Part shown: positions 1-33,877 of the stretch, in pieces
Layout: each line of letters starts with the position of its first letter
Position numbering within the stretch: position 1 is the stretch's first letter
Source of the DNA: Oscillospiraceae bacterium
GTDB lineage: Bacteria > Bacillota > Clostridia > Oscillospirales > Oscillospiraceae
Reading direction: 5' to 3'
DNA length: 33,877 nt
Assembly: GCA_902774015.1 (NCBI GenBank)
Contig: CACYHB010000022.1
Location: forward strand, 1-33,877
Notes under the pieces: model-generated
What the model saw: only the letters and a program-made list of their open reading frames with translations
The model's database searches: none
What the model was told of the DNA's origin: nothing
Program-made: the position numbers and the translations under genes

Positions 1-70
1 GAGCAGCGGGGGAGCTCGAGGGGGCAAGGCCCGCCTCGAGTACAATAACCCGCCGTCCGAAAAAGACTGA
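1..70 (+). CDS. Possible C-terminal end of an upstream plus-strand gene
   Basis: An open frame enters from the left edge and ends at TGA 68-70. Its last residues include GGKARLEYNNPPSEKD. A strong hairpin at 57-88 overlaps the stop, as expected for a gene end. The GxARLEY-like tail is only faintly like the C-terminus of ParB/Noc proteins, which is a guess. Another frame stops at 46-48, so the assignment is uncertain. Twenty-two codons are too few to name a function. Confidence 0.3.
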   Translation, partial: SSGGARGGKARLEYNNPPSEKD

Positions 71-88
71 AATATCAGGCTTTTTCGG
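57..88 (+). terminator. Intrinsic terminator-like hairpin
   Basis: CCGAAAAAG (57-65) pairs with CTTTTTCGG (80-88), and inner CTGA/TCAG adds four pairs around an AATA loop. The T-run lies in the 3' arm. It overlaps the stop of the partial gene at the left edge. Confidence 0.5.
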
Positions 89-94
89 GTAATC

Positions 95-165
95 GCATTT
101 TGATCCCCCGTCAAAATGCGCGGCGGGAGAAGCGCAGTCAAAATAGTCTGTCAGACTTTTTTGAC
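95..165. other. Two further tandem hairpins
   Basis: GCATTTTGA (95-103) pairs with TCAAAATGC (111-119). Next, GTCAAAA-T-AGTCTG (137-150) pairs with CAGACT-T-TTTTGAC (152-165), with one T-T mismatch and a one-base gap. Together with 57-88 and 172-208 this makes four hairpins in 150 bp. No coding content is seen. Confidence 0.5.
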
Positions 166-171
166 AAGCTG

Positions 172-212
172 AAGAGGGCTGACGCTCCGCAGGAGCTTCA
201 GCCCTCTTTTTT
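172..212 (+). terminator. Terminator hairpin between convergent genes
   Basis: AAGAGGGCTGA (172-182) plus GCTCC (184-188) pairs with GGAGC (192-196) plus TCAGCCCTCTT (198-208), followed by a T-run to 212. The T-run favours plus-strand termination. The hairpin also covers the stop codon of the minus-strand GIY-YIG gene and may end both transcripts. Confidence 0.7.
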
Positions 213-458
213 CTGTCCTCCCCGCGCCGCGAGTTCCTCTTTCTCCGGCTTGGGCAGACGCTTGACGTGCCACTCCCGGCTCATGGCCTCCTGCCGGGTC
301 GCGCATTCCTCCACGTATACCAGCGTCACGGGAAGACGGCTGCGGGTGTATTTGCCGCCGCGGCCCGCGCTGTGCGCCCGCAGGCGCTTTTCCAGGTCGT
401 TGGTCCAGCCGGTGTAAAGGCTGCCGTCGGCGCAGCGGAGCATATAACAGACGTTCAT
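198..458 (-). CDS. GIY-YIG nuclease superfamily protein (UPF0213/YhbQ type)
   Basis: This 86-residue protein is a single GIY-YIG domain. The variant signature is YMLRC (residues 5-9) followed by LYTGWTND (14-21), then the expected basic helix EKRLRAH and a conserved glutamate region EAMSREWHVKRL. Members of this small stand-alone family (YhbQ, YurQ-like) fold like the nuclease domains of UvrC and homing endonucleases; their cellular role is poorly defined, probably DNA repair or nucleic acid cleavage. Length is normal for the family. The start ATG overlaps the stop of the upstream DUF951 gene by four bases (ATGA), so the two are translationally coupled. A C-terminal KKEG tail runs into the terminator hairpin. 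Confidence 0.85.
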   Translation of the reverse strand: MNVCYMLRCADGSLYTGWTNDLEKRLRAHSAGRGGKYTRSRLPVTLVYVEECATRQEAMSREWHVKRLPKPEKEELAARGGQKKEG

Positions 459-640
459 TCGCCCTCCCGCCGGACCTGTTTGACGTTCTTTTCAAATTTG
501 GAGCGCGCACCCATGACCTCGCGGCCGCAGCCCAGGCAGCGCAGCCGGAAATCCGCGCCCACGCGCAGCACCGCCCATTCCCTGCTCCCGCAGGGGTGGG
601 CCTTTTTCATGGTCAGAATGTCGCCGATCTGAATGTCCAT
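455..640 (-). CDS. DUF951 family protein
   Basis: This 61-residue basic protein fits the DUF951 family: an N-terminal IQIGDILTMKKAHPCGSREW segment followed by RLRCLGCGREVM (residues 33-44), and a charged tail. The family is widespread in Firmicutes and its function is unknown; the small fold with a Cys pair suggests nucleic-acid or metal binding, which is inference. The ATG at 640 has an AAGGAAGTG ribosome binding site. It sits between rarA and the GIY-YIG gene on the same strand and overlaps the latter by four bases. A repeat hairpin (659-679) separates it from rarA, so it may have its own transcript. Confidence 0.85.
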   Translation of the reverse strand: MDIQIGDILTMKKAHPCGSREWAVLRVGADFRLRCLGCGREVMGARSKFEKNVKQVRREGE

Positions 641-658
641 TCAATCACTTCCTTGTTG

Positions 659-720
659 CCTCCCCTGTGTAAGGGGAGGTGGCAGAGCAAAGCGAAGCCG
701 GAGGGGTTGTGGGAAGGTTG
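659..720. repeat. Short intergenic hairpin repeat (CTCCCCT family, copy 1)
   Basis: CCTCCCCT (659-666) pairs with AGGGGAGG (672-679). A segment ending in AGGGGTTG follows. The same arrangement, hairpin then AGGGGTTG, occurs at 33625-33676, so this is a dispersed repeat rather than a gene-specific terminator. Confidence 0.6.
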
Positions 721-722
721 TT

Positions 723-1979
723 TCAGGCCTGTCCCTTGATCCTTTCCCAATAACTCTTCGCCGCCTGCTCCGTCTTGTTGTCGCCGTATTCGTAGTACTT
801 CACGCCCCGCAGCTCGTCGGGCAGGTTCTGCTGCCGGACCCAGTGGCCGGGGTAGTCGTGGGGGTATTTGTAGCCCTGCTCCCGCTCAAAGCCCGTGCCG
901 TCGGCGTGGGCGTTCTGCAGCTCGCGCGGGACGCCGCCGGTCTTCCCGGCCTTCACGTCGCCCCAGGCCTTTCCGATGGCCGCGGCGCTGCTGTTGGACT
1001 TGGGGGCCGTGGCCAGCAGCACGGCGGCCTCGGCCAGCGGAAGCTGCGCCTCCGGGAGGCCCAGCTGCAGCGCCGAGTCCACGCAGGATTTCACGATGGG
1101 CACCGCCTGAGGCCAGGCGAGGCCCACGTCCTCGCTGGCGGAGCAGAGGAGCCGCCGGCAGGCGCCGATCAGGTCCCCGGCCTCCAGAAGCCGCGCCAGA
1201 TAGTGCAGCGCCGCGTCGGGGTCCGAGCCGCGCAGGGACTTCATCAGGCCCGAAAGGATGTCGTAGTGGTCGTCCCCCTCCCGATCGTAGCGCATGGCGC
1301 TGCGCTGGGAGATGGCCTCGGCGTCCTCCAGGGAGATGCTGTTCCGGTCCCGGGCGGCAGAGAAAAGCAGCTCCACCGCGTTGATGGCCTTGCGCACGTC
1401 CCCGCCGCAGCCGGAGGCGATCCGGGCCGTGACGCCCTCGGCCGGGCGCAGCGGCGTTTCGCGTCTCGCGTTGAGGATCTTCACCGCGCGCCGCACCGCG
1501 CGCTCCGCGTCGGCGGGCGTGACGGGCTTGAACTCAAAGACCGTGGACCGGCTGAGGATCGCGTTGAATACGTAGAAATAGGGGTTTTCGGTGGTGGAGG
1601 CGATGAGCGTGATGCGCCCGTCCTCAATAAACTCCAGCAGGGACTGCTGCTGCTTTTTGTTGAAGTACTGGATCTCGTCCAGATACAGCAGCACGCCGCC
1701 CGGCGTGAGAAATGTGTCCAGCTCGTCGATGATGCGCTTGACGTCCGCAATGCCCGCGGTGGTGGCGTTCAGCTTGCGCAGACTGCGATTGGTGCGCTCG
1801 GCGATGATGCGGGCCACGGTCGTCTTGCCCGTGCCGGAGGGGCCGTAGAAGATCATGTTGGGGATCTGCCCGCTCTCCACGATCCGGCGCAGCATGCCGT
1901 TTTCGCCGAGGATATGCCGCTGGCCCACCACATCCTCCAGCGTCGTGGGGCGGATCTCATCCGCAAGTGGTTTGTACAT
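723..1979 (-). CDS. rarA: Replication-associated recombination protein A (AAA ATPase RarA/MgsA)
   Basis: RarA acts at stalled replication forks together with SSB and belongs to the clamp-loader-like AAA+ ATPases. The 418-residue protein shows Walker A GPSGTGKT (46-53), Walker B LYLDEIQYFN (about 99-108), an STTENPYF sensor-1 segment, and the C-terminal tetramerisation region containing SGLMKSLRGSDPDAALHYLARL and KYPHDYPGHWV, both typical of the family. I start at ATG 1979 (MYKPLADEIRPTTLEDVVGQ) because family homology begins there; an upstream in-frame ATG at 2090 would add 37 residues encoded by hairpin-rich intergenic DNA. The ribosome binding site is weak. It lies downstream of the cation transporter gene on the same strand, beyond a structured 275-bp gap. 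Confidence 0.93.
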   Translation of the reverse strand: MYKPLADEIRPTTLEDVVGQRHILGENGMLRRIVESGQIPNMIFYGPSGTGKTTVARIIAERTNRSLRKLNATTAGIADVKRIIDELDTFLTPGGVLLYLDEIQYFNKKQQQSLLEFIEDGRITLIASTTENPYFYVFNAILSRSTVFEFKPVTPADAERAVRRAVKILNARRETPLRPAEGVTARIASGCGGDVRKAINAVELLFSAARDRNSISLEDAEAISQRSAMRYDREGDDHYDILSGLMKSLRGSDPDAALHYLARLLEAGDLIGACRRLLCSASEDVGLAWPQAVPIVKSCVDSALQLGLPEAQLPLAEAAVLLATAPKSNSSAAAIGKAWGDVKAGKTGGVPRELQNAHADGTGFEREQGYKYPHDYPGHWVRQQNLPDELRGVKYYEYGDNKTEQAAKSYWERIKGQA

Positions 1980-2254
1980 GGTGTTCAACTCTTTATCTGC
2001 CTGTTTTTCGTAAAGATACAAGCTATTCTGTATGGGGTGTTCAGAGGGGGCTTTCCCCTCTGATTTTTCGCCTCGCAAGGCGAAAAACAAACTGCAATCC
2101 GTTTTCAGCGGGGCTTTGCCCTGATGAAAACACTCTGGGCCGAGCTGTGCGAGGTCTCATGCCGACCAAACACGGCACGCCCCGCGTGTGCCGTGTGCGA
2201 TAAGCATGAGTGCCCCTAATTCGTCAGTTCCCCAAGGGAACTGACGAATTAAGC
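1980..2254. other. Hairpin-rich intergenic region between cdf and rarA
   Basis: No gene is visible. The segment holds at least four inverted repeats: AGAGGGG/CCCCTCT near 2043, TTTTTCGCC/GGCGAAAAA near 2065, GTTTTCA.../TGA-GAAAAC at 2101-2130, and a nested pair CTCATGC (2156-2162)/GCATGAG (2204-2210) enclosing CACGGCAC (2171-2178)/GTGCCGTG (2188-2195). Any rarA transcript from an upstream promoter would carry this as a structured leader. I see no convincing promoter for rarA. Confidence 0.5.
2218..2250 (-). terminator. Perfect 15-bp hairpin just after the cation transporter gene
   Basis: AATTCGTCAGTTCCC (2218-2232) pairs perfectly with GGGAACTGACGAATT (2236-2250) around a three-base gap. It begins four bases after the stop codon. 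There is no long T-run on either strand, so termination is likely but not certain. Confidence 0.55.
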
Positions 2255-3355
2255 TTAGTCGCTGAAGTCCGTATCCAGCACCACGTCGATCTGATAGCCG
2301 GGCCAGAGCGCCGCGAGCTTGTCGTGCAGATCGCTGCAGATCGCCTTGCCGTCGGCGGAGAAATCGAAGATCAGATCGAACATCACGTGCTTTCTCTCCT
2401 CGTCCACAAAGAAGCCGTGCATCTGCAGCACTTCGGGATAATCCGCAAGGAGCTTCGTGAGCTGGGCGCGCATGACGGCGCTGTCGTCGCTGCCGTTGCC
2501 GGAGGCGTAGATGCCCACGGTCAGGATGATACCGAATTTCTGGTAAATGTCCGAGGAGATCTGCCGGGTCAGGCGGTGGATGTCCCGCGCGGTCATCTCG
2601 TCGTCCACCTCAATGTGGATGGAGGCGATGATGTTGGTGGGGCCGTAATTGTGCATCACCAGGTCATAGGCTCCGTGCACGCCCTCATACTCGCACACGG
2701 CGTGGCGCAGCTTCTCGCTCAGGTCGCTGTCCGGCCGCTCGCCGGTGATGCTGCTGAGAGCCTCCAGAAGCATTTCCACGCCGGCCTTGATGATGAACAC
2801 GGAGATCACCGCGCCGAGCCAGCCCTCCAGGCTCAGGCCACAGACCATGCTGACCACCGCGGCCAGCAGCGTGGCGGTCGAGAGGATCGCGTCAAAGGAG
2901 GCGTCGGACCCGGAGGCGACCAGCGCCTGGGAATTGAGTTCCTCGCCCACCTTCTTCACATAGCGCCCCATCAGCAGCTTCACCGCCACTGCGGCGGCAA
3001 TAACAGCCAGGGACACGAAGGTGTAGCTTGCGGCCTCGGGGCGAAGGATCTTCTCCACCGACTCCTTGAGGGAGCTCAGGCCGGCAAAGAGCACCAGAAC
3101 GGCGATCACCATCCCCGTCAGATATTCGATGCGGCCGTGGCCGAAGGGATGCTTCTTGTCGGGCTTGCGCCCGGCGAGCCGGGTCCCCACGATGGTGATG
3201 AGCGAGGAGAGCGCGTCGCTCAGGTTGTTGACCGCGTCCAGGATCACGGCGATGGAATTGGCCGCGAGGCCCACGATCATTTTGAAGATTACCAGCACCA
3301 GATTGGCCCCGATGCCGATCAGGCTGGTACGTACGATTTTCTTGTTCCGATCCAT
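2255..3355 (-). CDS. Cation diffusion facilitator transporter, probable Mn(II) efflux
   Basis: This 366-residue inner-membrane protein is a CDF-family metal/proton antiporter with about six membrane segments and a long cytosolic C-terminal domain (about 205-366). The family signature KKHPFGHGRIE is at 67-77. The transport-site residues are N43 and D47 in helix 2 (NNLSD) and D151 and D155 in helix 5 (DASFD). Zinc transporters usually carry His in helix 5; an N-D-D-D site is the pattern described for MntE-type manganese exporters, so Mn(II) is the likely substrate (inference from family knowledge). ATG 3355 has an upstream AGGAAAG. A sigma-A promoter (3421-3450) faces it. The divergent neighbours include a DtxR/MntR-type regulator 750 bp away, which may share the same metal circuit. 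Confidence 0.92.
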   Translation of the reverse strand: MDRNKKIVRTSLIGIGANLVLVIFKMIVGLAANSIAVILDAVNNLSDALSSLITIVGTRLAGRKPDKKHPFGHGRIEYLTGMVIAVLVLFAGLSSLKESVEKILRPEAASYTFVSLAVIAAAVAVKLLMGRYVKKVGEELNSQALVASGSDASFDAILSTATLLAAVVSMVCGLSLEGWLGAVISVFIIKAGVEMLLEALSSITGERPDSDLSEKLRHAVCEYEGVHGAYDLVMHNYGPTNIIASIHIEVDDEMTARDIHRLTRQISSDIYQKFGIILTVGIYASGNGSDDSAVMRAQLTKLLADYPEVLQMHGFFVDEERKHVMFDLIFDFSADGKAICSDLHDKLAALWPGYQIDVVLDTDFSD

Positions 3356-3420
3356 GAATGATTCTCGCTTTCCTGCGGAGCCGGCAGAGCGCCGTCATGC
3401 TTTCCGCATCCTTGATAAAT

Positions 3421-3450
3421 ACTATACTCATTCGCCCGAGCGCCTGTCAA
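3421..3450 (-). promoter_or_regulatory. Sigma-A promoter for the cation transporter
   Basis: Minus-strand TTGACA (3450-3445), 18-base spacer, TATAGT (3426-3421). Transcription would start near 3414, about 60 bases before the ATG at 3355. Confidence 0.75.
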
Positions 3451-3461
3451 GGCGGCCCGAC

Positions 3462-3489
3462 TTGTAAAAAACGAAAAAACTGCTATAAT
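3462..3489 (+). promoter_or_regulatory. Sigma-A promoter for the C39-like gene
   Basis: TTGTAA (3462-3467), 16-base spacer, TATAAT (3484-3489) preceded by TGC. Start near 3496. Since the in-frame ATG at 3488 lies in the -10 box, translation must begin at the later ATG 3527. Confidence 0.75.
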
Positions 3490-3526
3490 GGGCTGGTCAG
3501 GTTTTCGTTCGGGAGGCGACGGGGGG

Positions 3527-4033
3527 ATGGAAGAAAAGCCCATGGCCGCGGGTTATTCCGCGGACGGCTATATCATTGATCAGGACTGTTTTTCGGCCCT
3601 GCGCTACCGGACCATGCCCGTGTCCTGGAACGGCTGCGGCCCCATCGCGCTGTGCAATCTGCGCAAAGCTGCGGGGCAGGAGGCCGAGCTCTCCGAAGTC
3701 TGCGGGGAGCTGGAACGCCTGCATCGGGTGAACATGCCCGGGCCCAGCTCCATGCGCGCCATGCGCCTCTACCTGCGAAAGTATCTGCCCTCCTGCCGGG
3801 AGATCCAGGGGCGGGAAGCGGCCCTGGCCGCCGCCGCGGAGAGCAGCGCCGGGATCTTCCGGTACTGGGAAGGACGCGAGCCCCACTTCATCAGTTATAT
3901 GCGCCGGCCGGAGGGAGATTTCCGCTTTTTCAACGTGGCCGACGGGCTGGAGGACTGCCGCATGTCCATGGACCGGTTCGGGCGTGAACACCTCCTGGGC
4001 GGTTTTGTTGCCGTTTTTTGTCTCTCGCTGTAA
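3527..4033 (+). CDS. Papain-fold / C39-like putative cysteine peptidase
   Basis: I do not recognise a named family. The 168-residue protein has a Cys at position 37 in SWNGCGPIALCN, matching the catalytic-cysteine motif of C39-like peptidases (x-x-CGPxA). It also has H120 in EPHFISYM and N136 in FRFFNVADG, at the order and spacing expected for a Cys-His-Asn/Asp set. There is no signal peptide or ABC domain, so if it is an enzyme it is cytosolic, or it could be an inactive domain. ATG 3527 is preceded by GGGAGG and lies 31 bases after the predicted transcription start. It lies between the divergent metal transporter and the metal regulator, with no overlap to either. Confidence 0.6.
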   Translation: MEEKPMAAGYSADGYIIDQDCFSALRYRTMPVSWNGCGPIALCNLRKAAGQEAELSEVCGELERLHRVNMPGPSSMRAMRLYLRKYLPSCREIQGREAALAAAAESSAGIFRYWEGREPHFISYMRRPEGDFRFFNVADGLEDCRMSMDRFGREHLLGGFVAVFCLSL

Positions 4034-4048
4034 TTATCTGTCCTATAC

Positions 4049-4077
4049 TTGCTTTTTTCCCAGTTAACTGGTAAACT
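4049..4077 (+). promoter_or_regulatory. Promoter with embedded palindromic operator for the MntR-like gene
   Basis: TTGCTT (4049-4054), 17-base spacer, TAAACT (4072-4077). The spacer and -10 contain CCAGTTAACTGG (4060-4071), a perfect 12-bp palindrome, extended by TTT/AAA to 4056-4075. This is the usual position of a DtxR-family operator and suggests autorepression. The sequence is not the Bacillus MntR box that I know. Confidence 0.55.
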
Positions 4078-4110
4078 GTACACACCATGAGAAACGGTAG
4101 GTGATGCCAT

Positions 4111-4482
4111 ATGAAGATCCAGAAAGCGTCTGAAGACTACCTGGAAGCCATGCTGATGATGAAAGAGAAGCACGGTTATATCCGTTCCATCGATATTGCC
4201 GAGCAGCTCGGCGTGACCAAGCCCAGCGTCAGCTACGCCACCAAGCGGCTGCGGGAAAACGGTTATATCACCATGGAGCATGACGGGCTCATCACCTTGA
4301 CAGACAAGGGAATGGCCATCGCTGCCAGCATGTATGAACGACACAAACTGCTGACCCAGCTGCTTATCAATCTGGGGGTAAAGCCCGAAACTGCCCGGGA
4401 GGATGCCTGTAAGATCGAGCACGATCTGAGCCAGGAGTCTTTTGAAGCCATCCGGAAGCACTCCGGTATCGTCCCCGAATAA
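4111..4482 (+). CDS. DtxR/MntR-family metal-dependent transcriptional regulator
   Basis: This 123-residue regulator has an N-terminal winged helix (DIAEQLGVTKPSVSYATKRL, 28-47) and a dimerisation domain, but no C-terminal SH3 domain, as in MntR (about 142 residues in Bacillus). By alignment to MntR, its metal ligands are D9, E12, H78, E103 and H104, with C100 where Bacillus MntR has Glu99; Cys is what DtxR/IdeR carries there. The site is thus a hybrid, and Mn versus Fe preference cannot be settled from sequence. AGGTGAT lies five bases before ATG 4111. A palindrome in its promoter suggests autorepression. It is followed by its own terminator. The nearby CDF transporter is a plausible regulon member. 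Confidence 0.88.
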   Translation: MKIQKASEDYLEAMLMMKEKHGYIRSIDIAEQLGVTKPSVSYATKRLRENGYITMEHDGLITLTDKGMAIAASMYERHKLLTQLLINLGVKPETAREDACKIEHDLSQESFEAIRKHSGIVPE

Positions 4483-4501
4483 CCCTTTCATAAGGCGCGT
4501 C

Positions 4502-4534
4502 GCCCACTGTCGGGAAACCGGCAGTGGGCTTTTT
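4502..4534 (+). terminator. Terminator of the MntR-like gene
   Basis: A 12-bp stem, GCCCACTGTCGG against CCGGCAGTGGGC (one G-T pair) with a GAAA loop, spans 4502-4529 and is followed by TTTTT. Confidence 0.85.
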
Positions 4535-4538
4535 CATT

Positions 4539-5006
4539 TTACAGATCCCGGATCTCGCAGATAATGCCGCCGTTGTCAAACACCGTCACCAGAGCCCAGG
4601 TCAGCTTCCGGCCCTTCCCGGCGGTACCGGGGTTCAGCACCTGTACGCCGCCGCATTCCCTGTAGTCCGGCTCATGGGTGTGGCCGTACATGGCGATCTG
4701 CGCGCCGGCCTCCTGGGCGGCATAGACCAGCGAGTCCGTCGAATAGCTGACGTTATACATGTGCCCGTGGGTGATAAAGGCCTTCACCGGGCCAAGCTGT
4801 ACCACGTCGCGCAGCGGCGCCATGGCGGCAAAATCACAGTTGCCGCAGACGTGGTACAGCGGAATTTCCGGGAACTCGCGGCGGAGGATCGCGGTATCGC
4901 GCTCATAGTCGCCCAGATGGATCAGGCAGTCGGGCCGCGTACGGCGGATCGCCTCCGCCATCAGGGCAGTATTGCCGTGGGTATCGGAAAAAACAGCTGC
5001 TTTCAT
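4539..5006 (-). CDS. YfcE/MJ0936-family metallophosphoesterase
   Basis: This 155-residue single-domain protein carries the full calcineurin-like set: FSDTHGN (6-12), HLGDYE, CGNCDF, THGHMYN and YGHTHEPD, which together bind a two-metal centre. YfcE-type enzymes hydrolyse phosphodiesters in vitro; the physiological substrate is unknown. I start at ATG 5006 (MKAAVFSDTHGN), where homology begins and where AAGGAG sits nine bases upstream. An earlier in-frame ATG at 5072 would add 22 unrelated residues. It converges on the MntR-like gene and diverges from the small-gene cluster at 5141. In many Clostridia this gene sits near the Ham1/RdgB gene, which is not present here. Confidence 0.9.
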   Translation of the reverse strand: MKAAVFSDTHGNTALMAEAIRRTRPDCLIHLGDYERDTAILRREFPEIPLYHVCGNCDFAAMAPLRDVVQLGPVKAFITHGHMYNVSYSTDSLVYAAQEAGAQIAMYGHTHEPDYRECGGVQVLNPGTAGKGRKLTWALVTVFDNGGIICEIRDL

Positions 5007-5140
5007 GGAAAATCTCCTTGATCGGGTATCTTTTTCGCCCGCAGGCGCATAAGATGGGACGATAATGATCATCGGACGGCGAGTGCTTTTTTGAAGCGTT
5101 CACCTGATGCTCATTGCAGCGGAAACGGAGGGGAAAACGG

Positions 5141-5380
5141 ATGCGGGATTGGGAAGCGCTTGGAAAAGAGCTGCAGCGCGGCGGAAAAGGCGAGGCGTTC
5201 AAAAAGCTGGCCGATTCGAAGGACGCGCAGGCGCTGGGCGGCATGCTGGACGCGCAGGCCGTCCGCCGGGCGGCGGAGAGCGGCGACAGGGAAGCGATCA
5301 AAAAACTGCTGGGCGGCGTCCTCGCCACCGGAGAAGGGCAGCGTCTTGCCCGTGAGCTGCAGAGGCTGATGAAGGGCTGA
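5141..5380 (+). CDS. Small alpha-helical protein of unknown function (cluster gene 1)
   Basis: I do not recognise this 79-residue charged, helical protein. It begins MRDWEALGKELQ and is rich in Lys, Arg, Glu, Ala and Leu, with no membrane segment or Cys. ATG 5141 is chosen because GGAGGGG lies eight bases upstream; a further in-frame ATG at 5114 lacks such a site. It is the first of three closely packed plus-strand genes (19-base gap to the next), so it is probably part of one transcript. Its opening resembles that of the next protein (MSDWEQQLN), hinting at an interacting or related pair. Confidence 0.65.
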   Translation: MRDWEALGKELQRGGKGEAFKKLADSKDAQALGGMLDAQAVRRAAESGDREAIKKLLGGVLATGEGQRLARELQRLMKG

Positions 5381-5399
5381 GAAGAGGAGGGACCGCGCC

Positions 5400-5720
5400 G
5401 TGAGCGACTGGGAGCAGCAGTTGAACAGCATATTGGGCGACCCGGCGCAGATGAGCCGGATCGCCGATCTGGCCAGGTCGCTCATGGGCGGCGCAGACGG
5501 GGACGCGCCGGACCCGGAAGAGCCGCCGGCGGGCGGGCTTGCCTCCCTGGTACGGTCCGTGATGAACAGCGGCGACGACAGGGCGCAGACGCTGCTGGAG
5601 GCCATGAAGCCGTGGCTGTCGGAAAAACGGCGCGCGAAGATCGACCGGGCCGTGAAAATCGCGCGGATGGCAAAGCTCGCGGAGCTCGCCATGGCCGAGG
5701 GAGACGGGCACGATGTATAA
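5400..5720 (+). CDS. Small helical protein of unknown function (cluster gene 2)
   Basis: This 106-residue protein starts at GTG 5400, with GAGGAGGG upstream. It has an N-terminal helix (MSDWEQQLNSILGDPAQMSR), an acidic Pro/Gly linker (about 33-45), and a conserved-looking C-terminal helix pair LLEAMKPWLSEKRRAKIDRA followed by KIARMAKLAELA. I recall similar LxxLKPxLxxxRRxKxDxA segments in unnamed clostridial proteins, always next to a small membrane protein, but no function is known to me. The last eight bases overlap the start of the next gene, indicating translational coupling. Confidence 0.7.
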   Translation: MSDWEQQLNSILGDPAQMSRIADLARSLMGGADGDAPDPEEPPAGGLASLVRSVMNSGDDRAQTLLEAMKPWLSEKRRAKIDRAVKIARMAKLAELAMAEGDGHDV

Positions 5721-5979
5721 GCGCTATCATGGCAACAGCGGCCAGATCGAATGGGTCGAGGAGCCGCCGCAGCCGAACATGCCCGTTTTCCCGCCGCCTC
5801 CCCGGCCGCCCGCGCCCCGCCCCGGAGGGCTGACGGCGCTGCTGGGGCGCTTTCTCCCCGGCGCACGGGACGGACTTGAGACGGAGGATCTGCTCCTGCT
5901 GCTGATCCTGTATCTGCTCTACCGGGAAAGCGGCGACAAAGAGCTTCTCATCATGATGGGCGCGATATTTCTTCTGTAG
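5713..5979 (+). CDS. Small proline-rich protein with a hydrophobic C-terminal segment (cluster gene 3)
   Basis: This 88-residue protein has an N-terminal aromatic stretch (MYKRYHGNSGQIEWVEE), a Pro-rich linker (PPQPNMPVFPPPPRPPAPRP, 18-37), and a C-terminal half dominated by two Leu/Ile-rich segments, DLLLLLILYLLYRES and ELLIMMGAIFLL. It is probably membrane-associated, although the hydrophobic stretches are short and broken by charges. It overlaps gene 2 by eight bases. The arrangement suggests a membrane anchor working with the two soluble partners. Function is unknown; a sporulation or envelope role would be a guess. Confidence 0.7.
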   Translation: MYKRYHGNSGQIEWVEEPPQPNMPVFPPPPRPPAPRPGGLTALLGRFLPGARDGLETEDLLLLLILYLLYRESGDKELLIMMGAIFLL

Positions 5980-5989
5980 AGCTGTCGAA

Positions 5990-6027
5990 GGAAACAAGGG
6001 GACGCGCTTACGCATCCCCTTGTTTCC
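5990..6027. terminator. Shared hairpin at convergent gene ends
   Basis: GGAAACAAGGGGA (5990-6002) pairs with TCCCCTTGTTTCC (6015-6027), and GCG/CGC extends it inside. It overlaps the last codons of tagO. T-runs are short on both sides. Confidence 0.55.
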
Positions 6028-7093
6028 TTTCCTCGTTGTCGTGGGGATGGCGGGGCAGCGAACGCAGCACCACCAGCCACACCGTAATGGAAATCAGGAA
6101 GGCCGCCACGATGCAGCCGATCCGCAGCGCCACACTTTGCCCGGTCATCAGCACGGCGATCAGGCCAAGCACCGCGGAAACGCCGTAGAGCACGGCCACA
6201 GCCTGCTTCTGGCTCATGCCCAGGGCCAGAAGCCGGTGATGGAAATGGCCGCGGTCGGCGTGAAAGGGGCTCTGCCCGTGCAGGATGCGCCGGAAAAAGG
6301 CGAAGATCGTGTCCGCCAGAGGGACGGCCAGCGCCAGCAGCGGCACCAGAAAGCTGATAATGGCATGGAACTTGAACAGACCGATGATGGAGGCCGTGGA
6401 GAGCACGAAGCCCAGCATCTGGCTGCCCACGTCGCCCATGAAGATCTTGGCGGGATTCAGATTGTAGGGCATGAAGCCCAGGCAGGCGCCGGTCAGCGCC
6501 GCGAGGATCAGAGAGACGGAGGGATCCGCCACGTAGAGGGAGACCACCAGCATGGTCAGGCTGCTGATGGTGGACACGCCCACCGCCAGCCCGTCCAGCC
6601 CGTCGATCAGGTTCACGGCGTTGGTGCAGGCCACGATCCAGAACACAGTCACCGGAATGGTCACCCAGGCAGAGCCCAGCACGGTTGTGCCCCCGGCAGG
6701 GGTAAAATTGGAGATGGCGTCCACCACGATCCCGCAGCGGACCGCCACGCCGGCGGCCAGCAGCTGTCCGCCCAGCTTGATCCAGGCGTTGAGGTTGACG
6801 ATATCGTCCAGCGCGCCCATGACCGCGATGATCACGGTGCCCAGCAGAAGGCCCATGACCTGGGTGGACATGTCCACAAACAGCAGCAGGGACAGCACGA
6901 AGCCCAGGAAGATCGCAAGCCCGCCCATGCGGGGGATCGGGTGATTGTGCACCCGGCGTTCGTCCTTCGGCACGTCCATGGCGCCGATGCCTTCCGCAAA
7001 GCGCTTGACGGGCGGAGTGGTCATATTGGAGATGGCAAAGGCCACGGCCGCCGCCAGCAGCAGCCGTTCCCAGAGAGCCAGATTTGGAAACAT
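6008..7093 (-). CDS. tagO: Undecaprenyl-phosphate GlcNAc-1-phosphate transferase (TagO/WecA family)
   Basis: This 361-residue multi-pass membrane enzyme transfers GlcNAc-1-phosphate from UDP-GlcNAc to undecaprenyl phosphate, the first step of wall teichoic acid or other surface glycan synthesis. All family motifs are present: DERRVHNHPIPRMGG (44-58), the Asp pair in GALDDI (93-98), NLIDGLDGLA (161-170), FMGDVGS, and the cytosolic HADRGHFHHRL loop that contacts the UDP-sugar. About ten hydrophobic segments are visible. ATG 7093 has GGGAG ten bases upstream and lies 17 bases after the trpS stop, so it is co-transcribed with trpS. Which polymer it starts cannot be told from this window. Confidence 0.93.
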   Translation of the reverse strand: MFPNLALWERLLLAAAVAFAISNMTTPPVKRFAEGIGAMDVPKDERRVHNHPIPRMGGLAIFLGFVLSLLLFVDMSTQVMGLLLGTVIIAVMGALDDIVNLNAWIKLGGQLLAAGVAVRCGIVVDAISNFTPAGGTTVLGSAWVTIPVTVFWIVACTNAVNLIDGLDGLAVGVSTISSLTMLVVSLYVADPSVSLILAALTGACLGFMPYNLNPAKIFMGDVGSQMLGFVLSTASIIGLFKFHAIISFLVPLLALAVPLADTIFAFFRRILHGQSPFHADRGHFHHRLLALGMSQKQAVAVLYGVSAVLGLIAVLMTGQSVALRIGCIVAAFLISITVWLVVLRSLPRHPHDNEERKQGDA

Positions 7094-7110
7094 TCTCAGT
7101 TACTCCCGAA

Positions 7111-8127
7111 TCAGCGGGCGACCAGGCCCACCTTTTTATAGACTTTGCGCAGCGTCCTGTTGGCGATATACGAGGCTCGCTCCGCGCCGTCCTTGCAGAG
7201 GCTGTCCAGATAAGCCTTGTCCTTCATGATCTTCTGCGCCTCCTCGCGGATGGGCCGCAGGGTCTCGATCACGGCCTCGCCCACGGCGGGCTTGAAGACG
7301 CCGTAGCCCTTGCCGTCGAACTCCCGCTCGATCTCGTCGAAGCTCTTGCCGGTGACGGCGGCGTAAATGCTCATCAGGTTCGCCACGCCCGGCTTGTTCT
7401 CCGGATCGTAGCGCACGCAGCGCTCCGTGTCGGAGTCGGTGACGGCGCGCTTGAACTTGCGGGCGATGTCCTCGGGCTTGTCCATCAGGCAGACGCGGCC
7501 GTTGCCGATCTCGTCAGACTTGGACATTTTGCTGCGCGGGTCCAGCAGATCCATTACGCGGGCGCCCACCTTGGGGATATAGGGCTCAGGGACCTTGAAG
7601 GTCTCGCCGTAGAGATTGTTGAAGCGCTGTGCCACGTCGCGCGTCAGCTCCACGTGCTGCTTCTGATCGTCGCCGACGGGGACGAAGTCCGGCTGGTAGA
7701 GCAGGATGTCGGCCGCCATGAGGGAGGGATAGGTAAAGAGGCCGCCGTTGATGTTGTCGGCGTTCTTGGCGCTCTTGTCCTTGAACTGGGTCATGCGGCT
7801 CAGCTCACCGAACATGGTGTAGCAGTTGAGGATCCAGCCCAGCTCCGCGTGGGCGGGGACGTGGGACTGAATAAAGAGCGTGTTTTTCTGCGGGTCCAGG
7901 CCGCAGGCCACGTACTGGGCCAGCTGCTCCAGGGTGCGGCGGCGCAGGTCGGCGGGGTTGTTGCGTGTGGTGAGCGCATGCAGGTCCGCCATAAAATAGT
8001 AGCAGTCAAACTGCTCGGCGCGTTCGCTCCAGTTCTTGATGGCGCCCAGATAGGAGCCCAGCGTCAGATCGCCGGTGGGCTTGATGCCGGAGAGCATTAC
8101 CTTTTTCGCGGGAGTCGTCGTATCCAT
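7111..8127 (-). CDS. trpS: Tryptophanyl-tRNA synthetase
   Basis: This class I synthetase charges tRNA-Trp. The 338-residue length is normal. The HIGH-equivalent is LTLGSYLGAI (21-30), after SGIKPTGD, and the KMSKS loop is SKMSKSDE. The family segments PVGDDQKQHVELTRDVAQRFN and GGLFTYPSLMAADILLY are present. I start at ATG 8127 (MDTTTPAKKVMLSG), which has GAGGTG seven bases upstream. The longer in-frame extension to 8253 is encoded by the end of repeat element A and is not real. It leads the trpS-tagO transcript. I looked for a T-box leader and saw none. Confidence 0.95.
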   Translation of the reverse strand: MDTTTPAKKVMLSGIKPTGDLTLGSYLGAIKNWSERAEQFDCYYFMADLHALTTRNNPADLRRRTLEQLAQYVACGLDPQKNTLFIQSHVPAHAELGWILNCYTMFGELSRMTQFKDKSAKNADNINGGLFTYPSLMAADILLYQPDFVPVGDDQKQHVELTRDVAQRFNNLYGETFKVPEPYIPKVGARVMDLLDPRSKMSKSDEIGNGRVCLMDKPEDIARKFKRAVTDSDTERCVRYDPENKPGVANLMSIYAAVTGKSFDEIEREFDGKGYGVFKPAVGEAVIETLRPIREEAQKIMKDKAYLDSLCKDGAERASYIANRTLRKVYKKVGLVAR

Positions 8128-8175
8128 AAACACACCTCGTATAAGAAATTCTTTTCTTCTCGCCTGGTCATAAGA

Positions 8176-8690
8176 GGCAAGCTGCGTAGAGCAAAACCCA
8201 TTTCTTTCCCATTGGGGAAAGAAACGGTTTTTGATGCCAAAGAAAGGCAACAAGGGGAAGATTCCCCTTGACCCCTCGCAGAATTGGGGAGTCTAAGGGA
8301 AAAAACGTGGTCGCCGCTAAAGCAGGTACGCGTGGCTGGTGGTTCCGCATACCGCTGCCGCTCCCCGGTGCTTCTGGCGCAGAAAGTGGCCCGCTCCAGG
8401 CCGCGGCTCGTCGGGCGGAGCATTTCGGGCCGTCGAGGACGCCGACCCCTACAAGCATGACTGCCAAGAGTCGAGCCGCCGTGCGGTGCTTTTGAGCGCC
8501 GCGATTTGTACTCCATAGCGGCAGCGGACACCGGGGGGGTACCGGGCATGCCAACATTAGGACGGCGGCGACGTTCGATCAAACCTTGTGTTGCCCATTC
8601 TGGCAAGCGCTCTTTTCTTTCTTACACCGGGCGCGGCGCGTTCTTTCTTTTCTCAAGAAGAAAAGAAAGAATGGGGGGCGCATCACGCAG
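8176..8690 (+). repeat. Large non-coding repeat element, copy A
   Basis: About 515 bp between divergent trpS and a GNAT gene. The left end (8176-8240) contains a hairpin CATTTCTTTCCC/GGGAAAGAAACG. The right end (8640-8690) contains TTCTTTCTTTTCT/AAGAAAAGAAAGAA followed by ATGGGGGGCGCATCACGCAG. The core shares long blocks with copies B and C: GGGCCGTCGAGGACGCCG (8427-8444), the GCGGCAGCGG block (8516-8532) and CCAACATT-x-GGACGGCGGCGAC (8551-8572). Open frames inside are Arg/Pro-rich, have no ribosome binding sites and differ between copies, so I treat it as non-coding. Its left end lies about 50 bp upstream of trpS. Confidence 0.85.
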
Positions 8691-8793
8691 CGTCGTCTCT
8701 GTGAACAGGTGATAATAAAACGCTGCGCGTTTGTCTTTGCGGCAGTTTCTGTTTCTTTGTAGCAAAATAGTATTTTAGCAAAAGAAATGCATC

Positions 8794-8822
8794 TTGACAA
8801 CAGGGAAAATGTAAAATAAGAT
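8794..8822 (+). promoter_or_regulatory. Sigma-A promoter of the GNAT-gltX transcript
   Basis: TTGACA (8794-8799), 17-base spacer, TAAGAT (8817-8822). Start near 8829, giving a short leader to ATG 8856. Confidence 0.7.
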
Positions 8823-8855
8823 AAACAGCAGTCAATCTGGACGGAGGCGGATCCG

Positions 8856-9422
8856 ATGCTCAGGCACAGAGGCACCGTTGAACTGCATACACCGCGCCTT
8901 ACGCTGCGCAGGTTTACGCAGGCTGACGCACAGGCGATGTTCGACGCCTGGGCGCATGACGCCCGCGTCACCCGCTTTCTGACCTGGGCGCCGCACGCCT
9001 CGCCGGAGACGACCCGGGAGCTTCTGGAGGGCTGGTGCGCCCGCTACGCCGAGCCCGCCTGTTACAACTGGGCAATGGAGCACGAGGGAAAGCTCATCGG
9101 CAATATCAGCGTCGTGCGGCACAGCGAACAGAGCGAGTCTGCGGAGCTGGGCTACTGCATGGGATACGATTTCTGGAACCGCGGACTGATGACCGAGGCG
9201 GTCTCCGCCGTGCGGGACTTTCTCTTCGGCGAGGTCGGCTTCCACAGGCTGGAGATTTCCCACGCCGTTAAAAACCCGGGTTCCGGCCGCGTCGCCCAAA
9301 AATGCGGGTTTCGGTACGAGGGCACAAAGCGGGACTATTTCAAATGCAGCGGCGGAGAATATCTCGATATCGCGTTTACCGGCCTGCTGCGGAGCGATTG
9401 GGAAAATGAGAGGAGAGTATAA
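8856..9422 (+). CDS. GNAT acetyltransferase, RimJ/RimL-like
   Basis: This 188-residue protein has the Acetyltransf_3 layout seen in ribosomal-protein and small-molecule acetyltransferases: ETPRLTLRRF-type opening (HTPRLTLRRFTQADA, 11-25), the beta-bulge ELGYCMGYDFWNRGLMTEAV (about 92-111) that binds acetyl-CoA, and HRLEISHAVKNPGSGRVAQKCGF. The canonical Q/RxxGxG is degenerate here (FWNRGLMTEA), as is common in RimJ-like proteins. The substrate is unknown. ATG 8856 follows GGAGGC. It ends four bases before gltX starts, and the gltX ribosome binding site lies inside its last codons, so the pair is one operon. Confidence 0.88.
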   Translation: MLRHRGTVELHTPRLTLRRFTQADAQAMFDAWAHDARVTRFLTWAPHASPETTRELLEGWCARYAEPACYNWAMEHEGKLIGNISVVRHSEQSESAELGYCMGYDFWNRGLMTEAVSAVRDFLFGEVGFHRLEISHAVKNPGSGRVAQKCGFRYEGTKRDYFKCSGGEYLDIAFTGLLRSDWENERRV

Positions 9423-9426
9423 TCAT

Positions 9427-10899
9427 ATGGACATGACATGGTTTGAGGAGATGGAAGCGCGCATCCCCAAGGGGAAGGTGCGCACGCGCTTTGCCCCCTC
9501 CCCCACCGGATATATGCACGTCGGCAACCTGCGCACGGCGCTCTATACGTGGCTGATCGCCCGCCACGCAAACGGCACCTTCATCCTGCGCATCGAGGAC
9601 ACCGATCAGGGCCGCCTGGTCGAAGGCGCGGTGGACGTGATCTACAAGACCCTGGCCGAGTGCGGGCTCGATCACGACGAGGGTCCGGACGTGGGCGGCC
9701 CCGTGGCTCCCTACGTGCAGACCGAGCGGCGGCCCTTCTACGGCAGGTACGCCGAGCTGCTCATCGAACGCGGCCACGCCTACCGCTGCTTCTGCGAGAA
9801 GAGCGAGAGCGAGGAGGACAGCGGCGAGTTTGACCGGGGCGACGATCCCTGCCGCAGCCTCTCCCGCGAGGAGGCCGAGCGCCGCGCCGCGAACGGCGAG
9901 CCTTTCGTGATCCGCCAGCGCATCCCCCACGAAGGGACCACCACCTTCCACGACGAGATCTTCGGCGACATCACCGTGGAGAACGGCACCCTGGACGACC
10001 AGGTGCTCATGAAGCGGGACGGGCTGCCCACCTACAACTTTGCGAACGTGGTGGACGACCATATGATGGGCATCACCCACGTGGTGCGCGGCAGCGAATA
10101 TCTTTCCAGCGCGCCCAAGTACAATCTGCTCTATCAGGGCTTCGGCTGGGACGTGCCGGCCTACGTGCACTGCTCCCCCGTGATGCGCGATCAGCACAAC
10201 AAGATGTCCAAGCGCCACGGAGATCCCTCTTACGAGGATCTGATCGCCCAGGGCTATCTGACCGAGGCCGTTCTCAACTACGTGGCTCTGCTGGGCTGGA
10301 GTCCCCGCGGCGAGCAGGAGATCTTCTCCCTGGACGAGCTGAAGGACGTGTTTGAGATGAGCGGCATCTCCAAGTCCCCCGCTATCTTCGACATTGAAAA
10401 GCTGCGCCACTTCAACAGCGAGTACATCCGCGCCATGAGCCCGGAGGCTTTTGCGAAGGTCGCAGAGCCCTACATCCGTCAGGCGGTGAAGAACCCCGCC
10501 CTGGACGCCGGCGCCATCGCCGCCCTGCTGCAGCAGCGCACCGAAGTCCTCACGGACATCCCCGAAAAGCTGGACTTCTTCGACGCGCTGCCGGAATACG
10601 GCACCGAGCTCTTTGTCCACAAGAAATCCAAGTCTGACGAGGCCTCCTCCCTCGAAGTGCTTCGGAAGGTGCTGCCCGCGTTCGAGGCGCTGGAAGTCTG
10701 GGACGATGAGAGCATCCTCAATGCCATGGTGAAGCTGGCCGAGGAGATGGGCGCGAAGAACGCCAAGGTCATGTGGCCCGTGCGCATCGCCGCGGCCGGC
10801 AAGACCGTCACGCCCGGCGGCGCGGTGGAGATCTGCCGCATCCTGGGACGCAGCGAGACCCTGCGCCGTCTGCGCGTCGCAGTGGAAAAGCTGGCATAA
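9427..10899 (+). CDS. gltX: Glutamyl-tRNA synthetase
   Basis: This class Ib synthetase attaches glutamate to tRNA-Glu (and possibly tRNA-Gln if the non-discriminating route is used). The 490-residue protein shows RFAPSPTGYMHVGN (21-34, HIGH motif as HVGN) and NKMSKRHG (KMSKS loop). Other family signatures are RIEDTDQGR, DGLPTYNFANVVDDHMMGITHV and LLGWSPRGEQEI. The Zn-knuckle region has YRCFCEKS and a later DPCR. I start at ATG 9427; an in-frame ATG seven codons earlier overlaps the previous gene, and GGAGAG lies better for 9427. Transcription ends in the 18-bp hairpin at 10912, which also carries the ypeB ribosome binding site. Confidence 0.96.
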   Translation: MDMTWFEEMEARIPKGKVRTRFAPSPTGYMHVGNLRTALYTWLIARHANGTFILRIEDTDQGRLVEGAVDVIYKTLAECGLDHDEGPDVGGPVAPYVQTERRPFYGRYAELLIERGHAYRCFCEKSESEEDSGEFDRGDDPCRSLSREEAERRAANGEPFVIRQRIPHEGTTTFHDEIFGDITVENGTLDDQVLMKRDGLPTYNFANVVDDHMMGITHVVRGSEYLSSAPKYNLLYQGFGWDVPAYVHCSPVMRDQHNKMSKRHGDPSYEDLIAQGYLTEAVLNYVALLGWSPRGEQEIFSLDELKDVFEMSGISKSPAIFDIEKLRHFNSEYIRAMSPEAFAKVAEPYIRQAVKNPALDAGAIAALLQQRTEVLTDIPEKLDFFDALPEYGTELFVHKKSKSDEASSLEVLRKVLPAFEALEVWDDESILNAMVKLAEEMGAKNAKVMWPVRIAAAGKTVTPGGAVEICRILGRSETLRRLRVAVEKLA

Positions 10900-10911
10900 T
10901 AAGGAAAAGCG

Positions 10912-10954
10912 AAAACACCTCTTTTGGGAGACACTATCCCAAAAGAGGTGTTTT
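10912..10954 (+). terminator. gltX terminator that also encloses the ypeB ribosome binding site
   Basis: A perfect 18-bp stem: left arm 10912-10929 (AAAACACCTCTTTTGGGA) and right arm 10937-10954 (TCCCAAAAGAGGTGTTTT) around a seven-base loop. The 3' arm contains AGAGGTG, the only ribosome binding site for ypeB, seven bases before its TTG start. Read-through RNA would hide that site. Confidence 0.85.
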
Positions 10955-10957
10955 GCT

Positions 10958-12220
10958 TTGAAGAAAAAGACAAAGATCCTGCTGGCGGCCTATGCGCTCT
11001 CCGCGGTGACGGCGCTCTCCGGATGGGCTGCCGCCCAGAACGCGGGGCTGCGCTTTCACAGGGGCGACGAGGCGCAGATCTCCGCCCGGGCCTTTGAGGA
11101 GACCGTGCGGGCCGTGGACGCGCTCTCGGCCGCCCTGGGCAAGAGCGTCTACGCGACGGACGGCGGCATGTGCGCGCGCATCTGCGGCGAGGCCTATGCC
11201 GAGGCCAGCGCCGCCGAGGGCGCCATGCTGGCCCTGCCCTTTGCTACCCAGGAGCTGGAGCAGCTGGCCGCCTTTCTGAACGTGGCCGGGGATTACGCCA
11301 TCTCCCTCTGCCCCCGGGCGGCCGTCGAAGGCTTTGGGGAGGAGGACGTGGCGCATCTGAAAACGCTGTCCGCCGCCGCGGCGGATTTTGCCGGGAGCCT
11401 CCGGGAACTGCAGGGCGACGTGAACGCGGGCGACGTGCGTCTGGACAGCCGTGAGATGCGGCTGCAGAACGTGGCCGAGGAGACCGCCGCCCCGCTCTCG
11501 GCGCGGCTCCTGGACTACCAGGCGGGCCTCGCGCCGATGGAGAAGTTTCGCTATGACGGTCGCTACGGCTGCGAGGAGGAGCGCAGGGCCGGCTATCTCA
11601 CCGAGGAGGAGATGCTGAAGGAGGCGGCGGACTATGCCGACACCGAGCCTGAGGCGCTGACGCTTCTGTACCGCTACGAGGGGACGGAGGGCCGCCGCTG
11701 CTACCGGTTTGAGGATCTGTTCCTCTGCGTCAGCCGCTGCGGTGTGGAGAGCATGGCCCAGTCCCGTCTGGCGGGCGAGGCCAGCTATTCCGCGGCGGAG
11801 GCCCGGGAGATCGCGGAGCGGTTTCTGCGGAAACACGGCTATGAGGGCCTGGTCCTGTCCTCCGAGGAAAACAGCGGGACGATCCTCTCTCTGCGCTTCT
11901 GCCGCACGCAGGACGGGGCCGATTGCCCGGACAACGCCGTGACGCTCTCCGTCGCTCTGGACGACGGCTCGATCTACAGCTTCAACGCCGAAAAGTACAG
12001 CCCCGGGGACGCCGCGGTCTCCTGGGACGTGGACCAGGAGACCGCAGCCCTGGCTCTGCCGGCAGGCCTCACGGTGCAGGAGGCGAAAAAGCTCATCTGC
12101 AAAAGCGCCGGGCAGCAGGATCTGGCCTGCTACGCTTTCTTCTGCCAGGACGCGGAGGGGAACGCCGTGACCGTCTACGTGGACGCGGCCACCGGCCGTC
12201 AGTGCCGGATCGAGCTTTGA
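10958..12220 (+). CDS. ypeB: Germination protein YpeB
   Basis: YpeB is a spore protein needed for the assembly and activity of the cortex-lytic enzyme SleB. The 420-residue protein has an N-terminal membrane/signal segment (ILLAAYALSAVTALSGWAAA, 7-26), a helical N-terminal domain, and tandem PepSY-like domains. Family landmarks are LNVAGDYAISLC, CPDNAVTLSVALDDGSIYSF and the C-terminal CYAFFCQ...TVYVDAATGR. Length is close to the Bacillus protein (450). The start is TTG 10958, set by AGAGGTG and by homology; no ATG fits. Its ribosome binding site is inside the gltX terminator. No sleB is adjacent. Expression in the forespore is expected from the family, but I see no convincing sigma-G promoter. 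Confidence 0.93.
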   Translation: MKKKTKILLAAYALSAVTALSGWAAAQNAGLRFHRGDEAQISARAFEETVRAVDALSAALGKSVYATDGGMCARICGEAYAEASAAEGAMLALPFATQELEQLAAFLNVAGDYAISLCPRAAVEGFGEEDVAHLKTLSAAAADFAGSLRELQGDVNAGDVRLDSREMRLQNVAEETAAPLSARLLDYQAGLAPMEKFRYDGRYGCEEERRAGYLTEEEMLKEAADYADTEPEALTLLYRYEGTEGRRCYRFEDLFLCVSRCGVESMAQSRLAGEASYSAAEAREIAERFLRKHGYEGLVLSSEENSGTILSLRFCRTQDGADCPDNAVTLSVALDDGSIYSFNAEKYSPGDAAVSWDVDQETAALALPAGLTVQEAKKLICKSAGQQDLACYAFFCQDAEGNAVTVYVDAATGRQCRIEL

Positions 12221-12240
12221 GACGGCCTCCCTCCCGACGG

Positions 12241-12331
12241 TTCTTAAGAATTCTTAAAAAACATTTTCCTCCCGGCCATCGTCATAAGGATGGCGTATCA
12301 ATGGGTGTAAGCTGACAGATACGATCCTTAT
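12241..12331 (+). promoter_or_regulatory. Direct repeat and stem-loop upstream of the lipoprotein gene
   Basis: TTCTTAAGAA and TTCTTAAAAA form a 10-bp direct repeat at 12241-12260, the kind of half-sites bound by OmpR/PhoB-type regulators. Then ATAAGGAT-GGC-GTATC (12284-12299) pairs with GATAC-G-ATCCTTAT (12318-12331), closing a stem-loop just before the ribosome binding site. No strong -35/-10 pair is visible. Confidence 0.4.
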
Positions 12332-12348
12332 CGCAAGGGGGAAACAAT

Positions 12349-13221
12349 ATGAAATTCTGGAAAAAGGCACTGTGCCTCACGATGTCGCTGATCCTCGTGA
12401 TCGCGCTGACCGGCTGCAGCGGCTTCACGCCCCGGGTGGTCACGGGCGTTCAGAAGACGGCAAGGCTTGAAAGCCTCCATACCGACACCACCATCACTGC
12501 CGACGTGACGCTGACGCTGCTCAACCAGGAGACGCCGCTGACGCTCACTGTCCGCGCCGCGGGCGACCATCAGAAGGATCCGGCGCTGAACGCGCTGGAT
12601 CTGGAGCTGGAGCTGCTGGATATCGACCAGCACGTGCTCCTCTACACCATGAAAGAGGGCGACGTGCTCAGCGTATACAGCTCCTGGGATAACGGCGAAT
12701 TCTGGACCAGGCAAACCATAGAGCCGGAAGAAGGCGCCGTGGGGACCGAGACCGCGCTCTCTCCCACCGATATCCTCAAGCTGGCTCTGGGACTTGCAAG
12801 CTATTTTCACGAAACCGGCCCCGTCACGCTCAGCGGTGACGACGGCGAGGCGCTCGACGGCCTCAGCTACGAGGGCGTGATCCCCGCGGACGTGGTGCAG
12901 GAACTTCTGCTTTCGAGCGGCCTGACCGAAAAGCTGGGAGAAGATCCTGCCATCCAGGTGAATGAACTGCTGATCCCGCTGGTGGGTGACGTGCCGGTGA
13001 AGCTGGCGCTGCAGAAAGACAGCAGCATGATCTCCCGTGTGGAGCTGGATCTCACGCAGGCCCTCGGCGCGGCGCTGAACGAGCTCATCGCCGGCGCGAT
13101 CGGCCAGAGTGAACTGCTGGGCGCCGCCGTCGGCCTGACGGTGGACGGGATCCACAGCATCACCGATCTCTCCCGCTTTGACAAGGTGAATGTCACCATG
13201 CCGGCGCTCCCGGAGAGCTGA
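12349..13221 (+). CDS. Secreted lipoprotein of unknown function (LolA/LppX-like fold possible)
   Basis: The 290-residue protein begins with a lipoprotein signal, hydrophobic core LTMSLILVIALTGC and lipobox LTGC with Cys23. The mature part is rich in alternating beta-strand patterns (TITADVTLTLLNQETPLTLTVRA) and measures or binds something hydrophobic if the resemblance to LolA/LppX or DUF6612-type proteins holds; that is inference from pattern only. AAGGGGG lies seven bases before ATG 12349. Its leader contains a direct repeat and a stem-loop, suggesting control independent of ypeB. It is followed by a 14-bp perfect hairpin at 13284. Confidence 0.75.
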   Translation: MKFWKKALCLTMSLILVIALTGCSGFTPRVVTGVQKTARLESLHTDTTITADVTLTLLNQETPLTLTVRAAGDHQKDPALNALDLELELLDIDQHVLLYTMKEGDVLSVYSSWDNGEFWTRQTIEPEEGAVGTETALSPTDILKLALGLASYFHETGPVTLSGDDGEALDGLSYEGVIPADVVQELLLSSGLTEKLGEDPAIQVNELLIPLVGDVPVKLALQKDSSMISRVELDLTQALGAALNELIAGAIGQSELLGAAVGLTVDGIHSITDLSRFDKVNVTMPALPES

Positions 13222-13567
13222 TACGTACACAACAGCCCGGACGGTTTAGCGGCCCGCTCATAAGACAGTATTACAGTTTTCAGGAAATGGCATGATCTTG
13301 GGATCATGCCATTTCTGTTCCATCAGTTCATTCAACGGACCGGCACAAATACCATGCGCTTTTGAACGGTCAATGCGTCCGAAAGCGGTTGACGGTTTAA
13401 GCCGTCAGCGTCCTGTTTTGCCAGGCTTTCGTACTTGGCAAGCTGTGTCCCGATCCGGATCGGCGCCGCTTTTGCCATCTCCGGCTTATTGGGATAATCC
13501 CAGACCCTGATGCTCGCGCAGGTGCGAGCTGCGCGTTTTCACGCTTCCGAAGATTCAGTTTTTTTCC
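13222..13567. other. Intergenic region with hairpins, no gene
   Basis: GAAATGGCATGATC (13284-13297) pairs perfectly with GATCATGCCATTTC (13302-13315) around TTGG; there is no T-run. Farther on, GACGG/CCGTC and TTGCCA/TGGCAA make smaller hairpins. It separates the plus-strand lipoprotein gene from the convergent MFS gene. I see no coding sequence. Confidence 0.5.
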
Positions 13568-14869
13568 TTACAATGATTTGACGTGCCTGTTTGTCAAAAG
13601 CAGGACCGCTGTGATCGAGAATCCTGCAGCGCAGATGACAAGAAGCACGGTACTGCCGAAAGCCTGAAGCGCCGCCCCCGCCAATACGGACGCGATCGGG
13701 ATCATTCCCTGTGAACCTATGCTTATGATGCTGCCTATCTTGCTGAGCTTGTTTTTTTCCACCCTGCGCTGGAGGGTAGTGTTGAGAGGAATGTTGATTA
13801 AGGAAAGCAAGAAACCAATTGCGAGGCATCCTGCACCGAACACCAGCAAAAAGGCGTTCAAAGAGACGCCTGATGCCACCAGCCGCCAGTATCCGACCGC
13901 CAGGGCGATCATCACGCCCGAAAAAACGCACAGCCTTTTGGCGACCTTCAGCCCGCATTGTTCCTCCTGATCTCCGGCGCTCATCATCACGGCTCCGATC
14001 AGGGAGCTGGCTCCTACACATACGCTGAAAACCGATGACCACAGTTCCGGTTTCAGAACGCTGTCGAACAGATAAGCCGGGGCAGACGCCAGATCCGTCT
14101 TGATGAAATATGGAATGAAATTCCCGGTCACAGGCGTGAAGAAGAAGTTGATGAACAGCGCTGCGCCGATGACGGCCATGATGGCTTTCTGGCCTTTCAG
14201 ATACAGTATGCCATCTTTCATGTCTGAAACCGCGAGGCCCAGCGTCATCGGTTCCGCAGAAGGCGTGTGATCATAGCGGATCAGCATTTCCGAGATTCCG
14301 GAGGCTGTAAAGCATGCGCCTACCGCCAGGAAAAGTACATTTATAGGCAGCACCGCATACAGAACGCCGGCCAGTACAACACCCAGGATCGACTCCATGG
14401 AGCTCTTGACCGAAAAATACGCGTTCGCCTGCTGCAATTGCTGCGGCTCTACGATATTCGGCAGCATCGCTCCGGCGGCGGGATTAAAGATGCCGCTGAC
14501 CATATTGCCCAGGATGCCGAGGATGAACAGGATCACGATATGCGCTTCTGACGATGGCAGGATCATCATAAGCACTGTGGCCAGAATGATCATCCCACCC
14601 TTGATGTAATCACAGACATACATGATCTTTGCCTTATTGAAACGGTCCCCGAGGACGCCGCCGACAGGTGTGAAAAGCAGCAGCGCAACGCCGCAAAGGG
14701 CAAGATATAAGCCCTGCAGAAAGGCGTTGTTTCCGCTGATCTCCAGAATATAAAAGCCAACGGCAAAGCTGTACAGAAGCGCGCCCAGTTCCGAGACAAG
14801 AGCTCCGAAGAAGACCAAGCGGTAGTTTCTGTTCGCAAAGACGTTGATTGCTTTCTTTTCATCGTTCAT
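13568..14869 (-). CDS. MFS transporter (EntS/MefA-like exporter)
   Basis: This 433-residue protein has about twelve membrane segments and fits the MFS_3 group, which includes EntS and macrolide exporters. Landmarks are NYRLVFFGALVSELGALLYS at the N-terminus, the loop-2/3 motif GGVLGDRFNKAKIM (about 74-87), and FNPAAGAMLPNIVEPQQLQQANA after helix 4. Substrate unknown, probably a drug or small peptide. ATG 14869 overlaps the end of the XRE regulator gene by 11 bases, so the two are translated together and the regulator likely controls the pump. GC content is visibly lower than in flanking genes, which suggests acquisition by transfer. Confidence 0.88.
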   Translation of the reverse strand: MNDEKKAINVFANRNYRLVFFGALVSELGALLYSFAVGFYILEISGNNAFLQGLYLALCGVALLLFTPVGGVLGDRFNKAKIMYVCDYIKGGMIILATVLMMILPSSEAHIVILFILGILGNMVSGIFNPAAGAMLPNIVEPQQLQQANAYFSVKSSMESILGVVLAGVLYAVLPINVLFLAVGACFTASGISEMLIRYDHTPSAEPMTLGLAVSDMKDGILYLKGQKAIMAVIGAALFINFFFTPVTGNFIPYFIKTDLASAPAYLFDSVLKPELWSSVFSVCVGASSLIGAVMMSAGDQEEQCGLKVAKRLCVFSGVMIALAVGYWRLVASGVSLNAFLLVFGAGCLAIGFLLSLINIPLNTTLQRRVEKNKLSKIGSIISIGSQGMIPIASVLAGAALQAFGSTVLLVICAAGFSITAVLLLTNRHVKSL

Positions 14870-15935
14870 TATTGGTCAGCTCCTTCCAGCTCCTTGACAG
14901 CTCCTGATTCCCCAGCAGGTCCAGGATCGTCTCGATGCTGTCTGCCGCCGTCGCACCCAGAGCATCATTAAGAATGACGTCCGTACGGTGCACGGGATAG
15001 CGAAGCGTCCGGATCCCATAATCCGGCCTTGCGTCGAACTTCCGGACGGCTGCAAGGACAGCGCGCAGAAACCTTGCCGCTTCTTCCGATTGTCCTTCCA
15101 GTGTATGGATATAGGCCATCACGGTATACAAGCTTGCCATGATCTTATCGGCAAAATCTGCTTTTTCTCCCTCCTTGAAGGACTCCAGATACGCGATCAG
15201 TCCGGACAGCATTCGCTTCGCGTCTGCGTATTCCCTGCGGGAAGATAAAACCAGCGCATATCCAATAACGGAATCCACGAGGCCGAATGTGTTGAGCAGC
15301 AAAGCTTCGGCGAGAAACGGCTCCGCTTCTTCGTGCTTTTTCAGATTCAGCGCCAGCACCGTGCCGATCATATCGCTGTATACGCCTCCCGCATTGTTCT
15401 TCTTCAACAGCTCAATGCATCTTTCTCCTTCGCCAAGAAGCATCCAGACACTGGCCATTTCACCGCTGATCGTCTGCTCGCCGATCTTCGGATCATGATT
15501 CTGCGAAATCAGAAGCTTTGCCTGCTCATATAATTCCAGGGCTCTTCTGGTTTCAGCGTGGTTTTTGCTGCCGACGCCAAAGAAAGCAAATACCTGAGCG
15601 CAGGCATGGACAACTTCAAAGGAGTTCGGAAACTTTTTGAGCGCCTTTTCCGCTTCGACCAGTGCCTCGGGATCCCTGACCCGGCAGTATTCACGTATTC
15701 TCTCTTCAATGGCGGCAATACGATTGTCCTTCACTCGGTAGCCCAGAAGAACATCCATTGAGACGTCAAAAAAGTCTGCGATCTCAACAAGCATGCTGAG
15801 TTCAGGTGTTGTTTGACCCGTTTCCCATTTGTATACCGAGCCGACGGTTACACCCATGGCTTCAGCAAACTGCTCCTGAGTCAATCGCCGTTCTCTCCGA
15901 AATGCGCGGATATTCTCTGCAAGCGTCAGTTTCAT
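14859..15935 (-). CDS. XRE-family regulator with TPR-like C-terminal domain
   Basis: The 358-residue protein has an N-terminal helix-turn-helix (LAENIRAFRRERRLTQEQFA, then GVTVGSVYKWETGQTTPELS; residues 5-55) and a long helical repeat region (about 75-340) like the tetratricopeptide domains of RRNPP-type or related sensors. Such domains often bind a peptide or partner. ATG 15935 follows GGAGGTCAC; an in-frame ATG eight codons upstream lacks a site. It overlaps the MFS exporter gene by 11 bases. A palindrome over its -10 box (15966-15978) suggests autoregulation. Codon and base use are less GC-rich than neighbours, as for the exporter. Confidence 0.87.
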   Translation of the reverse strand: MKLTLAENIRAFRRERRLTQEQFAEAMGVTVGSVYKWETGQTTPELSMLVEIADFFDVSMDVLLGYRVKDNRIAAIEERIREYCRVRDPEALVEAEKALKKFPNSFEVVHACAQVFAFFGVGSKNHAETRRALELYEQAKLLISQNHDPKIGEQTISGEMASVWMLLGEGERCIELLKKNNAGGVYSDMIGTVLALNLKKHEEAEPFLAEALLLNTFGLVDSVIGYALVLSSRREYADAKRMLSGLIAYLESFKEGEKADFADKIMASLYTVMAYIHTLEGQSEEAARFLRAVLAAVRKFDARPDYGIRTLRYPVHRTDVILNDALGATAADSIETILDLLGNQELSRSWKELTNNER

Positions 15936-15965
15936 TCCCGTGACCTCCGGAATCATCATGATCTG

Positions 15966-15999
15966 CGTATATTATACGTCGGCAGATACGGGAGGTGAA
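15966..15999 (-). promoter_or_regulatory. Promoter and candidate operator of the XRE-MFS operon
   Basis: Minus-strand TTCACC (15999-15994), 17-base spacer, TATAAT (15976-15971). CGTATA-T-TATACG (15966-15978) is a perfect 13-bp palindrome centred on the -10 box, a likely site for the regulator itself. Confidence 0.55.
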
Positions 16000-16090
16000 G
16001 ACATTTCCAATACTAATGATATAATTTTTTTACATATTGACAGTATGGGTTTTCTGCGGCTCGTCAGCATGATCAAGTGAAGAACAGTCA

Positions 16091-16130
16091 AAAAAACGGA
16101 CTGCTGTAATCCATACAGCAATCCGTTTTT
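16091..16130 (-). terminator. clpB terminator
   Basis: On the minus strand AAAAACGGA-x-TGCTGTA pairs with TACAGCA-x-TCCGTTTTT (one internal mismatch) and is followed by further Ts and GAC. It is 108 bp past the clpB stop. The plus strand also has a T-run. Confidence 0.8.
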
Positions 16131-16237
16131 GTCTGCCCATCGTGTCAGGCAGATGCCAAAATCAGCTTTTGTTTCAAGACTTTCTTATGCGCCTCCGCCT
16201 TTTCCGTCCGGGCTTTTCCATTTTTCCGCTTCTTCGC

Positions 16238-18817
16238 TCAGCGGCAGATCAGCTCGCCGTCCCGCACGTCCACGGTGAGGGTGCTGCCGGCGGCGAGGTC
16301 GCCCCGCAGGATGGTGCGGGCCAGGAGGGTCTCCACACTGCTCTGCAGATAGCGGCGCAGCGGGCGCGCGCCGTAGAGCGGATCGTAGCCCCGCTCGATG
16401 ATGAGCGCCTTGGCCTCGTCGGTGATGACCAGCTTCAGGCTGCGCTCGCCGAGACGCCGGCGCAGCGACTCCACCATGATGTCGATGATGCCGGTGAGAT
16501 TCTCCTTCGTCAGCGGCTTGAAGAGGATGGTCTCATCCAGACGGTTCAGAAATTCCGGCCGGAAGCTGCGCTTGAGATCGCGCATGACCAGCTCCTGCGC
16601 TTCCCCGGAGATGCTGCCGTCGGGCTGGATGCCGTCCAGCAGATACTGGCTGCCCAGGTTGGAGGTGAGGATGATGATGGTATTCTTGAAGTCCACGGTG
16701 CGGCCCTGGGAGTCGGTGATGCGGCCGTCGTCCAGGATCTGCAGCAGGATGTTGAACACGTCGGGGTGAGCCTTCTCGATCTCATCAAAGAGCACCACGC
16801 TGTAGGGCTTGCGGCGCACGGCCTCGGTGAGCTGGCCGCCCTCGTCGTAGCCCACGTATCCCGGAGGCGCGCCGATGAGACGGGAGACGGAGAACTTCTC
16901 CATATACTCGGTCATGTCGATGCGCACGATGTTGTGCTCGTCGTCAAAGAGGCTCTCGGCCAGGCTCTTGGCCAGCTCCGTCTTGCCCACGCCCGTGGGG
17001 CCGAGGAAGAGGAAGGAGCCGATGGGCCGGTTGGGATCCGCGATGCCGGCGCGGGAGCGGAGGATGGCCTCCGTCACCTTCTGCACGGCCTCGTCCTGGC
17101 CGACGACGCGCTTATGAAGCTGCTCGTCCAGATGCAGGATCTTCTCCCGCTCCCCCTCCATGAGCCGGGAGACCGGGATGCCGGTCCACTTGGCAACGAT
17201 GCCGGAGATCTCCTCCTCGGTGACGGTATCGTGCACCATGGAGTTCTGCCGGCTGTCCTCGGAGAGCTTCTCCGCCTCCTGCAGCTTCCGCTCCAGGGCG
17301 GGCAGCTCGGAATAGCGCAGGCGGGCCGCCGTCTCGTACTCGTAGCGGAGCTGGGCGTTTTCGATATCCGCGTGCATCTTCTCGATCTCGGACTTGAGGC
17401 GCTTGACCTCGTCCACGCTGTTTTTCTCCGCTTCCCAGCGGGACTTCATGGCGTTGAACTGATCCTTGAGATTGGCAAGCTCCTCCCGGAGCTTGCTCAG
17501 GCGCTCCTGACTGAGCTGGTCCTCTTCCTTCTTGAGGGCCATCTCCTCGATCTCCATCTGCATGATCTTGCGGCGGATATCGTCCAGCTCCGCGGGCATG
17601 GAGTCGATCTCCGTGCGGATCAGGGCGCAGGCCTCGTCCACCAGGTCGATGGCCTTGTCAGGCAGGAAGCGGTCGGTGATGTAGCGGTGGGAGAGGGTCG
17701 CCGCCGCCACAAGCGCGTTGTCGTGGATGCGCACGCCGTGGTAGACCTCGTAGCGCTCCTTCAGGCCGCGCAGAATGGAAATGGTGTCCTCCACGGTGGG
17801 CTCGTCTACCAGCACCGGCTGGAAACGCCGCTCCAGCGCCGCGTCCTTTTCGATGTACTTGCGGTATTCGTCCAGTGTGGTTGCGCCGATGCAGTGCAGC
17901 TCGCCCCGGGCCAGCATCGGCTTCAGGAGATTGCCCGCGTCCATGCTGCCCTCGGTTTTGCCCGCGCCGACGATGGTATGCAGCTCGTCGATGAAGAGGA
18001 TGATGCCGCCCTCGGACTTGCGGATCTCCTCCAGCACCGCCTTCAGCCGCTCCTCAAACTCGCCCCGGTATTTGGCGCCTGCGATCAGCGCGCCCATGTC
18101 CAGGGAGAAGATGGTCTTGTCCTTGAGTCCCTCCGGCACGTCCCCGCGCACGATGCGCTGGGCCAGGCCCTCGGCGATGGCGGTCTTGCCCACGCCGGGT
18201 TCGCCGATGAGGACGGGGTTGTTCTTTGTCTTGCGGGAGAGGATGCGGATCACGTTGCGGATCTCGTTGTCCCGCCCGATGACCGGGTCCAGCTCGTTCT
18301 CCCGGGCGCGCTTGACCAGATCCGTGCCGTACTTTGCCAGGGCGTCGTAGGTACTCTCGGGGTTGTCGCCGGTGACGGGCGCGGTCTTGACCTTGCTCAG
18401 TTCCGTCGTGAAGGCGGCCTTGGTGATGCCGTGGTCGGCGAAGATACGCTTGATGGCCGGGGTCGCGACGGCGAAAATGCCGATCATCAGGTGCTCCACG
18501 GAGGTGTATTCGTCCCCCATGGACTTGGCGGCCTTCTCGGCGGCGTTGAGCACGCGGCTCGCCTCGGAGGAGAGATACACCTCGCCGCTCTGACCCACCT
18601 TGGGGAGCGCCGAGATGGCGGTGTCCAGTTCCGCGAGGACCGCGTTGCAGTCCACGCCCATCTTGCCGAGCAGAGAGGGGATCAGCCCGCCGTCCTGGTC
18701 GATGAGGGCGTAGAGCAGATGCTCCGGCGCGATATAATTGTTGCGGTTTTCCTGAGCCATGGCCTGTGCGGTCTGCACGGCCTCCAGGCTCTTCTGCGTG
18801 TAGTTGCTGGCGTTCAT
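16238..18817 (-). CDS. clpB: ATP-dependent disaggregase ClpB
   Basis: ClpB is a hexameric AAA+ chaperone that works with DnaK to pull apart aggregated proteins. The 859-residue protein has the N-terminal Clp repeat domain (SLEAVQTAQ...[11 protein letters not shown]), AAA module 1 with GEPGVGKT and LFIDELHT, the middle coiled-coil domain (about 400-520, rich in Glu/Lys/Arg heptads), and AAA module 2 with [23 protein letters not shown] and the C-terminal GARPLRR. Start ATG 18817 ([15 protein letters not shown]) has GGAGGTG seven bases upstream; the ATG at 18832 is the ribosome binding site itself. No CIRCE operator is seen. Repeat element B ends about 60 bp upstream of the start. Confidence 0.96.
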
Positions 18818-18878
18818 AACAACACCTCCCAAAAGGAAGATTTATAATATTCTTTCCTGCATGACAGCAGATATTTCT

Positions 18879-19400
18879 CTGCGTAATTGCGCCCCCCATT
18901 CTTTCTTTTTGGAGCTTGCCCAAAAAGAAAGAATGCGCCGCGCCCGGTGGAAGAAAGAAAAAGGCGCTTGTCAGAGTGGGCGACACAAGGTCTGAGCGTG
19001 GGTCGCCGCCGTCCGAATGTTGGAATCCCCGGTGCACCCTGGTGTTCGCTGCCGCTATGCTGTGCAGATCGGGGCGCTCATAAGCACACCCCGGCGGCTC
19101 GACGCCTGCCAGTCAGGTTTGCAGGTGCCGGCGTCCTCGACGGCCCGAAGTGATACTCTCGGCGAGCCGCGGTCTGGAGCGGGCTGCTTTCTTCGTCGGA
19201 AGTACCGGAGAGCGGCAGCGGTATGCGGAGAACACAGCCTCGCGTACCTGCTTTAGCGGCGACCCCGGATCTGCCCTTAGACTCCCCAATCGGGGAGAGG
19301 AGTCCAGAGGAGACCTCCTCTGGTCGCCTTTCTTTGGAGTGTAAGAACCGTTTCTTTCCGCGAACAGGAAAGAAATGGTTCTTGATATGCGCAGCTTGCC
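18879..19400 (-). repeat. Large non-coding repeat element, copy B (inverted relative to A)
   Basis: About 522 bp, the reverse complement of copy A end to end. It opens with CTGCGTAATTGCGCCCCCC and hairpin ATTCTTTCTTTTTGG/CCAAAAAGAAAGAAT, and closes with hairpin CGTTTCTTTCC/GGAAAGAAATGG and GCGCAGCTTGCC. Core blocks: GTCGCCGCCGTCCGAATGTT (from 19002), GGTGTTCGCTGCCGCTA (19041-19057) and CGGCGTCCTCGACGGCCC (19129-19146). It lies between the RHH gene and clpB, both on the minus strand. No conserved reading frame or transposase is present. Confidence 0.85.
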
Positions 19401-19476
19401 GTCTCTGCCGACACGCTGCAGAATAACGCACATGTTCTTCTGCATGCTTCCCCCGTTGGCGGAAGGCCGGGATCTG

Positions 19477-20124
19477 TCAGATGTGGATCTTCGCGTTTCG
19501 CATGTGCGAGAAATAGGCTGCCTCCACCTCATGGGCGTCCAGACGCCCGCTGAGATAGCTTTTCAGCAGCTTGTCGAAGAGCTTGATGTACTCCGACAGG
19601 GCCTGCGCCAGTTCCTCGCTCGTACAGTCGTGGTCGGGCACGGCGATGGAGCGCACGAACTTGCCGTCATAGAGGGCATAGTCGACGTCGGCGCCGGTCA
19701 GGGGGCGCAGGTGCGCGTCCTCGATCTGCTTCCAGAGCCGGAAGAAATCGGTCATGGCCTCGATCAGCCCGGCCGACTGGGTCCGGAAGACCACGCTCAG
19801 CTCGCCGATGGCCTCTCCTCCGCCGCGGTACAGCTCCACCTCGTACTTGACCGTGGGGCGGTATTTGTACTCCAGCGAGCTTTTGAGCGACATGGAGAAG
19901 CTGTTTGGCGCAAAGAAAGGCACCAGATCCCGCGACGGGCTCATCAGCTGCTCGATGGCGGAGAGCACATCGTTGATGCGGCGCTCGGGGGTGGTATAGT
20001 TCACGTACTCGGCCAGGATCTGGTTGATGAGGTTGGAGCGGTTGGTGCCCATACGGTGGGCCAGCGCGTCCACTTCCCGGACCACCTCGTCGTTGAGCAT
20101 CAGGCTGTACAGCGTCTTTTTCAT
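19477..20124 (-). CDS. Ribbon-helix-helix protein with a long C-terminal domain
   Basis: The 215-residue protein starts with a CopG/Arc-like ribbon-helix-helix (KKTLYSLMLNDEVVREVDAL, then HRMGTNRSNLINQILAEYV; 2-42), so it is probably a DNA-binding protein. The remaining 170 residues are of unknown fold, with a beta-rich part (YKYRPTVKYEVELY) and a helical tail; CopG-type repressors are usually far shorter, so this may sense a ligand or form oligomers. I start at ATG 20124 because a good sigma-A promoter at 20188-20216 would start RNA near 20181, leaving upstream in-frame codons untranscribed. No partner toxin gene is adjacent. Confidence 0.78.
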   Translation of the reverse strand: MKKTLYSLMLNDEVVREVDALAHRMGTNRSNLINQILAEYVNYTTPERRINDVLSAIEQLMSPSRDLVPFFAPNSFSMSLKSSLEYKYRPTVKYEVELYRGGGEAIGELSVVFRTQSAGLIEAMTDFFRLWKQIEDAHLRPLTGADVDYALYDGKFVRSIAVPDHDCTSEELAQALSEYIKLFDKLLKSYLSGRLDAHEVEAAYFSHMRNAKIHI

Positions 20125-20187
20125 GGCAGAGCCTCTTTTCCCGGGCGGTGCGGCATGCACGGCACAGCCCTTGTTTTCTATGGTCTC

Positions 20188-20216
20188 AGTATAACGCACG
20201 CGTCTAACTTTGTCAA
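20188..20216 (-). promoter_or_regulatory. Sigma-A promoter of the RHH gene
   Basis: Minus-strand TTGACA (20216-20211), 17-base spacer, TATACT (20193-20188). The flanking sequence upstream is very AT-rich. Confidence 0.85.
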
Positions 20217-20271
20217 TATTTATATATAAATTTAATTGCAAATTATATATGAACAAAAAATGATCCCGCTC

Positions 20272-20300
20272 TTGATTTTTCCCCGCGGATTGGGTATAAT
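20272..20300 (+). promoter_or_regulatory. Sigma-A promoter of tRNA-Ser
   Basis: TTGATT (20272-20277), 17-base spacer, TATAAT (20295-20300), 12 bases before the mature tRNA 5' end. Confidence 0.85.
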
Positions 20301-20312
20301 GCCAGCGTACAC

Positions 20313-20404
20313 GGAGGGTTACTCAAGTGGTCGAAGAGGCGTGACTCGAAATCTCGTAGGCCGGTAACTCCGGTGCTAGGGTTCAAATCCCTAACCCTCC
20401 GCCA
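20313..20404 (+). tRNA. tRNA-Ser (anticodon CGA)
   Basis: The 92-base gene folds as a type II tRNA. The acceptor arm is GGAGGGT/ACCCTCC with discriminator G and encoded CCA (20402-20404). The D arm is CTC/GAG, the T arm TAGGG-TTCAAAT-CCCTA, and the long variable arm has GGCCGG/CCGGT-type pairing. The anticodon loop CTCGAAA places CGA at 20347-20349, reading UCG. The anticodon stem is CGTGA against TCTCG, leaving T20342 opposite T20354, an unusual mismatch; all other pairs are sound. Serine identity follows from the anticodon, G73 and the long variable arm. Confidence 0.95.
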
Positions 20405-20406
20405 TG

Positions 20407-20459
20407 AAAGAAACCTCTTTTGTCTGCCAAAAGGACAAGGGAGGTTTCTTTGTTGTTTT
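20407..20459 (+). terminator. tRNA-Ser terminator
   Basis: AAGAAACCTC plus TTGTC pairs with GACAA plus GAGGTTTCTT across 20407-20451 (two internal mismatches), followed by the T-rich GTTGTTTT. Confidence 0.8.
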
Positions 20460-20481
20460 AACGAGATGAGCATGATATATT
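20453..20481 (+). promoter_or_regulatory. Promoter of the BltD-like acetyltransferase gene
   Basis: TTGTTT (20453-20458), 17-base spacer, TATATT (20476-20481). The -35 overlaps the T-tract of the tRNA terminator. Confidence 0.55.
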
Positions 20482-20514
20482 ATTTCTATACGCTTCGGAT
20501 GGGAGGAATGACGA

Positions 20515-21000
20515 ATGGTACATTTGGAAGAATTAAACAAGTATAATGTATGGGACGTTATCGAACTAACTGTAAAAAAAGAGCAGGAAAGCTTTATCGC
20601 AGGCAATGAATGGAGTCTCGTCCATGCCTATGTGGGAAACAAAACCGAAGGCGCGGTATACCCTTTTGGAATTTTCGATGATGATAAAGCTGTTGGATTC
20701 TTAATGATCGCTTATGACTATGGCGAAGTATGCAATGATCCTGACGCGCCGGAAATATCCCAAAAGAATTATTTCCTTTGGCGATTGATGATAGATGAAG
20801 AAGAGCAAGGAAAAGGTTACGGGAAGAAAGCAGTAAAGCTTGCCTTGGAGTTTGTTAAGACATTCCCGCACGGCAAAGCGGATTACTGCTGGCTTTGCTA
20901 TGACAAAAACAACGAAGTCGCAAGGAAGCTATATCTTTCCATGGGATTTCAGGAGATTGGTGAACAGGATGATGATATCAACGCGGTAATTAAACTATAG
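20515..21000 (+). CDS. GNAT acetyltransferase, spermidine acetyltransferase (BltD)-like
   Basis: The 161-residue protein has the acetyl-CoA-binding motif A LWRLMIDEEEQGKGYGKKAV (about 93-112, with QGKGYG) and motif B with YDKNNEVARKLYLSMGF. The layout with GNEWSLVHAYV and PFGIFDDDKAVGFLMI is like BltD/SpeG-type polyamine acetyltransferases; the substrate is inferred only from that likeness. GGGAGG lies eight bases before ATG 20515. The gene is far richer in A and T than its surroundings and sits right behind a tRNA gene, both signs of horizontal acquisition. It has its own promoter and terminator. Confidence 0.88.
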   Translation: MVHLEELNKYNVWDVIELTVKKEQESFIAGNEWSLVHAYVGNKTEGAVYPFGIFDDDKAVGFLMIAYDYGEVCNDPDAPEISQKNYFLWRLMIDEEEQGKGYGKKAVKLALEFVKTFPHGKADYCWLCYDKNNEVARKLYLSMGFQEIGEQDDDINAVIKL

Positions 21001-21011
21001 AAAATACGCTG

Positions 21012-21071
21012 GTGTACTTTTAGGCGTACTTAGCTTGAAAAGTGTACTTTTACGCGGACTTAGACAGAAAA
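21012..21071 (+). repeat. 30-bp tandem direct repeat
   Basis: Two adjacent 30-bp units (21012-21041 and 21042-21071) agree at about 25 positions; both open with GTGTACTTTTA and end in GAAAA. There is no spacer, so it is not CRISPR. It lies between the acetyltransferase gene and its terminator. Confidence 0.7.
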
Positions 21072-21106
21072 GGATTGTTATTTTAACAGATAGCAATCCT
21101 TTTTTT
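21068..21106 (+). terminator. Terminator of the BltD-like gene
   Basis: AAAAGGATTG (21068-21077) pairs with CAATCCTTTT (21094-21103), with a T-run from 21100 to 21106. Confidence 0.85.
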
Positions 21107-21307
21107 GTTGCCCAAAATCGCTGCTTAGATGGGCTTGACTGTCACGACTGGTTCATCGAGTTTAGAAAGCTTTTGATGATTGATGGAAAAGCTCTGATAG
21201 AGGCTTTTTCTCAAACTATGATTAAGGACAGCGATAAAGTAAACTCTTTCTTAGACGAACTAAATGAAGTTACTACAATAAGAACGCAAATTGCATGTAG
21301 TGTCTGA
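21104..21307 (+). pseudogene. AT-rich coding remnant
   Basis: An open frame ending at TGA 21305-21307 looks protein-like in composition, including FIEFRKLLMIDGKALIEAFS and DELNEVTTIRTQIACSV, but it starts inside a terminator hairpin and has no ribosome binding site. The only internal ATG (21176) would give 43 residues. I do not recognise it. A strong terminator follows at 21328, as expected if it is the 3' end of a formerly longer gene in the acquired patch. Confidence 0.35.
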
Positions 21308-21327
21308 AATCTATAAAACGCTATATT

Positions 21328-21368
21328 AGAAAGATGGCCTACACCTAAGTGGTGTAGGCCGTCTTTCT
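21328..21368 (+). terminator. Strong bidirectional hairpin closing the AT-rich patch
   Basis: AGAAAGA-T-GGCCTACACC pairs with GGTGTAGGCC-G-TCTTTCT around TAAGT: 17 pairs with one mismatch. Confidence 0.75.
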
Positions 21369-21376
21369 ATTCCTGA

Positions 21377-21404
21377 TAGACAGCTGCCAAGCATTTTCTA
21401 TAAT
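21377..21404 (+). promoter_or_regulatory. Distal promoter of the flavodiiron gene
   Basis: TAGACA (21377-21382), 16-base spacer, TATAAT (21399-21404). It would give a leader of about 187 bases that contains a CCCGCCC/GGGCGGG hairpin near 21422-21439. Confidence 0.5.
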
Positions 21405-21506
21405 ACTGTCTTATGAGCCCCCGCCCGCGAGGGCGGGTGTATTTCGTATTTCGGAGTCAGCCGCCGGGAGGTCCCTCCTTTTTCTTTCCCCAGTCCATTT
21501 CTCTCC

Positions 21507-21535
21507 TTGCATTGAAAGAATGCGCTTGGTATACT
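21507..21535 (+). promoter_or_regulatory. Proximal promoter of the flavodiiron gene
   Basis: TTGCAT (21507-21512), 17-base spacer, TATACT (21530-21535). It excludes the ATG at 21520 as a start, since that lies in the spacer. Confidence 0.65.
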
Positions 21536-21597
21536 GGAAACAGGAACGTCGACGTGCATCGACAACTCGGGAAAATCTTACATGGGAGGACAAAAGG

Positions 21598-23100
21598 ATG
21601 AGCAAGGAAATACCGAGAAGAGACTTTCTGAAAGCCGCCGTCGCCGGGGCGGCGGGGCTCGCCGCGATGGGCGCGCTGGGTACGACCGCTTTTGCCGAAG
21701 AGGGCGAGAAAGCTCCGCGCTTTGAGGGCAAGCCAAAATTCGCCGGCGTGGGCAGCGTCCGCAATGTGACGGACGATATTTTCTACGTGGGCGTCAGCGA
21801 CCGCCGCATCGAGCTGTTTGAAAACGTATACCCCATTCCCCGGGGCGTGGCCTACAACGCATACGTGATCCTGGACGAGAAGACCGCGCTGATTGACACC
21901 GTGGACCGCTCGGTGACGGGTCAGTTCTTCGAGAACCTGACCGCCGTGCTGGACGGCAGAGACCTGGACTACCTGGTGGTGGATCACATGGAGCCGGACC
22001 ACAGCTCCGCCATCTCCGAGGTGCTGGTGCGCTATCCCGGGGCCAAAGTGGTCTGCACGGAGCTGGCGGCCACGATCCTCAACCAGTTTTTCCACTGCGA
22101 TATCTCCGACCGCGTGATTTACGCCGCAGAGGGCGACACGCTTTCGCTGGGCAGGCACACGCTCACCTTCGTCTACGCGCCGATGGTACACTGGCCCGAG
22201 GTGATGATGAGCTTCGATTCCGAAACCGGCATCCTCTTCTCCGCCGACGCCTTCGGCAGCTTCGGCGCCCTCAACGGCAATCTCTTCGCCGACGAGGTGG
22301 ACTTTGAGAAAGACTGGCTGCCCGACGCGCGGCGCTACTACTGCAACATCGTCGGCAAATACGGCGCCCAGGTGCAGGCCGTGCTGCAAAAGGCGGCCAC
22401 CGTCCCCATCCAGATGCTCTGCCCCACCCACGGCCCCGTCTGGCGCCGGGATCTGAACTGGATCCTGGAGAAATACGACCTCTGGAGCAGCTACACGCCG
22501 GAAGAACAGGCCGTTCTGGTAGTCTACGGCTCCGTCTACGGCGGCACGGAGAGCGCCGCCAACGCCGTGGCGGCCATGATCTCCCAGAAGGGCATTGAGA
22601 ACGTGTCGGTTTACGACGTGTCCAAGACCCACGTCAGCGAGCTGATCGCCGAGGCCTTCCGCTGCAGCCATATCGTGCTGGCCTCCATCACCTACAACAT
22701 GGGCGTGTTCACACCGATGAAAAACTTCCTGCTGGATCTGGAGGCCCACAATCTGCAGAACCGCAGCTTCTCCCTGCTGGAAAACGGCAGCTGGTCCCCG
22801 GCCGCCGGCAAGCAGATGCAGAGCATCCTGGACAGGCTCCCGGGCGTGTCCTACACCGGCAAGATCGTCACGATCCTCTCCTCGCCGGACGATGACGACT
22901 ATGCGGATCTGGCCGCCATGGCGGACGCCGTGGTCGCCTCCCTGCAGGCCGGTCCCGTCGCTGCCGTCGAGAAGGAGCCGGCAGAGGTCACCCGCTGGGT
23001 CTGCTCCCTCTGCGGCTACGTCTACGAGGGCGACGAGCTGCCGGAGGACTATAAATGCCCGCTTTGCGGCGCCGGCGCCGACAAGTTCGAAAAGCAATAA
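21598..23100 (+). CDS. Tat-exported flavodiiron protein with C-terminal rubredoxin domain
   Basis: Flavodiiron (FprA/A-type flavoprotein) enzymes reduce O2 to water or NO to N2O. This 500-residue protein has a twin-arginine signal (PRRDFLKAAVAG, 6-17, then a hydrophobic Ala/Gly core and AFA cleavage after 33). The metallo-beta-lactamase-like domain has every diiron ligand: H130, E132, D134, H135, H198, D217 and H278. A flavodoxin domain follows from about 307 (VVYGSVYGGTESAAN). A rubredoxin-type domain (467-500) ends the protein, with C469/C472 and C487/C490. Export is the odd part: known members are cytosolic. GGGAGGAC precedes ATG 21598. It is monocistronic, with its own terminator. Confidence 0.93.
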   Translation: MSKEIPRRDFLKAAVAGAAGLAAMGALGTTAFAEEGEKAPRFEGKPKFAGVGSVRNVTDDIFYVGVSDRRIELFENVYPIPRGVAYNAYVILDEKTALIDTVDRSVTGQFFENLTAVLDGRDLDYLVVDHMEPDHSSAISEVLVRYPGAKVVCTELAATILNQFFHCDISDRVIYAAEGDTLSLGRHTLTFVYAPMVHWPEVMMSFDSETGILFSADAFGSFGALNGNLFADEVDFEKDWLPDARRYYCNIVGKYGAQVQAVLQKAATVPIQMLCPTHGPVWRRDLNWILEKYDLWSSYTPEEQAVLVVYGSVYGGTESAANAVAAMISQKGIENVSVYDVSKTHVSELIAEAFRCSHIVLASITYNMGVFTPMKNFLLDLEAHNLQNRSFSLLENGSWSPAAGKQMQSILDRLPGVSYTGKIVTILSSPDDDDYADLAAMADAVVASLQAGPVAAVEKEPAEVTRWVCSLCGYVYEGDELPEDYKCPLCGAGADKFEKQ

Positions 23101-23120
23101 GTCCCTGCAAAAAGCTTTAT

Positions 23121-23150
23121 AAACACACGGGGTTCTCCCGTGTGTTTTTT
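23121..23150 (+). terminator. Flavodiiron gene terminator
   Basis: AAACACACGGG (23121-23131) pairs with CCCGTGTGTTT (23137-23147) and is followed by TTT. Confidence 0.9.
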
Positions 23151-23243
23151 CTTCCGTTGGCTTTCCCGCGGGGCGGCGTAAAAATATGCTTAAGAGGCTG
23201 AGGCCTGAAACAACAATCCATGAAAAAAGGAAGGAATGATCGC

Positions 23244-23366
23244 ATGAAGAAGATGAAACTTGCCCTCGCTTTCGTCCTGTGCGCCGCGCTGATGCTGGGC
23301 TGCGGCACCGCCACCTTCTCCGCCACCGGCCTGAAGACCCAGCAGACGCTGAGCTTCGACCGCTGA
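23244..23366 (+). CDS. 40-residue lipopeptide
   Basis: A short frame encodes MKKMKLALAFVLCAALMLGC plus a 20-residue tail ending TQQTLSFDR. The first part is a complete lipoprotein signal: basic start, hydrophobic core and lipobox LMLGC with Cys20. GGAAGGAA lies eight bases before ATG 23244. A textbook terminator begins 27 bases after the stop, and another terminator precedes the gene, so this is an isolated transcription unit rather than chance. The mature product would be a lipid-anchored peptide of about 21 residues, starting at the modified Cys. Its function is unknown; possibilities are a signal-like lipopeptide, an entry-exclusion-type lipoprotein or a decayed larger lipoprotein. Confidence 0.72.
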   Translation: MKKMKLALAFVLCAALMLGCGTATFSATGLKTQQTLSFDR

Positions 23367-23392
23367 ACGAAAACAGCACAATAACAGCATTA

Positions 23393-23420
23393 ACCCCCGC
23401 CGATCCGGCGGGGGTTTTTT
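23393..23420 (+). terminator. Terminator of the lipopeptide gene
   Basis: ACCCCCGCCG (23393-23402) pairs with CGGCGGGGGT (23406-23415), with six Ts. The minus-strand M3 peptidase gene ends 11 bases beyond and may share it. Confidence 0.9.
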
Positions 23421-23431
23421 GCAGAAAGGTC

Positions 23432-25168
23432 TCAGGCGGCCGCAGCCTCCTCCATGTCCAGGGCTGCACGCAGATCCGCCGCGACTCTTGCGATGCGCCC
23501 GGGGGCGAAGGGACTCTCCAGCCCGGCGGCTTCGGCCGTGGCGATCATGCCTTCCTCTTCCCGGGGCAGCGCCGCCAGATAGGTGCGCAGGCCCGCCCCC
23601 CGCTCCTGCCGCTCCAGCTCCCATATCTGCATGGCAAGATCGTTGGAGACGGGGTAGCTGATGACATAGAAGGGCTGCTCGAAGAAGTGGAGGATGTCGA
23701 TCCAGCTCAGCGCATAGTACTCTTCGCTGACGCCGTCGTAATAACCGAAGTCCATCGCCACCTGCAGGGACAGCTCGTTCAGAAAGTCCGCGCTGAGTTC
23801 CTCCGGATCGGCGGCGTAGACCGCCTGCTCAAAGGCCGCGAAGGACGCCTGCTGCACATAGGTGTCCAGCGTATCCATCCACTTGAGCGTGCGGAGGTTT
23901 TCAAGCCGCTGCGCCGGCAGCGCCCCCTGCAGATACTCCAGCGTCAGAAATTCCATGCTCTGGGAAAATACTTCGGCCAGGTCGATGCTCTCGGATGCGT
24001 TGTAGTTCACATAGGCGTCCAGGAAATGTCCGAATTCATGGGCAAAGCTCAGAATGTCCGAGTCGTCGCCGCTGGGGCTGACGAAGACAAAGGGCGCGTC
24101 ATAGTCGTTCAGATAGGTCTGAAAGGATTTGGCCGACTTGTTTTCGCTGAGGCCCACATCGTACAGGTCATAGCGGCTCATGAAGGAGAAAGCATCCCAC
24201 ACATCGCCGCCCATGGCCCTGGCCGCACGGCGAAGCGCAGAGCAGAGCTCCTCTTCCTCCAGCCAGGGGTAGTCCACCCAGTAGTCTTCCAGTTCCCGGT
24301 AGAGCGGGACGATCCACTCCCGGATGTCTTCGATATAGCGCTCCGCGTCCTCCGGGCCGTAATCTCTGTCAAAGCTGTAGGCGTATGCCATGTCTTCATA
24401 GCTGTCAAAGCCCAGGGCGTCCGCCAAATCTTCCCGCGTTTTCACCAGTTCGATGTAGATCCGGCTCATTTCGTCGTTGTACTGGCGGTAGTAGGCCATC
24501 AGCGCCTCTTCGTACTCCTCGTCATCCGCTCCGGTCAGGAAACTGTAGAGATCCACCTCGCGCCCGTTCTCCAGCACGACGTCCGGCGCGGCCACCAGCT
24601 CCCGGTACTCCGCAAGCAGCGCGCTCTCCCGGTGCATCAGGCGCAGCGTCTCTTCGTTGTAGGTGGACAGCTCCGCATCCGCATATTCGCCCGCGAAGCC
24701 CTCCCAGAAATACTCCTTTTCCAGACGCTGGGCCAGCTCAGATCCAGCACAGAGGGTATAGATCTCCTCCATCCGCTCCAGCAGATCGGTATAGGCGTCC
24801 GTACACCAGGTCAGCTCCTCCGCATAGAAGGGGTCGGTCATATCCTGGCAGGAGCGGATCTCCGCCAGGCAGTACATGGTGTCAAAATGATAGTAGTCCG
24901 TATAGCACAGGTCCAGAATATGCGTCACAGTGCGGAAGGCGCTGTGCTTTTCAAAGGCCTTTTCCAGCCTGTGCAGATTGCGCTCCAGATCGTCGAGCGC
25001 GGCCTGGGGCCGCTCGTAGACCATGTCCTCAAAATGCGGGATCTCGTCGGTCTCTTCATCGTGCCCGCCCAGCAGACTGGCCAGATTTCCGCTGAGCGGC
25101 GCGGCCGCACAGCCGCACAGGAGCGCGGCGCAGAGCAGCAGCGCCAGCATACAGGAGATTCTCTTCAC
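23432..25168 (-). CDS. Lipoprotein M3-family oligoendopeptidase
   Basis: M3 (thimet/PepF) metallopeptidases cleave oligopeptides. The 578-residue protein has the zinc motif HEFGH (377-381) with a downstream Glu-rich helix (SESIDLAEVFSQSMEF) that supplies the third ligand, and the family's tyrosine-rich C-terminal region. Unusually for M3, it starts with a lipoprotein signal (MKRISCMLALLLCAALLCGC, Cys20), so it should be anchored outside the cell and degrade peptides there. The start is GTG 25168, six bases after GGAGGG; an in-frame ATG at 25204 lies upstream of that site. It faces ppaC, from which it is separated by 127 bp. Confidence 0.9.
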   Translation of the reverse strand: MKRISCMLALLLCAALLCGCAAAPLSGNLASLLGGHDEETDEIPHFEDMVYERPQAALDDLERNLHRLEKAFEKHSAFRTVTHILDLCYTDYYHFDTMYCLAEIRSCQDMTDPFYAEELTWCTDAYTDLLERMEEIYTLCAGSELAQRLEKEYFWEGFAGEYADAELSTYNEETLRLMHRESALLAEYRELVAAPDVVLENGREVDLYSFLTGADDEEYEEALMAYYRQYNDEMSRIYIELVKTREDLADALGFDSYEDMAYAYSFDRDYGPEDAERYIEDIREWIVPLYRELEDYWVDYPWLEEEELCSALRRAARAMGGDVWDAFSFMSRYDLYDVGLSENKSAKSFQTYLNDYDAPFVFVSPSGDDSDILSFAHEFGHFLDAYVNYNASESIDLAEVFSQSMEFLTLEYLQGALPAQRLENLRTLKWMDTLDTYVQQASFAAFEQAVYAADPEELSADFLNELSLQVAMDFGYYDGVSEEYYALSWIDILHFFEQPFYVISYPVSNDLAMQIWELERQERGAGLRTYLAALPREEEGMIATAEAAGLESPFAPGRIARVAADLRAALDMEEAAAA

Positions 25169-25227
25169 CTTTCGCCCTCCGTTTCGTTTCCTTCTATTTT
25201 CCACCGAAAGCTTTTCCTTCAGATGCC

Positions 25228-25256
25228 TTGCAAAGCAGGGGAAAACAAATTATAAT
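25228..25256 (+). promoter_or_regulatory. Sigma-A promoter of ppaC
   Basis: TTGCAA (25228-25233), 17-base spacer, TATAAT (25251-25256). Start near 25263, 33 bases before the ATG. Confidence 0.8.
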
Positions 25257-25295
25257 AATGTTAATCATTCCATATTTTTGCAGAGGGAGGCCGCC

Positions 25296-26906
25296 ATGAG
25301 CGATATTTACGTTACCGGTCACCGCAATCCCGACACGGATTCCATCGTAGCTTCCATGGCCTACGCCCAGCTTCGCAACGCGCTGGGCGACAGAGAGTAC
25401 AAGGCGGTGCGCATCGGCGCCATCAACGACGAGACCCAGCGCCTGCTGGACCATTTCGGCGTGGAAGCGCCCCCGCTGATCAAAAACATGCGTACGCAGA
25501 TCGCGGATGTGGAATACGATCCCACGCCCGCGCTCAACAGCTCTGTCACCATCCATCTGGCCTGGCTGACCATGGGCAGCGGCTCGATCAACGTGGTGCC
25601 CATCGTGGATGACAGCGGGCATCTTTTCGGCATGCTCTCCGCCGGCGACATCGCCGCCTTTGACATGCACACGCTCAACGAAAACCACGTGGACGACGTA
25701 CCGGTCTTCAACATCCTGAGCGTCCTGGAGGGCACACTGGTCAACGAGTATAAGCTGGATCGGGACAGCGTATCGGGCGAGGTGTATATCGCCCTGCCGC
25801 TGCATTACCAGGACCAGGCCCTCACCTCTCCGGACAGCATCCTCATCTGCGGCGACCAGCCAGAGATCGTCGATCAGGCCATCGCCGCCGGCGTCAACTG
25901 CGTGATCCTCTGCCGCGCGGACGTCCGTCCGGAATGGGCGCGCAGCGAAAAGACCGTCATCATCTCCACGCCGCTCTCCGCCCGTCAGGCCTGCAGGCTC
26001 GTATACCACGCGCTGCCGGTGGAGCGCATCGGCAAGCGCAGCGACATCATCGCGTTCCACCTGCGCGACTATCTGGACGACGCCACGGACATCATGCTCA
26101 AGAGCCGCTACCGCAGCTATCCGGTCCTGGATGAGAACGACCAGGTCGTTGGCACCATCTCCCGCTTCCATCTGCTCAAGCCCCGGCGCAAGCAGGTCGT
26201 GCTGGTGGACCACAACGAGGCCGCCCAGTCCGTTCCCGGGCTGGATCAGGTGGAGATCCTGGAGATCATCGACCACCACCGGCTGGCGGACATCCAGACC
26301 GGCCAGCCCATCCGGGTCCGCAACGAACCGGTGGGCAGCACCAACACCATCATCACCGCCATGTATCAGGAACACGGCGTGGTCCCGCCCCCAAAGATCG
26401 CGGGGCTTATGGCCGGGGCGATTCTGTCCGATACCGTTATGTTCAAATCCCCCACCTGCACCCGGCGGGATATTGCCATGGCGGAGCGTCTCGCGCGCTT
26501 CGCCCACGTCTCTCTGGAAGATCTGGGCAAGGAGCTCTTCTCCTCCGGCGCCTCCGACGGCAAGAGCTCGGAGGAGCTGTTCAAGACCGACTACAAGCAG
26601 TTCCACATCTCCGGCCAGAACATCGGGGTGAGCCAGATCACCAGCGCGGACGCCGAGCATCTGCTGGACCGGCGGGACGAATTCCTCACCGTGATGAAGA
26701 AGGAGCAGAAGGCCAAGGAGTACGATCTGGTGATCCTGATGATCACCGACGTGCTGCAGGAAGGTTCGTACCTCCTGTACGTGGGCAGCGACGATACGAT
26801 CCGCCAGGCCTTCGGCGTGGAGCCGCAGGACAAGCAGGTCTTCCTGCCGGGCGTCATGTCCCGCAAGAAGCAGATCATCCCCATGCTCACCGCCCTGTGG
26901 GGGTAA
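25296..26906 (+). CDS. ppaC: Manganese-dependent inorganic pyrophosphatase with CBS domains
   Basis: Family II pyrophosphatase hydrolyses pyrophosphate to phosphate. The 536-residue protein has the DHH-type active site split around an insert: GHRNPDTDSIV (8-18), then VLVDHNEAAQS and EIIDHHRL in the second part, and the C-terminal DHHA2 domain with SRKKQ. The insert (about 65-310) carries two CBS domains (VVPIVDDSGHLFGMLSAGD and SYPVLDENDQVVGTISRF) flanking a DRTGG-like domain, the arrangement of clostridial CBS-PPases, which are controlled by adenine nucleotides. Length matches that class. GGGAGG precedes ATG 25296. It has a strong promoter and is followed by repeat element C. Confidence 0.95.
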   Translation: MSDIYVTGHRNPDTDSIVASMAYAQLRNALGDREYKAVRIGAINDETQRLLDHFGVEAPPLIKNMRTQIADVEYDPTPALNSSVTIHLAWLTMGSGSINVVPIVDDSGHLFGMLSAGDIAAFDMHTLNENHVDDVPVFNILSVLEGTLVNEYKLDRDSVSGEVYIALPLHYQDQALTSPDSILICGDQPEIVDQAIAAGVNCVILCRADVRPEWARSEKTVIISTPLSARQACRLVYHALPVERIGKRSDIIAFHLRDYLDDATDIMLKSRYRSYPVLDENDQVVGTISRFHLLKPRRKQVVLVDHNEAAQSVPGLDQVEILEIIDHHRLADIQTGQPIRVRNEPVGSTNTIITAMYQEHGVVPPPKIAGLMAGAILSDTVMFKSPTCTRRDIAMAERLARFAHVSLEDLGKELFSSGASDGKSSEELFKTDYKQFHISGQNIGVSQITSADAEHLLDRRDEFLTVMKKEQKAKEYDLVILMITDVLQEGSYLLYVGSDDTIRQAFGVEPQDKQVFLPGVMSRKKQIIPMLTALWG

Positions 26907-26945
26907 TCGTAAACATTGCTCTCCAACGTGTACACAGAGCCAACG

Positions 26946-27250
26946 TTGCGTGATGCGCCCCCAAGCCGCGACTCGTCGGATGGATTGCTGCGGGCCGTCG
27001 AGGACGCCGGCCCCTACAAGTGTACTTTACGTTGTCGAGCCGCCGGGACGTGCTTTTCGGAGTTTTCGTGCTGTAAAGTACAGCGGCAGCGGACACCGGG
27101 GCGCACCGGGCATGCCAACATTCGGACGGCGGCGACCCGCGATCAGACCTTATGGTACCCGTTTTGACAGGCGGCCTTTCTCTTTGGAGTACAAGAACCG
27201 TTTCTCTTTCCCCAAGAGGAAAGAGAAATGGGTCTTGATAACCGCTGCAT
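26946..27250 (+). repeat. Large non-coding repeat element, copy C (short, rearranged)
   Basis: About 305 bp between convergent ppaC and the glycoside-hydrolase-like gene. The core reads in the same direction as copy A: GGGCCGTCGAGGACGCCG (26992-27009), CAGCGGCAGCGGACACC (27081-27097) and the CCAACATT-C-GGACGGCGGCGAC block (27115-27136). The ends are reversed: the left starts TTGCGTGATGCGCCCCC, the reverse complement of A's right end, and the right finishes with CAAGAACCGTTTCTC and a hairpin matching A's left end reversed. It lacks about 165 bp found in A and B. A private inverted repeat TGTACTTTAC (27021-27030)/GTAAAGTACA (27073-27082) is present. Confidence 0.8.
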
Positions 27251-27302
27251 GAAGTCTTTGTACGCTTGGTAAATATGTTTGCTTTTTTCTCTATTCGGCA
27301 AA

Positions 27303-27337
27303 GCCGCCGCCTTTTCGACGAAAAGGCGGCGGCTTTT
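27303..27337. terminator. Bidirectional terminator
   Basis: GCCGCCGCCTTTTCG (27303-27317) pairs with CGAAAAGGCGGCGGC (27319-27333), then TTTTGTT. It lies 26 bases past the end of the minus-strand gene and can serve it. Confidence 0.85.
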
Positions 27338-27358
27338 GTTCCGTCTCTGCCCTTTCGC

Positions 27359-28531
27359 TCACTCTGCGGCGGGAGGCAGATTTTCGATATAGATCCAGGA
27401 GTCATGCTTGGGCAGATAGTTGATGACCACCGGAACGAAACGCGCCGCGGCCGTGCCGATTTTCACGCTGCCCGCATAGTCCACGTCCTGCATATTGTAG
27501 GTGAAGGTATACATGTCCGTGTTGTAGTAGACCCGGTCGAAGGCCTTGAAAAACAGGACGGAATCCTGCCCGTTGCCCTCGTCCGGCCCCACCAGGGACT
27601 TGGCGCTGTTGACATAGATCGACAGCAGCTTCCCGGCCGGCCGGTCCGCCAGCTCATTGGCCACATACAGCGCAAAGCCGCAGACGGCGTTGATGGGCGT
27701 GGGGGTGGTGGACATTTCGGCGGAGTACATGAATTTCATCGGCGCCTGGCCTTTATTGGTCTCCGGCACGGGGTGCATCACGTCCGCCAGCACCACCTCG
27801 TCAAAGCCCATGGCATACAGCTCTTCACAGAGCTCCACGATGTAGCGCCGCAGCTCCGGATTGTAGGGGTCGATCCAGTTGCCGGTCTCGTCGATATAGT
27901 CTGCGCCGTAGTCCGTACGCAGCGCAAAATGCGTCGCGCGGGAGGCCAGCATCCCATCCACGCAACAGCTGATCTGCGCCACCATCCAGATGTCCTTCTC
28001 CTCCATGTTTTTGAGTTCGGTCACCCAGGCGGCAATATTCTCCGTCACGGCGGACTGAAAGTACAGCCCGTAGCTCAGCGCAGCTTCGGACTGGGAGGCC
28101 CAGTTGAGCGCGCCGCTGCGCGGCTTCATTTCCAGCAGAAGGGCGTTGCCGTTATTCAGCCGTCCGGCCTTCTCCATCAGGTTTTCATAGTTGAGATCCT
28201 CGGACGCGATGTAGATGGCGCGCACGGGACGGGCATTCCGTCCGGCTGTGGCCTCCACATGGGAGTAGTCCGGCTGATCGAACACGAGCTCGGTCTCCAC
28301 CGTCTCGAAATCCTTGACCTCATGGCCAAGGCTGTCGATACGGGCAGAATCATCCTGCTGCATGCCCGGCAGGACCACCTCGACGCCGTCCTTGCTGATC
28401 AGGGCGTACTTCTGCACCGTGTAAAACAGCACCACCGCCAGAACCAGCAGCGCCAGCACGGTCACAAAGGGAACGATCGCATAATTGCGCTTTTTCCGGC
28501 TTCCCTTGTAAAATTCCAGATTCTTTGCCAA
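27359..28531 (-). CDS. Membrane-anchored putative glycoside hydrolase (DUF4015-like)
   Basis: The 390-residue protein has a basic N-terminus, one membrane segment (IVPFVTVLALLVLAVVLFYT, 19-38) and a large outside domain. Family landmarks are RAIYIASEDL, WIDPYNPELRRYIVELCEEL and LYAMGFDEVVLADVMHPV, which correspond to the TIM-barrel strands of the putative glycoside hydrolase family DUF4015 (related to GH13/GH114-like barrels). No substrate is known. The start is TTG 28531, chosen because GAGGGAT lies seven bases upstream and it comes three bases after the rpiB stop. It is co-transcribed with rpiB; a role in surface polysaccharide turnover would be inference. Confidence 0.82.
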   Translation of the reverse strand: MAKNLEFYKGSRKKRNYAIVPFVTVLALLVLAVVLFYTVQKYALISKDGVEVVLPGMQQDDSARIDSLGHEVKDFETVETELVFDQPDYSHVEATAGRNARPVRAIYIASEDLNYENLMEKAGRLNNGNALLLEMKPRSGALNWASQSEAALSYGLYFQSAVTENIAAWVTELKNMEEKDIWMVAQISCCVDGMLASRATHFALRTDYGADYIDETGNWIDPYNPELRRYIVELCEELYAMGFDEVVLADVMHPVPETNKGQAPMKFMYSAEMSTTPTPINAVCGFALYVANELADRPAGKLLSIYVNSAKSLVGPDEGNGQDSVLFFKAFDRVYYNTDMYTFTYNMQDVDYAGSVKIGTAAARFVPVVINYLPKHDSWIYIENLPPAAE

Positions 28532-28534
28532 GCT

Positions 28535-28963
28535 TTATCCCTCTATCTTCCGAATGCGCCGGATATGGCGCTCATCGTTGGAAAACGGCGTGTCCAGAAA
28601 CGTGTCCACGATCTTCAGAGCCAGCCCCTCGCCCACGACCCGTGCGCCGAGAGCCAGAATATTCGCATCGTTGTGCAGGCGGGTGGCCTCGGCCGAAAAG
28701 CAGTCCCCGCAGAGGGCCGCCCGGATGCCGGGGACCTTGTTGGCGGTGATGGAGATGCCGATGCCGGTGCCGCAGATGAGGATGCCCCTGTCACAGCTGC
28801 CCTCTGCCACTGCCAGCGCCACCGCTTTGCCGTAGTCCGGATAATCACAGCTCGCCTCGCTGTAGGTGCCGTAATCCCGGTATTCCAGGCCGCGGGCCTC
28901 CAGATGCTTCATAATCGCCTGTTTGAGCGCAAAACCGCCGTGATCGCTGCCGATTCCGATCAT
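28535..28963 (-). CDS. rpiB: Ribose-5-phosphate isomerase B
   Basis: RpiB interconverts ribose-5-phosphate and ribulose-5-phosphate in the non-oxidative pentose phosphate pathway. The 142-residue length is usual. The family motifs are IGSDHGGFALK (4-14), DYPDYGKAVA (40-49), the active-site Cys64 in LICGTGIGISI, and RLHNDANILALGARVVG. Some relatives (LacAB/AlsB) act on allose or galactose phosphates; the Cys64 and general motif favour RpiB, but this is not certain. GGAGGAC precedes ATG 28963. It leads a two-gene transcript with the glycoside-hydrolase-like gene. Confidence 0.93.
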   Translation of the reverse strand: MIGIGSDHGGFALKQAIMKHLEARGLEYRDYGTYSEASCDYPDYGKAVALAVAEGSCDRGILICGTGIGISITANKVPGIRAALCGDCFSAEATRLHNDANILALGARVVGEGLALKIVDTFLDTPFSNDERHIRRIRKIEG

Positions 28964-29018
28964 TCTGCCGTCCTCCGTGATTGTTGTCTTTTCTCATTGC
29001 CGCCGACGCGACTATAAT

Positions 29019-29047
29019 ATTTTACCACTTGTGCGGGAAAGGTTCAA
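29019..29047 (-). promoter_or_regulatory. Promoter of rpiB
   Basis: Minus-strand TTGAAC (29047-29042), 17-base spacer, TAAAAT (29024-29019). A plus-strand hairpin AAAGGTTC/GAACCTTT (29038-29058) with six Ts overlaps the -35 box. Confidence 0.6.
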
Positions 29048-29095
29048 GGGGAACCTTTTTTCTTGTCGCCCACGCCGGAAAAGCCGTATTTTGCG

Positions 29096-29124
29096 TTGCA
29101 ATTTGAAAAAACCGGTGCTATAGT
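29096..29124 (+). promoter_or_regulatory. Sigma-A promoter of the zinc-ribbon protein gene
   Basis: TTGCAA (29096-29101), 17-base spacer, TATAGT (29119-29124). Start near 29131, which rules out in-frame starts before that point. Confidence 0.75.
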
Positions 29125-29161
29125 AGGGTTACATAACATCCGTTCCGGGAAGTGTGTGCTT

Positions 29162-31135
29162 ATGCCGAATCCGAAAAACATGAAAACGCTGTATGCGCTG
29201 CCTGCGCCGCTTTACCGCCCCGGCGCGCCCCTGCGCGTCCTGAGCGGACGGCTCCTGGGAGACGGGAGCCTGCAGTACTGCCAGCTGACGCTGCAGAGCC
29301 TCTGCGCAGCGGAAATCCGAAAGGTCACCGTGGCTGTCCAGCCTCTGGACAAGGACGGCCGCCCTCTGGGGCTGGAGCTGCCCCACCGTTATCTGACGAA
29401 AGCAGCGCGCGACGACTGCTTCGGGGACAAGGAGCTGCTCACCCTACCTCTGGACGGAGCCGCCGCCTTCCGTGTGCGGGTGCTGCGGGTGGACTTTGCC
29501 GAGGGCGAAGCCTGGCAGAACGACGGGGCCCTGTCGCCCATGCCCGCCCAGCCCAGTCTGGAGGAGAGCTACGGCGACAATGAGCTGGCCGAGCAGTTCC
29601 GCATCCGCTACGGGCGGGACTGCAAACGCAGCCTCCTGGCGACGGAGGATCTGTGGCTTTGCACCTGCGAGGCTGTGAACCGTGAGAGCGAAGCGAGCTG
29701 CCACCGCTGCCATCGGGTGCGCAGCGCGCTGGAAAACGTCAGCGCCGATGCGCTGCGGGACGAATCCGAGAGCCGCGCGCGCAAGGAGCCTCTGCGGCTG
29801 GCGGAATCGAAGCGGGAAAACCGGGCGCTTGTGAAAAAGCTGCTGCTGGGCGCCGCCATCGTGCTGCCGATCCTCATCCTGATTCTCGGACTGCTGACCG
29901 CCGTACCACGGGAGCTGGAACGGAAAAACGTTTACGAGGGTGCGCAGTGGCTGGCCGGCGTCGGCGAATTTGACGCCGCCCGGGAGGCCTTCGCCTCTCT
30001 GGGTGAGTACCGTGACAGCCAGGAGATGGCCGGCGTCGGTCTGGATTACATGCATGCCAGTGAACTCATGCTCCGCGCCCAGCAGGACGATCCCTCCGCC
30101 CTGCAGATGGCCGGGCACACCCGCGCCGATCTGGACGACAGCAATTCCGCCGCGACCCTGCTCTACGAGGCCGCCCAGAAGGAATTTGAAGCGCTGGGCG
30201 ACTATCGAAACAGCGCAGAGCTCGCGCAGCAATGCGCCGAAGGGCTGGAAGCGGGGCGAAAGGCATTGGTCCAGGCTTCCTATGACCGGGCGGCCGCCCT
30301 GCTGGAAGCCGGGCAGCTGAGCGCGGCGCGGCAGGCCTATCTTGCGCTGGGCGCCGAAGAGGAAGCCAAGGAGCCGGCTTATCGGAAAGCCCAGGCGCTG
30401 ACCGCCTTTATCCAGCGCTACAATATCCGCGGCGTCTATGCCCAGCTGAGCATGGAGCCGGGCGACATGAACCTGTTCTCCATGAGCAAGGACACCGCCC
30501 TCACCCTCGGCAGCCAGAGCGTGGCGGATCTGCTCGCCAGCTGCGGACAGGACCCGGTGGATCTCCAGCTGGAGGATGCGCCGGCCGCCGGTATGGTCCC
30601 GCTGGATCAGGCGGTGATCGCACTCATCGGCACGCTGGGGGACTACCGGGACAGCGCCGCGCTGCTCTCTTCCATTGCCGACGCCACCGACTACACCCAC
30701 GAGTTCTTCACACTCTGTGAAAACGGCGATATCTACGGTGCCTACGAATGGCTGCTCCGCTACGAGGGGAACTTTGAGAGCCGCGATGCCTGGCTGCACG
30801 ATCTGGAGACCTATATGCCCTACTGTGCAAGCTGGAACCTCTATCTGGGCGATTCCACGGTGATCCCTCTGACCCTTGGGCGGGATGGCTCGTGCATGTC
30901 CTTCCGCTCCCGCGTACTGCTGCAGAACGGCGTGGCCACCCTGCGGCTGACCGATTCCAGCGGGGAATACAGCGTGGACCTCTACGCCGACCAGGGCGCG
31001 GACCGCTTCTCCAACGTGGTGGACGACAGCGCCCATTATCTCGTGGTCATCACCAATTCGGGCCACCTGTCCTATCTGAGGTACCGATCCGGCGGCAAGC
31101 TCGTCAGCAGCTGCGAGTACGAGCCTGTACAATAA
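29162..31135 (+). CDS. Zinc-ribbon, single-pass membrane protein with GDYRDS-type repeats
   Basis: No named family is recognised. The 657-residue protein has four parts. An N-terminal beta-rich domain (1-130). A RanBP2-like zinc ribbon (W165, C167, C169, then N173, C180 and C183). One membrane segment (KKLLLGAAIVLPILILILGL, about 226-247). An outside region with TPR/Sel1-like repeats marked by GEYRDSQ, GDYRNSA and GDYRDSA, ending in a beta-rich domain. Such GDYxDS repeats are common in unnamed Firmicutes membrane proteins and probably mediate protein contacts. ATG 29162 follows GGGAAGTG; it is the first in-frame ATG after the mapped promoter, though ATG 29180 is possible. Confidence 0.75.
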   Translation: MPNPKNMKTLYALPAPLYRPGAPLRVLSGRLLGDGSLQYCQLTLQSLCAAEIRKVTVAVQPLDKDGRPLGLELPHRYLTKAARDDCFGDKELLTLPLDGAAAFRVRVLRVDFAEGEAWQNDGALSPMPAQPSLEESYGDNELAEQFRIRYGRDCKRSLLATEDLWLCTCEAVNRESEASCHRCHRVRSALENVSADALRDESESRARKEPLRLAESKRENRALVKKLLLGAAIVLPILILILGLLTAVPRELERKNVYEGAQWLAGVGEFDAAREAFASLGEYRDSQEMAGVGLDYMHASELMLRAQQDDPSALQMAGHTRADLDDSNSAATLLYEAAQKEFEALGDYRNSAELAQQCAEGLEAGRKALVQASYDRAAALLEAGQLSAARQAYLALGAEEEAKEPAYRKAQALTAFIQRYNIRGVYAQLSMEPGDMNLFSMSKDTALTLGSQSVADLLASCGQDPVDLQLEDAPAAGMVPLDQAVIALIGTLGDYRDSAALLSSIADATDYTHEFFTLCENGDIYGAYEWLLRYEGNFESRDAWLHDLETYMPYCASWNLYLGDSTVIPLTLGRDGSCMSFRSRVLLQNGVATLRLTDSSGEYSVDLYADQGADRFSNVVDDSAHYLVVITNSGHLSYLRYRSGGKLVSSCEYEPVQ

Positions 31136-31140
31136 TGCTT

Positions 31141-31171
31141 CGCGGCCCCGGAATGCATTTCCGGGGCCGCG
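31141..31171. terminator. Terminator between convergent genes
   Basis: CGCGGCCCCGGAA (31141-31153) pairs with TTCCGGGGCCGCG (31159-31171). It starts six bases after the stop of the zinc-ribbon gene; yabR ends at 31193 from the other side. Confidence 0.75.
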
Positions 31172-31192
31172 CTTTGTATGTAAGAAACCTTG

Positions 31193-31651
31193 TTATCTTC
31201 TGCGGTTGCGGGATCTGTGGTCGGCGTACAGGCGGTTGTCCGCGATCCGGCTGTCGGAGTCCTGCATAAATTTCTTCAGCCGATCCTCGAAATCCTGATT
31301 GCTGCTGGGGCCGTCGGCCTCCCTCCGCACAGCGGCGCCGGCATACTGGGGCACAGGCGCAGGGCGCACAGGCTCCGGACGGCGCGCCGCCGGACGGGGC
31401 TGGGGCGCTTCGGCGTCCTCCAGGGCGCGTTTGAGGGACAGGTTGATCTTCCCGTCGTCGCTGACGCTCAGCACTCTCACCTTGACGGTCTGTCCGACCT
31501 GCACATGCTCGTGCACGTCGCTGACGTAGCTGTTGGCCACCTCGGAGATATGCACCAATCCGCTCTTTCCGCCGGGCAGGGCAACAAAGGCGCCGAACTT
31601 GGCAATGCCGGTCACCCGTCCTTCCATAACGCTTCCAATCTCCAGTCCCAT
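31193..31651 (-). CDS. yabR: S1 RNA-binding domain protein (YabR-like)
   Basis: The 152-residue protein has an N-terminal S1 domain (1-75), with GSVMEGRVTGIAKFGAFVAL and GLVHISEVANSYVSDVHEHV, the standard RNA-binding surface. A basic Pro/Arg-rich tail follows (about 82-110, QPRPAARRPEPVRPAPVP) and the end is Arg-rich (RSRNRRR), probably further RNA contact. YabR/GSP13/CvfD proteins associate with ribosomes and affect stress responses; the exact role here is not known. ATG 31651 follows AGAGGA. It overlaps the end of divIC by 40 bases and closes the yabP-yabQ-divIC-yabR order known from Bacillus. Confidence 0.88.
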   Translation of the reverse strand: MGLEIGSVMEGRVTGIAKFGAFVALPGGKSGLVHISEVANSYVSDVHEHVQVGQTVKVRVLSVSDDGKINLSLKRALEDAEAPQPRPAARRPEPVRPAPVPQYAGAAVRREADGPSSNQDFEDRLKKFMQDSDSRIADNRLYADHRSRNRRR

Positions 31652-31932
31652 ACCGTATCCTCTCTGTCTGTAAAATAGAATACCTTTTCTCCCGGGCTCA
31701 CCATGCCCAGCCGTTCCCAGGCAAGACGGCGCAGCTCCGCATCCGTCAGCGGGCGTTCCAGGCGCTCCGTCAGCTCCTGCTTTTGTGCCAGCAGCGTCTC
31801 CTGTCTGGCTGCAAGCTCCTGCGCCAGCGCATTGGTCCGGCCCAGCAGCCGGTACTCCCGGGCAAGACAGCTTATTGAATACAGCAGCAGCGCGATCAAC
31901 ACTGCGCGCAGGATCCGGTCCCTGTGTGACAT
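31612..31932 (-). CDS. divIC: Septum formation initiator DivIC (FtsB-like)
   Basis: DivIC is a small bitopic division protein that forms a complex with FtsL and DivIB at the septum. The 106-residue protein has a short basic N-terminus (MSHRDRILR), one membrane segment (AVLIALLLYSISCLA, about 10-24), and a coiled coil (about 33-60: LAQELAARQETLLAQKQELT) followed by DAELRRLAWERLGMVSPGEKVFYF, the family signature. ATG 31932 has GGAGCG nearby. It lies 101 bp after yabQ, a gap without a clear promoter, and overlaps yabR. Identity is supported both by domain form and by the conserved neighbourhood. Confidence 0.92.
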   Translation of the reverse strand: MSHRDRILRAVLIALLLYSISCLAREYRLLGRTNALAQELAARQETLLAQKQELTERLERPLTDAELRRLAWERLGMVSPGEKVFYFTDREDTVWDWRLEALWKDG

Positions 31933-32033
31933 GCTTCGCTCCGACTTGTTTAATATATATCATTTTATCAAAATTTGGAAGTCTCTTTTTGACGAAAAAT
32001 CGGCTCTTAAACCTGTTTTTTTGTACGATTCTA

Positions 32034-32351
32034 TCATAGAAACCATGAGAAATGCTGCTTAAAACGGCACAAAACGTATTCCCAGGCCAGAAAGCCCAGC
32101 AGCATGGCCGCAAGCTCCCATACTCCGAGGCGCCCGCTGTCCGACGCCATGGCATAGCAGAAAGCGCCGAGGCCGGAGAGCAGGGTGAAAAGCGCGTCAA
32201 AAACCGGAGCCGCCCGGCCGGCCCGGCGGCGCAGCGGCCGCAGCAGATCATACAGCAGCCCGATGGCCGTCCCCAGCAGCAGCGCCGGCAGAAGGGCCGC
32301 AGCGCTCCTGTCCCCCGTCAGCGCTCCGCTCATCCAAAAAGCCGGCTCCAC
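32034..32351 (-). CDS. yabQ: Spore cortex biosynthesis protein YabQ
   Basis: YabQ is a forespore outer-membrane protein needed for cortex synthesis in Bacillus. The 105-residue protein has three hydrophobic segments (LLPALLLGTAIGLLYDLLRP; VFDALFTLLSGLGAFCYAMA; LAAMLLGFLAWEYVLCRF), as in YabQ, and the family's N-terminal helix with LxxGxxxGxxYDLxR. Two starts are possible. GTG 32351 has GAGGGG eight bases upstream and overlaps yabP by 22 bases. ATG 32333 makes a four-base ATGA overlap but lacks a good site. I report the longer form. Context between yabP and divIC is diagnostic. Confidence 0.87.
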   Translation of the reverse strand: MEPAFWMSGALTGDRSAAALLPALLLGTAIGLLYDLLRPLRRRAGRAAPVFDALFTLLSGLGAFCYAMASDSGRLGVWELAAMLLGFLAWEYVLCRFKQHFSWFL

Positions 32352-32614
32352 AGGCCGCGCCCCTCGACAGGCTCGTCGTAGCTCAGCTCCTGCACATGCC
32401 CGTGCAGCTCCAGCATCCCGCTGTCCAGATCAATATGCTCGATGTGCAGCTCTCTGCCCCGGACCGTCAGCTCGCCCTGTCCGGTGCGCAGGACCACCAG
32501 ACCCTCGTCAAAGCCCGAAACATCGTCCACGCCAGTGATGCTGAGTTTTTCCCGGCCTTCCAGGTTCAGGCTGTGCCAGCGCGCCGGCGCCTGCGGCGTC
32601 TCCTCATGCGGCAT
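32330..32614 (-). CDS. yabP: Sporulation protein YabP
   Basis: YabP is a small coat/forespore-associated sporulation protein of the YabP/YqfC family. The 94-residue protein shows the family segments LNLEGREKLSITGVDDVSGF and LRTGQGELTVRGRELHIEHI, and DLDSGMLELHGHVQEL, making a compact beta fold. GGGGGTGAG precedes ATG 32614. It leads the yabP-yabQ-divIC-yabR run, and a near-consensus sigma-E promoter (32633-32661) lies just upstream, so expression in the mother cell is expected. divIC is needed in growing cells too and would then require its own promoter, which I do not see. Confidence 0.92.
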   Translation of the reverse strand: MPHEETPQAPARWHSLNLEGREKLSITGVDDVSGFDEGLVVLRTGQGELTVRGRELHIEHIDLDSGMLELHGHVQELSYDEPVEGRGLWSRLFG

Positions 32615-32632
32615 ACGCTCACCCCCGGAGAA

Positions 32633-32661
32633 AGTATATGAAAACCCGCAGGGTCATATGA
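32633..32661 (-). promoter_or_regulatory. Sigma-E-type promoter of yabP
   Basis: Minus-strand TCATATG (32661-32655), 14-base spacer, CATATACT (32640-32633). It matches the known sigma-E pattern (-35 KMATATT, -10 CATACAHT) at six of seven and seven of eight positions. The -35 lies in the centre of the terminator of the preceding gene. Confidence 0.7.
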
Positions 32662-32673
32662 CCCTGCGGGTTT
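32642..32673 (-). terminator. Terminator of the acetyl-CoA-synthase-like gene
   Basis: A perfect 32-bp palindrome: AAACCCGCAGGGTCAT (32642-32657) and ATGACCCTGCGGGTTT (32658-32673). On the minus strand it is followed by one more T. It begins 16 bases after the stop codon. Confidence 0.85.
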
Positions 32674-32688
32674 GTGCTTGATCTGGAC

Positions 32689-33429
32689 TCAGTGGCCGTG
32701 GCCCTTCTCGGCGCCCTTGTCGCCCACGCCGAAGTGCAGTTCCTTCATACCCTCCACCTCGTCGCAGATGCCCTTGAGCGAGCACACCGAGCAGTCGGTG
32801 GGCAGACCCTCGAGGATGTGTGTCAGGGTGTTGGTAATGTCGTTTGCCTTCTTGGCCGTGTCTTTCATGGCGGCGAAATCGTAGCCCGGGGCGGTGACGA
32901 AAATCACCGTCGCGTTGAGGACGTTGGGATCCTTTTTGTAGGCCTTGATGTAGCCGTTGCCGATGCCCTGGAAACCGGCGCCCTTCTTGATGGCCTTCTT
33001 GCTGACGCGCACCTGCTCCCGGTAGCTTTCGGGGGACATGCGCACCATGTAGCCCTCGGGATAGACGTGATACTTGGCGAACTCGATATCCTTGAGGATG
33101 CGGTAAACCTGCTCGTCATCGTCGTCCAGGACGCCTACGCGCAGAAGCACGATGCGGGCGAAATCGCAGTCACCCTTGATGTCCTTCAGGTCCGGGCCGT
33201 AGAGCAGGACCTGGTCCCTGTTCACCAGCTCCTCGGAGGAGGTGAACAGCACGTAGTTTGCCGAGCCCCGGCCGGAGGCGCCCAGCTCAAAGGCGGCGTC
33301 CTTCTGGAGTACAAGCTCGCTCGAGCCGATGTCGTTCCAGCAGGCGCGTTCATTGTAATCCCAGACTTTGGGGCTGCCCTTTTCCAAAAGCGCCTTGGTA
33401 TCGCGGATTAAGGTATTGAACAGTTCCAT
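32689..33429 (-). CDS. Stand-alone acetyl-CoA-synthase/CdhC-like domain protein
   Basis: The 246-residue protein resembles the part of acetyl-CoA synthase (AcsB/CdhC) that precedes and enters the A-cluster. The resemblance covers VNRDQVLLYGPDLKDI (69-84), the segment YREQVRVSKKAIKKGAGFQG (136-155), and the Cys motif DCSVCSLKGICDEVEGMKEL (C213, C216, C222). True A-clusters have four Cys with other spacing and the protein is a third of the AcsB length, so it is not a full synthase. It may bind a metal or iron-sulfur cluster (other Cys: C30, C88). ATG 33429 follows the small membrane gene by three bases. The next gene upstream ends like a dehydratase activase. Function is unknown. Confidence 0.65.
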   Translation of the reverse strand: MELFNTLIRDTKALLEKGSPKVWDYNERACWNDIGSSELVLQKDAAFELGASGRGSANYVLFTSSEELVNRDQVLLYGPDLKDIKGDCDFARIVLLRVGVLDDDDEQVYRILKDIEFAKYHVYPEGYMVRMSPESYREQVRVSKKAIKKGAGFQGIGNGYIKAYKKDPNVLNATVIFVTAPGYDFAAMKDTAKKANDITNTLTHILEGLPTDCSVCSLKGICDEVEGMKELHFGVGDKGAEKGHGH

Positions 33430-33432
33430 ACG

Positions 33433-33600
33433 TTAGAATACCAGGTCTACCTTCTTGCGGTCAAACATGGCGTTGACCTGCTTGTAAGCCCAGCCCAGCA
33501 CCTTCTGATCCAGGTTCCAGAAGTACACCACGAAAAGCACGGCGACCACGATCCCCAGGATCTTCAGAAGCTTCAGGAGAGCTTTTGCCAATTTAGCCAT
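33433..33600 (-). CDS. Small single-pass membrane protein
   Basis: A 55-residue protein with a basic amphipathic start (MAKLAKALLKLLK), one membrane segment (ILGIVVAVLFVVYFW, 14-28) and a 27-residue tail ending DRKKVDLVF. AAGGAG lies nine bases before ATG 33600. It ends three bases before the acetyl-CoA-synthase-like gene, so the two are coupled. It could recruit that protein to the membrane. I do not recognise a family. Confidence 0.72.
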   Translation of the reverse strand: MAKLAKALLKLLKILGIVVAVLFVVYFWNLDQKVLGWAYKQVNAMFDRKKVDLVF

Positions 33601-33624
33601 TAATTCAATCTCCTTTCCTTATAG

Positions 33625-33763
33625 GCTCCCCTGTGCAAGGGGAGCTGTCAGCCATGGGCTGACTGAGGGGTTGCGCCAGTCAGGGGAAATGCAGGGAAGA
33701 GGGCGTGGCCCCAACGCTGCAAACCCTTCCGACGCTTCGCGTCACCTCCCCTTTCAGGGGAGG
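33625..33763. repeat. Intergenic hairpin repeat (CTCCCCT family, copy 2)
   Basis: The element is framed by GCTCCCCT/AGGGGAGC (33625-33645) and CCTCCCCT/AGGGGAGG (33745-33763). Inside are GTCAGCC/GGCTGAC (33647-33663), AGGGGTTG near 33666, and GACGC/GCGTC (33731-33743). It shares the hairpin plus AGGGGTTG with 659-720. I recall similar hairpin repeats in many clostridial genomes, so this family is likely widespread. Confidence 0.65.
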
Positions 33764-33779
33764 CGGCCGCCGGGATTCC

Positions 33780-33877
33780 TTACTTCTTGGCCAGGCCCTT
33801 CTGGCGAGCGTACTCGGCAGCGCCCAGAGCGCCCATCAGCTGGGGGTCGGTCTTCAGGTTGATGACCTTCAGCTTCA
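33780..33877 (-). CDS. C-terminal end of a probable CoA-substrate enzyme activase (HgdC/BadF-type ATPase)
   Basis: Only the last 31 codons are in the window; the gene continues beyond the right edge. The end reads VINLKTDPQLMGALGAAEYARQ and a KGLAKK tail, with stop TAA at 33780-33782. DPQxxGALGAAxxA is the usual C-terminal pattern of 2-hydroxyacyl-CoA dehydratase and benzoyl-CoA reductase activators, ASKHA-type ATPases that pass electrons from their [4Fe-4S] cluster. The assignment rests on this short piece only. It lies upstream of the small membrane protein and the acetyl-CoA-synthase-like gene, on the same strand, with a repeat in between. Confidence 0.55.
   Translation of the reverse strand, partial: KLKVINLKTDPQLMGALGAAEYARQKGLAKK

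Follow-up and report, generated by a model that had tools for sequence, protein, structure and literature searches.

A probable family of MITE-like, non-autonomous foldback elements, modular like BOX, from a genus of Oscillospiraceae-type bacteria

Background

Correia elements of Neisseria and IS630-type MITEs target TA and have ends starting with TATA, and the BOX repeat is composed of boxA, boxB and boxC. In the accessible part of its description, BOX of Streptococcus pneumoniae is a multi-module intergenic repeat with extensive secondary structure, likely co-transcribed and judged parasitic (PMC3049150). GTAG-tagged REPs are a further described class, and the accessible sections of the paper on them describe REPs flanking RAYT genes as well as REPs inside other genes (PMC3733652).

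We describe here a repeat with three copies in the window, that is, the whole 33.9-kb stretch of DNA analysed. It resembles each of these systems in part. A TA target and TATA ends would be suggestive of Correia elements and IS630-type MITEs; however, the source genome has no DDE_3 (PF13358), and DDE_3 does not track the element. As in MITEs, there are terminal inverted repeats, no coding sequence, many dispersed intergenic copies, folding ends and empty orthologous sites, but the element differs in its length (~550 bp, against 70-300 bp in the accessible part of PMC3733652), in being modular and in that no parental insertion sequence was found. It has modules, intergenic location and secondary structure in common with BOX (PMC3049150, in part), a likeness of architecture, whereas in the Oscillospiraceae element whole arms are exchanged or inverted. 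A nested block at 8427-8453 is a palindrome tagged GTAG, as in GTAG REP/RAYT systems (PMC3733652, in part); the whole element, however, exceeds it about twentyfold in length, differs in its ends and is present in genomes without a Y1 match. A literature search that left most subscription journals outside its coverage returned no description of such repeats in this bacterial group.

We consider it probable (roughly 0.75) that these repeats constitute a previously undescribed family of foldback DNA, MITE-like and non-autonomous, whose members are ~550 bp long, show BOX-like modularity and occur in one genus of Oscillospiraceae-type bacteria. Such a family would add a large set of intergenic mobile DNA for bacteria known mostly from metagenomes.

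Architecture of the window copies

A repeat search resolved the three related non-coding stretches of the window into two full copies and a rearranged one. Copy 2, on the opposite strand (18879-19400), matches copy 1 (8176-8690) at 81% across all 515 bases, and the repeat search recovered two arms between them, one of 254 nt and one of 117 nt, that are 83-85% alike; copy 3 matches the others in blocks of 59-109 nt at 78-83%. The preliminary description had reported three copies of about 515 bp with long blocks in common. All three were recovered, and the repeat search finds the blocks, but copy 3 is partial and rearranged, the ends lie 15-21 bp further out, the block GGGCCGTCGAGGACGCCG belongs to another repeat that is nested in the element, and there are about 38 places in the genome rather than three.

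Read and folded past those ends, copy 1 extends from about 8161 to 8711 (+), complete from A end to B end, within the trpS leader. A full copy is a non-coding element of ~550 bp closed at both ends by imperfect terminal inverted repeats of ~27 bp, which are seen at many ends; those of copy 1, read at 8161-8187 (A end) and 8685-8711 (B end) as CGCCTGGTCATAAGAGGCAAGCTGCGT versus CACCTGTTCACAGAGACGACGCTGCGT, are imperfect and pair with each other in the fold. Between them, all on the + strand, lie the A-end hairpin (8193-8232; fold and covariation), a short stem CAAGGGG..CCCCTTG (8251-8270; read and found in the fold), the core stem from GGTCGCCGC to GCGGCGAC (8309-8572; fold and module comparison) with a GTAG-type REP nested at its tip (8427-8453; sequence comparison), and the B-end hairpin (8630-8681; fold and covariation).

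Copy 2, complete and located before clpB, spans 18860-19430 (-) with approximate outer limits, and module comparison places its nested GTAG-type REP at 19120-19146 (-). Copy 3 (26926-27250, +), which gene prediction puts between two convergent genes, consists of half a core, an A-type end at the position of copy 1's B end (hairpin at 27193-27236, -, by module comparison) and, on the other side, the tip of a B end only (26948-26962, -, read and supported by a repeat-search pair). The window also holds a tRNA-Ser (CGA) gene at 20313-20404.

Folding and covariation

Copy 1 folds as a single closed foldback made of hairpin A, core stem and hairpin B, at -266.9 kcal/mol (z -7.0; 0 of 100 dinucleotide shuffles as good), and with z -6.1 when folded as DNA. 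For the copy at locus L011, z was -6.2 for one strand and -5.1 for its complement. Both copies folded beat all 100 dinucleotide shuffles, in agreement with the structure proposed for the element at the outset. For the entire trpS leader strand with copy 1, z was -3.7, and none of 20 shuffles was as good.

The end hairpins covary. Among 22 A ends, 7 of 16 pairs have changed on both sides with pairing kept, and the covariation score is 0.333 against 0.156 in shuffles (reached by 0 of 500) and a maximum of 0.171 when slid; among 32 B ends this holds for 3 of 19 pairs, with a score of 0.171 against 0.063 (again reached by 0 of 500) and a maximum of 0.033 when slid. The number of double-change pairs gives no support for covariation, being matched by 67 (A) and 498 (B) of 500 shuffles, nor does the number of further pair types, matched by 500 (A) and 214 (B) of 500. 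Because the copies sampled are related and offer few independent states, and because template switching in palindromes can also match the arms, covariation is no proof of function here. Arms that are exchanged with pairing kept make the family a natural data set on the evolution of palindromic repeats, in which selection for structure can be set against correction by template switching.

Both end hairpins pair better, via G.T pairs, on their outward-reading strand: on the strand of copy 1, the A end has 17 A.C versus 4 G.T cells (two bulge columns having been added by hand) and the B end 21 G.T versus 0 A.C cells.

Copies across the genome

The source genome (2.78 Mb in 88 contigs, 94% complete, 5.9% contamination) contains 70 matching segments at about 38 places, as grouped by hand. 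We fetched 36 stretches around the places outside the window, some of which contain two copies. Since several contigs start or stop within an element, the true copy number may be higher; L034 and L040 look like both ends of one copy. An exact core pattern had no match in a search of genome contigs. Full copies are pairwise 79-85% alike, although five pairs have 91-162 nt in common at 95-97%; the divergence of 15-21% indicates that movement was not very recent.

The copies are mosaics whose ends, core arms and side modules have been exchanged or turned round. Usually, the A hairpin and the short stem come first, then the left core arm (GGTCGCCGC..., CCGCTGCCGCT..., CGCGGCTCG), an optional REP, the right core arm (CGAGCCGCC..., AGCGGCAGCGG..., GGCGGCGACC) and the B hairpin. 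The core is found in either orientation relative to the ends, and A..A-ended copies exist. An inverted A end takes the place of the B end behind the right arm in L016, L017, L020 and window copy 3. L029, L032 and L043 have another module, with GCCGCTGCC- or GCCGCTCCC-like sequence, in place of the left arm. A further nested repeat (CCTTGCCGC...GCAAT, also given as CCTTGCCGC...GGCACGCAAT) occurs in the A/B elements L012, L017, L020, L026 and L041, and a minimal form, in L036 and L039, has one A hairpin inside terminal repeats. Sequence similar to this nested repeat is also present in L048 and L117.

Empty orthologous sites

Copy 1 starts 49 bp ahead of the trpS ATG at 8127 and sits between this gene and its promoter, TTGTCA-17-TAAAAT (8772-8800, -), found in a promoter scan of the window. 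The promoter and a short leader are kept at trpS in relatives (10 of 29 read). Around trpS, 25 of the 29 relatives have no match to any element sequence and four have short matches (L117, L118, L119 and L124); the 500 bp upstream of trpS hold other repeats in L117, L118 and L124, those of L117 and L124 resembling side modules of the element. In the closest genome, MAG SRR873600_bin.36 (G125), TrpS is 97% identical and the promoter and start region are the same, with no element: 45 of 46 bases agree from the -35 box to ACAAAG, after which TATAAATTC...ACGAGGTG...ATG follows directly. The site is also empty in three more relatives (94-96%), which makes four close relatives read in all. Because relatives keep the promoter and the start region without the element, copy 1 must have inserted into the trpS leader. 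Between ACAAAG and the terminal repeat on the B side of the copy lie 34 unaccounted bases. A long foldback element is thus seen landing in the leader of an essential gene.

The clpB junction, where copy 2 lies, has no A/B element in three relatives (93-95%), a fourth giving only a 53% match; L246 carries a small REP there and L248 other repeats. At the copy 3 junction, G125 and G141 are without an A/B element (G125 has other repeats), and RUG12356 has an A/B element of another build.

Empty sites at orthologous positions support mobility. Together with the dozens of copies, the patchy species spread, the terminal inverted repeats and the absence of coding sequence, they speak for the earlier suggestion of a non-autonomous mobile element, for which copies in dozens and empty orthologous sites had been named as the supporting observations. 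TATA is present at the empty trpS site, at the L248 clpB junction and at the outer edge of many ends. Some copies are flanked on both sides by TATA/GTATA or GCATA, the flanks of L043 look inverted, and no duplication is visible at trpS; as TATA is its own complement, what such flanks can say about target duplication is limited.

In the mechanism that we propose, the element consists of a core stem bounded by two end hairpins and, outside these, by imperfect terminal inverted repeats. A putative transposase acting in trans, for which the end hairpins may be the recognition structures, would insert the element at AT-rich TA/TATA sites between genes, some of them directly behind a promoter. The copies may then have been rewritten as palindromic modules were exchanged or inverted and as small repeats, the GTAG-type REP among them, became nested.

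Position relative to genes and known RNA families

A gene finder based on codon usage, with six genes of the source genome as its training set, placed all elements of the 36 fetched stretches and the three window copies between predicted genes. It predicted no gene inside the element spans, that of L028 merely touching the next gene, and a protein gene was rejected on this ground; the preliminary description had noted open frames within the copies as unconserved and without ribosome binding sites. Its intergenic distances of 50-60 bp before trpS and clpB also agree with those measured, 49 bp for copy 1 and 62 bp for copy 2 (clpB start at 18817; both gene identities by Pfam). The median distance from element to gene is 77.5 bp. 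At the 31 places where both neighbours were predicted, the genes are tandem in 18 cases, convergent in 9 and divergent in 4. One of the 18 tandem copies is A-ended on both sides. In the remaining 17, the next start is faced by the B end 11 times and by the A or truncated side 6 times (p 0.33). As orientation relative to genes varies, a strand-specific RNA function is unlikely.

At the gathering score, Rfam returned only a tRNA in the window. With E up to 1, the region 8100-8800 gave three sub-threshold matches, including Clostridiales-2 RNA at 19.3 bits against 58.6. In 18 of the 36 fetched loci, no family scored above threshold inside an element, Clostridiales-2 RNA did not recur, and the single over-threshold match was outside the element. 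The Rfam search suggested at the outset thus yielded no family at threshold inside the element, and a known RNA was rejected for the window and these 18 of 36 loci. An S10-Clostridia ribosomal protein leader above the gathering score lies at positions 1155-1236 (-) of L015, near but outside an element copy.

These results bear on the possibility, also raised in the preliminary description, that the copies are structured RNAs, trans-acting or leaders, which are kept for a host function and are multi-copy through acting at many genes. The structure is real: the fold is strong, the hairpins covary with scores that 0 of 500 shuffles reach, and copy 1, behind the conserved trpS promoter, should be transcribed. 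However, stability is similar on both strands, the next gene may have either end turned toward it (11 to 6), two orthologous junctions carry the element in opposite orientations, no Rfam family is above threshold inside the element, and the shuffling of modules is unlike a conserved RNA. We therefore think a host RNA function of this kind quite unlikely.

Junctions common to sister species

To compare insertion sites between species, flanking genes were matched on the element-proximal side (loci L045-L108 and L252-L281), a strict test. Four of the 13 sister-MAG element places with fetched flanks (19 places by hand grouping) coincide with sites of the source genome (p 4e-5, given 39 sites among an assumed 2,500 junctions). 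The pairs L012/L062, L039/L073 and L043/L252 coincide on both sides; L034+L040/L104 also coincides, the copy of the source genome being split across two contigs with its middle missing from the assembly. RUG12356 has the L043 site (both sides) and the copy 3 site (two contigs) in common with the source genome, and RGIG3789 the L030 site, on one side. Two candidates were dropped: an hprK junction common to several species, which the strict flank test does not support, the sister-MAG element being on the other side of hprK, and L074/L030, where the element is several kb away.

Elements at common junctions are in opposite orientation at L012/L062 and L043/L252 and in the same orientation at L039/L073, L034+L040/L104 and L043/L258. 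Their build is clearly different at L039/L073, L043 and copy 3, and the core modules of L012/L062 are the same but for a nested repeat. At the cbi junction (L034+L040/L104), one species has GTATA on each flank and the other GCATA, a sequence pattern which suggests separate insertions. At L043, the element lies behind the same promoter-like sequence (TTGACA..TATNTT, read by eye) in three species. Either insertion prefers the same promoter-proximal slots, or old copies were rewritten in place.

The coincidence of 4 of 13 sister sites (p 4e-5 under the assumed 2,500 junctions) and the divergence of 15-21% between full copies could also be expected of old, fixed intergenic repeats that go back to a common ancestor, with recombination between copies reshuffling them and no transposition today. 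Several relatives, however, have no element at the trpS and clpB junctions, the cbi flanks (GTATA twice versus GCATA twice) suggest separate insertions, and orientation is opposite at two common junctions; we find inheritance without movement very unlikely. A more speculative scenario, which we regard as unlikely, is repeated occupation or rewriting of the same promoter-proximal gene junctions in sister species, in opposite orientation at two of them and with other arms at some, pairing being kept. An enzyme system recognizing the hairpin ends would recombine the palindromic arms, and the elements would be exchangeable leader cassettes, not ordinary transposase-dependent MITEs. The MITE-like reading that we prefer has points against it, namely the common sites (4 of 13), the lack of a clean target duplication and the mobilizer, which our searches did not find.

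Distribution and search for a mobilizer

The B end is present in 24 of 102 genomes of the genus, in a patchy manner and with some matches short. An exact B-end pattern was found in 55 stretches of MAGs named Ruminococcaceae, Oscillospiraceae, Clostridia, Clostridiales or Eubacteriales, some of them labelled sheep, goat rumen or roe deer abomasum. Carriage as phage or plasmid cargo was rejected, there being no match at E 1e-5 in plasmid or phage records and no exact B-end pattern in viral contigs, collections that may omit the source genome.

We searched for an autonomous copy with an A-type terminal pattern; in the fragmented assembly of the source genome, 14 of 14 matches are at known copies. 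PF01797 (Y1) matches in 14 of the 24 genomes with a B end, leaving 10 without a match, and in 42 of the 78 others; no PF01797 match occurs in G027 or G110, genomes that carry 8 or more B ends apiece. PF13358 (DDE_3) is found in 4 of 24 genomes with a B end and 13 of 78 without, and is absent from the source genome. Neither profile tracks the element, and a mobilizer of the Y1 or IS630 type that does so was rejected. The Y1 and DDE_3 profile searches and the A-type terminal-pattern search thus produced no mobilizer, which makes it a concrete target for further search.

Mobilization by a Y1 transposase of the IS200/RAYT type, as for REPINs, would fit end hairpins like those of single-strand transposons, the GTAG REP nested in the core and the RAYT-like gene of the source genome. 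Set against the distribution of PF01797 (14 of 24 versus 42 of 78) and its absence from G027 and G110, we hold this route to be extremely improbable.

Nested GTAG REPs and RAYT-like genes

The block GGGCCGTCGAGGACGCCG forms a repeat of its own, a GTAG-type REP set into the core (8427-8453): a palindrome within the 20-40 bp range of that class, with the GTAG tag at one end. The preliminary description had recognized no named element. This stands for the element as a whole, but one of the blocks that it quoted belongs to the GTAG-tagged REPs, a class described in the accessible part of PMC3733652. The sequence GGGCCGTCGAGGACGCCGGCCCCTACA lies at the core tip and is absent from some cores. The REP also occurs alone in genomes of the same genus that have no other element match (query about 251-279; best candidates, at most 10 per genome).

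GTAG REPs are found around RAYT-like genes too. Such a gene is present in the source genome (G000:C7, L191 377-1012, minus strand), and a tandem array of GTAGGGGCGGATATCATCCGCCCG-type REPs lies immediately upstream of it (L191 about 900-1300). We examined 23 RAYT-like Y1 genes of the genus (L191-L193, L201-L220), chosen mainly among the weaker PF01797 matches. In 15 of the 23, two inverted GTAG REPs are located within the reading frame at about the same places. L210 has two REPs of different type in another order, L202, L215, L217 and L220 have one, and L203, L211 and L212 have none by pattern. REP pairs inside RAYT reading frames are not mentioned in the accessible part of PMC3733652; term searches of the available text of PMC2817692, PMC3116915 and PMC8266576 gave no occurrence, and that of PMC6006769 only two unrelated passages. 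Judging from these sequences, the RAYT-like transposase gene seems to contain the very repeat that such transposases are assumed to mobilize. The two REPs of a gene match each other far more closely than REPs taken from different genes, and they do so across several stem types: the 15 pairs (L210 left out) differ by 10 edits, against a mean of 90.5 when shuffled (0 of 20,000), and when each distinct left type is represented by a single gene (10 genes) by 8 edits against 62.4 (0 of 20,000).
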